From: Promethearchaeota archaeon
GTDB taxonomy: Archaea > Asgardarchaeota > Lokiarchaeia > Sigyniarchaeales > SOKP01
Direction of reading: 5' to 3'
DNA: 64,000 nucleotides
Assembly: GCA_019058425.1 (NCBI GenBank)
Contig: JAHPYZ010000003.1
Span: 44,573-108,572 of the forward strand
Within the stretch, counting starts at the first letter, position 1. Each line of letters begins with the position of its first letter. The notes under the pieces were generated by a model. It was not told where the DNA came from and searched no databases. It saw only the letters and a program-made list of their open reading frames with translations. Positions 1 through 64,000 of the stretch are shown piece after piece. Made by a program: the position numbers and the translations under genes.

Positions 1-483
1 GATTTTTCTAATGACAATTCCTAACAAACGAATAAGAAAATAAAGATATCCCGTAGTAAGAGAAAATCCATATAATACATCTTCTTTAAGTTCCACTGAA
101 TTTTTGGTAAAAATATCCTCTTCATTTTGATTTAAAGTATAGTTATAATCAAAAAAGATAATTTCTTCAGATATCTTTTCTTTATTTAGAAGTATTAGTG
201 AGTTTTTGTCAAAACCAAAAAACACATTCAAAAAGTATCTAAACATCTCTTGAAAGTTTTCATAGAAGAATGATGTAAAGGTTTTCTTAATTACTCGATT
301 TCTATTTTTTTCAGCAAATTCTTCCCATTTTAATTGGATATTATTTTTAAATTCTTCAAATTTAGCTTGATTCTTCTCTAAAATTTCAAATAACAAGTTG
401 TTCACAGAATTTATGCTAAAATCTTGCTTATTGACTCTTTCTTGAAGATTTTTAAAAATGTTTTCTAATTCTTTATAAACCAC
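1..483 (-). CDS. Hypothetical protein, C-terminus cut by window edge (not in supplied ORF track)
   Basis: Minus strand is open for 161 codons from a GTG at 483 to the window edge (VVYKELENIFKNLQERVNKQDFSINSVNNLLFEILEKNQ...LYFLIRLLGIVIRKI). Confidence 0.6.
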   Translation of the reverse strand, partial: MVYKELENIFKNLQERVNKQDFSINSVNNLLFEILEKNQAKFEEFKNNIQLKWEEFAEKNRNRVIKKTFTSFFYENFQEMFRYFLNVFFGFDKNSLILLNKEKISEEIIFFDYNYTLNQNEEDIFTKNSVELKEDVLYGFSLTTGYLYFLIRLLGIVIRKI

Positions 484-689
484 GATTGATCAGATATTTA
501 ATAGGTCTATCGGTAATTCGGTATTAAACAACTCTAAGAAATTGATTCTATATATATATTAAAATGAAATTTTGAAAATATAAATCTTAGTTAAATAGCT
601 AATAAAATTATATATATTCTTAATGAACAATATGAAATCATTAATTTTGATATATGTCTTAGAGAGGTTAGATTGAACTATGAGAAAAA

Positions 690-1718
690 CTAAAATAATT
701 TTGTAATTTCATCAGTTTCTGAGTATATAAGCTGATCTGTTTTGCCATCTTCTTTTTTAACCACTAACCCTTTTGCTTTAGACATGAAAATACCTATTTG
801 TTCAGCATCTATTTTATTATTTCTTAGGAGATCGATTAGACCAGGAGAGTCTTCTTGATTAACAGCAATTAATAAGGATCCCGATGATATGGTATTGTAG
901 GGATTAATGTTAAAAATTTCACTTAATACTTTTGGTTCTCGTAAAATATTTATTTTATTTTCTTCAATAATTACTCCTGTATTAGAAGCTATGGTCATTT
1001 CGGCAACACCTGTATAAATTCCACCTTCGGTAGGATCATGACAAGATTTAATTTTGAAATTGTTATTTGCTAAAAGGGCTTCTTTTAGAACACATATTCC
1101 AGGATCGAAAAGATAATCCTGACATCTTTTTATAAAATCATAACCTAATTCATGGGTTATAAGCTCCTTTTCTTTCTCTCGACCTATGATAGATGTACCT
1201 TCTATAAAAATTCCTTTGGTTAATATTAGCGCATCCCCTTTTTCTGCTCCAGAAGTGAGTACGAGTTTATCCTTGGGAACTTCTCCTATCAAAGATCCTA
1301 TTATAATAGGTCTATCAAGTCGAGGAGTTATTTCTGTATGCCCTCCTACAACAGTTATATCCATCGATTTGCAGGTATCATGAATATTTTTAAATATCTT
1401 ATCAATCATCTCATTTGTAGTGAGTTTCTCAGGTAATAATATTGTCGATTGAAACCATTTTGGCTTAGCTCCAGTGCATACAAGATCGTTAACATTTACA
1501 ATTACAGAATAATATCCTATCTCATCAGTTGCGAAAGTAATAGGATCTGTTTTAATTACTAAGTAATTCTCTCCAGGAATATCTATAATTGCCGCATCCT
1601 CACCAATTTTAGAACCCATTATTACCCTACTATCATGTACTTCTATATTTGAGAGTAATTGAGCTAAATAATCATGTTTAAGCTTTCCGAGAGCAAATTT
1701 CTCATGTACTCTTTTCAT
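690..1718 (-). CDS. AIR synthase-related protein (HypE/ThiL/SelD-like superfamily)
   Basis: GEDAAIIDIPG, VNVNDLVCTGAKP, VVGGHTEITP and HDPTEGGI motifs. Confidence 0.8.
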   Translation of the reverse strand: MKRVHEKFALGKLKHDYLAQLLSNIEVHDSRVIMGSKIGEDAAIIDIPGENYLVIKTDPITFATDEIGYYSVIVNVNDLVCTGAKPKWFQSTILLPEKLTTNEMIDKIFKNIHDTCKSMDITVVGGHTEITPRLDRPIIIGSLIGEVPKDKLVLTSGAEKGDALILTKGIFIEGTSIIGREKEKELITHELGYDFIKRCQDYLFDPGICVLKEALLANNNFKIKSCHDPTEGGIYTGVAEMTIASNTGVIIEENKINILREPKVLSEIFNINPYNTISSGSLLIAVNQEDSPGLIDLLRNNKIDAEQIGIFMSKAKGLVVKKEDGKTDQLIYSETDEITKLF

Positions 1719-1938
1719 TGTTATAGTCTTTTTAGGTTTTCATAATTTATTAAAATTTTTAGCAAATCTATGGCTAAATCCATCTTTACTATATTTTAAT
1801 TGAATGAAGGAAAACAATTCTAATAATTTTGTAGAATATAAGAAAATCTTAAAATCGATCTATTATTTTCTGAGAGGAAAGTAAAAGAATCTGAATTTCA
1901 ATAGAATTTGACCCTAAAATTTAAAATCTATTTCTTCC

Positions 1939-2517
1939 TTGAAGATAGTAAGATTTAAAACTCTAAGTATAAAAAAGAGTCGGATAGAAATGGCATTTGG
2001 GAAAGCATTTTTGTTGAGTATAGCTGCTTTTGTAGGATTAAACTTCATTTTCACAATAATTTATTATGCTCTCGGACCAAGTTTTGATACATTATTTACT
2101 AACATCCAATTGCGTCCATTAATAATATTATATTATTTATTTGGTTCAATTATTAGTACTCCTTCTTTAATTCTTAGTTATACAATATTTCAACCAATTT
2201 TAGGAAGTTTTGTTTTAGATATTTTCCTACTTTGGTTAGGATTCTTAATTCCTCCAATTATCGCAGCAGTACTTGCCGGAAGATTTGGTGAAAGTAAAGC
2301 TGAATCCTTTGGAGCATGGGCCTTGACAGCAGGTATAAGTACAGTAGCAGTAATTATTGCAGCTTTGTTAAGTCCTTTCACTCTAACTGAAATAACAACT
2401 TTATACATATTGGCTTCTTTTGATCAACTTCTAATTTTTGCTATTATCAGTCTTGTTATAAATATACTATTTTACGGGTTCTTCGCTTTATTGCTTTCAA
2501 AAATAGAATATTATTAA
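1939..2517 (+). CDS. Multi-pass membrane protein, unknown function
   Basis: Several hydrophobic segments; start uncertain (an ATG lies at about 1990). Confidence 0.6.
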   Translation: MKIVRFKTLSIKKSRIEMAFGKAFLLSIAAFVGLNFIFTIIYYALGPSFDTLFTNIQLRPLIILYYLFGSIISTPSLILSYTIFQPILGSFVLDIFLLWLGFLIPPIIAAVLAGRFGESKAESFGAWALTAGISTVAVIIAALLSPFTLTEITTLYILASFDQLLIFAIISLVINILFYGFFALLLSKIEYY

Positions 2518-2804
2518 GTTTTTTTTTCTATATTTATCAAAATTTTGTTCTATTTTTATAGTTTAAATTAAACGATTAATTAGGAAGGGAAACAAAATTT
2601 TCAATCTTACATTGGATTTCGCCTTTAATAATCTCCTTTTATAATAAATTTGAATTTTGTTATCCTTATCCTCTCCTTTTCATTAATCATTCAGAATTTT
2701 ACCATTTAATTAAACATTCTAATGTATTAATGGGTTAATAGGGTTCCTACTCTGAAATTAATATAAGTAAAATAATAGTATATGTAAAATTTGTGGTTAA
2801 TTGA

Positions 2805-3134
2805 ATGAGTTCAGGAAAATTAGAGGGAAATTATCTTAAAAATGTAGAACGTGGTTTTAGGTTCGATGAATCTGCTATTACTACTAATTATAATTTACAA
2901 AATAGTAATTATTCTGGACAAAAATTGTATAATGACAACTTAGTAAAAGATAATGAGAGCAACCTTCAACAGATAAATAAAAGTGTAAAAGAAAATCATT
3001 TTAATATGATAAGAGAAATTCATCATATTTTAAAGAGTTCTGAAAATCTTTCTCAAAACCAGAAATTTGCTTTCTGTAGTAGTCAAAGATTTTTTATGAA
3101 ATTATATTTAAAAAGGATTTGTAGAGAAATATAA
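2805..3134 (+). CDS. Hypothetical protein
   Basis: 109-codon ORF with ATG start; no recognised domain. Confidence 0.4.
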   Translation: MSSGKLEGNYLKNVERGFRFDESAITTNYNLQNSNYSGQKLYNDNLVKDNESNLQQINKSVKENHFNMIREIHHILKSSENLSQNQKFAFCSSQRFFMKLYLKRICREI

Positions 3135-3165
3135 TTTTAAGATCATATTATCAAACTTCTCGATT

Positions 3166-4605
3166 TTATTGATTATTTTTAAGAGATCTTAGAAATTCCA
3201 TATAGTCACATAAGTAAGAGATACTTTTAGCTGCATCTCTCAAGGATAAGAAATATAAAATCCTTTTCTTGTGTAATAACTTCTTGCCTGACTCAAATCT
3301 TTTTGTGAGTATACTATCATCGGCAATAGTAGGTAAACAGAACGCAAAAGGTTTTGAGATAGATTCAAAACATTTAATCATTCTATTAAAAACATGCCGA
3401 TAAATATGGTCAGGCCAAAGTGGAATTATGACTATATCAATGTTTGGATCATTAACAACGATATCTATACAATCAGTAAAAGTGTTTAAGATAAATCCTG
3501 ATGCCCCTAAATCAACAGGATTTTTTATATTTACGTTAACATATGGTAATACTTTAGCAATTTGAGATTGAGAATCAGGGGTTAATTCTGGTATATTAAG
3601 ATTTTGAGATGCGAAAATGTCTGTCAAATTTACCGAGGAACCTCCTCCCGGGGTAATTATCCCTACATTTCTTCCTTTAGGAAGATATTTTGGATATAAT
3701 AATTCGAAGGTTTTTATTGTACTCCAAAATTCTTCATTATCCTTCACTAAAATTGTCCCAGTTTGCTTAGCCATTGATTGCCATAATGTTTGATTTGAAG
3801 CTATTGCTCCAGTATGGGAAAAAGCAGCTCGGGATCCATAATTAGTATAACCTCCCTTCCATAAAATAACGGGTTTAAATTGGGATGCCCTTTTAAGTTC
3901 TAAAAATAAATCATGCCCCGATGCTGAACCTGTTGATTCTAAATAAGCAGCTATGACATCGGTTTTTAAATTTTGATGATAATACCTAAAAAAGTCTACA
4001 CAGTTTAAATCAATTTGATTTCCGAAACTAATACCATAACGAAACCTAATATCTCGTTTATACCCCACATTAATTAATTGAGTTAAATGGCCTCCGGATT
4101 GGGACATAAAAGATACACCCCCATATTTTCCTCTTTGAGACGTAAATGAGAAAGCCATTCCATTTTCTGCATTAATGGGGCCTAAACAATTTGGTCCTAT
4201 TATCCTTGTAGTGGAACCTTCAATAATTTCTATAAGCTCTTCTTCTAATTTTTTTCCTTCAGAATCTCCAGTTTCAGAAAATCCTGAAGCAAAAATAATT
4301 ACCCATTTAATTCCTTTTAAAACACATTCTTTCAGAGTATCTGAGATAAAGTTTGTCTTCAATGAAATGTATGCTGTATCAATGGGATAAGGAACATCTA
4401 AAACAGAAGGATAACATTTCCAACCCAATATTTCCTCATATTTTGGATTTATTGGATAAAAAGTCTCAGACCATATAGAATCCTTGAATGCTGGTAAATA
4501 CATCATTGAGCCTAATCTCGAGTTTTCTGAAGCTCCAATAAATGCAATATGCTTAGGATAAAACAAAGAATTAAGTTCTTCAAAGTTTTTTTGATCTTTT
4601 ACCAT
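3166..4605 (-). CDS. CoA-binding / succinyl-CoA synthetase-like protein (NDP-forming acyl-CoA synthetase alpha-type)
   Basis: FIGASENSRLGSMMY, IIGPNCLGPIN, FMSQSGGH and AFSHTGAIAS motifs. Confidence 0.85.
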   Translation of the reverse strand: MVKDQKNFEELNSLFYPKHIAFIGASENSRLGSMMYLPAFKDSIWSETFYPINPKYEEILGWKCYPSVLDVPYPIDTAYISLKTNFISDTLKECVLKGIKWVIIFASGFSETGDSEGKKLEEELIEIIEGSTTRIIGPNCLGPINAENGMAFSFTSQRGKYGGVSFMSQSGGHLTQLINVGYKRDIRFRYGISFGNQIDLNCVDFFRYYHQNLKTDVIAAYLESTGSASGHDLFLELKRASQFKPVILWKGGYTNYGSRAAFSHTGAIASNQTLWQSMAKQTGTILVKDNEEFWSTIKTFELLYPKYLPKGRNVGIITPGGGSSVNLTDIFASQNLNIPELTPDSQSQIAKVLPYVNVNIKNPVDLGASGFILNTFTDCIDIVVNDPNIDIVIIPLWPDHIYRHVFNRMIKCFESISKPFAFCLPTIADDSILTKRFESGKKLLHKKRILYFLSLRDAAKSISYLCDYMEFLRSLKNNQ

Positions 4606-4789
4606 TAACTAATAAAATTTAAAGATTTTTTAATAATTTTCTAATCCTTTAATTCAGATATTAAATCTAAAAGAGAGTTGGAGTCATAATTATTTTAAAA
4701 AAACCAAATTTTTAATTAAATTTACAATTAGAGTACCCATACTTAGTGAATATTTTCTATAGAATAAATAAGAATTTGGAGAAAATGAA

Positions 4790-6247
4790 ATGGCTAGACC
4801 AAGTCCGTTAGAAGTTTATGCTCTCTTAGATAAATCAAATTGTAAGGATTGCGGATATGATACATGCATGGCTTTCGCAACAGACACATTAGAAAGGAAA
4901 GTAAAACCTAAAGATTGTACTCATTTAATGCAGGATCCTAAACAAGCAAAAAATAGAGAGAAGCTTATTAACCTTTTGACTCCTCCTCAAAAACCTGTCA
5001 CAATAGGTATTGGAGATAAGGCAGTTACTATAGGTGGAGAAGAAATTTTGATGAGACATCAATTAACGTTTTATAACCAGACAGCTCTCTTTATTGAAAT
5101 TGCAGATGATGACACAGATTTAGAAGATTTTATTAAATACCTTTCAGAACTTAAAATTGAAAGGATTGGAGATGTTCTTACTCTTGATGGTATTGCTTTA
5201 AGAAATGTTTCCGGAGATAAAGATCAATTTAAATTAGCAGCTAAAAAGATTACCGAGATCTCAAAACTTCCTGTTATGCTTTGTAGTTTTAATGCAGAAA
5301 ATTTAATTACTGCTGCTGAAGAAATCAAAGAAAATAAGCCTTTACTTTATGCAGTAACAAAAGATACATGGGAGGAGATCGGAAAATTCGCAATACAAAA
5401 TAATTTACCTGTTGTAATTACTTCCAGTAATTTAGATGAATTAATGTCTTTAAGTGCAACTCTTCAGAAATTTGGAGTGAAGGAGATTGTACTAGATCCA
5501 GGGACTTATTTTGGACCAGGTAATCTTTCAATTACATATGATAGAATTATGCAACTCAGAACAGGAGCAATAGATAAAGAAGATAAAAATGCTTGTTGGC
5601 CAGTTATGGGTGTACCTGCAGCTTACTGGAGTCAAGTAAAGATTGGAGATGATAAAGAACTATGGGAGCATCAATATCAAGAAGTGATAATGGGCGCTAT
5701 AATGGAATCTGTTGATACAAATTTATTAGTATTGCACACAGGTAAGAAAAAGGAAGAGATCTGGGCACTTTTAGTTTTAATGACTTTACGACAAAGTGTA
5801 TTTTCTGATCCTAGAATATACCCTGCAGTAGATCCAGGAATTTATAGAGTCGGAGAACCCGGAGATATGGCTCCAATATTTGTTACCAGTAATTATAGGA
5901 TGACTAAAATCCCAGTTGAACAAGATCTACAAGGAGCTAACTTAAACTGTTGGCTTTTAGTAGTCGATAGTGAGGGGATAGGTATTGAAAGCGCTGTTGC
6001 AGGGGGACAATTTAATGCAGGTTCAATAGCTGAAGCGGCGAAAGAATTTGGAGTTTTTGATAAAGTAAAACATAGAATTCTAGTTATTCCAGGTATGGCA
6101 GCTCGTTTGAGTGGAGCCTTAGAAGATGAAGCAGATGCCTTTGTAGTGGTAGGTCCTCGAGACAGTTCTGGAATCCCCAAGTTTATGGATATTCAGTGGA
6201 AACCAGAGGAATTTATGAAAGAATATGAATCATGGTCAAAAGATTAA
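4790..6247 (+). CDS. cdhE: Acetyl-CoA decarbonylase/synthase gamma subunit (corrinoid Fe-S protein large subunit)
   Basis: N-terminal CKDCGYDTCMAFA...C cluster motif followed by a TIM-barrel-like region and C-terminal corrinoid domain. Confidence 0.9.
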   Translation: MARPSPLEVYALLDKSNCKDCGYDTCMAFATDTLERKVKPKDCTHLMQDPKQAKNREKLINLLTPPQKPVTIGIGDKAVTIGGEEILMRHQLTFYNQTALFIEIADDDTDLEDFIKYLSELKIERIGDVLTLDGIALRNVSGDKDQFKLAAKKITEISKLPVMLCSFNAENLITAAEEIKENKPLLYAVTKDTWEEIGKFAIQNNLPVVITSSNLDELMSLSATLQKFGVKEIVLDPGTYFGPGNLSITYDRIMQLRTGAIDKEDKNACWPVMGVPAAYWSQVKIGDDKELWEHQYQEVIMGAIMESVDTNLLVLHTGKKKEEIWALLVLMTLRQSVFSDPRIYPAVDPGIYRVGEPGDMAPIFVTSNYRMTKIPVEQDLQGANLNCWLLVVDSEGIGIESAVAGGQFNAGSIAEAAKEFGVFDKVKHRILVIPGMAARLSGALEDEADAFVVVGPRDSSGIPKFMDIQWKPEEFMKEYESWSKD

Positions 6248-6314
6248 AAAACTGTTAATGTTTATTACTTTTTTTCTCTTTTTTATATAAATTAATACAA
6301 ATTAGAAATTGACT

Positions 6315-6986
6315 TTAAATTAAAGATAAAATTAATTCATTAGTTAAATCGCTAACAGATTTAATTATTATTGCTTTTCCCTTCTTAATTTCTTCTAACT
6401 GTTTAGATGAGTGCTGCCCAGTCAATACTCCAATGAAAGGACAATTTAGGTTATTTGAGAGCAGAACGTCTTTAGGATGATCTCCAATGATTATAATTTT
6501 ATACCCAGGGTAGTTTTCTTCAAAATCTACTTTAAGTTTTGGATGTAGTTTTCCCAATTCTTTTGTTTCTTCTGTTTCTCCCATTACGTAATCAAAATAT
6601 TTCTGAAGTTCTAAAATTTCGAGGATTTTCATTGCCATTTCTTGCTTTTTTGATGTTATTACTCCTAAAGTATAGGATAATTCCCTTAATTCTATTAATT
6701 TTGCTTTTATCCCAGGTAAGATAATTGCTTGATAAATTCCTTTCCTCCCATAATATTCTCTAAACGCAAAAACTAATTTCGAAGAGTCATAGTTGGTAAT
6801 ACTTTCAAACATCTCATTTAATGGTGTTCCAATCATATATTCTATTTTGGACTTCTCTAATAAGGGTAAGTTATATTTGTTTAACGCATAATTAAAAGAA
6901 GCTACAATTCCTTCTCTGTTATTGATTAGAGTATTATCTAAATCAAAACTCAAAACAATATTTTTGGTTATATTTTTATCATTCAT
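6315..6986 (-). CDS. HAD-family hydrolase (phosphoglycolate phosphatase-like)
   Basis: SFDLDNTLINN, GVITSK and IIIGDHPKDV motifs. Confidence 0.8.
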   Translation of the reverse strand: MNDKNITKNIVLSFDLDNTLINNREGIVASFNYALNKYNLPLLEKSKIEYMIGTPLNEMFESITNYDSSKLVFAFREYYGRKGIYQAIILPGIKAKLIELRELSYTLGVITSKKQEMAMKILEILELQKYFDYVMGETEETKELGKLHPKLKVDFEENYPGYKIIIIGDHPKDVLLSNNLNCPFIGVLTGQHSSKQLEEIKKGKAIIIKSVSDLTNELILSLI

Positions 6987-7081
6987 TTCTGTTAAAGAAT
7001 TTAAAAATAAATAAAATGTAAAAAAGAAAGAAAAGAAAGTTTATTAAAATTTCTTGTTCTGATATATATATTTTAAATTTG

Positions 7082-8578
7082 CTAAGTCATATGAATTGTT
7101 AATAATGGATCCCCAAAAAATTTCATGCCATATACTTCTTCCCAATGATTAAGAGGGATGATTTCAGGACCATGAAACCAGTCTTTAAATGCTTCTCCAA
7201 AAATCTTTCCATCTCGTAGTGAATCATAGAATGGCTGATAAAGGCTCATTCCTCCTGATCTCGAACACCCTATTACCCCTAATGATTGACCATCAAATAA
7301 GTAATGAGTAGCAATATTATTTCGTATCATCAGATTTGCTGAAAAACAAGAATACAAATTAAAGAATAATGGTTGAGGTCCATTGTTATAAATATCGTTG
7401 TAAGTCAGAATTCCATCATCAGCATTATAAAAAGGATGTTGAAGGGCATTGATGCCAAATTGTTGTTCAGTACCATTACAATGAGCCATTACATGCACTA
7501 ATTCATAGTTTGTAAAAGCAGGATGAGTGATATCCGATATATTAGAAAGAAAATAAGTTGCATTTGTAAAATCATTAGCAAAGTAGTTATAATCTGCCTC
7601 ACATGTAAGATTTGCTCCTGTATAAGTAGTAAAATTACTTACCCATTCAGATTTATAAGCTGCCCATTCATCATCAATATACAATAAACCTTGATGAGGT
7701 CGATATGTAAGCCCAATTCTTAATTGGTGATCTCGATAAAAAAAGTTACTTAAGGAAGTTAATGGGTTGAAACCCACCTTACTTATAGTATATGGACTTA
7801 TTCGTGCAACCCAAATCTCTGGAAGCGCGTCAGCTGTACCATTATTATGTTCTAAATGATTATCTAAAGCACCGACATCAAAAAAGCCATTTGAATTGGC
7901 ATCTGTCCAATTTCCATCCAAATCCATAAGATAATAATCACAGGAAAACTGTCGAAATATCATCCATGAAGAGTCCCAATATTGCGCTTTTGCATAAGGA
8001 AGTTTGCCAATTAAAACTGCCCCAATTGTGCCGTTTGAATAGTATGGTGTTATATGATTCTTAAGTTGGGTTACATTATTATTAGACCAATTAAATATAT
8101 TTACAGTGTATCCTTGAGTAATGATATCTTGTTTATATTGTGTAATATCGGAAGATAAACTATTATAGAGTGATGAGTTGATATAAATCAAAACATTTCC
8201 AAGGAATATTGGTGTAATTCCAACAATAATTGTAATAGGATTAGAGTGTGATGACTCTCCAAAATCATTTAGGGCAGTAACTGTGATTTGATACGTACCA
8301 TTCACTCCAAATATTATTTCTTCCTGATTATTGTAAGAACTTGCATTAAACACACTGTTTACATAAATGCTATAGTTATCTGCTTCAGTAACACTAGTCC
8401 ATTGAATGGTTAATCTATCTGTTGTTATAGTTTGATTTAGAGTTGTTATAGTTGGAGGGTTTGGGGGTTGATTACCTGTACCTCTTCCTCCAAAATTTAT
8501 TAATGTAAAAGGGATAGTCACTCCAATGAATATAACAGAAAGTACAATGACTATTAGAATTTTATTAATTTTCTTCAT
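7082..8578 (-). CDS. Secreted/anchored C25 (gingipain)-like protein with Fn3-like N-terminus
   Basis: N-terminal hydrophobic signal/anchor; Fn3-like segment; IWVARISP; candidate His (VMAHCNG) and Cys (NLYSCFSANL) of a caspase-like fold. Confidence 0.65.
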   Translation of the reverse strand: MKKINKILIVIVLSVIFIGVTIPFTLINFGGRGTGNQPPNPPTITTLNQTITTDRLTIQWTSVTEADNYSIYVNSVFNASSYNNQEEIIFGVNGTYQITVTALNDFGESSHSNPITIIVGITPIFLGNVLIYINSSLYNSLSSDITQYKQDIITQGYTVNIFNWSNNNVTQLKNHITPYYSNGTIGAVLIGKLPYAKAQYWDSSWMIFRQFSCDYYLMDLDGNWTDANSNGFFDVGALDNHLEHNNGTADALPEIWVARISPYTISKVGFNPLTSLSNFFYRDHQLRIGLTYRPHQGLLYIDDEWAAYKSEWVSNFTTYTGANLTCEADYNYFANDFTNATYFLSNISDITHPAFTNYELVHVMAHCNGTEQQFGINALQHPFYNADDGILTYNDIYNNGPQPLFFNLYSCFSANLMIRNNIATHYLFDGQSLGVIGCSRSGGMSLYQPFYDSLRDGKIFGEAFKDWFHGPEIIPLNHWEEVYGMKFFGDPLLTIHMT

Positions 8579-8732
8579 AATTAACCGCTTTTTAAATTTT
8601 TCGATTAATTTTTTTCTAGGTTTTTATATTCTAAAGGATTTTAAAAATTATTTATTAATTCTCACATAAAGAACCAGTTTTAAATATTTAAGCTTTTAGA
8701 GCGACAGAAAAAGCCTTTACAAAATTGTCTAT

Positions 8733-10268
8733 TTAATTTATTCTAAATCCTTTAAAGAATTTTAAAAGGAATGTTATTTCTTCAGAGCTTTCTATTAATC
8801 TTCTTAAATCATAAGGAAAAATTTCTAAATCTACTTCTCTTCCTTCTGAAACTTGGTCAATGATTATTTTTATCATTTCTTTGAATTTTCTTACAGTGTT
8901 TCCTTCAGTTTCGATTTCAGAAATTACTTCCCATGCTTTTTTCAATTTTCCATTCAGTATACATGAGATAGATGCAAGTACATAGCTTTGAACTATGTGT
9001 GAATAACCAATTTTTTTTAGGTTTGCAGCTCTATAATAGTACCGATAAAGATTGTTAACCATTTCTCTTAAGAGAAAATCTTTCGCTGTATCTAGTTGCT
9101 CATAGAATTTTATACTTTCCAAAATAAGAGTGGCTGCGGTAAAAAATTGTTTGTTTTTTAAACCCTCTTCAGCAATTTTATTTAATCCTCTTATAATTTG
9201 ATTAAAAATCCCAAATCTATTAAACTCTAATTCTCCTTCAACTGCAATGTCGTATGCATTTAAATAACTTTCTGTGGACTCATTAATACTACCTACCTTC
9301 CAATAATTATCTCCTGCTTTAACAAAATGCTTGTATGCCATTTCTAAATTTTTCATATCTTTAAATGTATTAGCACTATCAGCAAAATTTACTGCAGCTT
9401 GGTTAAAATCCTTCATTTTTTCTGAAAAATTTCCTGCCAGTAAAAAGCAAGAAGCACATTCAATTAAATTATTTTGTATATCTTGATAACATAATGCAGC
9501 CCCCCGATAATATCGCCCAATTTTATGGAAATTTTCTGGTTTTTTTTCTAAATTTTCTGCTAGATCGATATACGCTCCTGCTTCTTTTTTAGAAAAAATA
9601 GCATATTGATCTTCGTTATCTAAAATTCTATTAAGATTTTTCAATATCTGATATATTTGAGCTAAGTTTAACTTATCACTTTTTCCTTCATATTTTGCAA
9701 CTAAATTTGAGAAATGCTCAACTCCATCCAAAATAACGTCTTGCGATTTGTTATAATCATCAATTTCTTCATAACAAGATCCTATTTGTCGATACGAGTA
9801 AGATAGCATATCAAAATAGTTATTTGGTTTTGAGATATATATAACTTTTTCGTAATATTTTATCGCATTCTTATAATCAGAAAATTTTAAAAATAGTTCT
9901 GCGATGTTCTGATAATTTTGGGCAAGCTTTCTAGTTTCATTGAACTCTTTTAAAAGTCTACTTTCTTGTTTTAAAAATTTTATACTATTTTGGATATTTT
10001 TTTTCTCAGATTCGATATCTTCAATTTTCTCCCGGTAAATATCCGATATTCGTAAGTATAACTCCGCTATCTCATGTAATTTTGCTTGAAGTTTAAAATC
10101 AATAATAATTTTTTTATAAAGCTCAATAATTTGCCTGTACAAATTGATTGCTTCTGAAAAATCAAGGTTTTCCAGTATTTCAGCTACAGAAAAAAGAAAT
10201 TCACCTGCTTCAAAATATTCACCAGATTCAGCAATTTCTCTAGAGAAGTTAATTGCTCCTGAAACCAT
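8733..10268 (-). CDS. TPR-repeat protein
   Basis: Repeated A/Y-rich helical motifs (e.g. YKNAIKYYEKVIYI, ESYLNAYDIA). Frame stays open upstream of the called ATG, so the true start may be further 5'. Confidence 0.7.
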   Translation of the reverse strand: MVSGAINFSREIAESGEYFEAGEFLFSVAEILENLDFSEAINLYRQIIELYKKIIIDFKLQAKLHEIAELYLRISDIYREKIEDIESEKKNIQNSIKFLKQESRLLKEFNETRKLAQNYQNIAELFLKFSDYKNAIKYYEKVIYISKPNNYFDMLSYSYRQIGSCYEEIDDYNKSQDVILDGVEHFSNLVAKYEGKSDKLNLAQIYQILKNLNRILDNEDQYAIFSKKEAGAYIDLAENLEKKPENFHKIGRYYRGAALCYQDIQNNLIECASCFLLAGNFSEKMKDFNQAAVNFADSANTFKDMKNLEMAYKHFVKAGDNYWKVGSINESTESYLNAYDIAVEGELEFNRFGIFNQIIRGLNKIAEEGLKNKQFFTAATLILESIKFYEQLDTAKDFLLREMVNNLYRYYYRAANLKKIGYSHIVQSYVLASISCILNGKLKKAWEVISEIETEGNTVRKFKEMIKIIIDQVSEGREVDLEIFPYDLRRLIESSEEITFLLKFFKGFRIN

Positions 10269-10812
10269 TTCTTCTATCGTCTTTTTTCTCTCTAATGGAT
10301 CAGTTAGCTGCTTAATTTTGGATTCATATTTTCTTATTTTATTTAAATACTCTGTATAATCGATGAATTCTTCTTCTTCAATAATTTTAAAATCTCCTCA
10401 ATACAAGTAAAACCTATTTATTGAAATTATTGTAAAAATAAAAAAAATTGGTTTTTAAAAAAATCCAATAATATATCGGTTCATTTTTGATCTATTTAAA
10501 AATAATCTTAGATTATCTAAAAATTCAATTAATAATTCCTTTCCTTTTTTAAATCGGAAGCTGTGAATTCATATTTTTTAAGTTTTTTGACAAAAGTATG
10601 ATTTATTTTAGATCGAAATCAGTATCAGAAGTATTGATATTAATGCTCTGATATTTTATATCTATTTTTCAAAAGTTCCACTTATTTTTGGAATTTTCAA
10701 AGAATTGTCGAAAGTAGAACTATAAATAACCTCTCTTAGAAATTTATAATATCATGACTATCCTATTATGTTATAGTAGTATTTAAAATTAAAAAAATAA
10801 AGTCCAAATACT

Positions 10813-11841
10813 ATGAGTCTGGTGAAATATATCTTAAGAAGACTCCTCGCTCTTATTCCAGTGCTTTTTGGAACTATGACTTTAACTTTTATTTTATCTA
10901 GATTGATGCCTGGTGATCCTGCTTTTTTATTATTACGAGCACAAAGTGTACCTCACATTAATCCAACTTTAATTGCACAAAAGAGACATGAATTAGGCCT
11001 AGATCAGCCAATAATTAATCAATACTTTAAATATTTTTCAGATTTATTTAAAGGGAATTGGGGCCTCTCCGTGTCTGTTTCTAAAGGAACTCCAGTCTGG
11101 GATCTTATAATGAGACGCCTTCCTCGAACCATAGATCTCACTATTTTTTCAATACTAATTGCATCATATTTGGGAATTAAGATTGGGATAATTTCAGCTA
11201 CTCACAGAAATAAAGCGCGAGATACCATCTTTCGTGGAATCGCTTTAATAGGCGTTTCGATTCCTGTTTTCTTTTTAGGATTGTTATTGCAATTTTTCCT
11301 AGGCTATAAAGTAAAGATCTTTCCTACTGTCGGCTATAAGCAAATACAATATCCAGATCCTCCCTTTATAACAGGTTTCTTCTTAATCGACTCGTTATTC
11401 GGAGGATATTTCTATTTGGTTATTGATTATCTATGGCACATTACAATGCCCGTGTTTTGTTTAGCATTTGTGACTATTGCAGGAATTGTCAGACAAACGC
11501 GTTCAAGTATGCTAGAAGTATTGCAACAAGATTATGTAAGAACAGCAAGGGCAAAAGGGTGCAAAGAGAAAGATGTAATCCATACTCACGCATTAAAAAA
11601 TGCGCTTATTCCTACGGCAACTGTAATTTGTTTGAATTTTGCTAGCTTACTATCTGGAGCGGTTCTAACAGAAACTACTTTTGATATAGATGGTATAGGT
11701 TTAACTTTAGTGAGCTCAATTAGATACCAAGATTACTGGGTTATAAATGGTGTTGTATTTGTGATTACAATAATATTTGTTCTAACTACATTAATAACTG
11801 ATGTTCTTTATGGATTTCTGGATCCTAGGATAAGATTTTGA
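10813..11841 (+). CDS. Dipeptide/oligopeptide ABC transporter permease (DppB/OppB family)
   Basis: MSLVKYILRRLLALIPVLFGTMTLTFILSRLMPGDP start and EAA loop YVRTARAKGCKEKDVIHTHALKNALIP. Confidence 0.9.
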   Translation: MSLVKYILRRLLALIPVLFGTMTLTFILSRLMPGDPAFLLLRAQSVPHINPTLIAQKRHELGLDQPIINQYFKYFSDLFKGNWGLSVSVSKGTPVWDLIMRRLPRTIDLTIFSILIASYLGIKIGIISATHRNKARDTIFRGIALIGVSIPVFFLGLLLQFFLGYKVKIFPTVGYKQIQYPDPPFITGFFLIDSLFGGYFYLVIDYLWHITMPVFCLAFVTIAGIVRQTRSSMLEVLQQDYVRTARAKGCKEKDVIHTHALKNALIPTATVICLNFASLLSGAVLTETTFDIDGIGLTLVSSIRYQDYWVINGVVFVITIIFVLTTLITDVLYGFLDPRIRF

Positions 11842-11979
11842 AGTAAATATTTATTTCAACTAAAAGTTATACAAAAAGTTCATCAAAAACTAATATTCAC
11901 AGCAGTTTGAAACGAATAAATCTGAAGAAATAATATTAAATAGTATAGCGAGTATATTATTAATAATAAAAAAATGTAG

Positions 11980-12198
11980 GTGATTGTAATAAAACAAGTT
12001 TCTGAATTATTAGATACTGGTCTGTATGAGACTTTCAAACCTGAAAAAACAATGACCGTAGCTGACCTGTTGCATGAATTAAACTTGGAAAACAAGTATT
12101 TTGGAATCTTGGTGGATGGAAAGAAAGCTACTCCCGATACAGTTATCAATGAGCAATCAGAAGTGGTTATCCTTCCCCATATCGCCGGTGGGGTTTAG
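11980..12198 (+). CDS. MoaD/ThiS-like (ubiquitin-fold) sulfur carrier protein ending ...AGGV
   Basis: Beta-grasp-sized 72 aa protein with C-terminal VVILPHIAGGV; GTG start. Confidence 0.8.
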   Translation: MIVIKQVSELLDTGLYETFKPEKTMTVADLLHELNLENKYFGILVDGKKATPDTVINEQSEVVILPHIAGGV

Positions 12199-12430
12199 AG
12201 CAATAGATAAATTGGATTTTTTTATATCCTCTTTTTTATATTAGATGTTTATAGTCAATTATTTTAATTCAATTCTTAGTAGATCTTCCGCTAATATGGT
12301 ATTTGGTTTTGTCTACAAGTTATAAAAAAAAGATAAGATTCGATAACAATCGCAGAACAAGGTCTTACTAATTACTACCTACTACTTATTAAATACTATT
12401 ATTTTTTATTGATTTTTAACAAAAAGAAGC

Positions 12431-12685
12431 CTAATATCGAAAATCTCGAACTTGGGGAGGAGCGGCTTCAGTTACTACAACTTTACTCGCAGCAGGACCC
12501 TTATCACCTTGGGTGATTTCAAATTCTACTTTATCGTTTTCATTTAGTGTAGCAAATTCATCACCCTTTTTAACAATGGCACTGTGATGAACGAATATAT
12601 CTCCTTCTTCTTCAGTTGCTATAAATCCATAACCTTTACGGTTATTAAACCATTTAACTGTTCCTTCGGTCAATTTTAAAACCAA
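12431..12685 (-). CDS. Cold-shock domain protein
   Basis: [33 protein letters not shown]1/RNP2 motifs of CspA family. Confidence 0.95.
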
Positions 12686-12842
12686 TTTTTACATAAATTA
12701 AATTTTTTATCAGTTCTTTGTGAACTAGTTAAGAAAATGAATGATGCTGTAAATATGTTATGTTTTTCTAATGATACATTAAAAAAATCATGGTGTTTAT
12801 TTGATTATTTTTTAAATGTTTCTTTTGTATACTGAAAAACGG

Positions 12843-13823
12843 TTACTTCAATATAACTCGCAATAGATCTTCCGCTAATATTGTATTTGGAAAAATTTCT
12901 TTAGCTTCTTCTAGTAAACTTACAGCATCTTCTTGATATCTCGAAGATATATGAGTAAGAATCAATTGTTTTGCATTCATTTTTATCGCATCATTTGCAG
13001 CATCAATTGAAGTTGAGTGCTTTTTTTCTTCAGCTGTTTTTGATAAGGCTTTTGCAAACGTAGCTTCATGAATTAAAATATCAGAATCCTTTCCTAAATC
13101 TATTAAGGAATCGCTTGGTTTCATATCTCCAGAGTAAGTAATTTTTCTTCCTGGACTTTTTGGACCGATAATTCCTTCTTTAACAGGATCAATAATTTTA
13201 CCATTAATTTCAATTATTTCTCCTTCTTGGAGTGTTTTCCAAAGATTACCCTCGGGAATATTAAGCTGTTTTGCTCTATCTGGATTAAATTTTCCAAAAC
13301 GGGGTTTTTCTACAAAAGCATATGCATATGTAATAACAGAGTGCTCCACTAAGGCATACTTTACAGAAAAATGTTTAGAATCGAAAATGATATTATTGGT
13401 AATTTTCATTGATCTTTTTGGTACTTCTGAATCTAATCCTTCAAATTCAGTAATTTCTTTATGTTCATGGTCAATTTCACAAATGGTGATAGGATATTTA
13501 GCTTTTAGCCCTAGAATTTTTTGATGGAGAAGTAAATAAAGAAAAAGATTTCTAGGTCCAAAGATCATTAATGGTGCAGTCCTATCATTTAAGCTTAATC
13601 GAAATAAAAATCCAGGGAGTCCAATTATATGATCTCCATGAAAATGTGTAATAAAGATCTTAAGTGGTTTATTAAATTTAAGAGAAGCCTCCGCATATTT
13701 ACGTTGGAAATCTTCCCCACAGTCAAAAATGACAGTTTGGTTTTTATATTTAATAGCAATAGAGGATAAATTTCGATTTTTTATAGGAATTGCAGCAGCG
13801 CTTCCTAAGATAATTAATTCCAT
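12843..13823 (-). CDS. rnz: Ribonuclease Z (tRNA 3' endonuclease)
   Basis: MELIILGSAAAIP, FITHFHGDHIIGLPG, YSGDMKPS and ILTHISSRY motifs. Confidence 0.92.
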   Translation of the reverse strand: MELIILGSAAAIPIKNRNLSSIAIKYKNQTVIFDCGEDFQRKYAEASLKFNKPLKIFITHFHGDHIIGLPGFLFRLSLNDRTAPLMIFGPRNLFLYLLLHQKILGLKAKYPITICEIDHEHKEITEFEGLDSEVPKRSMKITNNIIFDSKHFSVKYALVEHSVITYAYAFVEKPRFGKFNPDRAKQLNIPEGNLWKTLQEGEIIEINGKIIDPVKEGIIGPKSPGRKITYSGDMKPSDSLIDLGKDSDILIHEATFAKALSKTAEEKKHSTSIDAANDAIKMNAKQLILTHISSRYQEDAVSLLEEAKEIFPNTILAEDLLRVILK

Positions 13824-13830
13824 AATGAAT

Positions 13831-15147
13831 TTAGATTTTTTTTCTTAACTGAGAAATCTCTATTCGTTGTTCGTTATTAAGTTTACTAAGATTATCTACT
13901 TTGTTCTTTAGTTCTCGTAACCTCAACGATAAATCAGGATCTTCCTTCTTTGGTGATACGTGGGTTTGAATATTAAGACTATCTAACTGGCGTTGTAGAT
14001 CACTAAGTTTTTGATCTTTTAATCTAGTTTGATTTTCTAATTGTCTATATTTTGTTTTTATTTGTACAGCTTCATTTTTTATTGTTTCAATTTCTCCATC
14101 TTTTGTTTCTAATTGTTTTTGAAGAAAGATTGCCATCTCCCTTTGCATTTTTAATTTGCCTTCCAGTTCTTTTTGAGATTCGTTCGATTCAATTGGTTTT
14201 CCTTTCCTATAATTACTAAGTTGCTCTTGAAGTGCTTGAATTTGCATTTTCGACCTGTTAAGTTTAGTTTGGAGATCTTCTCTTAACGTTTTGATCATGT
14301 CTTCAGAAGAACCTCCATTCTGTTCAAACTTGGAAGCAATTTCAGTTTTTTTTAAAGTGATAATCTCGTTTTTTAAATCATTAATTTCATTATTTTTTGC
14401 ATTAATTTCTGCCTTTAATCCTTTGATGTTATTTTCAAAACTTTTGATTTTAGAAGGTTCTTTTTCTTTTTTTTTTTGTTTTTTTTGAAATTTCTCAAGT
14501 TCTTGTTTTAATTCACCAATTTTCCTCTTAGATTTGGTTAATTGATTTTGAAGATCCTCAATTAACTTTTTTGCGATTGAATCGCCACTTTTATCAGAGG
14601 GAGAACTAAGATCTTTTAGTTTTTGATTTAAAGTTGAGATTTCATCTCTTAATATTTCAATTTCTTCGTCTCTTTGAGCTAAATCTTCAATGAAATCATC
14701 ATTATTAGCACTACTGGATCTTAATTTATAAATTATTGAACGTTGTTTATTTACTTTTTCTTGTAAATCTTTGACTAAAGCATTAAGTGGTTGTTTACTT
14801 CTTAAATCTTCAACCCTAATAACAGATGAATCCTTAATCTCTGATTTTATTCTTTCTAATTCTTGTTGGATTTGTACCTTCTCTTTTCTCAAGAAACCCA
14901 TATTATTTTTTAAATCTCTAATTTGTTTATCTTTTTCTTCGAGTTCATATGCAAATCTTGATTCTGCAGCTTGTATTTTTTTACTTTTTTTTATTGCTCC
15001 TTCTTCTAATTTTTTGAGATCTTCTAGTTCCATGATTTTATCTTGAAGCTCTTCAATAATATCATCAAGATGTTCGATTTCTTGATCTCTTTTCTCTAAT
15101 TCTAACTCTAATTCTCTGATTTTATTTTTTAAAGCATCTTCAGTCAT
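13831..15147 (-). CDS. Long coiled-coil protein
   Basis: Heptad-rich E/K/L/Q composition over about 430 aa; stop 8 nt from the RNase Z start. Confidence 0.75.
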   Translation of the reverse strand: MTEDALKNKIRELELELEKRDQEIEHLDDIIEELQDKIMELEDLKKLEEGAIKKSKKIQAAESRFAYELEEKDKQIRDLKNNMGFLRKEKVQIQQELERIKSEIKDSSVIRVEDLRSKQPLNALVKDLQEKVNKQRSIIYKLRSSSANNDDFIEDLAQRDEEIEILRDEISTLNQKLKDLSSPSDKSGDSIAKKLIEDLQNQLTKSKRKIGELKQELEKFQKKQKKKEKEPSKIKSFENNIKGLKAEINAKNNEINDLKNEIITLKKTEIASKFEQNGGSSEDMIKTLREDLQTKLNRSKMQIQALQEQLSNYRKGKPIESNESQKELEGKLKMQREMAIFLQKQLETKDGEIETIKNEAVQIKTKYRQLENQTRLKDQKLSDLQRQLDSLNIQTHVSPKKEDPDLSLRLRELKNKVDNLSKLNNEQRIEISQLRKKI

Positions 15148-15265
15148 AGAGAAGAATCACCATTTTATTAGAAATTAATATATTAATACAATTTTAGAAA
15201 TTAAAATTTAACTTATTAATATCTTATCTACTTCATCATTTTCAAATTTTTTTTAAAAAAAATCA

Positions 15266-17173
15266 TTAATACATAGTAAAGTCTTTTATAGAAAAGTTGT
15301 TGATTTTTTTAATAATCGGAAAAAGGCTTAAAAAATTGAATATAATAAAAATTGTGAATAAAACTAGGAAAAAAATAAATGGGATATACAAGGGTGGCAA
15401 AAAGACTCGACTAAACAAAAATAATGAATTTATTATCATCCCTATTCCTAAACTTACAATTAAAGAGGGTAATAGAATAAAACTTGATTCTAAAAAGAGA
15501 ATTTTTTTCAATGATCTAGTTTTTGAGCCAATAGCACGCATAATAAGAAAATCTTTTGCCTTTTCCATTATTCCTGCTTTCTGATAGTTATATAATGACA
15601 ATATACTTAATATTGAAATCACTAGAATTAAAATCATAGGGTAGAGCGATAAATTGTTTAAGAAATCTAAATTGATATGAAAAACATCATCTAATTTTAA
15701 GTAAGTGAAATTTTCCCCGATGTTACTGGAGATATTTTCAAGTGAATCTCTTATCGTGTCATATGTACCATCTTGTATTTTTAATGATACAAGATTAATT
15801 TCTGATGACAAATTCAGTGCTTGCTGAATAATATTCAATCCTACATAACCAGCCCATCCTGCATAAAAGCTATCAATAACAATTCCACTAATGTGGAAAG
15901 TTGATCCAATAGAAGTTAGTCTTAGACTCTGATATAGTGGTAAATCAAATAGATTTCTGGCTAAACTATCTCCTATTGTCATATTATCATAAGCATCGTC
16001 TTCAGTAAAAAATTTCCCTTCAATCTCAAAATTTTGAATTAAGTTATCAGGATTAACACCAATAATTGGGATATTATCTGTTCTTTGTTGACCAACAACT
16101 TCATAAGAATCATCTTCATGTATAATAATTCCTTTAAGTTCTTCTACATCATAAAAATTAATTAACCGTTCATCAATTTTTTCAATTTCACCAATTGAAT
16201 ATAACTCACTTATATCACTTATATTAAACAAATACTGGGATTCTATGAAATTTATATCAGTTTCATTAATAAGTAGATTAGGATCAGAAAACATTCTATA
16301 CATTAAAGAATAATTATAAAGAACCTCCTCATGTCCGATTATTATTAAATTTTCACTTTGAGATTTACGAATCCACTCTTGAGATGATGTTCTTAAAACA
16401 ATTGTCCCCAAGCTTAAAGTAAAAATCATAAGACCAATTATTGAAAATATTAATAAATATCTCTTAAATTCTCCTTTTTTCCTTAATGTATTAACTACAG
16501 CCATTTTTATATTAAATCCTATTGAGATCAACCATTTTGGGATAAATTTAAGTTGTTTAGAAGCATCATAATCATACGGTACGTCCTTCGAGAAAGTATT
16601 GATTACTTTTTGCCTTCCAATTTTCCTAAGAGTAGATCCCGTTACAAAAAAAATACCTAAAATACAACAAATAAACAATATTGGAGTATATACTAAATCT
16701 ATTCGCATCACTATAGGATAATTAAAAAAAGTCATAATTAAAGCAAATACTCCAAAAGCTACTAAACCCAAGATTAATCCAAATAGAAATCCAATAAAAT
16801 ATAAAATATAAGATTCGAGTAAATAAAAACTGTATAATTTCCTGGGGAGTGTACCTAAAGCTTTCATAATAGCAATATCCCTTTTTTTAGATATAACTAG
16901 TGTCGTCGTAACTGTAATTACAATTGCAACTGTTAAAATTATCAACAATATTTGGATTAAGGAATTGAATTGTTTATAAATAGAATAAATTCCTCCAGTG
17001 AAATAAAATCTATTAACAAAAGCAGTTTGAATAAATATGTTTAAACCCAAAGATGACGTAAAATATATCAAAAACTCTGTGAGGGCAATAATAATAATAA
17101 TAATTAGGAGAAACGGATAATTTGATTGTCTTTTCCGGTAGAGATCTTTCAGTGCAAAATCGAAGGCTGACAT
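15266..17173 (-). CDS. FtsX/MacB-like ABC transporter permease
   Basis: Four or more TM segments, large extracytoplasmic domain, VISKKRDIAIMKALGTLPRKL motif; adjacent ATPase. Confidence 0.85.
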   Translation of the reverse strand: MSAFDFALKDLYRKRQSNYPFLLIIIIIIALTEFLIYFTSSLGLNIFIQTAFVNRFYFTGGIYSIYKQFNSLIQILLIILTVAIVITVTTTLVISKKRDIAIMKALGTLPRKLYSFYLLESYILYFIGFLFGLILGLVAFGVFALIMTFFNYPIVMRIDLVYTPILFICCILGIFFVTGSTLRKIGRQKVINTFSKDVPYDYDASKQLKFIPKWLISIGFNIKMAVVNTLRKKGEFKRYLLIFSIIGLMIFTLSLGTIVLRTSSQEWIRKSQSENLIIIGHEEVLYNYSLMYRMFSDPNLLINETDINFIESQYLFNISDISELYSIGEIEKIDERLINFYDVEELKGIIIHEDDSYEVVGQQRTDNIPIIGVNPDNLIQNFEIEGKFFTEDDAYDNMTIGDSLARNLFDLPLYQSLRLTSIGSTFHISGIVIDSFYAGWAGYVGLNIIQQALNLSSEINLVSLKIQDGTYDTIRDSLENISSNIGENFTYLKLDDVFHINLDFLNNLSLYPMILILVISILSILSLYNYQKAGIMEKAKDFLIMRAIGSKTRSLKKILFLESSFILLPSLIVSLGIGMIINSLFLFSRVFLPPLYIPFIFFLVLFTIFIIFNFLSLFPIIKKINNFSIKDFTMY

Positions 17174-17188
17174 TTTTTATTGAAATTC

Positions 17189-17986
17189 CTAATCCTCCAA
17201 TTCATTCACTATTTCTTCTTTTAATATCTTCCCATCATCAAAAGTAATAACTCTATCAGCCAAGTTTATTAAAAAATCATCATGAGTTGCTACAATAATC
17301 GTCCTAATTTTATCTTTTAACTCTCTAAAAAGATCTTGAATAAACTTGCTAGTATTTTTATCTAAATTTGCTGTTGGTTCATCGGCAATAATCATAGGTG
17401 GATTATTTGCTAATGCTCGTGCAATTGCTACTCTTTGTTGTTCTCCTGCAGATAGTTGAAATGGTAAATGCTCCCTTCTATCATTAAGACCCATCTTATT
17501 CAATAGTTCTATTGCACGTTCCCTTTGTCTTTTAAAGTTAACACCTGAAAGACTCATTGGAAACATAACGTTTTCCTCAGCAGTAAGTGTGCTTATCAGA
17601 TTATAATTCTGAAAGATAAAACCTGAATTTACTAAACGCCATGTTGTTAATGATTCTTCCTCCATATCAGAAATTTTAACACCAAAGTTGTAAATTACTC
17701 CATCATTGGGGGAATCTAATCCACCTAATAGATTTAGAAGCGATGTTTTACCCGCACCGCTTGGACCTTTGATAACCAAGAATTCTCCATTTACGATTGA
17801 GAGGGATATATTATCAACAGCTCGAACAATAAAGTCCCCAATCTCATAATCCTTAACTAATCCTTCACTATAAATTGCATACTTCAAATTATTGTTTTTC
17901 AAAGATTCATATTTTGAAATATTTTCATACACTTTTTTTGAACCTTCTTGATTTATTTCCTCTAATAATTTTTCTTTTTCTGGCAC
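17189..17986 (-). CDS. LolD/MacB-type ABC transporter ATP-binding protein
   Basis: Walker A GPSGAGKTSLLNLLGGLD, signature LSAGEQQRVAIARALA, Walker B MIIADEPTANLD. Confidence 0.93.
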   Translation of the reverse strand: MPEKEKLLEEINQEGSKKVYENISKYESLKNNNLKYAIYSEGLVKDYEIGDFIVRAVDNISLSIVNGEFLVIKGPSGAGKTSLLNLLGGLDSPNDGVIYNFGVKISDMEEESLTTWRLVNSGFIFQNYNLISTLTAEENVMFPMSLSGVNFKRQRERAIELLNKMGLNDRREHLPFQLSAGEQQRVAIARALANNPPMIIADEPTANLDKNTSKFIQDLFRELKDKIRTIIVATHDDFLINLADRVITFDDGKILKEEIVNELED

Positions 17987-18517
17987 GATTTTTTATAATA
18001 ATTTCTTATTTAAATTTTTAGTGCCAAAATTAGTAAACTACATCAATATTATAAAAGTAATTTACGCTAAAATTTAGAATAAAAAGTAATTACAATTAGG
18101 ATTGGATTCTTAAAATTGCTTACTGATATGTCTTGTACCTTTTCAGCTCTGATATATCATTACAGTACATAATTTATTGAATTTTTGGTATTTCATTTGA
18201 GAATTAAGTTTAAATACAAAAGTATCATACTTATACACTAGAGGGAAGATTGAGAAAATACAAATAATATCCCCTAAAGTTGATGTGACATACACTTTAA
18301 TGAGGAATTTCCTAATTAAAATGGTAACTATCTAAATTTTGTAAAATCTTAGACTTTTAAGATTTTAATTTTTCTCATCTCCCTCGATCTCTTTTTCTAA
18401 ATCAAAATTAGATTTATTATGATTGATACAAAATTACATTAAAATAAGATTTAAAGGATAATTTTAATTTATTTTAATAATAATTACTGTAAATATTCTT
18501 AAAGGAAAGAGATTTTT

Positions 18518-19150
18518 ATGGATTTTGAAAAACTTACAGAACTAGTAATTGAATTGGAAGTTGATGATATTGCAGACGCAGTAAAAGAAGCTTTAAATGA
18601 AGGTAAAGATGCTTTTGATGTTTTAAATTCTTTAACAAAGGGGATGGATGAAGTAGGACGCCGTTATGAAGAAAAAGAATACTATCTCACAGAACTCGTT
18701 CTTGCAGGAGAGACTATGAAAGAAGCTTTTGCTGTTTTGAAGCCAGCATTGGCTGCAACCGAAAGAGCAGAGGATAAAGTGAAAATCATATTGGCTACTG
18801 TGAAAGGAGATAATCATGATATAGGAAAAAATATACTTGGTTCACTTCTCTTAAGTTCTGGTTTTGAACTACATGATTTGGGGATGGACGTCGATGAGAA
18901 TACAATAATTGAAAAGATTAAAGAAACTGGAGCTACAATTGTTGCCTTAAGTACTTTATTGACTATGACCGTTGAAAACATAAAAGTTGTTCATGAAGCT
19001 TTACAAGCCGCTGGTTTACGAGATAATGTTAAATTAATTGTTGGTGGTGCTCCTTTAAATATGGAACTTGCAAAAAGACTTGGAGCTGATGATTTTGCAG
19101 ACGACGCGGTCGATGGTGTAAAACATATTAAACAACTAGCTGGAATGTAG
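18518..19150 (+). CDS. Methyltransferase-type corrinoid protein (MtbC/MttC-like B12-binding)
   Basis: B12-binding motif GDNHDIGKNILGSLLLSSGFELHDLGMDV and N-terminal four-helix cap domain. Confidence 0.9.
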   Translation: MDFEKLTELVIELEVDDIADAVKEALNEGKDAFDVLNSLTKGMDEVGRRYEEKEYYLTELVLAGETMKEAFAVLKPALAATERAEDKVKIILATVKGDNHDIGKNILGSLLLSSGFELHDLGMDVDENTIIEKIKETGATIVALSTLLTMTVENIKVVHEALQAAGLRDNVKLIVGGAPLNMELAKRLGADDFADDAVDGVKHIKQLAGM

Positions 19151-19357
19151 TAGACTTTCTATCTAATTTCTTCTTTTTTATGCACTTAATTTTAATGATT
19201 TATAAAATATAATCATCCTTTTTTATGGATTTTATATAATTTTTCTTAATTAGAATAAAATTTACTAAATTATAATAAGAAGATTTATACTCTTTTTGAA
19301 TCGTTTATATCTCAAGGAATAAAATAAAAATAGAATCGTTTTAAAGAGGTTTTTAAA

Positions 19358-19612
19358 GTGAGTCATGAGGAAAATGAGGGAATAACAATTGATGAAGAAT
19401 TAGATACTCGTGGTTTATTCTGTCCAGAACCTTTGTTTGAGGTAAGAAATTTAAGTGAAACTCTTAATGTAGGACAGTGTTTTAAAGTTATTGCTGATGA
19501 TCCAGCTGCTGAAGAGGATCTTAAAAGGTGGGCAAAGAGAACTGATACAAAGGTAGTAGAATTTAATAAAGATGGCGATGATTTGATATTTGTTTTTAAA
19601 AAATTGAAATGA
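19358..19612 (+). CDS. TusA-family sulfur carrier
   Basis: DEELDTRGLFCPEPLFEVR motif. Confidence 0.9.
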   Translation: MSHEENEGITIDEELDTRGLFCPEPLFEVRNLSETLNVGQCFKVIADDPAAEEDLKRWAKRTDTKVVEFNKDGDDLIFVFKKLK

Positions 19613-19630
19613 ACAAGTAAGGTGTAGAAG

Positions 19631-20821
19631 ATGAGTGTTTATTTAGATTACCAAGCAGCTAAACCAGTGGATCCTCGAGTATTTGAGGCTATGAAACCAT
19701 ATTTTACCAAAAACTTCGGAAATCCATCTTCATTACATAATTATGGATTCCATGCGACGAATGATTTAGAGGAAGCTCGACAGAAGATTGCTGAATTTAT
19801 TAATGCTCCAAATTCAGATAATATCATTTTTACCTCTGGAGCAACCGAATCAAATAATTTAGGTATTATTGGTGGAGCATTACGCAATAAAAAAAAAGGA
19901 AACCATATTATAATCTCAGAAATTGAGCATATTTCAATCTTAAATATAGGAAAATATTTAGAGAAACAAGGATTTAGAGTGAGTAGGGTTCCTGTAGATA
20001 GATTTGGTATAATAAACCTTGGTAAATTAGAACGTTTGATAACAGATGAGACTATTTTGATCTCTATTTCTACAGCGAGTAATGAAATTGGATCAATTCA
20101 ACCAGTAGAAGAAATTTCGCAACTTGCCCAAAAAAAAAATATCTGGTTTCATTCTGATGCTGTAGCAAGTGAAAGTACAATCCCTCTTGATGTAGAAAAA
20201 GTTCCTTTTGATTTATTGACTTTATCTTCGAACGATATCTATGGTCCAAGGGGAGTCGGTGCTTTATATCTTAAGAAAGGAATACGAGTAAACCCTATCC
20301 TTATAGGAGGGGGTCAAGAGCATGGGATGAGGTCTGGATCTGAGAATATGCCTGGGATAATAGGATTTGCCAAAGCAGCTGAAATATTGAAGGCAGAAAT
20401 AAATGAAGAAGCTGCTAGATTAAAAATTCTTAGGGATAAATTAATTAGAGAAGTTTTAAAGATACCTAAATCGTATTTAAATGGGCATGCTGAGAGAAGG
20501 ACGCCAAATAATGCTAATTTCCGGTTTGATTATATTGAAGGTGAATCATTGCTTCTCTCCTTAAAGGATGAAAAAGTGGAGGTAGCAACGGGTTCTGCCT
20601 GTTCTTCAAAGACTCTAGAACCCTCTCATACGCTTATGTCGTGTGGGTTATTACATGAGGAAGCACATGGGAGTTTATTATTAACTTTAGGGAGATTTAC
20701 AGAAGAAAAGGATATTGATAAAATTATAAAAGTATTACCCGGAATAGTAAGAAAGTTAAGAATTTTATCACCACTAACACCTTCAGATTTATTAAAAAAA
20801 TTACAAGAGGAGGAAAATTAA
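19631..20821 (+). CDS. Cysteine desulfurase (NifS/IscS family)
   Basis: MSVYLDYQAAKPVDPRV, FTSGATESNN, HSDAV and ATGSACSSKTLEPSH motifs. Confidence 0.95.
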   Translation: MSVYLDYQAAKPVDPRVFEAMKPYFTKNFGNPSSLHNYGFHATNDLEEARQKIAEFINAPNSDNIIFTSGATESNNLGIIGGALRNKKKGNHIIISEIEHISILNIGKYLEKQGFRVSRVPVDRFGIINLGKLERLITDETILISISTASNEIGSIQPVEEISQLAQKKNIWFHSDAVASESTIPLDVEKVPFDLLTLSSNDIYGPRGVGALYLKKGIRVNPILIGGGQEHGMRSGSENMPGIIGFAKAAEILKAEINEEAARLKILRDKLIREVLKIPKSYLNGHAERRTPNNANFRFDYIEGESLLLSLKDEKVEVATGSACSSKTLEPSHTLMSCGLLHEEAHGSLLLTLGRFTEEKDIDKIIKVLPGIVRKLRILSPLTPSDLLKKLQEEEN

Positions 20822-21622
20822 ATGAGTGTACATAAATATACTGATAAGGTAATGGACCATTTTCGGAATCCACGAAATGTAGGGTCAATTGAGAATCCCG
20901 ACGGATATGGAAAGGTTGGAAATCCAGTATGCGGAGATTTAATGGAAATATTCATAAAAGTAGGGAAAAATGACAAAGGGGAAGATATCATTGATGATAT
21001 TAAGTTCAAAACTTTTGGTTGTGGGTCTGCAGTATCGACTTCATCAATGGTAACTGAGATGGCTAAAGGAATGACTCTTGATGATGCATATAAAATTACT
21101 CGAAGCGATGTAGCAGAAGAATTAGATGGTTTACCTCCGATCAAGATGCATTGTTCAAACCTAGCCGCAGATGCCTTAAAAGCTGCTATTAACAATTACC
21201 GTAAGGGTACCCAACCAGAAGTTGAAGTTGTAACTTCTTGTCAATTAGATGTACGAGTTATTCTCGGAGTAGATGAGTTCAAAGGAAAGGGCACTTATCT
21301 AGAAGTTCCTGATCTTGAGGAACTGAGAGAAAAGAGAACACTTATTGTTGATACGGGGGATGAGTCTTTAGAATTAGCACTTAAGTTAACCGAATATACA
21401 GGGAGAGTTATAGTACTAACTTCTGCAAAAGAAATCCCTGGAACCGTAGAAATTGCTAAGAAATTGAAGCAATCTGATGTAAAAGTTTTGCAGCAATCAG
21501 AGCTAAATGAGATTAAAGGAGAACTCGATGAAGTAGAAAAGGTTATCATACATGATTTCGACGAAGATGAAAATTACGAACTATTCGTGGATGCAGTAAT
21601 AATTTTGGATTATAGAGGTTAA
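20822..21622 (+). CDS. IscU/NifU-N-type Fe-S scaffold with a C-terminal extension resembling part of thioredoxin reductase
   Basis: GNPVCGD, FKTFGCGSAVSTSSM and MHCSNLA scaffold cysteines, then about 90 aa extra C-terminal region. Confidence 0.88.
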   Translation: MSVHKYTDKVMDHFRNPRNVGSIENPDGYGKVGNPVCGDLMEIFIKVGKNDKGEDIIDDIKFKTFGCGSAVSTSSMVTEMAKGMTLDDAYKITRSDVAEELDGLPPIKMHCSNLAADALKAAINNYRKGTQPEVEVVTSCQLDVRVILGVDEFKGKGTYLEVPDLEELREKRTLIVDTGDESLELALKLTEYTGRVIVLTSAKEIPGTVEIAKKLKQSDVKVLQQSELNEIKGELDEVEKVIIHDFDEDENYELFVDAVIILDYRG

Positions 21623-21630
21623 TTTTTTTT

Positions 21631-22782
21631 TTATTTTTTCATTGAATCAAAAATATAATCAGTTATATATTTACTTTCTTTATCGAATTGATTCTTATAG
21701 TTAACATATCTAAAATTAAATACACATAAAGGACAAGAAGTAACAATTTCTTTAGTTACAACCTTGTTGAATAATTCTTTACCTATTTTAATACAAATAC
21801 TACTATCAACACCTCTAATTCCGGAACCTGCTCCACAACAAGGACATTCTTCCGGGTTTTTAGATAATTCTTTGACTTTTAAGCCACATTTATTTAGAAG
21901 TTCTCGAGGTTCAGAGTATAGAGGCCCACTTTTATATTTTCTCCCAACTCGACAAGAGTCATGGTATGTAATTAGTTTATTCAATGGTTTTAATGTGATT
22001 TTATTACTTTTTTCCAACTTATAAATCACCTCAATTATGTGTCTCACATTTAGATTGAAATCCCTAAAATATTTTCTATATACTTTGTCAAAGGCATATA
22101 AACAACCTCCGCATGTAACTATCAAATTCTTTATTCCTATCTTTTTAAAGAGTTCAATGTTTTCTTGAAAAATTCTCTTTGCAAGATTAAGATTTCCAGC
22201 GGAATATACATATTCTCCGCAACATGGTTCCTTTTCCAAAATTTTAAAATCATAACCAGCAAGTTTTAAGATTTTATAGGGAGCAAGAGCACTCTCCATT
22301 ACACGAAATGAAGACATGCATCCTAAAAATAACAGAGTATCTGAGTCTTTTTTTTCAAATAATTCTTTTGTTTTATAACTTTCAGGCAGCCAATTTAATC
22401 TATCTTCTGGGTTTCCACCAACAGAATTGTCTTTTTCAGTAATCCCTCTTATGATTTTATTATGTATCTCTAATGGTGCTTTATTTTCATCTACAAGTTT
22501 AACTTTTGATGAATGAACAATCTCTGATATTTGAATTTCTTGTTGACAAGTTAAATCACATAATCCACATAATGTACAAGTATAGAGCCCTATACGCTCT
22601 TCTTCTGTAATAAGATTATTAGAAAAAACTTTTTCAGCTATTTTTAATCGTCCGTTAGGTGATTTTAACTCATTATGAGTAACCTTGTAAGTATCACATA
22701 CTTCCATACAATCCATACAGTCTATACATGAATTTACTTCGGTTAATAATTTATTAAGATCCATTTCAATATCATTTTTCAT
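21631..22782 (-). CDS. HdrD/GlpC-like (Fe-S)-binding CCG-domain oxidoreductase
   Basis: Two ferredoxin motifs (CIDCMDCMEVC, CTLCGLCDLTC) and CCG-domain motifs CCGEYVYSAG and CPCCGAGSG. Confidence 0.88.
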   Translation of the reverse strand: MKNDIEMDLNKLLTEVNSCIDCMDCMEVCDTYKVTHNELKSPNGRLKIAEKVFSNNLITEEERIGLYTCTLCGLCDLTCQQEIQISEIVHSSKVKLVDENKAPLEIHNKIIRGITEKDNSVGGNPEDRLNWLPESYKTKELFEKKDSDTLLFLGCMSSFRVMESALAPYKILKLAGYDFKILEKEPCCGEYVYSAGNLNLAKRIFQENIELFKKIGIKNLIVTCGGCLYAFDKVYRKYFRDFNLNVRHIIEVIYKLEKSNKITLKPLNKLITYHDSCRVGRKYKSGPLYSEPRELLNKCGLKVKELSKNPEECPCCGAGSGIRGVDSSICIKIGKELFNKVVTKEIVTSCPLCVFNFRYVNYKNQFDKESKYITDYIFDSMKK

Positions 22783-22893
22783 AATATTAGTTATTATACT
22801 AATTTTTCTAACTTATAATAACCAAACTTAAATTAATCGCTTTATAAAAATAGTTAAAGATATTGTAAATAAATAAAGAATCTGGTTACTTTT

Positions 22894-25278
22894 ATGAAAA
22901 GAGTAGTAATAGTTGGCGGGGTGGCAGGAGGTGCTTCTGCTGCCGCTAGATTAAGACGATTAAGAGAAGATTTCGAAATAATTATGTTAGATCGAGGTCC
23001 TTATGTATCATTTGCGAATTGCGGATTACCTTACTATATAGGAAATATAATAAAAGATCGTGAGTCATTAGAATTGGTGACACCAGAAACATTCCTTGAG
23101 AGATTTAATATTGATGTTCGAGTTTATAATGAAGTAGTTTCAATCAATAAAGATAAAAAGAATGTTAAAGTAAAGGATTTAAAGCAATTAAATGAATATA
23201 TTCTTGATTATGATTATTTAATTCTAGCAACTGGGTCAAAACCAATAATTCCTCCGTTTGTAGGACTTGATACAGTTCCATATTTTACTGTATGGACAAT
23301 TCCAGACGCTATAAAAATACGCAACTATGCTGAAAAAACTCATATAAAAAAGGCAGTTATCGTTGGAGGTGGATTTATTGGACTAGAAATGGCAGAAAAC
23401 TTGGCAGAAAAAGGAGTGAAAGTTAAAATTGTTGAAATGTTGGATCAAGTTATGCCACCTATTGATAAGGAAATTGCTCAATTTATTCATCAAGAATTAA
23501 TATTAAATGGAGTTTGTTTGGTTTTAGAAGATCCTGTAGACTCTTTTGGAAGAACTGATAAAGATATACCATTTATTAAAACAAAAAGTGGTCGCATAAT
23601 AGAAACCGATTTAATAATTTTATCTATTGGGATTAAACCAGAAATTTCATTAGCTAAAGATGCAGGTTTGAATTTGACAGAAAGGGGTTATGTTGAGGTT
23701 AACAGTAGAATGCAAACATCTGATCCCAATATCTTCGCTGTGGGTGATATTATTCAAGTCCAGCATTTTCAAACTAAGAATCCAATCTCAATAGTTCTAG
23801 CTGGACCCGCAAATAAGCAAGGAAGAATAGCTGCAGATAATATTGCTGGGAGAGATTCAGAATATAAGGGGGTTTTGGGTGCATCAGTTGTTAAAGTTTT
23901 TGATATAACCGTTGCTTCCGTAGGTTTAACAGAAAAACAATTAAAAAATTTAAGTTTCAATTATGATAAAATATATATTCATCCCAATAATCATGCAGGG
24001 TACTATCCTGGAGCTATTCCAATAACTCTAAAATTAATTTTTGAAGTTCCCAGTGGAAAAATATTAGGAGCTCAAGCTGTTGGAGGTTCAGGCACAGAAA
24101 AAAGAATTGATGTCATCTCAACAGCAATTAAATTTAATGGTACTGTTTATGATTTAGAAGAATTAGAATTAACCTATGCTCCTCCTTATGGTTCTGCCAA
24201 GGATCCAGTAAATATGGCAGGATTTGTTGCATCCAACTATCTTAGAGAAGATATGCCTATTTGGCATTGGCATGATTTAACTAGTATTAATAATAATGGA
24301 GCTGTTTTATTAGATGTTAGGACAAAAGAAGAATTTTCTACTAGAGCTATTGAAGGTTCAATAAATGTTCCAATAGAGGAACTTAGAGCTCGTTTAGATG
24401 AATTTCCTATTGATAAATCAATCTATGTTTACTGTGAAGTAGGATATAGGAGTTATTTAGCACTTAGAATTCTATTACAAAGTGGCTTTAAAGAAGTATA
24501 TGAACTTACTGGAGGTTTTAAAATTTATGAGATGGCCAATGCCACAACAGAAGAAATAATGGCAGCATGTGGAGGTTCCGAAAACGTTATAGAAGAATTT
24601 GTACATGAAAAGGCTACTGAAACTGAAGATTATATAGAAGTGGATGCTTGTGGGCTTTCATGTCCCGGCCCTTTAAATGCTCTAATTAAAGCCTTTGACA
24701 CGCTACCGGAAAATAAGAAATTAAAGGTATATGCAACGGATCCCGGATTTAAATCTAGTGTTGAAGCTTATTCTCAATTAAACGAAGCAGCAAAGTTATT
24801 AAATCTTGGAAAAGAAAAGGGAATGTTGGTTGCTACATTACAAAGGGTTCAACCTATTGAAGTTATAGCTCCTGTCAAAAAGAAAACTAGAAAAGAACTA
24901 AGACCTCCTGATGCACCTCCAGTTTCAGATATTAGTGCTGATGAGCTTTTTAAACGTATTAGCACTGAAGAAGAACCTCCTCTTATGATCGATGTTCGAA
25001 CTCCCCAGGAATATCTTGGTCCACATGGTCATCTCAAAAATACTAAATCAATTCCTTTAGGAGAGTTATTAAATAATCCAGATATTATTAAGGATTATAA
25101 AGATGAGGAAATAATTGCAATATGTCACTCTGGTTCTCGCTCTATGATGGCAGCTCAAATACTAGCCCAAGCGGGTTTTAAAGATATCAGAAATCTAACT
25201 GGTGGTATGATTATATGGCACCGAAAGGGTTATCCTGTAGAGTTAGAAGAAAGCAGAATGACAGAAACTTATTATTAA
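22894..25278 (+). CDS. CoA-disulfide reductase-like flavoprotein fused to rhodanese - TusA - rhodanese
   Basis: FAD motif VIVGGVAGGASAAARLRRL, FANCGLPYYIGN active Cys, rhodanese YCEVGYRS, TusA DACGLSCPGPLNAL, rhodanese ICHSGSRS. Confidence 0.93.
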   Translation: MKRVVIVGGVAGGASAAARLRRLREDFEIIMLDRGPYVSFANCGLPYYIGNIIKDRESLELVTPETFLERFNIDVRVYNEVVSINKDKKNVKVKDLKQLNEYILDYDYLILATGSKPIIPPFVGLDTVPYFTVWTIPDAIKIRNYAEKTHIKKAVIVGGGFIGLEMAENLAEKGVKVKIVEMLDQVMPPIDKEIAQFIHQELILNGVCLVLEDPVDSFGRTDKDIPFIKTKSGRIIETDLIILSIGIKPEISLAKDAGLNLTERGYVEVNSRMQTSDPNIFAVGDIIQVQHFQTKNPISIVLAGPANKQGRIAADNIAGRDSEYKGVLGASVVKVFDITVASVGLTEKQLKNLSFNYDKIYIHPNNHAGYYPGAIPITLKLIFEVPSGKILGAQAVGGSGTEKRIDVISTAIKFNGTVYDLEELELTYAPPYGSAKDPVNMAGFVASNYLREDMPIWHWHDLTSINNNGAVLLDVRTKEEFSTRAIEGSINVPIEELRARLDEFPIDKSIYVYCEVGYRSYLALRILLQSGFKEVYELTGGFKIYEMANATTEEIMAACGGSENVIEEFVHEKATETEDYIEVDACGLSCPGPLNALIKAFDTLPENKKLKVYATDPGFKSSVEAYSQLNEAAKLLNLGKEKGMLVATLQRVQPIEVIAPVKKKTRKELRPPDAPPVSDISADELFKRISTEEEPPLMIDVRTPQEYLGPHGHLKNTKSIPLGELLNNPDIIKDYKDEEIIAICHSGSRSMMAAQILAQAGFKDIRNLTGGMIIWHRKGYPVELEESRMTETYY

Positions 25279-25403
25279 AATAAACTTAGTAATGTTTTTC
25301 TTTAAATTATAAGTAAAAAAGTTAAAAAAAAGGGGAAATAATTTAAATCCAAATATATTCATATATAACGAATTTCCAATTTATAAAAAAAAGGTATAAA
25401 ATT

Positions 25404-25994
25404 ATGAAAGAAACTGCTAAAAAATTATATACTGCATACGTTGGTGAATCTCAAGCACGTAATAGGTATAATTATTTTTCTAAAGTCGCGAAAAAAGAAG
25501 GATTTGTGTTAGTATCAAAAATCTTTGATGAAACATCAGATCAAGAAAAAGAACATGGTAGTTGGTTTTATAAAATGCTCCAACAATTTAAGAAGGAAGA
25601 AAAATTTGATGAGATGAAAGTGATCCCAGATGCAGAATTCCCAACTACTCTTGGGACTACAATAGAAAATCTGAAATCCGCAATAGCAGGAGAAAATATG
25701 GAATGGCAAACACTTTACCCGGACATAGTTAAGACAGCTGAGAAAGAAGGGTATCCAGATGTTGCCAAAAGAGTCCGTGCAATTATTAAAGCTGAAAAAC
25801 ATCACTCGGAAAGGTATGGAAAACTCTTAAAATTAGTTGGTGATGATGCTTTCTTTAAACGCGGTAAAAAAGTCGTTTGGGTATGCATGGAGTGTGGTTA
25901 TGAAGTTGAAATGGATGAATTACCCAAAGATTTTAAATGTCCTTCCTGTGATCATCCTCGGGAGTACTATAGAAAGAAATGCGAAGATTTCTAA
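25404..25994 (+). CDS. Rubrerythrin
   Basis: Ferritin-like diiron motifs (ESQARNRY, AEKHHSERY) plus rubredoxin-like CMECGYEVEMDELPKDFKCPSC. Confidence 0.95.
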   Translation: MKETAKKLYTAYVGESQARNRYNYFSKVAKKEGFVLVSKIFDETSDQEKEHGSWFYKMLQQFKKEEKFDEMKVIPDAEFPTTLGTTIENLKSAIAGENMEWQTLYPDIVKTAEKEGYPDVAKRVRAIIKAEKHHSERYGKLLKLVGDDAFFKRGKKVVWVCMECGYEVEMDELPKDFKCPSCDHPREYYRKKCEDF

Positions 25995-26073
25995 AAATAA
26001 TATATCAAGTTTTAATTTAAAATCAAAATCATTAAATATTAAATTAAATGATTTAACAAACAAAAGGTTATAA

Positions 26074-26472
26074 GTGAGAAGAAAAATGAAGCAAAAAGAA
26101 ATTTATAGGTGCTCTATATGCGGAAAAGTAATAGAAATTTTACACCCTGCTTCTCCCGAGACAATCTGCTGCGGACAACCAATGAAATTAATGGAAGAAC
26201 AAACTAAAGACTGGAAAACAGAAAAGCATGTTCCTAAAATCACGATTGAGGGTAATAAGGTCACTGTTGATGTGGGTATCTCAATGGGTACACCTCATCC
26301 TATGACTGACGAGCACTATATAATGTGGATTGAAATAATCTGTAAAGACGGATGCTATGAAAGAAGATTCTTGAAACCGGGTATGGACCCTAAAGCAACT
26401 TTTACTGTTGCTAATCCCGAAGGTCTCTGGGCTCGAGAATATTGTAATTTACACTTTTTATGGAAAAGTTAA
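26074..26472 (+). CDS. Desulfoferrodoxin / superoxide reductase
   Basis: CSICGKVIEILHPASPETICCGQPM N-terminal domain and SMGTPHPMTDEHYIMWIE / CNLHFLW Fe site. Confidence 0.93.
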   Translation: MRRKMKQKEIYRCSICGKVIEILHPASPETICCGQPMKLMEEQTKDWKTEKHVPKITIEGNKVTVDVGISMGTPHPMTDEHYIMWIEIICKDGCYERRFLKPGMDPKATFTVANPEGLWAREYCNLHFLWKS

Positions 26473-26596
26473 ATTTCAAATTAAAGCATCTCTTTTTTTT
26501 TTATTTTTTTAATATCTTAAAATAATGAAATTTTAAGCTGTCTAAAAATAATTATTAATATTAAATCAAATAATTTTTCTTTTTTAAAATAGGACA

Positions 26597-27952
26597 ATGA
26601 TTATAATATTACAATTATTTGTTATCTTTTGTTTTGTTATTGTAATAATTGCCCTTTTTCGTGAAAAAACAGATTTTCTAACATATAGTTTATTAGCAAT
26701 GTTAGCAGCTGCTACTGCTACCTTTATTTTCTCACCAACAACTATTACAATTGAAGAGTTCATTTTATCTATAGATTGGCCTGTAATTTTTTTCTTAGTA
26801 TCTGTTTTTACAATAGTAGCTATATTAGAGGAACAATTGATTTTTCAAGAAATTGCATCAAGAATTACTAGAAAGTTCCACACTAATACCAGAAGGTTTT
26901 TTTGGGTAATTTGTTTAATTTCAACTTTAAGTGCTGCTTTTATTGAAGATATTTCGGTGGCTGTTATCTTTATACCAATGATAATAATCACAAGTGAAAA
27001 AATGAAAATAAATCCTACTCCAATATTATTAGGAATGACTATCTGTATTAATCTTGCTGCTACTCTAACTCCTTTTGGTTCTGCACAAAATATTTTAATA
27101 GCAAGTAGATTTACCTTGTCAACTGCTTGGTTTTTTGCAAGTCTTTCTATATATTTTATTATTACTACTTTGTTGACTTTATCTCTATTAGATTATTTTA
27201 TTCTCAAAAAACACATGAAAGAAATTTGGATACCTCATTGTACTGATTATGATGAACCCTTAGAAACTGAGCATATAGAAGAACATGAACTGATAATATT
27301 AGAAGAATCTATTAATCCGAAAGTCTTTTATCGAAATTTAGGAGCTTTATTCTTCTTTTTCATCATGCTAATTATTATTCCTAATATTATATTTGTAGGA
27401 CTTCTTGGAATGCTTTTATTTGTGTTTTTCAATCCTAGGAGAAGTGAATCAGGAAAAAGAAAACCTGATATATCTTATTACTTTAAAAAAGTTGATTTCA
27501 AATTACCATTCTTCTTTATAAGTTTATTTGTATTGGTATTTTGTTTTGAAAAAGTGGGAATTATTGCTATAATAGAAAGTTTTGTAGTGGAGATAGCACC
27601 TTCTGATCTATTTTTGTTATGTATTTTAATATTGATATTGTCATCTGTTCTCTCCGCTTTTCTAGATAATGTTCCCGTTACAGTTCTTTTCATACCCGTA
27701 ATTCAAGTTTTAATAGGTTCCGGTTTTTCATCCGTTCCCTTGTTAATCGCTTTTATTTTAGGGATTAATTTAGGCGGAAATTTCTTACCACAAGGGAGTG
27801 CTGCCGATATGATGACATTGGATCTATCAACCAGATATTGCGTTGAAGGAATGAGCTATAAAAAATTATTAAAGGTTGGAGGAATTTTTGCTGCATTACA
27901 TATCGTTCTAGGAATAGCATACCTCGCAGTTATCATTTTTATTTTCTTTTGA
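26597..27952 (+). CDS. ArsB/NhaD-type ion transporter superfamily permease
   Basis: About 12 TM segments; AAFIEDISVAVIFIPM and SAFLDNVPVTVLFIPV internal repeat. Confidence 0.85.
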   Translation: MIIILQLFVIFCFVIVIIALFREKTDFLTYSLLAMLAAATATFIFSPTTITIEEFILSIDWPVIFFLVSVFTIVAILEEQLIFQEIASRITRKFHTNTRRFFWVICLISTLSAAFIEDISVAVIFIPMIIITSEKMKINPTPILLGMTICINLAATLTPFGSAQNILIASRFTLSTAWFFASLSIYFIITTLLTLSLLDYFILKKHMKEIWIPHCTDYDEPLETEHIEEHELIILEESINPKVFYRNLGALFFFFIMLIIIPNIIFVGLLGMLLFVFFNPRRSESGKRKPDISYYFKKVDFKLPFFFISLFVLVFCFEKVGIIAIIESFVVEIAPSDLFLLCILILILSSVLSAFLDNVPVTVLFIPVIQVLIGSGFSSVPLLIAFILGINLGGNFLPQGSAADMMTLDLSTRYCVEGMSYKKLLKVGGIFAALHIVLGIAYLAVIIFIFF

Positions 27953-27964
27953 TGGAGAGATTTT

Positions 27965-28513
27965 ATGAACAAAAAGAAAGCAATTATATTAGATCGAGAT
28001 GGTACTTTAATCGAAGATAAAAATTATGCTTATAAATTAGAAGATTTTGAATTATTAGACGGTGTGATTGATGGATTAAAATTACTTCAGAATGATTTTC
28101 TCTTTTTTATTGTTACAAATCAATCAGGAATAGGAAGGGGTTTTTATTCAATAAAGGATTTTCAAAAATTCAACAATCATTTAATAAATGTTTTAAAAAC
28201 ACAAAATATTGAAATTGTTAAGACTTACTTCTGTCCTCATGTAAAAGAAGATGAATGTAAATGCAGGAAGCCTAAAACAAAATTCATTGATGAAATCATT
28301 AAAGAATTTAATATTGATATTAAAAAATCATGGATGATTGGTGATCATCCTTCAGATATCCAATTTGGAATAAATGCGGGTTGTAGAACAATTTTTCTCA
28401 CAACAGGACATGGATTTGAACATTTAGATGATCTAAAGTCCCTTGGAATAGAACCAACAATCATCCAGGAGAATTTCTTAAAAGCCGTTAAAGATATCTT
28501 AGAATTTCCATAA
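27965..28513 (+). CDS. HAD-IIIA phosphatase (GmhB-like)
   Basis: ILDRDGTLIEDKNY, VTNQSGIGRGFYS, CPHVKEDECKCRKPK and MIGDHPSDI motifs. Confidence 0.9.
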   Translation: MNKKKAIILDRDGTLIEDKNYAYKLEDFELLDGVIDGLKLLQNDFLFFIVTNQSGIGRGFYSIKDFQKFNNHLINVLKTQNIEIVKTYFCPHVKEDECKCRKPKTKFIDEIIKEFNIDIKKSWMIGDHPSDIQFGINAGCRTIFLTTGHGFEHLDDLKSLGIEPTIIQENFLKAVKDILEFP

Positions 28514-28595
28514 ATCTTACTTCTTATAAGCGATTAATATAAAAGTATAAAAAACTAATAATCTATTATATTAGAAATAAGAATTTGTTTGAAAA

Positions 28596-29057
28596 ATGTC
28601 TCTATTCTTCAAAAAATTAAATAACGCGGGTATGTGGGAAAAAATTCAAAAATTAAGAGAACTTATTAAAGCAGAAAAATACTTCAAGAAAAGAACATGC
28701 TGGAATTGTGGTAAAGAACTGAATATTTATGATTTTCTTAGTGATAATGTTAATTTTACTCCTGAATATATTTTAAAATTATGGCAGACACCATTTTTAG
28801 AGCTCCATTGTTGTGAGTGTTTTAGATATCTTAAAATCCATGAAATAAAGAAAATTGAGAAGGAGTTAAGTGAACGAAAATGTTTAAATTGTGATACTCC
28901 TATAGATATCTATAAATTTAGCAAATTTCACAGTTATTTAAAAATTCACGAGCTTAAGGCTCTATGGTTAGATAAAAATTTTCTAGTTTTTTGCAATAAC
29001 TTATGTCAACGCAAATATTATAAGACTTATTACTATTTTCTTAAAAAAGAAAATTGA
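28596..29057 (+). CDS. Cys-rich protein with two tandem putative zinc-binding units
   Basis: CWNCGKELNIYDF...LHCCEC and CLNCDTPIDIYKF...VFCNNLC half repeats. Confidence 0.6.
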   Translation: MSLFFKKLNNAGMWEKIQKLRELIKAEKYFKKRTCWNCGKELNIYDFLSDNVNFTPEYILKLWQTPFLELHCCECFRYLKIHEIKKIEKELSERKCLNCDTPIDIYKFSKFHSYLKIHELKALWLDKNFLVFCNNLCQRKYYKTYYYFLKKEN

Positions 29058-29609
29058 AATAGTAAAACTAACAAATTTAAACCCAAAGAATAACTCTTTA
29101 TTAGAACAAGTCAATAAATGAATAAGACCATAAAGAACTTTAAGAAGGTCTAAAGTAAAAATATAAGGGACTTAAGTTCCATATTAATATATATATTCAA
29201 TATTGATATTTTACTTATGAAATCCCTTATAGGAATTCCTGATGAAATTGATAAAAAACTAAAGACAAATCATAATCTTTTATCAAAACAAATACGTAAG
29301 ATTCAAACTTTTTTAATTTTTCAGTAAATAGCTATGATGATAATGCTATTATCCGCTTTTTTCTTATTAACTACATTATTTTTAATTTTAGTATTTATCT
29401 TTATTGGAGTTGTATTTTTTTTGTTATATATCATAATTAGGTATAAAACAGAGATAATTATTACTCATCGAGAATATTCATTAAAAAAAAAAAAAATTTA
29501 ATTTACTTATCTGAAGAACTCTTGATGATGGTTAAGATTTATGTGCCTAAATTTAGGATTTTTAAATAGGTTAAAATACGGTAACTTTTAAGCTAAAATA
29601 ATAAGGTTC

Positions 29610-30367
29610 CAATGTTTGAAAAGATGGAGTTAATTCTGAAACATGAAAAACTTTCTTTTTTTTTATACAGCCTACGAATAAATTCTATTTATTTCATCAG
29701 CGGAATACTTTTTTGTCAAATTTCAGTTTAGAAAATATTGATATATGTGTAGCATTTATTTTGATCTCTATCATATTCTATATTATTTTAACTTATATCA
29801 TATTAAAAAACACTAATAAAAGGATAAATGGACATTAAGAATTGGATGCTTGGGGTTATCTATCTATTAGATAATTATGAAATCGTACTAAAACAAAGGT
29901 ATATGGGATTACTAGATTGGGACTTTAATAACCTAAAGATATTAAGGAATGAATATTGTAAAAAATGTGGTGAATTATTGGAAATAAATGTGGAATTTTA
30001 TATATTCTATAGACAGAGAAAAGAATCAAATTTAAGGAAAATATTAACTATTATGATGAAAAAAACAATCCATAATGATATTAATTCTGCCACAGGTCAT
30101 AGAAATAAATATGAGATTTGGGCACAACAAATTTAGGATTTGTGTTCCTATGAACCCTCCCATCTTAGTTGGATTTTACATAAAATAAGATTAAAAACTG
30201 GTTTATGCAAAGAATATCTCATAATTCTCTTGGAACGAGATCTTTTAGGAACTATCGAAAAAGAAAATGATCGAAGTATTATGTATCAAGATACATCTAA
30301 AGGAAAGGAAGCACTAAATGAATTCTATAATTTAATTACCAAATTTTTTACTCCAAAAAAGAAATGA
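29610..30367 (+). pseudogene. Decayed copy of a TM / zinc-ribbon / winged-helix module
   Basis: Homologous to 31800..32558. Frameshift before the zinc ribbon (ORF 29828..30136) and an in-frame TAG at 30134-30136 before the wHTH part (30140..30367). Confidence 0.7.
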
Positions 30368-30425
30368 TTTTCAATTTAATTAATGAATTTTGTTTAAAAT
30401 AAAAAAAAAAAATATAATTTATATA

Positions 30426-31472
30426 TTATATTATATGAAGATATCTCCAATCATGTAGATTTGCACGTAATAATGAGCCAAGTGTTGCTGTTATTGTAGG
30501 ATCTCCAGGATTCACTGGAACTATTGCTATAACATTACCATCTGGATCATGAGCTTGCCAAAAAATTCCCGGAATTGGAATCAACTGTGTTACAAGTGAT
30601 ACCCACGCTCCAGAAACACCCGCGTGGGAATGGGAAATTTTGCTAGCATTTACACAAAATTCAACTACAGTTAATAAAATAATCAGTATGGCTCCCGCTA
30701 TTGATATTTCCATCAGTAGTGTTGATCTCACAATGTTTACAACTCCACCCCCGAACGCAACTTCCGCGCTATTTAATTTTATATCAAGTTGACACTTAAG
30801 TTGTATTGGAATCCACAAAAAAAATTTATCCAATTTCCAGCATCTAGTCCAAACTAAGGCTCGAATTTGTTCTGGTTGGTTTAGAATTAAAATTAATCTT
30901 GAAATGCAAGATTTAAAATTACTGTCTGCCTCATCATTGTGATTAAAATAAGTATTAACTTCAAGAGCACAAAAATATCCTATTATGAGTGCATCAATTA
31001 TTCCATCAAATCCGATAACCTGTTTGTCATCAGTTTCAATAAAATCATAAATGTTAGCTCCGTAACAAGCTGCTAGCACAATTAAATCAGCCTTTGTTTG
31101 ACTAATTAATTCTGATAAGTCACTCCAAGAAATTAGCTCACCATTCATATTTATGCCTTTTTCTGAACCATGAGAAAAAATAATGATAATATCATTGGTT
31201 TCAGAGGAAAGTATATTTTCTTGTTTATTAATTTCTATGTCTTTATGCAAATTATTTACAAACGTTAATACACCCATTTCCACATTATCCTCGTTACTTC
31301 CAACTATTAAAGTGATTTCCTCGTTTAAAATTGAGTTACTCAAATTTAAATTAACATTTTTTTCATTATCACTTGTAAGGTTAAGGTTCTGAAATCCAAC
31401 ACATGTAATTAGAAATGGATTGGAGCAAAAAAGTATCACTATAAATATAGATATTAGTTTTGTACGATTCAT
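30426..31472 (-). CDS. Secreted/membrane caspase-like fold protein
   Basis: Signal peptide-like N-terminus; candidate dyad IIIFSHGSEKGI and LIVLAACYGAN; C-terminal hydrophobic segment. Confidence 0.55.
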   Translation of the reverse strand: MNRTKLISIFIVILFCSNPFLITCVGFQNLNLTSDNEKNVNLNLSNSILNEEITLIVGSNEDNVEMGVLTFVNNLHKDIEINKQENILSSETNDIIIIFSHGSEKGINMNGELISWSDLSELISQTKADLIVLAACYGANIYDFIETDDKQVIGFDGIIDALIIGYFCALEVNTYFNHNDEADSNFKSCISRLILILNQPEQIRALVWTRCWKLDKFFLWIPIQLKCQLDIKLNSAEVAFGGGVVNIVRSTLLMEISIAGAILIILLTVVEFCVNASKISHSHAGVSGAWVSLVTQLIPIPGIFWQAHDPDGNVIAIVPVNPGDPTITATLGSLLRANLHDWRYLHII

Positions 31473-31997
31473 TTTATTCGCCCAAAGTGTTTTTTATAAT
31501 TAAATTAAGAAATCTACCATCTATCATAGATATAATAAATTGGTATTTCCGTATACTACTATCTTTTTTTCTATTTAAAGTTTTGGGGATTAATAGTTGT
31601 TAGGTGATAATCTAATTTTTTCTCATTTACTTGTTTTGTAAAAATTTAGATGGATGTAATATAAATATTTAGGTCTGATACATTCTTGCCTGAGGAACTA
31701 TCATTTTTTGGGCAGTTAAGCACTCCAGCTTTCGGAGAAACATTAAAATAGAAGATCTCTGCAATATTAATTAGATTTTGAAAATTGGTGAGTAAAAATA
31801 ATGAGTTATCATAGTTTGGATGAAAAAATGAAATTAATTTTTAAAAATGAAAAGGAATCTTTTACATCCTTTTTATTAATATTTTTATTTTTCTAATATC
31901 TAGAATAATTTTTACAGATTTCAGTTTAGATGCAATAAATATTTCTACGATATTTATTGACAGTTCCCGGGCTCTTTTTATTATTATAACCTATTTT

Positions 31998-32228
31998 GTG
32001 TTAAAGAATATTAGTAAATTTATAAAAGAGTATAACGAATTGAATATTTGGGGGGATTTATTAGATAAATATGAAATCATACCAAAAGAAAGATACATTA
32101 CTTTACTAGGTAAGGATTTTAATAATCTGAGAATACCAAGTGGTGAATATTGTAGTAAATGTGGCGAATTAATGGAACTTAATGCGAAATTCTGTATATA
32201 TTGCAGACAGAAAAAGGAATCAAAATAA
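31998..32228 (+). CDS. Zinc-ribbon protein (probably C-terminal part of a frameshifted TM protein)
   Basis: YCSKCGELMELNAKFCIYC; upstream homologous TM region 31801-31997 is in another frame. Confidence 0.5.
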   Translation: MLKNISKFIKEYNELNIWGDLLDKYEIIPKERYITLLGKDFNNLRIPSGEYCSKCGELMELNAKFCIYCRQKKESK

Positions 32229-32246
32229 AGCTAAATATAGACTATA

Positions 32247-32558
32247 ATGAAGGAAAAAGCAATCCACAATGATATTAATTCTGCTACAGGTCATAGAAAT
32301 AAATATGAAATTTGGGTCCAAATTTTGGATTTGTGTTCTCGGGAACCCTTGCATCTTAGTCGGATTATAAATAGACTACGATTAAAAACCAGTTTATGTA
32401 GAGAATATTTCTCATTTCTTTTAGAACGAAATCTTTTAGAAACAATCGGAAAAAAAAATGATGGAAGTATTATTTATCAAACAACCATGAAAGGAAAGGA
32501 AGCACTAAATGAATTCTATAACTTAATCACCAACTTTTTTACTCCAAGAAAGAAATGA
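32247..32558 (+). CDS. Archaeal winged-helix transcriptional regulator-like protein
   Basis: About 100 aa; LSRIINRLRLKTSLCREYFSFLLERNLLETI...YQTTMKGKEALNEFYNL is typical of single wHTH archaeal regulators. Confidence 0.7.
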   Translation: MKEKAIHNDINSATGHRNKYEIWVQILDLCSREPLHLSRIINRLRLKTSLCREYFSFLLERNLLETIGKKNDGSIIYQTTMKGKEALNEFYNLITNFFTPRKK

Positions 32559-32619
32559 CTTTCTTTTAAATTTATGAATTATTACCTAATTAAAGAATAA
32601 AAATAATATAATTAGATTT

Positions 32620-33801
32620 TTATTGAATTCTCTTTTTTCCAAGAAAAGGCATAGCATGTTGGTACTGTTTCATTACAAACCGTGAAATGACAATTCTCTG
32701 AATCTCACTCGTACCTTCATATATTTGGTATAATTTTGCATCTCTAAACAATTTTTCGACAGGATATGTCCTTAGATACCCATAACCTCCAAAAACCTGG
32801 ATTGCTTCTGTGGTTACGTTCATGACAACATCGGAAGCAAAAGCTTTAGCTATTGAAGAGCTCAAATTATTATCCATGCCTTGATCTGCTTCCCATGCGG
32901 CTTTATATGTTAGCAAACGTGCAGCCTCAATATCTTTATACATATTGGCTATTTTTTCTTGTATTACTTGATAGTTACCAATGGGTCGTCCAAAAGTCTC
33001 TCTTTTTTGAGCATAATCGATTGAATATTCCATTGCAGAGCGAGCGCAACCACATGCAAAGGCTCCTATAGCAGGGCGAGTATGAGAAAAGGTTTGCATA
33101 GCTAAGACAAATCCTCTTCCAGGTCGTGCCAGTACATTTTCTTTAGGTATTCTAACATCTTTCAAACCAACTGACACAGTGTTTGATGATCGTTGACCTA
33201 ATTTAGGAATGTGCTTGCCTAATTTAACTCCTTCACTTTTTGTATCCAGAATAAAAGCTGCAATCCCCTTATGTTTTTTCTCAGGATCTATAGTTGCAAA
33301 AACAGTTATATAATCAGCATATCCCCCATTAGTAATCCAAAATTTATTTCCATTTAGTATAAAGTCATCTCCATCTTTTTCTGCTTTGCATTTCATTCCT
33401 GCAACATCAGATCCCATTGTTGGTTCAGAAGTAGCAAAAGCAATTAATTTAAATTCGTTAACTAATTCATTCAATATCCTTTGCTTTTGTTCTTCATTTC
33501 CGCCTATTACAATCGGTTCAGCTCCAAGGTTATTATCAAAAATTGAAGTAGCTATACCTGGACATGCAGAAGAAATTTCTTCAACAACAATACAGGAATC
33601 TAATAAACCGAAACCGGGACCTCCATATTCCTTAGGGATCCCTAAATTTAATAATCCTTTTTCCCAAGCCTTTTTGATAACTGGTAGAGGAAACTCTTCA
33701 GACTCATCATATTTTCTTGCAACTGGGAGTACTTCATTAATAGCAAACTCTCTTGCCTTTTTCTTTAAAGCTTTTTGATCTTCAGTTAGCATAAAATCCA
33801 T
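32620..33801 (-). CDS. Acyl-CoA dehydrogenase
   Basis: FATSEPTMGSDVAGM, WITNGG, QVFGGYGYLRTYPVEKLFRDAK and IYEGTSEIQRIVISR motifs. Confidence 0.96.
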   Translation of the reverse strand: MDFMLTEDQKALKKKAREFAINEVLPVARKYDESEEFPLPVIKKAWEKGLLNLGIPKEYGGPGFGLLDSCIVVEEISSACPGIATSIFDNNLGAEPIVIGGNEEQKQRILNELVNEFKLIAFATSEPTMGSDVAGMKCKAEKDGDDFILNGNKFWITNGGYADYITVFATIDPEKKHKGIAAFILDTKSEGVKLGKHIPKLGQRSSNTVSVGLKDVRIPKENVLARPGRGFVLAMQTFSHTRPAIGAFACGCARSAMEYSIDYAQKRETFGRPIGNYQVIQEKIANMYKDIEAARLLTYKAAWEADQGMDNNLSSSIAKAFASDVVMNVTTEAIQVFGGYGYLRTYPVEKLFRDAKLYQIYEGTSEIQRIVISRFVMKQYQHAMPFLGKKRIQ

Positions 33802-33813
33802 TTGTTTAACCTC

Positions 33814-35043
33814 TTAATTTGTCATTTTTTCGATTAATTTATCCACAATTTCTTTAAAATCCAAATCTTCTGCCTTTGGTACGAATTTAACCTTAATCAA
33901 TTCGTCCATAACATCAAATTTGGTCTCTTTCATTATATTAGCAATTTCTTGTGGAGCTTGACCTGACCAACCATAAGAACCAAAAGCTAAACCGACCTTA
34001 TTCATCGGTTTTAACCCTCTTTGATATGATAAATACTCTGCCACACTTGGAAACAGCCCATTATTAAGAGTAGGGCTTCCCACTAAAATAGCTTTTGCCT
34101 TCATAGCTTCTGTAATTACATCAGAATAGTCTGCATTAGTTAATCTAAAACGTTTTACAGGAATACCTCTGTGACTAATTTCTTTTGCTAATGCCTTAGC
34201 AATCTTTTCTGTACTTCCCCACATAGTATCATATACTATAAGTACGCTCTTTTCAGCAATTTCGCCTTTACACCATTTAGTATATTTTTCTATTATTTCT
34301 GGAATATGACTACGCCAACATACTCCATGAGAAGGACAAATGATTTCAATAGGTAATGCTCCTACCTTTGGTAAGACTTTCAAAATTAGACCAGATAAAT
34401 GTAGTAAGATATTTGCATAATACTTCTCAGCTTCTTGCATTATTTCACACATATCATTCTCATCATCCCAACGTTTTGATGTGGCAAAATGCTGTCCAAA
34501 TGCATCATTAGAAAACAATATATTCTTACCATTCTCATCAGTCATGAAAGAGACCATCGAATCTGGCCAATGGATCATTGGTATTGGTACAAATGTGATT
34601 TTTTTGCCATTTCCGATATCTATAGTATCTCCTTCTTTAACACCCCTTATTTTATTAAAAACTTCTTCTCCAACCTCTTCATGAAAATGTGCTTTTAAGA
34701 TATCAACTCCTCTCTCTGAAGCAATTAATTCAGCGTTTGGTAAATGCTTTAATATAAGCGGAAATGATCCAGAATGATCCATCTCAACGTGATTAGTGAT
34801 GTAATAATCAATTTCTGCAAGATCACATACTTCCTTTACATTTTCAAGGAAATATTCAAAATAAGGTCGTTTCACAGTATCTATTAATACTGTTTTCTCT
34901 CCTTTCACTACATATGCATTATAAGATGAACCTTTATGTGTACTATAACCATGGAAATTACGAACTTCGAAATCTACATATCCTACATAGTAAACATTTT
35001 TCATTAATTCTAAATGAGTAATTTTAATTTCACCTTCATTCAT
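33814..35043 (-). CDS. Flavodiiron protein (A-type flavoprotein)
   Basis: NHVEMDHSGS diiron motif, lactamase fold, C-terminal flavodoxin domain VYDTMWGSTEKIA. Confidence 0.95.
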   Translation of the reverse strand: MNEGEIKITHLELMKNVYYVGYVDFEVRNFHGYSTHKGSSYNAYVVKGEKTVLIDTVKRPYFEYFLENVKEVCDLAEIDYYITNHVEMDHSGSFPLILKHLPNAELIASERGVDILKAHFHEEVGEEVFNKIRGVKEGDTIDIGNGKKITFVPIPMIHWPDSMVSFMTDENGKNILFSNDAFGQHFATSKRWDDENDMCEIMQEAEKYYANILLHLSGLILKVLPKVGALPIEIICPSHGVCWRSHIPEIIEKYTKWCKGEIAEKSVLIVYDTMWGSTEKIAKALAKEISHRGIPVKRFRLTNADYSDVITEAMKAKAILVGSPTLNNGLFPSVAEYLSYQRGLKPMNKVGLAFGSYGWSGQAPQEIANIMKETKFDVMDELIKVKFVPKAEDLDFKEIVDKLIEKMTN

Positions 35044-35168
35044 TAGGATTTATATATTATTTTTTAATAGTAATATAATTCAAGTTAAAAACTTATATTC
35101 TATTTATTATAAAATTTCTGAGAAAATAATCAATAAAAAAAAATTAGAAAGAAGTAAATTATTGTTAG

Positions 35169-35306
35169 TTAATCAATTTTTTCAAACATATCTTTTCCTA
35201 CACCACAGACAGGACAAGTCCAATCATCTGGTAAATCCTCAAATTTAGTACCTTCAGCTTCTTCGTCATAGACATATCCGCATGCTTGACATTCCCATTT
35301 TCCCAT
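35169..35306 (-). CDS. Rubredoxin (45 aa, missing from ORF track)
   Basis: My translation: [45 protein letters not shown]; two CxxC motifs. Confidence 0.95.
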
Positions 35307-35475
35307 TTTTACCACTAATTCTTAATTTTATATTGGTTTATTTGATTTTATGAAATGTAATTGAATGTATATAAAAAATATTAATTTAATAATTTATAAA
35401 TCTAAACCAATTCTATTGATGATTATTAATCAAGACTCTCTGATCAAAAATTGATAATTAAAAGATAAAAAAAAA

Positions 35476-36882
35476 TTAGAGATTAAGTTCTATAATTTTA
35501 TCTTGATGTATTTTTACTTTTTCTGGAGTTAAAGGAAAAAATTTCCAGAAGACTATCGCACCTAACAGCATAAATATTGCTGGAATCAAGGCAAAGTGTA
35601 CATGTACCCCCCATATTGCAGAGCTTGGTTGGGCAGATAAAGGTTGTCCTTCCAAAAATCCTGTAATCGTTTGTACTGATGCAAAAACAATAGCCTGTAT
35701 TAAAATTGCAAATCTCCCAAAGAACTGTAAAAAGCCATTATATATACCTTCTTGACGTTTACGAGTATTTACTACAGATTCATCTATAACATCACCTAGA
35801 ACAGGTGCAATCATTGTCCAAAAACCTCCAAGGCCAAATCCCCATAGAATGAGAACTATAAATGCTACCCAAACACTATTAAGAAATATGAATGGTACAG
35901 TGAAAATTGTTAACAAGAAACTATTTATCAACATGACAGTTTTATTGTTATTAGTTTTCCGAGCGACAATAGCCCATACTGGTGAAGAGATTAGTGCCCC
36001 AATAAGAAAACCAGCGGATAATAATGTTTGAATTCCCACTTCTTCAGCTAGGATATATTCTACAAAAAATGGGATAGATGCTTGGAAACAAATTACAAGT
36101 GATCTATAAAGTGTATATGTAATAATGAAGAATAAAAATGCTTTCTGTTTCAGCGACATTTTTAAGGTTTTAAAGAATGGCATTTTTTCTTCAGTTTCAG
36201 ATGATTTGAGATATTTATCGATTGTAACTTGATCTTCTCTACAACCAGGAATTGAAAGCATTAAAACAATTAATCCGATAACCATGATTAACCCTCCTTT
36301 TACTACATATGTACTCGGTACAAGACGCTCTATGACCAAAGGTGGTAATAAAGCCCCTAGTGCTACTCCAATTATTGCGATAGGTGTTTGTATTCCAGTT
36401 GCTTTTCTACGTTCATCTACTGACCGAAATTTATCAGGAAAAAGAGCTGAAAAATTCACAAAAAATATTGAGTTAAAAGTGTCAAAGATACATGTAGAAA
36501 CTATAAACCAAATGAAAAAGATCCAAGCTCCTGATTGAGGATCGAGATTTGGAAGGAACATTCTAGGTGAAAATACAAGTAAATAACTAAATAGATAAAG
36601 GACGCCACCGAACATTATCCAGGGAAATCTTCTCCCCCATTTTTTAGTGAATTTAAATGGTTTATTTGTTAGGTATCCAACTAAAGGATCATTTACTGCA
36701 TTCCAAATTGCATATATCACTACAGCCACTCCAATGATTAAGGCATCAACACCAATAGTTCTTACATAATAATAGTACAACCATGCGGTAAATGCCATTT
36801 CGACAAATTCAGTTAAGAATTTACCAAAGCCATAAGAAGCCATATTTAAATTTGAATGCACAATTTCTTTTTCTTCTCCCAT
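35476..36882 (-). CDS. MFS transporter, GPH (glycoside-pentoside-hexuronide)-like family
   Basis: About 12 TM; AIWNAVNDPLVGYLTNK motif and Y(G)FG start. Confidence 0.85.
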   Translation of the reverse strand: MGEEKEIVHSNLNMASYGFGKFLTEFVEMAFTAWLYYYYVRTIGVDALIIGVAVVIYAIWNAVNDPLVGYLTNKPFKFTKKWGRRFPWIMFGGVLYLFSYLLVFSPRMFLPNLDPQSGAWIFFIWFIVSTCIFDTFNSIFFVNFSALFPDKFRSVDERRKATGIQTPIAIIGVALGALLPPLVIERLVPSTYVVKGGLIMVIGLIVLMLSIPGCREDQVTIDKYLKSSETEEKMPFFKTLKMSLKQKAFLFFIITYTLYRSLVICFQASIPFFVEYILAEEVGIQTLLSAGFLIGALISSPVWAIVARKTNNNKTVMLINSFLLTIFTVPFIFLNSVWVAFIVLILWGFGLGGFWTMIAPVLGDVIDESVVNTRKRQEGIYNGFLQFFGRFAILIQAIVFASVQTITGFLEGQPLSAQPSSAIWGVHVHFALIPAIFMLLGAIVFWKFFPLTPEKVKIHQDKIIELNL

Positions 36883-36993
36883 AATTGAGCACGGTTTTTT
36901 ATGAGTAACTAAATTAAATTAAATAAGAATTAGTTGTTTCTGTTTTTATATGTAATGATATTTTTCCTATAATAAAGTTCAAAACTTGCCTTT

Positions 36994-37143
36994 TTATCGT
37001 GGTTCCTTTTTAACAAAGAATTTTTTTGAGGAACGACATTTAGGACATTTATATTCCCCCTCTTCTAATTCTTCGAAGGGAATATCTTTTTCATTATTAT
37101 CATAAATATAATTACATCTTTTACACCGATAGATAGAAATAAT
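36994..37143 (-). CDS. Rubredoxin-like small protein, apparently ATT-initiated
   Basis: IISIYRCKRCNYIYDNNEKDIPFEELEEGEYKCPKCRSSKKFFVKKEPR*; in-frame TAA immediately upstream of ATT; GAGGTGA just 5'. Confidence 0.5.
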   Translation of the reverse strand: MISIYRCKRCNYIYDNNEKDIPFEELEEGEYKCPKCRSSKKFFVKKEPR

Positions 37144-37173
37144 TTATCACCTCAGTAAAAATTTAATTAAATT

Positions 37174-38520
37174 TTAATTTTTTTTTGTAAAATCTTTTTT
37201 AGAGCCTTTACAATTTGGACATTTCCAATCGGGAGGCAGATCTTTAAAAAGAACACCCATTTTAGCTTCATCATACTCTAAACCACATTTGTTACATGTA
37301 TAAGAATATAATTCTAAAAGTCTTTTAAGCTCATCTTTGTCAACATCTTCTTCCATTTTATTATAGACGTACGACATGGCATTATTTTCACCGAATAAAA
37401 TCGCACCCTTTAACTTATTTCCTTTTAAAACTAGCTTTTGATAACAACAATCCTTTTTATCTGCTTTTTTTAAGATTTCCCAAGCCCCGCTTTCTTCTTT
37501 AGAGGGATCTATAGTTCCTATTGAGGTCAACTCCAACCCAACAATCTTAAGAGTATTTTTTGGTGTAGTTCCTTTATAATCAACATTTTTCAAATCAAGT
37601 ACAGAAGCAGCAACTACTTTTGATTGTTCCATGCATGCTGGAATAATACCCCATATTTGATTTTTATATTCTATACAGTCTCCAACTGCATACACATCTT
37701 TTTCACTCGTTTCTAAAAATTCATTTACAATTATTCCTCTATTCGTTTTAATATCTGCTTCCTTAGCCAAATCAATTGTCGGGTTAATTCCTGCTTGAAT
37801 TAAAACTATATCAGTATCAAAAATGCGCCCATCTTTTAATTTAATTCCGGTAATTACACCATTACCTTGAATTTCTTCAGTTGCAGCATCTAAAACAACT
37901 TGAATTCCTCTATTTTCTATTTCCTCTTTTAACATAGTAGCACATTCATCGTCTAACTGTCTTGGTAATAAACGGGGAAAGAATTCTACTACTGTTGTTT
38001 TTAAATTACTATTATTTATTTGATTTGCTAATTCTAAACCAAGTAGACCTCCACCGATCACTATTGCTTTCTTAGCATTTTTATTTTTAATAAAGTCTTT
38101 TATATCTAATGCATCATCAATACTTCTCAAAGTAAATAATCCTTGATTTTTACTTTTCATTTCAACAGCATTTTTAATCGGAGGAATATTTGGAGTACTT
38201 CCTAAAGCAAGAATAAGTTTGTCATAGTATACTAGGTCTGTCTCTCCCTCAACCTTAATTGTTTTATTGGTTGGATTGATATTATTGATTTTTTTATTGA
38301 GATTTAAATTTAGTTTCTTGGCTTTATACCAATCTTCTTTAAAAACAATTAAATCATCAAGAGTTTTTTTTCCTGAAATTAGTTCTGGTAAATTGATTCT
38401 TGTATAATAAGGATATTTTTCTTGTGTAAAAATATCTATTTCAACTTCATCATTAAAATATCTTAAATTTTGGGCAGTAAAAGTCCCAGAAACGTTATTT
38501 CCTATTATTACAACTTTCAT
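37174..38520 (-). CDS. NADH:rubredoxin oxidoreductase-type FAD protein with C-terminal rubredoxin domain
   Basis: VVIIGNNVSGTFTAQNLRYFN, VIGGGLLGLELA, VYAVGDC; C-terminal YTCNKCGLEYDEA...WKCPNCKGSK. Confidence 0.9.
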   Translation of the reverse strand: MKVVIIGNNVSGTFTAQNLRYFNDEVEIDIFTQEKYPYYTRINLPELISGKKTLDDLIVFKEDWYKAKKLNLNLNKKINNINPTNKTIKVEGETDLVYYDKLILALGSTPNIPPIKNAVEMKSKNQGLFTLRSIDDALDIKDFIKNKNAKKAIVIGGGLLGLELANQINNSNLKTTVVEFFPRLLPRQLDDECATMLKEEIENRGIQVVLDAATEEIQGNGVITGIKLKDGRIFDTDIVLIQAGINPTIDLAKEADIKTNRGIIVNEFLETSEKDVYAVGDCIEYKNQIWGIIPACMEQSKVVAASVLDLKNVDYKGTTPKNTLKIVGLELTSIGTIDPSKEESGAWEILKKADKKDCCYQKLVLKGNKLKGAILFGENNAMSYVYNKMEEDVDKDELKRLLELYSYTCNKCGLEYDEAKMGVLFKDLPPDWKCPNCKGSKKDFTKKN

Positions 38521-38710
38521 AGAATAATTAGTATATACATCTTATTTTAACGTTTTTATTATATAATGTAAACTTGAATAAACTTAGAAGTTTTGCTAAG
38601 CGTCTTGGTTTAGATATAGGAATTTTGGAACATTCCTATATATATCTTTATTATGATGTGATAAATGATATAATAATAGAATAAAGAGAATTACGACTAA
38701 CATAACAAGA

Positions 38711-38752
38711 CTAAATTAACTTAGCGATTTTTTCACATTCATAAGCACTCAT
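38711..38752 (-). other. 13-codon truncated ORF with strong Shine-Dalgarno (MSAYECEKIAKLI*)
   Basis: aaaGGAGatgtatcATG then TAG after 13 codons; directly downstream of the OYE gene. Confidence 0.4.
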
Positions 38753-38789
38753 GATACATCTCCTTTCATTCCAAGCATAAGTCGCAGTG

Positions 38790-40754
38790 CTAAAGCATGG
38801 AAGCGGTGCTGAACGCGCTACGAATGGCCTTTTGGATATTACCGACAACACTGCAGTCACCGATCATAAAGAATTGATCGGCGGCTCCATAAAACGTAAG
38901 TGCTAGGTCATTCTTGGGTTTCATACCGACCGATAAAACAATCGTACCGGCTTCTATGGTTTGCTCAGAACCGTCAGCTTTAGTATAGACGACATGATCG
39001 GTTCCAATGCTTTTTACGTAAGCCCGTAAAAAGTAGTTAAAATTGGGCAGCTTCTCCCAGGCTTTCTTAAACAAGGTGTAAAAATGAAGCGGGGCTGCAT
39101 GGGGTGCCAGCATACCCCCCATTTCTAGCAACGTAACTGAATGCCCTTTCTCAGCCAGATGCATCCCGGTTTCCACACCCACTTCTCCGCCACCGATAAT
39201 TATAACTTTTTCTGAAAGGCTATCTTCATGCCCGTAAACATCGGGGGCAAACACAACATTCTTTTGGTCAACGCCGGGAATTGGGGGGACAATCGGTTCA
39301 GACCCCACACTGGCTAAAACCGCATCGTAGTTCTCCTGCCTCAGCATTTCCGGTGTAACTTCCGTATTCAAAAGCACTTCAATATCCGCCTTGGTAACCT
39401 GCCGGAAAAGATAGTTTTTAAAATCACGCTGGGGCCATTTAAATGAAACATTATCGGTAGTTTTAAGCAATCCACCCATGGTGTCACTTTTTTCATACAA
39501 TGTAACCTCATGTCCCCTTTCCTTTGCAACTAGAGCAGCTTTCATTCCGGCCGGACCACCACCAATTATGGCAATCTTTTTCCTTTGTGTGGGAGGCTGA
39601 ATCATTCGTTCAATTTTATGCTCCAATCCCCAGGTTGGATTAACAGAACATACACTAACCATTGGATCAGAAAAGCTTGCCGATAAACACAAATTGCACC
39701 TGATGCAAGGTACTACATCTTCGCCTTTGCCTTCGTAAGCCAGACGTCCGTAATCCGGGTTGCTGATTATTCCCCTGGCCATGGCAATAAAATCAGCTTT
39801 TCCAGAAGCGATGATATCTTCACAAACGTCAAGATCCTGATATCCACCCACTGTTACCACCGCAATATCCACTTTGCTTTTTTTAACCGCTTCGGCCATA
39901 TACAAGTATGGTGTTCGCTCAGACATGAAGCCATTGGGGTGAGCTGGGTCAATGTGGGCTGCTCGAAGCTGAAGCAAGTCGATGTATCCGGTAAATAACT
40001 TGGCATATTGAATTGTATCCTCCAAGGTTATACCCCCCGGCATTCCGCTTCCGCTTATACTAGCCTCAATCAGAAAATCGTTTCCGCAAGCCTGCTTGAT
40101 GCGATCTGCCACTATTATAGGAAATCGTGCTCTGTTTTCAACACTTCCGCCATATTGATCCTTCCTTTTGTTCGTGAGCGGCGACAGGAATCTTCCCAGT
40201 ATGGTCAATCGGTAAGCCATATGAAGATAGACCATATCAAAGCCTACTGCCTTCAATATAATTGCTTGACGTACAAAATCATTGGCAACTTCATCCAGGA
40301 CGTCTACCGGAATTTCTTCCCTGGTTCGGGGTTTAATTCCAGGGAACACAACTTCTTCAGGGGATTCATCACTGACATCGAATTGAAGCGGGACGTATCC
40401 ACCGATTTGCATCGATGCCTTACCACCGTAAAAATGGATGGTATCGGTCAGTTGGGAGAGATATCGTTTACAGGTCCCATTATATATATCAAAAGAACCG
40501 GGTAGCACTGTCTTTGCGATAAATGTTGCACGTTTCTTTTCGGGAACAAAATGCGGCATGCCGACACCGCCGCAGGTAACAATAGCCATCCCGTTTTTGG
40601 CCTTGTTGGCATAATGTGTTATTAGCGCCTCGGTTGGATATGTCTCAGATCCTTGAATATAACTGGGACTGCTCCTTGATGCAATTAATCGGTTTTTCAA
40701 AACGACATTGCCTATTTTAAACGGTGATAATAGATTTTTGTATTTCTGTGACAT
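38790..40754 (-). CDS. OYE-family enoate/2,4-dienoyl-CoA reductase-like (FMN, 4Fe-4S, FAD)
   Basis: TIM-barrel OYE N-terminus; CIRCNLCLSA...C cluster; IAIIGGGPAGMKAALVAKERGHEVTLYEK. Confidence 0.93.
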   Translation of the reverse strand: MSQKYKNLLSPFKIGNVVLKNRLIASRSSPSYIQGSETYPTEALITHYANKAKNGMAIVTCGGVGMPHFVPEKKRATFIAKTVLPGSFDIYNGTCKRYLSQLTDTIHFYGGKASMQIGGYVPLQFDVSDESPEEVVFPGIKPRTREEIPVDVLDEVANDFVRQAIILKAVGFDMVYLHMAYRLTILGRFLSPLTNKRKDQYGGSVENRARFPIIVADRIKQACGNDFLIEASISGSGMPGGITLEDTIQYAKLFTGYIDLLQLRAAHIDPAHPNGFMSERTPYLYMAEAVKKSKVDIAVVTVGGYQDLDVCEDIIASGKADFIAMARGIISNPDYGRLAYEGKGEDVVPCIRCNLCLSASFSDPMVSVCSVNPTWGLEHKIERMIQPPTQRKKIAIIGGGPAGMKAALVAKERGHEVTLYEKSDTMGGLLKTTDNVSFKWPQRDFKNYLFRQVTKADIEVLLNTEVTPEMLRQENYDAVLASVGSEPIVPPIPGVDQKNVVFAPDVYGHEDSLSEKVIIIGGGEVGVETGMHLAEKGHSVTLLEMGGMLAPHAAPLHFYTLFKKAWEKLPNFNYFLRAYVKSIGTDHVVYTKADGSEQTIEAGTIVLSVGMKPKNDLALTFYGAADQFFMIGDCSVVGNIQKAIRSAFSTASML

Positions 40755-41098
40755 GGCAATTTCTCCTTTTTACTTTTTGTTTTTCTCTTCATCCATATAT
40801 ATTATTGATTATTAAATTTTGACAAAATTAATTAAAAACCTTTTCAAGCTCTTTATTTCAAAAGTGAAGGAAAATGGAAAAATTTTAAAGACTTAACCTG
40901 CAAAACTTAATTAAAAACTCAAATCTTAATCAAATCATTATTTATGCGCTCTTGAAATAAAAGTATTTTTGGTGCTGAAGTATAGCTTATAACGACCAAT
41001 TGCTCTTTTGTATATTTTATTTGTGGCTTCAAGTACAGCTATATATTTTGAAATATAAATTTAAATAAGACTCTTTCATGTATATAATTAATCGATCA

Positions 41099-41120
41099 GG
41101 GTGACCATAATCGATCACCC
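41099..41120. promoter_or_regulatory. Inverted repeat GGGTGA-N10-TCACCC upstream of M24 gene
   Basis: Perfect 6-bp arms, about 37 nt upstream of the start at 41157. Confidence 0.4.
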
Positions 41121-41156
41121 ATAAAAAAATAAAACAATTAATGGACATAAAAAAAT

Positions 41157-42401
41157 ATGGCATTTGGAAAATATGCGGTCGATTATGAACAAAGAATTAA
41201 TTATGATCGTTTACGTAAAGAAAGGTTGAACCGTGCAAAGGAGCAGATGGAAAAGGATGGTCTTGGTTGTTTATTAACATTTGATCCAGCCAATATCAGA
41301 TATCTCACATCCTATTATGTCACCACACCCATGCGGATGCTCGAAATGCAGTGTGTTTTCATTGCAAAAAACGGTGAGCCATACTTATTCAGTGGAGGTA
41401 CACCCTCAGAAACAGAGAGGCGAATGCCTTGGATGGAAAATAGGGTAAAACCTTCACTTGGGACTCCAAAATTGGCTCCGAAAAATGTACAGGGCCTAGA
41501 TATTGGAAGGATGACCGAAAGGATAGTTAAATTGATGGTTGAACATGGAATGGAGAGAGAGCCTATAGGTGTAGATGGAACTACAATGCAGGCGCTCTAT
41601 GTTGAGGCATTTAACAAAAAGGGAATTAAAGCAGTTAATGGAAAGTCCACAATGGATGAAGCCAGATTGATAAAGACTCAAGACGAAATAGAATTAATGC
41701 GTATAACTTGTGCAAATTCCGAGAGGGCGTTTGCAGCTATTATAGATGCCATAAAACCAGGTATAAGGGAGTGTGATCTCGTGGGTATAGGCATAAAAGC
41801 CCTATATGAGGAGGGTGATGATCATACTGAAGACCTGGTATGCTGTTCCGGCTACAATACCAATCCTTTCGGATGGTCATTCAGTGACAAGCCTATACGA
41901 CCAGGTGATCTAATCTATATAGACGTTGATGGGGCATCTTACCAAGGTTATTTGTCCTGTGTATACAGGACTTTCTGTTGTGGAAAGGCCACCCAAGAAC
42001 AGAAAGACCTGTACGAGGAATGCCGTGCGATGTTATATAACGGGATAAGCGCTGTAAAGGCGGGAAATACAACTCATGATGTTGCTGAAAAATGGCCAGA
42101 CTCACCTAAATACTGGGGATATGACAGATGGAGTGAAGTTGGGTCTTACGCAGTTGGTCATGGTCTTGGCCTTACGCTTCATGATCCTCCACTTATCTCC
42201 CGTGGTTCCAAGGAAGGAGGTTGGCCTCCAATAGAGCTTAAAGAGGGAATGGTGCTCGCCCTCGAGACATGGACCGGTAAAAAAGGCGGCAAAGATGGCG
42301 TTCGGCTAGAAGAAGATGTTCTTGTTACGAAGAATGGATGTGAATTACTAACACGATGGCCAATAGAAGAATTAATGGAATGCTGGATTCCATATAAATA
42401 A
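41157..42401 (+). CDS. M24 (creatinase/Xaa-Pro peptidase/DddP-like) family protein
   Basis: Pita-bread C-terminal domain: YIDVDGASYQGYLSCVYRTF, VGHGLGLTLHDPP, MVLALETW, RLEEDVLVT. Confidence 0.88.
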   Translation: MAFGKYAVDYEQRINYDRLRKERLNRAKEQMEKDGLGCLLTFDPANIRYLTSYYVTTPMRMLEMQCVFIAKNGEPYLFSGGTPSETERRMPWMENRVKPSLGTPKLAPKNVQGLDIGRMTERIVKLMVEHGMEREPIGVDGTTMQALYVEAFNKKGIKAVNGKSTMDEARLIKTQDEIELMRITCANSERAFAAIIDAIKPGIRECDLVGIGIKALYEEGDDHTEDLVCCSGYNTNPFGWSFSDKPIRPGDLIYIDVDGASYQGYLSCVYRTFCCGKATQEQKDLYEECRAMLYNGISAVKAGNTTHDVAEKWPDSPKYWGYDRWSEVGSYAVGHGLGLTLHDPPLISRGSKEGGWPPIELKEGMVLALETWTGKKGGKDGVRLEEDVLVTKNGCELLTRWPIEELMECWIPYK

Positions 42402-42449
42402 AAATTATCATGTATAGTAGTTTGACAAAAATATAATAAGAAATTATAT

Positions 42450-43730
42450 ATGTCAAAATCGATTGTTTCTATTGTAAAGGGTACTGATGCCAAAAAAATG
42501 GTGGAGGATGCATTAAACCATCTAGGTGGAGTTGATTCCCTCATTAAAGAAGGATCAACTGTGATTGTAAAACCTAATGGAGGACATGTTGGATCCCCTG
42601 AGAGTTCCGTGTGCACGAGTCCTGCAGTTGTAAAAGCCGTGATTGAGACTCTGCGGAAGGCAAATCCAAAAAAAATCATTCTAGCAGAATCTTCCGCCAT
42701 AGGATGCGATACTATGGAATGTCTTGAAGTAAGTGGAATATTGAAAGCAGCTGAGGAAGCTGGAGTAGATGATATTCGTGATATTAAAAGTGACACTGAT
42801 CTTATAAGAATTCAGATCCAAAATCCCAGATCCGCTTTAATAAATGTAAAATTACCTCGCTTTCTTGTAGAAGCGGATCATATAGTAAATGTTCCTATCT
42901 TTAAAACTCACGTAAGTATGGTTTTTACATGCGCTCTTAAAAATATTAAGGGTGTAGTACAAGATAGTATCCATGGTGCTATGCATATGACCGATCTCGC
43001 TGCTGCGATGATGGATCTTTGGTCAGTTATCAAGGCAGATCTTTCCATTGCTGATCTTATTAGGCCCATGGAGGGTTTTGGACCACATACAACAGGAAAT
43101 CCGGTAGATTTTGGTTGTATCGTTGCTAGTCAGGACCCAGTAGCTCTCGATGCCACCGTTTGTAGGATGGTTGGTCTGGATATTAATGATGTAGATTACT
43201 TTAAGGCTGCCCGTGACAGAGAACTTGGGGTTGTGGATGAGAATGAAATAGAGATCAGAGGAAATACAATAAAGGAAGTCTACAAGCCATTACATCTGTC
43301 ATATTTGGAAGGTTTTGCAGCGTGGCCAGAGTATAACTTTTACATCGAAAATGCATGTAGCTCCTGCCAGGGGCTTATGGCATTTAGCATGGTAAAACTG
43401 AAATTACTGGGCGAGTATGATAAGAATAAAGGAATTGATATTGTGTTAGGAAGGAAGAAAGAAATCCCTGAAGGAGTTCGTTTTGGTAAAGATCTAATTC
43501 TTGTGGGAGATTGCACCAACTTTTTGAAAAAGAAGATTAAAGAAGCCGGTAAGAGCTGTATCCATGTAGGTGGATGTCCTCCTGGTGAACCGCTTCCATA
43601 TTGGGGGATAACAGATAGAGTTGATTTCCCCAATCCTGACTTGGTCAAAGATCCCAAAAAAGTGAGACAGAGATTGGAAGATGAAACAGAACTTTTATTA
43701 AAGAAGATAAAGGAAAAGAAAAAGGAATAG
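42450..43730 (+). CDS. DUF362 domain protein
   Basis: VIVKPNGGH...; NVPIFKTHVSMVFTCALKNIKG; GGCPPGEP motif. Confidence 0.85.
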   Translation: MSKSIVSIVKGTDAKKMVEDALNHLGGVDSLIKEGSTVIVKPNGGHVGSPESSVCTSPAVVKAVIETLRKANPKKIILAESSAIGCDTMECLEVSGILKAAEEAGVDDIRDIKSDTDLIRIQIQNPRSALINVKLPRFLVEADHIVNVPIFKTHVSMVFTCALKNIKGVVQDSIHGAMHMTDLAAAMMDLWSVIKADLSIADLIRPMEGFGPHTTGNPVDFGCIVASQDPVALDATVCRMVGLDINDVDYFKAARDRELGVVDENEIEIRGNTIKEVYKPLHLSYLEGFAAWPEYNFYIENACSSCQGLMAFSMVKLKLLGEYDKNKGIDIVLGRKKEIPEGVRFGKDLILVGDCTNFLKKKIKEAGKSCIHVGGCPPGEPLPYWGITDRVDFPNPDLVKDPKKVRQRLEDETELLLKKIKEKKKE

Positions 43731-43954
43731 TTTAATTCACTCTCACCAGAAGAAGAGTGAAGCAGACTGCCCTACTTCATAATCTTCACATTGAACTGGT
43801 TTTAAATCTGACATAAAATAAATTAATGAAGATTTAGATAAAATTTTAACTATTAATTTTAAAGGTGGAGCAGTAGTCAAGTGAACATGTTCAACAATAT
43901 ATTTAAATTATAATGACTGCTTTTAAATTCGATCGATTTGAGTACACATATTAG

Positions 43955-45868
43955 GTGATTATTATAGAAAATGAAAGAATTTCTTATCATAAATCTGTTC
44001 AAAAAGTTTATGAGAGAATTAAAAAAGATGGTATGACTAATATTTGGGATCGCTTTGAAGCTCAGGGGTTTGGAGGTGATCCTGATAAAAGATGTCCATT
44101 TTGTTTAAAAGGTGCACGTTGTGATTTATGTTCTAATGGTCCTTGTAGAGCTGATTCATCAATAGACAAACGTGGTGTATGTGGAATGACTGCGGACGGA
44201 ATGGCAATGCGAATGATGCTTCTTAGGAATGTTATGGGTACGTCCACTTATCATTATCATACTGAAACAACATTGAAAACCTTAAAGGCTACGGTAGAAG
44301 GTAAAACTCCATTTAAAATTTCTGAACCCGAGAAACTAAAAATTTTTGCTGAGCGTCTTGGTTTAGATGCATCTGGTTCAGAAAAAGATATTGCACTGAG
44401 ATTATATTATTTTGTAAAGGAAGATTTTAATATACCTTATAATGAACAAAGTAAAATAGTTGAGAAATTGGCACCATCCGAAAGACAAGAAGTTTGGAAA
44501 AAATTAGGAATTTTTCCAGGTGGACTATATGGTGAAATGATGTTTTCTACTAGTTCTTGCCTAACAAATGTAGATGGCTATTATGCAAGTTTAGCACTTA
44601 AAGCAATGAGACTTGGGATTGCCATGGCATATCAAAGCCAAATTGTAAATGAATTCACTCAGGATATTTTATTTAATATTCCCAGACCACATAAAATGAG
44701 AGTCAATCTAGGAGTCTTAGACCCAGATTATGTAAATATCCTTCCAAATGGGCACGAACCATTTCTAGGATTTGCAATGGTCCAACTTGCACGAAAAGCT
44801 GAATGGCAAGAAAAGGCGAAAGCAGTTGGTGCAGAAGGATTGAGAGTTATAGCAAATATTGAGACTGGACAAGAAATGATACAAAGATGGGAAATGGACG
44901 ATGTTTTTTATGGGTTTACAGGAAATTGGATTATGCAAGAAGCAATCTTGGCAACTGGTTGCATTGATGCTTTTATCTGTGATATGAATTGTTGTATGCC
45001 AATTGACCCTATATATGCTGAAAAATATAAATTCAGGTTAATTCCGGTATCAGAAGTTGTGGTTTTTGAGGGGGTAACTGAACGGGTGGATTATAAGCCT
45101 GAAAAAGCTGAAGTACAAGCAGCGACATTAATTCAAATGGCTATTGATAATTTCAAGGAACGGAGAGCGAGCGTAGAACCTATTATGGGTTTGGACATGA
45201 ATGAAGCGGTAGTTGGATTTTCGAGTGAAAGTATTCTTGGTGCTCTTGGAGGGACACTAGATCCATTACTAGATGTAATTAAAAATGGTACTATTCGAGG
45301 AATTGCTGGATTAATATCTTGTACTACACTTAGAGATTATGGACAAGATGTGCATACAATTCAAGTGGCTAAAGAATTAATTAAAAGAGATATTTTAGTA
45401 TTATCAATGGGGTGTGGTAACGGTGCATTACAAGTTGGAGGATTATGTTTACCAGAAGCAAAAGATATGGCTGGTCCGGGTTTAAAAGCGGTTTGTGAAA
45501 AACTGGGAATCCCTCCAGTTCTTAGCTATGGAACATGTACTGACACAGGTAGAGTTGCTGATTTGATTGGAACTATCTCTGTTGCATTAGGTGGTGTACC
45601 AATTCCAGATTTACCAATAGTAGCCGCAGCTCCAGAATATATGGAACAAAAGGCCACAATTGATGCAATATTTGGTTTAGCTTTTGGTCTATATACCTAT
45701 GTCAATCCAGTACCAACAGTCACTGGTGGTGCGGATTTGATTAAACTCTTGACCGAAGATTGTAAAGATTTAACAGGTGGAATATTGCATGTAGAAACTG
45801 ATCCAATTCAAGCTGTTGATGCAATGTTAGTCCATATTGAGAAGAATAGGGAAAAATTAGGCATCTAA
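43955..45868 (+). CDS. cooS: Ni-dependent CO dehydrogenase catalytic subunit (CooS type)
   Basis: RCPFCLKGARCDLCSNGPCR N-terminal clusters; SMGCGNGA, SYGTCTDTGR and APEYMEQKA motifs. Confidence 0.92.
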   Translation: MIIIENERISYHKSVQKVYERIKKDGMTNIWDRFEAQGFGGDPDKRCPFCLKGARCDLCSNGPCRADSSIDKRGVCGMTADGMAMRMMLLRNVMGTSTYHYHTETTLKTLKATVEGKTPFKISEPEKLKIFAERLGLDASGSEKDIALRLYYFVKEDFNIPYNEQSKIVEKLAPSERQEVWKKLGIFPGGLYGEMMFSTSSCLTNVDGYYASLALKAMRLGIAMAYQSQIVNEFTQDILFNIPRPHKMRVNLGVLDPDYVNILPNGHEPFLGFAMVQLARKAEWQEKAKAVGAEGLRVIANIETGQEMIQRWEMDDVFYGFTGNWIMQEAILATGCIDAFICDMNCCMPIDPIYAEKYKFRLIPVSEVVVFEGVTERVDYKPEKAEVQAATLIQMAIDNFKERRASVEPIMGLDMNEAVVGFSSESILGALGGTLDPLLDVIKNGTIRGIAGLISCTTLRDYGQDVHTIQVAKELIKRDILVLSMGCGNGALQVGGLCLPEAKDMAGPGLKAVCEKLGIPPVLSYGTCTDTGRVADLIGTISVALGGVPIPDLPIVAAAPEYMEQKATIDAIFGLAFGLYTYVNPVPTVTGGADLIKLLTEDCKDLTGGILHVETDPIQAVDAMLVHIEKNREKLGI

Positions 45869-45960
45869 ATTCTAATAGTTAAGAAAAAAATTTTTTTCTC
45901 TCTTTTTTTTTATTCAATAGAGTCTTTAATTTAAAAATAAATACTACATTTAATTTTATT

Positions 45961-46251
45961 TTATTTTTTAATAAGATTATATACTTCAAATAAGATCTCA
46001 CAAATTATTGAGATCCCACCAATTACCATAAAAGGTTTATATAATTCATTTCTGAAAACACAAATCTCAATACAATCTTTTTGTATAGGAAAATCTATGA
46101 TCCATGACCACCAATACTCACAAGCACTTCCACAAATTTCAAAACCAGGGATTATATTGACGAAGCATAGATAAGAGAAGAGAAGAAATAAAATTCCAAT
46201 GCTAAGAAATATTATTCGAAGTAAGTTAATTTTTGAGATTGGAAAATTCAT
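45961..46251 (-). CDS. Small two-TM membrane protein
   Basis: 96 aa with N- and C-terminal hydrophobic helices and Cys pairs. Confidence 0.5.
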   Translation of the reverse strand: MNFPISKINLLRIIFLSIGILFLLFSYLCFVNIIPGFEICGSACEYWWSWIIDFPIQKDCIEICVFRNELYKPFMVIGGISIICEILFEVYNLIKK

Positions 46252-46434
46252 AATTTAATAGAAATAAGAGTTGATTGTTAATAAGATTTAATTTCTATTT
46301 GTACAATGAGTACTTTGGCTGTGTAGTAGAATTAATTTTTTATTTTAAAGTATACTTTTCGTGATTCTATCTCGTAATTCTATTAGAACATGTTCGAAAT
46401 TAAAAATATATAATCACTTCCATTTGATTAAATC

Positions 46435-47249
46435 ATGACTGAAACAAAACAATATAAAACAGTAAAAAGAAAAATTATTAAGATTGATGAAGATCTTTGT
46501 ACAGGATGCGGTAATTGCGTAGTCGACTGTGCAGTAATATAAAGAATGATTTATATAGCATAAAGGGCGCGCTCGCAGTTGTCGACGGAAAAGCTAAGGT
46601 TATAAATGAAGTTTTCTGCGATGGTCTCGGTGCGTGTATTTCTGGTTGCCCTGAGGGTGCACTTGAAATAATCGAAAGAGAAGCACTAGAGTTTGATGAA
46701 GAAGCTGTTGAGAAACATTTAGAGTCTATTAAAGATAATGAATATACTGAGGCTGAACAAATAAAACAAATTGTTACAGAACATACTCATCAATGCGGTT
46801 GTCCTTCTGCTCAAACAATGGTTTTTGAAAAAACTGAAGTACAAACAGAAGTAGCTGGAAAGATTCCTTCTGCTCTACAACAATGGCCAGTTCAAATGCA
46901 TTTAATTAATCCTCGAGCTCCATACTATCAAGGCGCAGATGTTTTACTTGCAGCTGATTGTGTTGGATTTTCCTATGGTGATTTTCATAGAGATTTCTTA
47001 AAACAAAAATCAATCGCTATTGCTTGTCCAAAACTCGATCAAGGCAAAGAAGTTTACATAGAAAAAATTAAAACTTTAATTGATGATGCAAAAATAAATA
47101 CACTTACAGTTACCATTATGGAAGTTCCTTGTTGTTCTGGTTTATTAGCTTTAGCCCAAGAAGGAGCTAAACGAGCAAGCAGAAAAGTTCCAATAAAAAA
47201 TGTAGTCGTGGGCATACAAGGAAATATTATAAAAGAAGAATGGGTATAA
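46435..47249 (+). pseudogene. Ferredoxin-type 4Fe-4S protein, reading frame interrupted by a 29-nt insertion at 535-563 of the 46 kb block (46535..46563)
   Basis: 5' ORF 46435..46542 (MTETKQYKTVKRKIIKIDEDLCTGCGNCVVDCAVI*) and 3' ORF (KGALAVVDGKAKVINEVFCDGLGACISGCPEGALEI...). Deleting 46535-46563 joins GCA GAG GGC GCG CTC = AEGAL. Confidence 0.7.
46535..46563 (+). other. 29-nt stem-loop insertion in ferredoxin gene
   Basis: taATATAAAgaatgaTTTATATagcataa: perfect 7-bp arms; length not divisible by 3; carries in-frame stop. Confidence 0.65.
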
Positions 47250-47272
47250 TTTTTTTTATTATTTTTTATTTA

Positions 47273-47926
47273 TTATTTTTCAAATAAGACTTTCTTTTTA
47301 ATGATTTTTCTAAGCATTACCGATAATGCTGATTTAGATTTACCCATTTCGTTAGCCAATTCTTCTAAAGAAATTTTCCGTGGAATTTCAAAGAATCCTA
47401 AAGAGATAGCCTTATCAAGGATATTTGATTCATCAAAAGATAATTTACTTTTATCATCTTCAATAGTATAAGGAGAGACTCCAATTCTTAGCAAATCAAA
47501 ATTGATATTTTTCTTTTCAAAAAGAGTAAGTAGTTGATCGATTCTGTCTCTGCTTGAAATTAACCTCCAATAAGCATAACCATCTTCTACTCTTACCGGA
47601 AAGTTCACAAGTACTCCACATTTTATTATAGCATATAATAAATATGGATCTTTTGTTTTCACGGTAAATTTAACTTTATTTTCTTGTTTCTCTATTACAC
47701 TTAACTCAAAAACAGATGGATGATGACTAATCTCTTCTATAATAGAATCAATATCATAATGTAAAATTTCAATTAGACTATTTCCAATAGACTTCTCAAG
47801 ATCATAAGGTAAAAAATGAGAAATTTCCATTTTTATATCAGGGTAATTCTTAAAAATTTCAGAAATCCATATCTGTTCTGGAAATTTAATCTTAATTCTT
47901 GCTAAACTTGGTTTACTTGAATCCAT
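47273..47926 (-). CDS. HTH_10 (bacterio-opsin activator-like) transcriptional regulator
   Basis: C-terminal LDKAISLGFFEIPRKISLEELANEMGKSKSALSVMLRKIIKK. Confidence 0.85.
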   Translation of the reverse strand: MDSSKPSLARIKIKFPEQIWISEIFKNYPDIKMEISHFLPYDLEKSIGNSLIEILHYDIDSIIEEISHHPSVFELSVIEKQENKVKFTVKTKDPYLLYAIIKCGVLVNFPVRVEDGYAYWRLISSRDRIDQLLTLFEKKNINFDLLRIGVSPYTIEDDKSKLSFDESNILDKAISLGFFEIPRKISLEELANEMGKSKSALSVMLRKIIKKKVLFEK

Positions 47927-48013
47927 CTTGGAAATATTGGGATTTTAGATTTTAAATTTTTATTTTGATATATAATGAATATTTACTAATAAAAACAAAA
48001 TATTGCGTGATAT

Positions 48014-49162
48014 TTAGGAATCCTCTAATTTTTCAATTAATTCATTCCAACCCTCTGTTTTTTTCAAATCTTTTAGTTTTCGAGCATTAAATAGCGCATC
48101 TCTCAATTCTGGGATAAAATCTGGGTCCATAGCGATAACTTTTGAAAAAGTTGATAAAGCTTCTTTCAACTTATCAGCTCTAACAAGAATAATACCATAA
48201 TTATAAAGTTGAAACGCATTTGGTTGTTTAATTTTAAGAAATTTTTTCATATATTTTATACCTTCTTCAGGTTGGTTAAGAAAGAGCCCTCTATACCATG
48301 TATTTTCCCACAGAATGTATGCTTTATCAAAACTCCCTAAAATAATGTCATATTCCTTTTCTAATTCAAACCCTACTTTTTCAGCAGTTTTTTGAGAAGC
48401 TATATTATGATTAGAACAGTGCCAACCAACCGTATAATTATTTTTTAAACAATAATCTAAAGTAGCTTTAACAGTTAAGGTAGCATACCCTCTCCTTCTG
48501 AAATTTTCATCCGTACCTACACCTATTTCGGTTTTTTTTTCTGTAACCCAATCAGAAATGCACCAACTGATTATCCTTTTTTCTTTATTAACAAGACAAA
48601 ATCCTAATCCTCTATTAAGAAAATCTACTTTAGAGCTCCATGACTTCTTTATGTAATTGGTAATTTCATTAAAATTTGTAAGATCTTTCCTTTCAAAAAA
48701 TTCTTTATTTAAAAACTCCAAACTATATCCATCAGGAATAGATTCTTCCCACTTAAGAGAAACGGAGTTTTTATATAAAAAATAAGATCTATTTAGTGGA
48801 AGATAATCTATTATATTCATGTCTTGTTCGATCTTATTTTTCCAATTCTTATGATCATAATATATAACCCATGTATTCTCAAAATTTTCTGAAGTTATTC
48901 TCGCTTTGGGGAGTATTTCGTTAAAAATCAGATTAGCTATTTCTTTATTTAGATTTGAGTTACTATATTCACCAGCTAAATAAATTGAGTTTTCATTATC
49001 AACTAACACTCCTGTTTTAGGACTTTCAGGATTATCTAACCACATTCTTCCTTGATTGTCTCCATTTATTACGGCTAAACTGTTTAAAGCATAGAAGATA
49101 TTTTTGAATAGCTTCTTGTAATTCTTAAAATCAACAACTTGTATTTCCTTTATCAATTCCAA
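48014..49162 (-). CDS. GNAT-family acetyltransferase with C-terminal TPR
   Basis: EIGVGTDENFRRRGYATLTVKATLDYCL acetyl-CoA motif; KLKEALSTFSKVIAMDPDFIPELRD TPR. Confidence 0.75.
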   Translation of the reverse strand: MELIKEIQVVDFKNYKKLFKNIFYALNSLAVINGDNQGRMWLDNPESPKTGVLVDNENSIYLAGEYSNSNLNKEIANLIFNEILPKARITSENFENTWVIYYDHKNWKNKIEQDMNIIDYLPLNRSYFLYKNSVSLKWEESIPDGYSLEFLNKEFFERKDLTNFNEITNYIKKSWSSKVDFLNRGLGFCLVNKEKRIISWCISDWVTEKKTEIGVGTDENFRRRGYATLTVKATLDYCLKNNYTVGWHCSNHNIASQKTAEKVGFELEKEYDIILGSFDKAYILWENTWYRGLFLNQPEEGIKYMKKFLKIKQPNAFQLYNYGIILVRADKLKEALSTFSKVIAMDPDFIPELRDALFNARKLKDLKKTEGWNELIEKLEDS

Positions 49163-49359
49163 CTCACTCCTTTAAAATTGTAATTTAAAGAGTTAATAAA
49201 TACCTTTCTAGATTTGTCTTTAAGAATTGAATGAAAACTCTTTTTCATGTATTATTTTTGGTGTTTAGAATTGATTTTTTCATATCATTTTTGAAGGGTT
49301 TATACATTTTTTAAGCAATAATCATCAATTTTTAATAAAACCGAATAAAATACATTATT

Positions 49360-49965
49360 ATGGTCGAAAAGAAGAATCTACTTTTAGGGATATGTGGGAG
49401 TCCAAGAAAACAAGCAACTGAATATGCAGTTCATTATGCATTAAACTATGCTGCTGAAAAATTTGGGTTTGAGATTAAGTTTTGGAGTGTTAGGAATAAA
49501 AAAATAAATTTCTGTATTCATTGCGATTACTGTATTCGAGAAAAAAAGGGATGTGTAAATAAAGATGATATGGAAGACCTTTATGTTTTATTAGAAGAAG
49601 CCAAATTTCTTCTATTTGGGACTCCCATATTTCAAGGTAATTTGTCAGGTCAATCAAAAACGGTAATGGATAGGTGTCGTGCTATGGTTGCTAAGAATCC
49701 TAATGTGTTTAAAGATAAAATCGGAGCCGCATTGGCAGTTGGAGGAGACCGAAGTGGAGGTCAAGAGATTGCTATAAGAAGTATTTTAGATTTTTACCAA
49801 CAAAACCATATTCTCTCCGTATCCGGTGGTGCTTTTGGAGCAAATCTTGGTGCTGCTTTATGGAGTAGGGATTTAGGGAAAGAAGGTATTGAAAAAGATA
49901 ATGAAGGTTTAAGAAACATCCGAAAAGTAATAAAAAGAATGGCAGATTTTAAATTTAAACAGTAA
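49360..49965 (+). CDS. NADPH-dependent FMN reductase / iron-sulfur flavoprotein family
   Basis: LLGICGSPRKQATE; CIHCDYCIREKKGC; LLFGTPIFQGNLSGQSKTVMDRC. Confidence 0.9.
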   Translation: MVEKKNLLLGICGSPRKQATEYAVHYALNYAAEKFGFEIKFWSVRNKKINFCIHCDYCIREKKGCVNKDDMEDLYVLLEEAKFLLFGTPIFQGNLSGQSKTVMDRCRAMVAKNPNVFKDKIGAALAVGGDRSGGQEIAIRSILDFYQQNHILSVSGGAFGANLGAALWSRDLGKEGIEKDNEGLRNIRKVIKRMADFKFKQ

Positions 49966-49972
49966 AAAATGA

Positions 49973-50608
49973 ATGAATATGATTAATCACATAATAATAA
50001 GTACATATCTAATCACATATCTTATCATTTACATTTTAACTCATTTTCCATTAGATATAATAATGTATATAAAAAGTAATGCTATAGATTATCCTAATCC
50101 TCCTTTCAGGAATTCAATAGAAACTTTTTTATTTGTGGGATCTTCAATTTCATTTTGGATATGTGTATCAATATTTCCATTATTGTCATTATTCTTTGGA
50201 ATGAATCTTTTTACTTCTCAAATTTTAGAATTTATTAATATAAATTTACAAATAATTACACAGATATTAGGCGGTATAATATTAACAATAGGACTTTTAA
50301 TTGGTTGTTTGGGAAGAATTGGCCGTGGATTATATCTTTCAAAAGAGAAACCAACACTTGCAAAAACTTGGGGTCATTCAATTGTTCGTCATCCTTCTTA
50401 TTTTCATTATATTTCTGGATTTATAGGATTACCTCTTTTTACTTTTAATCCTATTTATCTTTTATTCATTTTGGGTATTCCAGCTTATATTAATGTTTCT
50501 ATAAGTGAGGATAATGCACTCGAAAATGAATTTGGAGAAGATTTTAGAATTTACAAGAAAAAGGTTGGATTATTATTACCAAAATTAAAAAAAAAAGAAC
50601 TAGATTAA
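49973..50608 (+). CDS. Isoprenylcysteine carboxyl methyltransferase (ICMT/PEMT)-like membrane protein
   Basis: Multi-TM with C-terminal SIVRHPSYFHYISGF and E(D)NALENEFGEDFRIYKKKV. Confidence 0.85.
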   Translation: MNMINHIIISTYLITYLIIYILTHFPLDIIMYIKSNAIDYPNPPFRNSIETFLFVGSSISFWICVSIFPLLSLFFGMNLFTSQILEFININLQIITQILGGIILTIGLLIGCLGRIGRGLYLSKEKPTLAKTWGHSIVRHPSYFHYISGFIGLPLFTFNPIYLLFILGIPAYINVSISEDNALENEFGEDFRIYKKKVGLLLPKLKKKELD

Positions 50609-50625
50609 ATTAATAAAAAATATTA

Positions 50626-50919
50626 TTATACTCCAAATAATTTCTTGGCTTCTTTCTCTCTAAGACCAGATATGCCCCAGAGTTCTTTAAACCAATACTT
50701 TCCTTTATGTATTACCACAGGTGTATTTACAATACATCCTTCAGCATCACAGAACGTTGTTAAAAAATTGTCATCATGCAATAGCTCATGTACAAATTCC
50801 TCATCATTTATATCTCTTTCAATATATCTAACGTCATTTTCCTTTAGCCAATCTTTTAATTCCGCACATCTATGGCATCCTTCCTTACTTATCACTATAG
50901 GCGTCTTTGCTTCGGACAT
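50626..50919 (-). CDS. Glutaredoxin-like protein
   Basis: IVISKEGCHRCAELKDWLKENDVRYIERDIND. Confidence 0.85.
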   Translation of the reverse strand: MSEAKTPIVISKEGCHRCAELKDWLKENDVRYIERDINDEEFVHELLHDDNFLTTFCDAEGCIVNTPVVIHKGKYWFKELWGISGLREKEAKKLFGV

Positions 50920-51074
50920 TGATTTTCATCTCATTTATTGTATTTTTATTATTGTTTTTCTAGAAATAAATGATAATAATAAAAAAGATTTATATTCTAA
51001 TTTATAAATTGTTTTAACCTATTTTCTAACGAAATATTCAATAAAGCTCATTTTTGATTAAAATTAATGATATA

Positions 51075-52427
51075 TTATAAATAATCATCAGGTCGTTTTC
51101 GTAGTAAACTTTCCTTGTAGGTAAGTAACATTTGCTTGAACAATTGTGGTCCTAAATGAAGTTGATATCTTGTTTTCCAAACAATCTTATGTGTTTTTTC
51201 ATCTATAATTTTTTTATTATTTTCATTTACATTATTTGAAATACCGAATAAACTTGCGATCTCTTCTAAAAATCTTCTTTTAGTGTTTAAAATCCTAGCA
51301 GACATACCACCACGATAATTGCCATCCCCATCGTAAAATCCCATAAGAAAGCATAACGCTAAACGTCCTTCTATAGTTTCTATTAACTGTACTTCTTTAT
51401 TTTTCCTTCTAGCTCTTTTAATTAGATCTTTGATAATCCGTGGAACATTTCCATGAATTTTGAACTCAAAAATACCAAGTTTATCTAAATCTAACCACAT
51501 GGGTTTACAACCAAAAATCACTCTAGAGCTATTGATTACTCTAAACTCTCCATCCTCATCCTCAATTAAGTAAGACTCATCATAAATTCGATCCTGTTCA
51601 TACCCTACAACAGTAGCAAACCGTTCTATAATAATACGATCCTTTCTCTTTAATTTAAGTTGAATTTGATAATGTTTATCACCATGTTTAGAAACCCATC
51701 CATCTGAACATAACCAACCAAACCAATACATTACTTGAGGATCTTCCTATATATTACTAAAAAAATTTGGTTGTGTTATTGTGTATTTCTGGTTAGCATA
51801 ATCAAGCATACTAGGATTGTGTTTTTGATATTTATCAACTATTTTTAAAACATCCTTAGCTTTTTTACTTAATATCAATTTTATATTTTCTCTTATTATG
51901 GATAATCGTCTTTTTGTTAGAATAAAGTTCGGGTTATGGCGAATATGATTCATCATTCCATATCCATAGCCGAATATTAAGGCAACATCCTCAAGTGTAG
52001 TTATAACCTTAGAAGAAATCTTTCCTAGTTCTTTTCGAATATTTTTAATAAATAAAACAAAAGTCAATTGACCATTTTTATGATGTTTTATTAATTTATA
52101 ACAATAATTAGCTCTTTCACCAAATTTTTCACCTAATCTTTTTTCAAGTTCTTTAAGATTTTTCTTAGGAAGAGTGTATTGCGAGTCATTTTTATGATAT
52201 TTTAATCTTTCAGCTACATAGCCATCATGATGCCCCCATAGTTTTGAGAGCTTTTTCAAAGTATATCCACTATGAACTTTTAAAACTCTCCCAGGATTCA
52301 GTTGATACATTTCTTCAGGATATTTATTTAATTCATTTGACAATTCATCAATGAATTCTTTTATATTGTAATCGCTGGAATCAATTAGTTTTTTAATAGG
52401 GAGATGATTTTCAATATAATTTTTCAT
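51075..52427 (-). pseudogene. LAGLIDADG homing-endonuclease-like protein split by one in-frame TAG
   Basis: ORFs 51747..52427 and 51075..51731 share one frame (start-to-start 696 nt); junction NFFSNI*EDPQVMYWFGWLCSDGW; second motif ALCFLMGFYDGDG. Confidence 0.7.
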
Positions 52428-52709
52428 ATTATCTTTGTCTTATAGGAAATAAGATTAGTTATAAAAAGAAATATTTAAAATCTATGAGTATCGATTTTTT
52501 TAGATTTTTTCATTATCATCTCCTATTTTATTGATTATTCAGTTATTATGTATTAGATCATTATCATTCTTCTAACTTATTAATATCTTGATTAAATATC
52601 AATAGATCAATAGATTTTTGGTAAAATCTTTTATAAAACATTCAATATATTCAGAACCTAAAAATTCCTTAAAATTACAAAGCAAATTAGAAAAAAAATC
52701 AAAATTGAG

Positions 52710-53165
52710 GTGTATAAAATGCTAAGATTAAAAAAAACAGAAATAATTAAGCGGGTAAAATCTGCTCAATTTATTGGGAAACAATTATCTAGATTAAAAA
52801 TGGGGCAATCCTATTATTCTATAGCAGTCTCAACAATAAGTGCAATATCGTTAATTTCTTTAGCTTTTAGAATAACTTTCTGGATGTTAATCATAATATT
52901 TCCAATTATTCTTTTGGGAGCATTTATAATCGGATATTTTTTGGATATTTATAATATTAATACGATGGATACCCTTAAATCAAATGAAATTACTCATAGG
53001 TTTCTTACTACTTCTGATATGAAATCTCAAGAATTTCAACTTCTACAAACCGAAATTATCTTGGAAGCGATAAAAGCTATTCAAGAAAACAAAAAATTGA
53101 ATCCTAATGATCTTTTAAAGAAATATGAGAATTATTATAGGAAATGGAAATCCCCAGTCATATAA
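52710..53165 (+). CDS. Small membrane protein, unknown
   Basis: Two TM helices; likely start ATG at 52719. Confidence 0.55.
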   Translation: MYKMLRLKKTEIIKRVKSAQFIGKQLSRLKMGQSYYSIAVSTISAISLISLAFRITFWMLIIIFPIILLGAFIIGYFLDIYNINTMDTLKSNEITHRFLTTSDMKSQEFQLLQTEIILEAIKAIQENKKLNPNDLLKKYENYYRKWKSPVI

Positions 53166-53334
53166 TTTTTTTTGGGATTATACAAAATTGAGTATGATTC
53201 TAAGAGAACCGTTTAAATATTAAAAAATAAAAAGCAAAATCAAATTTTCACTTTTCCTTTAATCCATTTTTTAGCAATTCTTAATAAATTATTATGATCA
53301 GATTCATATTTCTTTTTCTTATTCTTTTCTTAAG

Positions 53335-53784
53335 ATGGATCAAAAAACACGAAATCAAGATTTCAATAACTACGTAAAAACTTTATTTAATGCCCCAAGT
53401 TGGAAAGACAGAGCAATCGCAGCTCAAAATCTCGGAAAACTAAAAGAAGGTCGGGCAACTAACATTTTAGCTAGAGCATTAAAATCTGAAAAAGATATTG
53501 TTGTTATTAATCGAATAATTGAAGCTATGGGAGAAATTAGAGATCCGAAAGCTACAATGCTGATTACTGATTTTTTACTAGAAGAAGTAAAAAAACCTGA
53601 AGGAGATCAAGATAAAACAAGATTATTCATAATTATTGAAAGCCTAATGAAAATCGGCGATAAAAGAGCGCTTGAGCATTTAGGGTTATTGTTAGATTCT
53701 TGTCATAGCGATATTAGAAAATTAACAGAAGAAGCATTTGAGTGTATAGATCCTGAATGGAAACTAAATATTAAATCTATTTAA
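53335..53784 (+). CDS. HEAT-repeat protein
   Basis: DRAIAAQNLGKLKEGRATNILARALKSEKDIVVINRIIEAMGEIRDPKATMLI repeats. Confidence 0.85.
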   Translation: MDQKTRNQDFNNYVKTLFNAPSWKDRAIAAQNLGKLKEGRATNILARALKSEKDIVVINRIIEAMGEIRDPKATMLITDFLLEEVKKPEGDQDKTRLFIIIESLMKIGDKRALEHLGLLLDSCHSDIRKLTEEAFECIDPEWKLNIKSI

Positions 53785-53819
53785 AAAAATATTTTAAGCA
53801 ATGAGGAAGAAATAAAAAT

Positions 53820-54131
53820 ATGGCTGAAATTATTGAAAACTTGGCACAGACAGTTGAGGGATCCAAAAAAGGTAGAGATATTACTCTTTTAACCCTATCT
53901 ACATGTATGTGGTGTAAGAAATGCAAAGCTTGGTTGAAAGACCGAGATATTCAATACAGATATGTAGATGTTGATAAGATTGAGTTTGAAGATAAGTCGA
54001 AAATACTTACTTACTTAAAAGATAAATACCAATCGAGAATTTCATATCCATTTATGATATGTGATGAAGATCATGTGGTAGGGTATAATCCTGGAAAATA
54101 TGAAGAATTATTGAAATCTGGAGGGAGTTAA
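53820..54131 (+). CDS. Glutaredoxin-like protein (CMWC)
   Basis: LLTLSTCMWCKKCKAWLKDRDIQYRYVDVD; C-terminal DEDHVVGYNPGKYEELL. Confidence 0.85.
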   Translation: MAEIIENLAQTVEGSKKGRDITLLTLSTCMWCKKCKAWLKDRDIQYRYVDVDKIEFEDKSKILTYLKDKYQSRISYPFMICDEDHVVGYNPGKYEELLKSGGS

Positions 54132-54132
54132 A

Positions 54133-54498
54133 ATGGACATGGAAACTAAAGAAGGAATGAAAAAGTATGTTGAACAAGTCTCTGAGAAAAATAATTGGAT
54201 TTTAAACATGGATAGTAATACTTTTAACAATTTGATTGATGGATTAGTTGAAAATAAGAGAAATATAGGGTATCAGTCATGTCCTTGCCGTTTAGCTTCG
54301 GGAAATCGAGATTTAGATAGAGATTTAATTTGTCCCTGTGATTATGCCTTTCTAGATGTAAAAGAACATGGAGCTTGTTACTGTAATTTGTATATGCGTG
54401 AAGATTTTTATGAAACAATTAAAAAGGATTATATTCTAGTTCCTGAGCGTAGACCTGTAGAAAAAGAAAAAGCAGTCTTAGATTTTTTTAAAAAATAA
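54133..54498 (+). CDS. Ferredoxin-thioredoxin reductase catalytic subunit-like
   Basis: CPCR-x14-CPCDYAFLDVKEHGACYC pattern. Confidence 0.9.
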   Translation: MDMETKEGMKKYVEQVSEKNNWILNMDSNTFNNLIDGLVENKRNIGYQSCPCRLASGNRDLDRDLICPCDYAFLDVKEHGACYCNLYMREDFYETIKKDYILVPERRPVEKEKAVLDFFKK

Positions 54499-54583
54499 TT
54501 AAATTATAGTTCTCTATTTTTTATCCTTTTATTTTTTAACTATAAATAAAATCCTTAAATAATACATTTTCTATATGTAAATT

Positions 54584-54739
54584 ATGACAGATAAAGATAT
54601 GTCAGACGACGAATTAGAAGAAGAACTCGATAAAGCATTTAAAGAAAGTGAAAGACTAAAAGATCATTGCGGTAGCCCTTTACCAACCAATAAAGAAGTA
54701 GGAATACAAAGAACTGATGTAAAACTTAAAAAGGAATAG
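54584..54739 (+). CDS. Small acidic protein with single Cys (51 aa, not in ORF track)
   Basis: MTDKDMSDDELEEELDKAFKESERLKDHCGSPLPTNKEVGIQRTDVKLKKE*. Confidence 0.5.
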   Translation: MTDKDMSDDELEEELDKAFKESERLKDHCGSPLPTNKEVGIQRTDVKLKKE

Positions 54740-54817
54740 AAATTTTCTTTTTTTCAAATTTTTTTTAATAACTCATAAATGATGTTCTTTTAATATCAAT
54801 TAAATGAGAGTGATATT

Positions 54818-55801
54818 ATGGTAAATGAGAGGATAAAAGGAAGAAAAAACTTTCCTACGGATGAAGTGGACCCAGAAAATTTTCTAAGTGATGAGGAAGT
54901 AAAGGATCTAATTATTAATAAAGATAAAATTAAGTTTTCATTAGATGATTATAATAAACTCTACAACTGTGTTCATTGTGGAGAATGTGAAACTGAAAAT
55001 GAGCGCATAGCTCTAAAACAAAAATATATTGAAGATGGCAATACTTTTGAGGAAATAAATGAAATGCGGGAAAACTTTGAGAAATATAGATCACCATATC
55101 CTACAAATAAAATGCGAATAAAAAGATTAAAAGAAATACCGAAAAATTCAGATACTCTCCTTTTTATGGGGTGTCTTTCTACGATAAGAATTCCCCATTA
55201 TACCAACCATGTCCTTGAATATTTACTTCAACAAGAAATTGATTTCACAATTTTAGAAAAAGAGATTTGCTGTGGATGGCATCTAAAAGTCAGTGGGTTG
55301 ATAGATGAATATGAAACCTGTAAAAATGAGAATAAAGAAGTTTTCAATTCAAGAAATTATAAAGAGATTATTTGTGTATGCCCCGCTTGTTTTTATCTAT
55401 TTAAAAATGAAATAGAAGGTATAAATGCTGAAGTGAAATACATTGCTGATTATGTTAAGCCTTTAAAAAACCAAAAAACAGGTAGAGTAGGAGTACAACA
55501 TTTATGTCAACTAATGAACCGAGGCAAAATAGGAGTAGATACATATATTAATAACGTTCTTAAAAAGGTAGGATACGATGTTATAGATGTTCCTCATTGG
55601 TGTTGTGGAGGTGGATCTGGATGGATGGGAAGAACGGATGTAATAGAAGAAATTGCTCGCAAAAGAATGTTAGATTTTAATCGAGAAGATCTTGATTACA
55701 TTACAACATATTGTCCTTCCTGTTGGTGGATTCTACGCCGATTTAGTAAACAATGTAAAATTCACCCAAAAGCTGTAGATTTATTTGAATTACTATTATG
55801 A
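54818..55801 (+). CDS. HdrB/HdrD-like CCG-domain protein with reduced N-terminal ferredoxin motif
   Basis: CVHCGEC only; then GCLSTIR, ICCGWHLKVSG, CPACFYL, CCGGGSGWMG and CPSCWW. Confidence 0.85.
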   Translation: MVNERIKGRKNFPTDEVDPENFLSDEEVKDLIINKDKIKFSLDDYNKLYNCVHCGECETENERIALKQKYIEDGNTFEEINEMRENFEKYRSPYPTNKMRIKRLKEIPKNSDTLLFMGCLSTIRIPHYTNHVLEYLLQQEIDFTILEKEICCGWHLKVSGLIDEYETCKNENKEVFNSRNYKEIICVCPACFYLFKNEIEGINAEVKYIADYVKPLKNQKTGRVGVQHLCQLMNRGKIGVDTYINNVLKKVGYDVIDVPHWCCGGGSGWMGRTDVIEEIARKRMLDFNREDLDYITTYCPSCWWILRRFSKQCKIHPKAVDLFELLL

Positions 55802-55844
55802 GAATATTATGCTTAAGGTTTTTTAATCTATAAGGAATTAAAAC

Positions 55845-57500
55845 TTAAAACGCTTCAGGAATTTCTACAACAAAATTACTTCCTTGACTATAATCGTTTT
55901 CTACCCGATTCTCAACCCAGATTTTACCATTATAGTTTTCAATAATCTTTTTCACGAGAGAGAGGCCAACTCCCATTCCTCTCACATGATTGTCTTTCTT
56001 GTTCCCTTTTTGAAATATTGATTCTTTACTTCTATCAATAATACCTATACCGTTATCCTTAAACTCTATTTTTACATAGTTACTATTTCCATTTGAGGTT
56101 CTGCTGATATTAATTTTAACTTTTATAGGTTGATTTTGGTTATATTTTATAGCATTATGTAAAATATTTTCAAATACATCCAATAGAAAATCATTTGCCC
56201 TTACAAATACATTGTTTAAATCTCTTACAATATTTATATCTAGTTCCTTTTCTTGAGCACTCTTATATGCAAATTGTATAGATTCATCTAAAACTTTATA
56301 AACATCAACATCTCGCAAAGTAATTTCCGATTCCTCAAGTTTAGAAAGTTTATGTACATTTTTAATTAGCTTTACTCCTCTATCAATTTGATTGTTAATT
56401 ATTTGAAAAAATTCTTCTATTTTATCTTGGTTTTCTGTTTTTGCTCTTAGTATTGAAATTAATTCAGCGGATGATTTTATGTTGTGAAAGATATTATTCA
56501 TATCGTGTGTAAAAACATCCTTAAAGAGTTCTGCTCTTTCATACGCTTCTCGGTATCTATTTTCAGATCTTCTCAATTCCTGCTCAGCGTGTTGATGTTC
56601 AGTAATATCTTTAAAACTCCACACACGTCCTACTTTCTCCTCATCTTGAACTAAAGGACAAGAATATTGTTCAAAAATTCTTCCATCCTTAAAAAAAATC
56701 ATATCATAAGCGTCATTCGAGGTTTTTTCAAGATCAGTTAATTTTAATAAAAAAACATCTGGATTATTAAGTTGTTTAAGCATGAAATTTAATACTTCGT
56801 TGAAATCCTTTTGATCAACGATATTTCCTGGTATACGCCACATATAAATAAATCTTTCATTCAAATGGGTAATTGTACCAACATTGTCAATAGCAATGAT
56901 CCCATCAGCAGTAGCTTCAAATGTGGCTCTTAATAATTCTTGATTCTCTTCTAATGCTTTTACAGCATTTAAACGTTCAATAGTATCTCCTAATGTTTGA
57001 CCAAATATTCGCAAAATTACGAAATCCTTACCTTTCCATTGAATTTGTTCTGTAATCTTACTAAAACAAACAAATCCAGTTATTGTACCACTAATATAGA
57101 TAGGAAAGGCCAAAAATGATTGAATATTTTGGATTTCCATAAATTTTTTTATTGGTAGAGCGCTATTAGAAAGATTAGATACATCTCTGATATTAACAAA
57201 ACTAATTTTCTCAACTTGGGCAATCCACCAGGAAATTATCCCCATATCTACTTTCTGAAGGATGTCTTGTTGAGAATTAATCCCATCGGCGCACCATTCA
57301 TGAGTATTTCTAAAATACTTATGATTTTCATCAAAAAGAAAAAGCGAAACTCGATCTGCTTTAGAAGCAATTCCCATGTCTTCAAAGGATGAATTAATGA
57401 CTTCATCAAGATTCACTCTTCCCACAAATCGAGAAGAAATCCCGGATATAACTTTTTCAAAATTTAATCTACTTTCAAGTGACATGAGATTATTCCTCAA
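55845..57500 (-). CDS. GAF-PAS sensor histidine kinase
   Basis: GAF region; PAS; H-box VFTHDMNNIFHNIKSS; ATPase motifs NILHNAIKYN and DNGIGI...GMGVGLSLVKKII. Confidence 0.9.
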   Translation of the reverse strand: MRNNLMSLESRLNFEKVISGISSRFVGRVNLDEVINSSFEDMGIASKADRVSLFLFDENHKYFRNTHEWCADGINSQQDILQKVDMGIISWWIAQVEKISFVNIRDVSNLSNSALPIKKFMEIQNIQSFLAFPIYISGTITGFVCFSKITEQIQWKGKDFVILRIFGQTLGDTIERLNAVKALEENQELLRATFEATADGIIAIDNVGTITHLNERFIYMWRIPGNIVDQKDFNEVLNFMLKQLNNPDVFLLKLTDLEKTSNDAYDMIFFKDGRIFEQYSCPLVQDEEKVGRVWSFKDITEHQHAEQELRRSENRYREAYERAELFKDVFTHDMNNIFHNIKSSAELISILRAKTENQDKIEEFFQIINNQIDRGVKLIKNVHKLSKLEESEITLRDVDVYKVLDESIQFAYKSAQEKELDINIVRDLNNVFVRANDFLLDVFENILHNAIKYNQNQPIKVKINISRTSNGNSNYVKIEFKDNGIGIIDRSKESIFQKGNKKDNHVRGMGVGLSLVKKIIENYNGKIWVENRVENDYSQGSNFVVEIPEAF

Positions 57501-57693
57501 TAAAAAATCTTAATTACTTATTTCTATTTTGATTAAGAATAATCTATTAAGGCTTGATCTGAACATAAAATAAAGTAAATTAATTTAAATTTATTGAAAG
57601 GGAAAAAGTTGTTTTTAGAAGCTTAACTACCATTTAAATGTGCCCTTTTAGAAATTATTAAGAAATTTATTAAATTTGGGGATTTTATAATAT

Positions 57694-58854
57694 TTGACGA
57701 GTATGGGAGAAAATGAAAGTCTCAAAGAAAAACGGGCTGAAAAAGAAAATAAAAAGTTTACTTTAAGAGAATTTGGAGGAGCATTTGGAGACTGGGGTAC
57801 TTTAGTTCCATTTATAATTGGATATATATCAATTGTAGGCTTAAGTCCAGCAGGAATCTTCCTAACTTTGGGAATCACCAATATTATATTAGGAGTGAAA
57901 TTTAACCTCCCACTACCAGTTCAACCTCAGAAGACAATTGGTACAGTAGCTATTTCTAAAAGTTGGAATCCAGATATGGTTATTTCCACGGGATTTGGAA
58001 CTGGAGTTATATGGTTTCTTCTTGGATTCTCAAAAAAACTTAATTATATTGTGAGTAAAGTTCCTATTATAGCTGTAAGAGGTATCCAATTAGGTTTAGC
58101 TTTCATTTTAGGGTGGACTGGAATTTTATTATTTAATGAGAATATAATATTAGGAGTTATATCAATTTCAATTATTTTGTTACTCATCAAGAATAAACCC
58201 ATACCTTCAGCAATAATTCTTACATTTGGTGGAATTTTAATAATGTTCTTTACAGGTGTTATTAGTGTTACTGAATTGGAATTTGGAATTCCGATTTTAT
58301 CTTTCCGATTACCTACATGGAATAACTTTTTATACGGAATGCTATATGCTGGAATTGCCCAATTATTTTTGACTTTAACAAATGTTATGATTGCGACAGT
58401 AGTATTAATTAAAGAGCTCTTTCCAGAGGAAAAAAGAATTGATGCTAATACTCTGGCGTTTAATATGGGAGCAATGAATTTAATTAATCCTTTTTTAGTA
58501 GGAATGCCATTATGTCATGGTTCAGGAGGACTTATGGCTCAATATGCTTTTGGAGCTAGAACTGGAGGTTCTATGATATTAGAGGGAATAATGGAATTAT
58601 TTCTTGGATTGTTTTTTTCTGAAACTTTATTTCTTCTTTTTACTAATTTTCCAATGGCAATTCTTGGGGCTATGCTTATTTATACTGCTTTTTTGCTAGG
58701 AAAAATAGCATTTAGAGATTTCAATATTAAAACATTTCCAATTATACTGATATCTGCACTTTTTTCCTTTTTTATCAATATAGCTGTTGGTTTTCTAATT
58801 GGGTTACTCCTATATTTAATTTTCTGTAAGATAATTGATGAACCAAAAAGTTGA
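57694..58854 (+). CDS. MOT1/SulP-like molybdate or sulfate transporter
   Basis: GGAFGDWGTLVPFIIGY and PLPVQPQKTIGTVAIS motifs; about 10 TM. Confidence 0.85.
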   Translation: MTSMGENESLKEKRAEKENKKFTLREFGGAFGDWGTLVPFIIGYISIVGLSPAGIFLTLGITNIILGVKFNLPLPVQPQKTIGTVAISKSWNPDMVISTGFGTGVIWFLLGFSKKLNYIVSKVPIIAVRGIQLGLAFILGWTGILLFNENIILGVISISIILLLIKNKPIPSAIILTFGGILIMFFTGVISVTELEFGIPILSFRLPTWNNFLYGMLYAGIAQLFLTLTNVMIATVVLIKELFPEEKRIDANTLAFNMGAMNLINPFLVGMPLCHGSGGLMAQYAFGARTGGSMILEGIMELFLGLFFSETLFLLFTNFPMAILGAMLIYTAFLLGKIAFRDFNIKTFPIILISALFSFFINIAVGFLIGLLLYLIFCKIIDEPKS

Positions 58855-58993
58855 TTTTTAAAAATTGTTTTTTGAATTATTAGTTTAATTCTCTTAGATT
58901 TTATCCTATATTAACTCTTAATTGATTTTTTTTATAATTTAAACGAAAAATTCTTTTAAGTATAAAAGCAAATATTCATAATAGAATGAATTA

Positions 58994-59698
58994 ATGGGTG
59001 ATTTTATGTTATTTTCCGAAAATGAAATGAATAATATAAAAAGAGAAATGGCTAAACTAAAAGAAAAAGTAGTGCTTAAGCTATTTACTGACTTTAAAAT
59101 TAAAGAAGATGGAACAAAAATAAGAAATTGTATGGCTTGTGAGGGAACTCATGAGTTACTAAAAACTTTAGAAAGTCTATCTAATGGAAATCTAGAAATC
59201 GAAGAGATTTCAATCGAAGAAAATAAAGAAGATGCTAAGAAGTTCAATGTTACAAAAATACCTGCTATACTATTTGTAGATGAAAATGATAAAGAAATTA
59301 TTCGATACCTAGCACATCCAACAGGATCTGAATTTGTACCTTTTCTCAATAGTATTCAATATTTTTCAGGAGTCAGACCTTATTATGCAGATCAAATCCT
59401 GACTCACCTGAAAAAAATAAGTAAGTCAAATATGAAAATTTTTATAACTCCAACATGCCCTTACTGCCCAGCAACAGTACCAGTTTTAACATTATTTGCT
59501 ATTGTTTCAAAGGGGAAAATTACTGCTGAAGTAATTGATGTGAACATGAATCCAGATTTAGGAATGAAATATCAAGTTCAAGGAGTGCCCCATACCGTTG
59601 TTAATGAAAAAGATCATATATATGGAATGTTCACACCCCAGGATTTATTGGATAAACTAACAAAAGGTCAGCGAGATTTTGGAGGGATGTATGCTTAA
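58994..59698 (+). CDS. Protein disulfide oxidoreductase (PDO), tandem copy 1
   Basis: Two Trx-like folds: NCMAC (N) and CPYC (C). Confidence 0.9.
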   Translation: MGDFMLFSENEMNNIKREMAKLKEKVVLKLFTDFKIKEDGTKIRNCMACEGTHELLKTLESLSNGNLEIEEISIEENKEDAKKFNVTKIPAILFVDENDKEIIRYLAHPTGSEFVPFLNSIQYFSGVRPYYADQILTHLKKISKSNMKIFITPTCPYCPATVPVLTLFAIVSKGKITAEVIDVNMNPDLGMKYQVQGVPHTVVNEKDHIYGMFTPQDLLDKLTKGQRDFGGMYA

Positions 59699-59715
59699 TT
59701 AAATTAAGGTGATTT

Positions 59716-60405
59716 TTGAAGATGTCTCAAGATAATAAATATAAAGAAATTATTAAAAGAGAAATGGCTAAATTAACCAAACCTGTTAAATTACATGTAT
59801 TTACATGCAAGGAAAAACGACCAAATGGAAGTCAAATAAGAGAATGCATGGATTGTAATCAATTTATGGGTTTGTTAAGAGTTTATGAAGAAAATTCAAA
59901 TGGAATGCTAAAAATTGAGGAATTATGTATAGATGATAATCCCGATTTTGCTAAACAATATGATATCTCGAGAGTACCAACCATCTTGTTTATTGATAAC
60001 CAAGGGAGGGAATTGATTAGATATTTAGCTGCTCCCCAGGGAGGTGAAATTCAACCATTTATCCAAGCTATCTTTTCCTTTGCTGGAGCTCCTAATTATT
60101 ACGAAGCAACCATAAAGCAAAATATTGATAGAATTCCACCCTCTACAATAAAAGTAATGATAACTGAAACGTGTCCATATTGCCCTCAGGTTTGTACAAT
60201 CGCCAATAACTTTGCTATTGCCTCTAATGGTAAAATTAGAACAATTGTAGTTGATATTATGGCAAATCCAGATATTGGACAGTATTATGACGCTGCTGGT
60301 GTTCCTTACACTATTATAAATGACCAAAAAACTTTAGTTGGAATGGTTGGTCCTAATGAGATCTTAAGAGCGTTGATTGGAGGCAATATTCGCGTTCAAT
60401 ATTAA
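59716..60405 (+). CDS. Protein disulfide oxidoreductase (PDO), tandem copy 2
   Basis: ECMDC (N) and CPYC (C). Confidence 0.9.
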   Translation: MKMSQDNKYKEIIKREMAKLTKPVKLHVFTCKEKRPNGSQIRECMDCNQFMGLLRVYEENSNGMLKIEELCIDDNPDFAKQYDISRVPTILFIDNQGRELIRYLAAPQGGEIQPFIQAIFSFAGAPNYYEATIKQNIDRIPPSTIKVMITETCPYCPQVCTIANNFAIASNGKIRTIVVDIMANPDIGQYYDAAGVPYTIINDQKTLVGMVGPNEILRALIGGNIRVQY

Positions 60406-60422
60406 TAATAGTAAATAATTAT

Positions 60423-61091
60423 ATGCCTGAGGAGAGAAAAATACCCGCTTCATATATGTTTACAAAAATGATACGCGAGGGAATGAAAAAACTTTCTGCA
60501 CCTGTTAGACTAACCATATTCACAGACAAAAACGGAAACTCCCAAAAATATGAGTACACTATGTCAATTTTAGATGATTATAAAGAACATTCAACTGGAA
60601 TGCTTAAATTTAATGAATTCCAAATTGGAACTAATCCAAATTTAGAAAAGAAATATAATATTGAACGAGTTCCCACAATATTATTTATTGATAATGATGG
60701 TCATGAACTTATTCGTTATTTAGCAGCACCGCAAGGTAGTGAAATCCAACCTTTTATTCAATCTTTATTAATTTTTGCTGGAGCTTTCAATTATTATGAA
60801 TCTGTTATTCAAAAGAATCTTGATAGAATAGATCCTTCAATAATCAAACTAATTATTACTAACTCTTGTGCATATTGTCCTCAGATGGTAAGTATTGCTT
60901 CACAATTTGCATTTGCTGCTAAAGGTAAAATTAAAGTTAATATAATAGATATAATGGAAAATCCTGACATAGGAAACCAATATGATACTTCCAGTGTTCC
61001 TTATACCATTATTAATGAAAAAGAACCGTTGGTTGGGTGTTATGGACCTAATGAATTTCTAGAGGAACTTATGGGAGAGAAAACAATGTAA
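60423..61091 (+). CDS. PDO-like protein, tandem copy 3, N-terminal CxxC lost
   Basis: N-half has KYEYTMSI in place of CxxC; C-half CAYC. Confidence 0.88.
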   Translation: MPEERKIPASYMFTKMIREGMKKLSAPVRLTIFTDKNGNSQKYEYTMSILDDYKEHSTGMLKFNEFQIGTNPNLEKKYNIERVPTILFIDNDGHELIRYLAAPQGSEIQPFIQSLLIFAGAFNYYESVIQKNLDRIDPSIIKLIITNSCAYCPQMVSIASQFAFAAKGKIKVNIIDIMENPDIGNQYDTSSVPYTIINEKEPLVGCYGPNEFLEELMGEKTM

Positions 61092-61148
61092 ATATAGATT
61101 AAATTAATAATTTTTACAAAATATATAATAAAAGGAGGTAAGAAAAAG

Positions 61149-62093
61149 ATGTATAATATTGGGATGGAAGGGATTGACTTTGAAAAAACATATGAGCTTA
61201 TTGTTTTGGGAGGTGGTCCAACTGCAATTGGTTGTGCCATTTATGCTGCTCGATTTGCAATGGATATCTTAGTTATCGGTAAAACTTTTGGAGGATTAAT
61301 AGCAACAACTCATATCGTTGAGAATTATCCCGCGATTACTTCTATAAGTGGCCAAGGATTAATGGATATGTTTAAAGATCATATGGACTCACTCACTATA
61401 CCTTACATCTCAGATGAAATACGGAATATTGAAAGAGTTGATGATCATTTTGAACTCCATTCTTTCTTTCAAAAATTTAAAGCTTATTCAATTTGCATAG
61501 CAACAGGGTCAGAAAGAAAGAAATTAGGTATTCCTGGTGAAGAAGAATTTGTTGGGAGAGGTGTTTCATATTGTGCGACTTGTGATGGACCCTTCTATAA
61601 GGATAAAAATGTTTGTGTGATTGGTGGGAGTGACTCTGCTGCTAAGGAAGCTTTATTCTTAGCTCAAAGTGTAAATAAGGTATATATTATTTATCGAGGT
61701 GAAGAAATAAGAGCTGAGCCAATAAACAAGCAGAGAGTGTATGAAAATGAAAAAATTGAGATTATATATAAAACAAAAATCGTAGAAATCAAAGGGGATA
61801 ATACAGTAAAATCTGTAATTTTTGATAATGGAAAAGAATTTGAAGTAGATGGAGTATTTATTGAGATTGGCTCAATTCCTAAATCTGAATTAGCAAAAAG
61901 AATAGGGGTAGAAACAAATGAAAAGGGGGAAATTAAAATAAATCGTAAATCAGAAACCAATATTCCCGGTATTTTTGCGGCTGGAGATGTAGCTGATGCA
62001 CCTTTTAAACAAGCTATTACAGGAGTTTCTGAAGGCGTAATCGCAGCATACTCTGCTTTTGATTTTGTTAAAGAAATGAATATCGAATATTAA
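61149..62093 (+). CDS. trxB: Thioredoxin reductase
   Basis: GGGPTAIGCAIYAARF, CATCDGPF active site, GGSDSAAKEA and GIFAAGDVAD. Confidence 0.95.
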   Translation: MYNIGMEGIDFEKTYELIVLGGGPTAIGCAIYAARFAMDILVIGKTFGGLIATTHIVENYPAITSISGQGLMDMFKDHMDSLTIPYISDEIRNIERVDDHFELHSFFQKFKAYSICIATGSERKKLGIPGEEEFVGRGVSYCATCDGPFYKDKNVCVIGGSDSAAKEALFLAQSVNKVYIIYRGEEIRAEPINKQRVYENEKIEIIYKTKIVEIKGDNTVKSVIFDNGKEFEVDGVFIEIGSIPKSELAKRIGVETNEKGEIKINRKSETNIPGIFAAGDVADAPFKQAITGVSEGVIAAYSAFDFVKEMNIEY

Positions 62094-62134
62094 TAACTAT
62101 TCATCTTATTTTAAAAAAGAAAGGAAAAAAAATT

Positions 62135-62458
62135 TTATTCAATATTAATCTCAATACTATGGAACTCAGGCTCTTTAAAAGGTACTTCAATCTTGAGAAG
62201 TCCATTTTTATACACTGCTTTTGCCTCTTCCGGATTTATCGGGCAACAAACCGTATAGGAACCAATATATGTAGTATCTTCGGTTTCTCCTTTAATGAAA
62301 AAACTATCGTCATGCATTTTAAGTTTAATAGTATCTTTTTCTACTCCAGGTAATTGAATTTCAATTTTGTAAATATTATTTTCATCATCAGCCCAAGAAC
62401 ACACCTCTGGAGACAATAAATACTTTTCTGCTTCTTTTACTTCAGTCATATTTTTCAC
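62135..62458 (-). CDS. Hsp20/alpha-crystallin-like small heat shock protein
   Basis: YKIEIQLPGVEKDTIKLKMHDDSFFIKGE...YKNGLLKIEVPF. Confidence 0.88.
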   Translation of the reverse strand: MKNMTEVKEAEKYLLSPEVCSWADDENNIYKIEIQLPGVEKDTIKLKMHDDSFFIKGETEDTTYIGSYTVCCPINPEEAKAVYKNGLLKIEVPFKEPEFHSIEINIE

Positions 62459-62632
62459 CTTAAATCTAAAAAATACAATTTAATTTCTAATTAATAGCAA
62501 CCTAAAGAGCTGATTTAAAAGTTCCTTTTATAGAATATGAGAAAAAGTTAAATTCTTCCTTAATAACTAAATTGAAAACTCTGATTTTTTTTAAATTATA
62601 AAACGTCATTAATTATTGAGGTGAGTAATTAG

Positions 62633-63559
62633 TTATTGAAGTTTCAGTTGAAGTGATCCAGTACTCAAAATTTCTAATATTTTTTCCCAATAATCTTTGA
62701 TTTCCCATTCCTTATTTTGCTTTATTCTTTCAGAGATCTCTGTAAATATATTTCTAATCTTAAATGAGTCAAAATAACTTAAAAAAGGAGCAATTACAGA
62801 TAACATATATTGCTTTTCTCCATACCTTTCACTTTTATCAGGTATAGAATCGAAATAAATATACCCTTGTTTGTTGATATTTTCAATATTTAGTAGAATT
62901 CCCTGTGCTTTTGTAATTTTATCATGTCCATAAATAGAAGTAGCAGCATGAAATAACTGTTTACCTATGGTAGTAATAGAGATGATACAATCTTCATCAG
63001 ATGGATAACTTTTCTTCAAAACTGGACCAATGATATCATCCCAGTACACTAATAATAGACAAAACATAAGCTTCTCCTTTTCTTTAGAAAAAGGTTCGAT
63101 TTTGATACTGGAAGATGAAAGTAATTGATAGATTTCTTTGTTTATTAGATTTGATCTTATATTCCGAGTGATTTTTCCTGATATTGATGCCAATAAATCC
63201 TCTCTTTTAAACGGTTTTGTAATATAATCATCTACTCCTAATAGTTTTCCTAATCTAATATCTTCAGGAGTAGATTTTGCTGTAAGAAATAAAAATGGAA
63301 TCCGATTCCATTGAGGATGAGATGATACGGATGAAAAAAATTCATAACCATCCATTACTGGCATCATTATATCACTAATGATTAGATCTGGATTGGACTT
63401 CATTTCAGATAAAAGTTTTAATGCTTCTTTGCCATTAACTGCAGTTTTAATAGTGTAGTTATTTTCTTCCAATAATACTTTTAAATGAAATAAGATATCT
63501 TCATTATCGTCAACTATGAGTATTTCAGATTGGATTTCAGATTTCATTTTGATTCGCAT
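62633..63559 (-). CDS. Response regulator receiver with novel C-terminal domain
   Basis: ILIVDDNEDI, LIISDIMMPVMDGYEF and YITKPFKREDL, then about 170 aa unassigned. Confidence 0.9.
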   Translation of the reverse strand: MRIKMKSEIQSEILIVDDNEDILFHLKVLLEENNYTIKTAVNGKEALKLLSEMKSNPDLIISDIMMPVMDGYEFFSSVSSHPQWNRIPFLFLTAKSTPEDIRLGKLLGVDDYITKPFKREDLLASISGKITRNIRSNLINKEIYQLLSSSSIKIEPFSKEKEKLMFCLLLVYWDDIIGPVLKKSYPSDEDCIISITTIGKQLFHAATSIYGHDKITKAQGILLNIENINKQGYIYFDSIPDKSERYGEKQYMLSVIAPFLSYFDSFKIRNIFTEISERIKQNKEWEIKDYWEKILEILSTGSLQLKLQ

Positions 63560-63608
63560 AATTGTCTTATACTAAAAATATCAATTAAAATTATATTTAA
63601 ATCTTAAT

Positions 63609-64000
63609 TTAAATATTATCTATCCTTGGAAAAAAAATATAGAAGGTTGTTTCGTCTCCTAATTTGCTTTCAATAAAAATTTCTCCTTGGTGAAGCTCTA
63701 TTATATCTTTTGCTATTGATAAACCTAATCCCGTTCCAGAAGTTTCTTTAGCATTTGATGCTCTATAAAATCTTTCAAAAATATGAGGGAGTTCTTGTTC
63801 GCTTATTCCTATACCACGATTTTTAAATTGAAATAAATTGCCTTTTTTTCCTTTAGGATTAAATTTACCTTGGTAATTTTCAATCAAATTTATTTTGATA
63901 GTTGTATTTTCATATGAATATTTTATTGCATTATCAAGAAGAATTCGAAAAACTTGATCAATCCTTTTAATGTCCCCTTTCATATTGATATCTTCATTAA
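63609..64000 (-). CDS. Histidine kinase C-terminal ATPase domain (N-terminus beyond window)
   Basis: ILLDNAIKYS, RGIGISEQELPHIFERFYRA and GTGLGLSIAKDII; frame open past 63983 to the window edge. Confidence 0.9.
   Translation of the reverse strand, partial: NEDINMKGDIKRIDQVFRILLDNAIKYSYENTTIKINLIENYQGKFNPKGKKGNLFQFKNRGIGISEQELPHIFERFYRASNAKETSGTGLGLSIAKDIIELHQGEIFIESKLGDETTFYIFFPRIDNI

What the first reader, a model, noticed from the sequence alone, without database searches (positions are those of the whole stretch)
46435..47249. 29-nt stem-loop insertion splits a ferredoxin-type gene; exact removal restores the conserved motif
The 5' ORF ends ...CTGCGNCVVDCAVI*, while the next frame resumes ...GALAVVDGKAKVINEVFCDGLGACISGCPEGALEI. 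Deleting exactly 46535-46563 (TAATATAAAGAATGATTTATATAGCATAA) gives GTC GAC TGT GCA GAG GGC GCG CTC = VDCAEGAL, the expected ferredoxin continuation, and the downstream frame runs intact for over 200 codons. The insert has perfect 7-bp arms (ATATAAA/TTTATAT), and the flanking exons share the palindrome GTCGAC. Options are an unusually short spliced intron, translational bypass, a mobile-element footprint, fresh pseudogenisation or an assembly error. I could not build a canonical bulge-helix-bulge at the joints, so classic archaeal splicing is not demonstrated.
Basis: seen in the sequence. Interest (0 to 1): 0.72.

Follow-up and report, generated by a model that had tools for sequence, protein, structure and literature searches.

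The report
Tiny spliced intron in Lokiarchaeal ferredoxin
A 29-base insert that breaks a ferredoxin gene of a Lokiarchaeal (Asgard) genome is very probably a real archaeal intron, cut out of the messenger RNA by the tRNA-splicing enzymes; related species carry the same intron and others like it, whereas such introns inside protein genes had been reported only for one crenarchaeal gene.

Summary
Observation confirmed: 46535-46563 is a 29-nt insert, unique in the genome, that splits the only copy of a CO-dehydrogenase-linked ferredoxin-type gene; exact removal restores an invariant Glu. It is not an assembly error or fresh pseudogene. The same 29-nt insert sits at the same base in four other Lokiarchaeal species (three genera in all); exons are under purifying selection; the most divergent copy carries two fully compensatory changes in the inner helix. 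An exon-exon clamp of about 10 bp surrounds it. Thioredoxin genes of eight other Lokiarchaeal genomes hold nine more short inserts at three sites; all fit the same geometry (five with a weaker 3-bp central helix) and splice to gapless proteins, with exon-intron covariation. The genomes encode catalytic plus structural splicing-endonuclease subunits (with the crenarchaeal K-P-R loop) and RtcB. In one species a tract of about 330 bp brought the intron in laterally. Best reading: a BHB pre-mRNA intron, cbf5-like in mechanism but in Asgard metabolic genes. No RNA evidence was available.

The parts
46386..46395 (.). Palindrome GAACATGTTC, candidate operator just before the TATA-like box of the ferredoxin gene
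   Evidence: 49 bp before the start codon in all 24 Lokiarchaeal homologues inspected; only 2 copies in 757 kb of the own genome, the other one before cooS
46435..46534 (+). Exon 1 of the ferredoxin-type gene, ending after the first base of a Glu codon
   Evidence: conserved in relatives
46535..46563 (+). 29-nt BHB intron (TAATATAAAGAATGATTTATATAGCATAA)
   Evidence: same place and length in G030, G035, G058, G026; excision restores the invariant Glu
46564..47249 (+). Exon 2 of the ferredoxin-type gene
   Evidence: open to the stop at 47249; dN/dS well below 1 among intron-bearing species
46510..46519 (+). Exon 1 strand of the outer exon-exon helix (GGUAAUUGCG)
   Evidence: pairs kept in most cells in five species
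46574..46583 (+). Exon 2 strand of the outer exon-exon helix (CGCAGUUGUC)
46529..46532 (+). Central BHB helix, exon 1 strand (GUGC)
46533..46535 (+). 5' bulge AG^U; predicted cut between 46534 and 46535
46537..46543 (+). Inner intron helix, 5' arm (AUAUAAA)
   Evidence: two fully compensatory changes in G026
46550..46556 (+). Inner intron helix, 3' arm (UUUAUAU)
46558..46561 (+). Central BHB helix, intron strand (GCAU)
46562..46564 (+). 3' bulge AA^A; predicted cut between 46563 and 46564
43955..45868 (+). cooS, catalytic subunit of anaerobic CO dehydrogenase, probable partner gene
   Evidence: TIGR01702 E=1.7e-219; lies upstream of the ferredoxin gene in seven relatives too

Best explanation
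The insert is an archaeal BHB pre-mRNA intron. In the transcript the flanking exons pair with each other, exon 1 GUGC pairs with intron GCAU, and the intron closes its own 7-bp hairpin; this presents two 3-nt bulges. The two-subunit tRNA-splicing endonuclease cuts after the second base of each bulge and RtcB joins the exons. The resulting 261-aa ferredoxin-type protein probably works with CO dehydrogenase. Shown here by comparison: exact position, conservation in five species, helix covariation, protein constraint, presence of the enzyme genes. Inferred: that the cut and ligation happen in the cell, and the partnership with CO dehydrogenase.
For: (1) Five species in three genera have a 29-nt insert at the same base; the 27 aligned relatives have none. 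(2) Excision at the BHB-predicted cuts gives GAG or GAA in all five, a codon for the Glu invariant in all 31 homologues aligned. (3) In G026 two inner-helix pairs change on both sides (U-A to C-G, A-U to G-C); 97.9% of cells pair against 29-51% when strands are slid. (4) In G026 and in the thioredoxin site A introns the minimum-energy fold contains the BHB itself; in own, G030 and G035 the BHB is within 0.8 kcal of the minimum. (5) Nine further inserts in thioredoxin genes of eight genomes fit the same cut geometry and splice to gapless proteins, with exon-intron covariation CAUG/CAUG to CUUG/CAAG and CUG/CAG to CCG/CGG. Four central pairs at a given pair of cuts occur by chance in 2.5% of trials. 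(6) dN/dS well below 1 outside the flanks, e.g. own-G030 exon 2 dN 0.07, dS 0.77. (7) Catalytic and structural endonuclease subunits plus RtcB in all six genomes searched.
Against: No RNA or peptide data were available. The inner helix is separated from the central helix by an extra A.A mismatch, so the motif is slightly relaxed. The energy gap to alternative folds is small, the window fold is not unusually stable (z -0.65), and in G058 the BHB is 2.6 kcal above the minimum. The central 4-bp helix itself does not vary in the ferredoxin set, so covariation there comes only from the thioredoxin introns. The shuffle control on five sequences is modest (22 of 500). Thioredoxin site B has a 3-bp central helix with a mismatch and a competing exon-exon fold.
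Confidence: 0.9

Rival explanations
1. Programmed translational bypass: the ribosome leaves the mRNA at AUA before the UAA and lands on the second AUA (46560-46562), skipping 23 nt, aided by the hairpin, as in T4 gene 60 or mitochondrial byp elements.
For: Take-off and landing codons are both AUA in own, G030, G035 and G058, with a stop codon next to the take-off codon and a hairpin in the gap.
Against: In G026 the codon before the stop is ACA while the landing codon is AUA, because a compensatory helix change altered it. The product would be CAVIKGAL or CAVIQGAL, two residues longer and without the Glu that all 31 homologues have. Bypass explains neither the exon-intron pairing nor the exon-exon clamp nor the thioredoxin inserts at other sites.
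Confidence: 0.04
2. Pseudogene or footprint of a mobile element with no restored product.
For: The insert brings a stop codon and a frame shift in the only copy of the gene.
Against: Retained at the same base with intact downstream frames and low dN/dS in separate lineages; promoter palindrome kept; the loop varies while the arms and the GCAUA end are kept; no second copy in the genome.
Confidence: 0.04
3. Assembly or sequencing error in one metagenome-assembled genome.
For: The genome is a draft of 143 contigs with scaffold gaps.
Against: Genomes of four other species have the same insert, with substitutions; no other true split gene among about 295 compared.
Confidence: 0.005
4. Two separate proteins: the 5' ORF and a 3' ORF translated by re-initiation, with no joining.
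For: Both ORFs are open; a TTG lies upstream in the exon 2 frame.
Against: The insert sits directly after the last Cys of the first cluster motif, so the split would halve the ferredoxin domain; the cuts restore the motif exactly; no ATG is in frame near the start of exon 2; the exon-intron helices would be unexplained.
Confidence: 0.015

Closest known systems
BHB pre-mRNA intron of crenarchaeal cbf5 (Watanabe 2002; Yokobori 2009, PMC2738675)
   Same: Short (cbf5 16-44 nt; here 29), BHB at the borders, predicted cut between the second and third bulge bases, phase 1, too short to encode a homing endonuclease, two-subunit endonuclease in the host, patchy presence among relatives.
   Different: Asgard (Lokiarchaeal) host, redox genes (ferredoxin, thioredoxin) rather than an RNA-modification gene, several genes and sites, a long exon-exon clamp, and evidence of lateral entry in one species. 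Splicing is not shown by cDNA here.
Archaeal tRNA introns
   Same: Same motif and presumably the same endonuclease and ligase; two of the three tRNA genes found in 757 kb of the own genome carry predicted introns of 40 and 29 nt.
   Different: Host RNA is an mRNA; no tRNA fold to help recognition, the exons supply their own clamp.
Translational bypass elements (T4 gene 60, Magnusiomyces byp; from memory)
   Same: Short insert with stop codon, hairpin and (in four of five species) matching flanking codons.
   Different: Codon match lost in G026; product would lack the invariant Glu; exon-intron pairing unexplained.
[quoted passage not shown]
   Same: Introns reported in archaeal genomes.
   Different: Those are catalytic RNAs far longer than 29 nt; no Rfam family reaches its threshold anywhere in the window.

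Membership tests
Archaeal BHB pre-mRNA intron | Central helix of about 4 bp between exon 1 and intron, flanked by two bulges of 3 nt | tested here: met
   GUGC/GCAU with bulges AGU and AAA; same in five species; an extra A.A mismatch next to the 5' bulge
Archaeal BHB pre-mRNA intron | Cuts after the second base of each bulge give the exon junction expected from the protein | tested here: met
   Only this same-length offset within 4 nt pairs, and it gives the invariant Glu
Archaeal BHB pre-mRNA intron | Helices supported by covariation | tested here: met
   Two double changes in the inner helix; exon-intron double changes seen in related thioredoxin introns; the ferredoxin central helix itself does not vary
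Archaeal BHB pre-mRNA intron | Host encodes splicing endonuclease able to cut relaxed BHB motifs, and RtcB ligase | tested here: met
   Catalytic subunit nearest to 3p1z_B, with N-K-P-R aligned to E-K-P-R (by counting, K44-P45-R46 of that chain), and a second subunit lacking the aligned His; RtcB. Presence of the genes was tested; the (alpha-beta)2 assembly and its specificity are inferred
Archaeal BHB pre-mRNA intron | Spliced mRNA exists | not testable with these tools
   No transcriptome held
Translational bypass element | Matching take-off and landing codons | tested here: not met
   Met in four species, broken in G026 (ACA against AUA)
Group I or II intron | Catalytic core matching known families | tested here: not met
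   29 nt; no Rfam match in the window

The most novel reading that the evidence does not exclude
Lokiarchaeia carry a scattered, actively spreading population of tiny BHB introns in ordinary protein genes, sometimes two in one gene, moved between species by homologous recombination: an mRNA splicing system of its own in close archaeal relatives of eukaryotes, independent of the spliceosome.
Probability: 0.55. Interest if true: 0.85.

Novelty: new member of a known kind. Interest (0 to 1): 0.76.

Why it matters
A 2020 study of splicing-endonuclease substrates states that the cbf5 mRNA of crenarchaea was the only additional BHB intron reported in archaea (PMC7714728), and no report for Asgard archaea was found in the library searched. 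Introns in Asgard protein genes bear on how mRNA splicing looked around the origin of eukaryotes, and they mean that gene callers break or truncate such genes in Asgard genomes. The set also offers a way to study intron gain and spread: closely related species with and without the intron, and one clear recombinant.

Tried and rejected
An ab initio scan of the window for BHB motifs that join two open frames gave hundreds of chance hits, so it cannot find introns without homologues. A search for other copies of the hairpin found no second gene with this intron; hits in intergenic DNA of G031 and G035 and in the UGA-containing gene of G049 and relatives were unrelated. Weak RNA-model hits in G108 and G205 were not pursued; the one in G021 turned out to be the first thioredoxin intron. 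An apparent 16-nt split on contig 101 was a run of N. Selenocysteine reading of the UGA in thioredoxin site B inserts was rejected because the G023 insert at that site is 32 nt and shifts the frame. No match in viral contigs.

Full report
What is there. The window belongs to a Lokiarchaeal genome: the nearest named relatives are Candidatus Lokiarchaeota/Lokiarchaeia MAGs. At 46435-47249 lies a ferredoxin-type gene (4Fe-4S dicluster domain), with cooS at 43955-45868. cooS lies upstream of the homologous gene in seven relatives as well. The frame is broken by 29 nt at 46535-46563. The insert is unique in the genome and the gene is single-copy at the threshold used.

It is conserved, not an accident. 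A protein search of 81 genomes of the order, a pattern search and a covariance model run on 231 genomes of the phylum found the same 29-nt insert at the same base in four more species: G030 and G035 (same genus), G058 and G026 (two other genera). The 27 relatives aligned have no insert there. Removing the insert at the predicted cuts gives a Glu codon in all five (GAG in own, GAA in the others), and Glu is invariant in the 31 homologues aligned. Exons are under purifying selection (own against G030, exon 2: dN 0.07, dS 0.77). In a survey of 757 kb of the own genome against 1.2 Mb of relative G039, about 295 genes were compared; this was the only genuine split.

The structure. The RNA from 46510 to 46583 can form: an outer helix between the exons (GGUAAUUGCG with CGCAGUUGUC, continued by AGU/GCU, CG/CG and CU/GG), a 3' bulge AAA, a central 4-bp helix between exon 1 GUGC and intron GCAU, a 5' bulge AGU, and an inner helix AUAUAAA/UUUAUAU. 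This is a bulge-helix-bulge with one extra A.A mismatch. Cuts after the second base of each bulge, the position reported for cbf5 introns (PMC2738675), fall exactly at 46534/46535 and 46563/46564. The energy is within 0.8 kcal of the minimum in own, G030 and G035 and 2.6 kcal above it in G058; in G026 the minimum-energy fold contains it. Across five sequences 97.9% of cells pair; two inner pairs show changes on both sides; sliding the strands drops pairing to 29-51%; the shuffle control reaches the observed score in 22 of 500. Overall stability is not unusual for this composition, so the case rests on position and comparison, not on energy.

A wider set. The covariance model also hit a thioredoxin gene in G021. 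A search with its joined protein, followed by reading the broken cases, showed nine inserts in eight genomes at three sites: at the K codon of WCGPCK (G021, G020, G023), before WCGPC (G032, G045, G041, G027, G023) and further downstream (G031). All fit the same cut geometry and give gapless proteins when removed, including G023 with two inserts. Four central pairs occur by chance at 2.5% of random cut pairs, the inner three pairs at 6.3%; at the thioredoxin sites a few neighbouring joints would give the same or a similar protein, so the chance per site there is several times higher. At site A the exon-intron helix changes from CAUG/CAUG to CUUG/CAAG, at site B from CUG/CAG to CCG/CGG, which supports pairing between exon and intron. 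Site B is weaker (3 bp and a mismatch, with a competing exon-exon fold).

The machinery. Six genomes each encode two endonuclease-family proteins and one RtcB. One subunit is nearest to chain 3p1z_B, an archaeal tRNA-splicing endonuclease, keeps the aligned His, and aligns N-K-P-R with E-K-P-R, by counting K44-P45-R46, the residues named for the crenarchaeal loop of the Aeropyrum enzyme in PMC12397907; that 3p1z is the Aeropyrum enzyme is from memory. The other subunit lacks the aligned His. This suggests the (alpha-beta)2 type, described as able to cut relaxed motifs (PMC6379350). Predicted tRNA introns of 40 and 29 nt occur in the own genome.

How it spreads. Gene-tree and marker-tree positions of the intron are scattered. 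G035 and G031 are sister species (96% identity over 889 marker residues), yet only G035 has the intron. Its ferredoxin gene is 92-98% identical to that of G031 at nt 1-60 and from about nt 391 on, but drops to 38-82% between, where it is 72-93% identical to own, G030 and G042. So a tract of roughly 330 bp containing the intron was replaced. In G058 and own the shared block is shorter, about the length of the clamp, and may reflect structural constraint rather than transfer.

What is inferred. No transcript or peptide was available. That the endonuclease cuts and RtcB joins this RNA, and that the product serves CO dehydrogenase, are inferences from anatomy, gene neighbourhood and the shared palindrome. 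Bypass is disfavoured by G026, where the flanking codons differ, and by the lost Glu. Literature searches found BHB introns inside archaeal protein genes only for cbf5, with PMC7714728 stating so in 2020; the library lacks most subscription papers and preprints, so an unseen report is possible.

Noticed in passing
window 46386-46395 and 43883-43892: Palindrome GAACATGTTC lies before the ferredoxin gene and before cooS; only these two copies in 757 kb of the own genome, and it is 49 bp before the start codon in all 24 Lokiarchaeal homologues checked. Candidate operator of a small CO-dehydrogenase regulon.
   Followed up: partly
L040, L041 (likewise hits L043, L044): In-frame UGA codons in an MvhD-like gene (CLK*GYSAADLAG and VVG*RPNEC) in G049 and G057, with the same matched stretch in G063 and G067; selenocysteine candidates.
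   Followed up: no
L184-L188, L190-L192: Short structured inserts at three sites of thioredoxin genes in eight Lokiarchaeal genomes, two in one gene of G023.
   Followed up: yes
L189: Thioredoxin-like gene of G068 with WCQPYK in place of WCGPCK and a single in-frame UAG.
   Followed up: no
L233 15621-15755 and L274 8196-8299: tRNA-Asp and tRNA-Thr genes of the own genome with predicted introns of 40 and 29 nt; the Thr prediction has the intron at an unusual position.
   Followed up: no
L281 about 7110-7120: Scaffold gap of 10 N inside a coding region, which mimics a 16-nt insert in a split-gene screen.
   Followed up: yes
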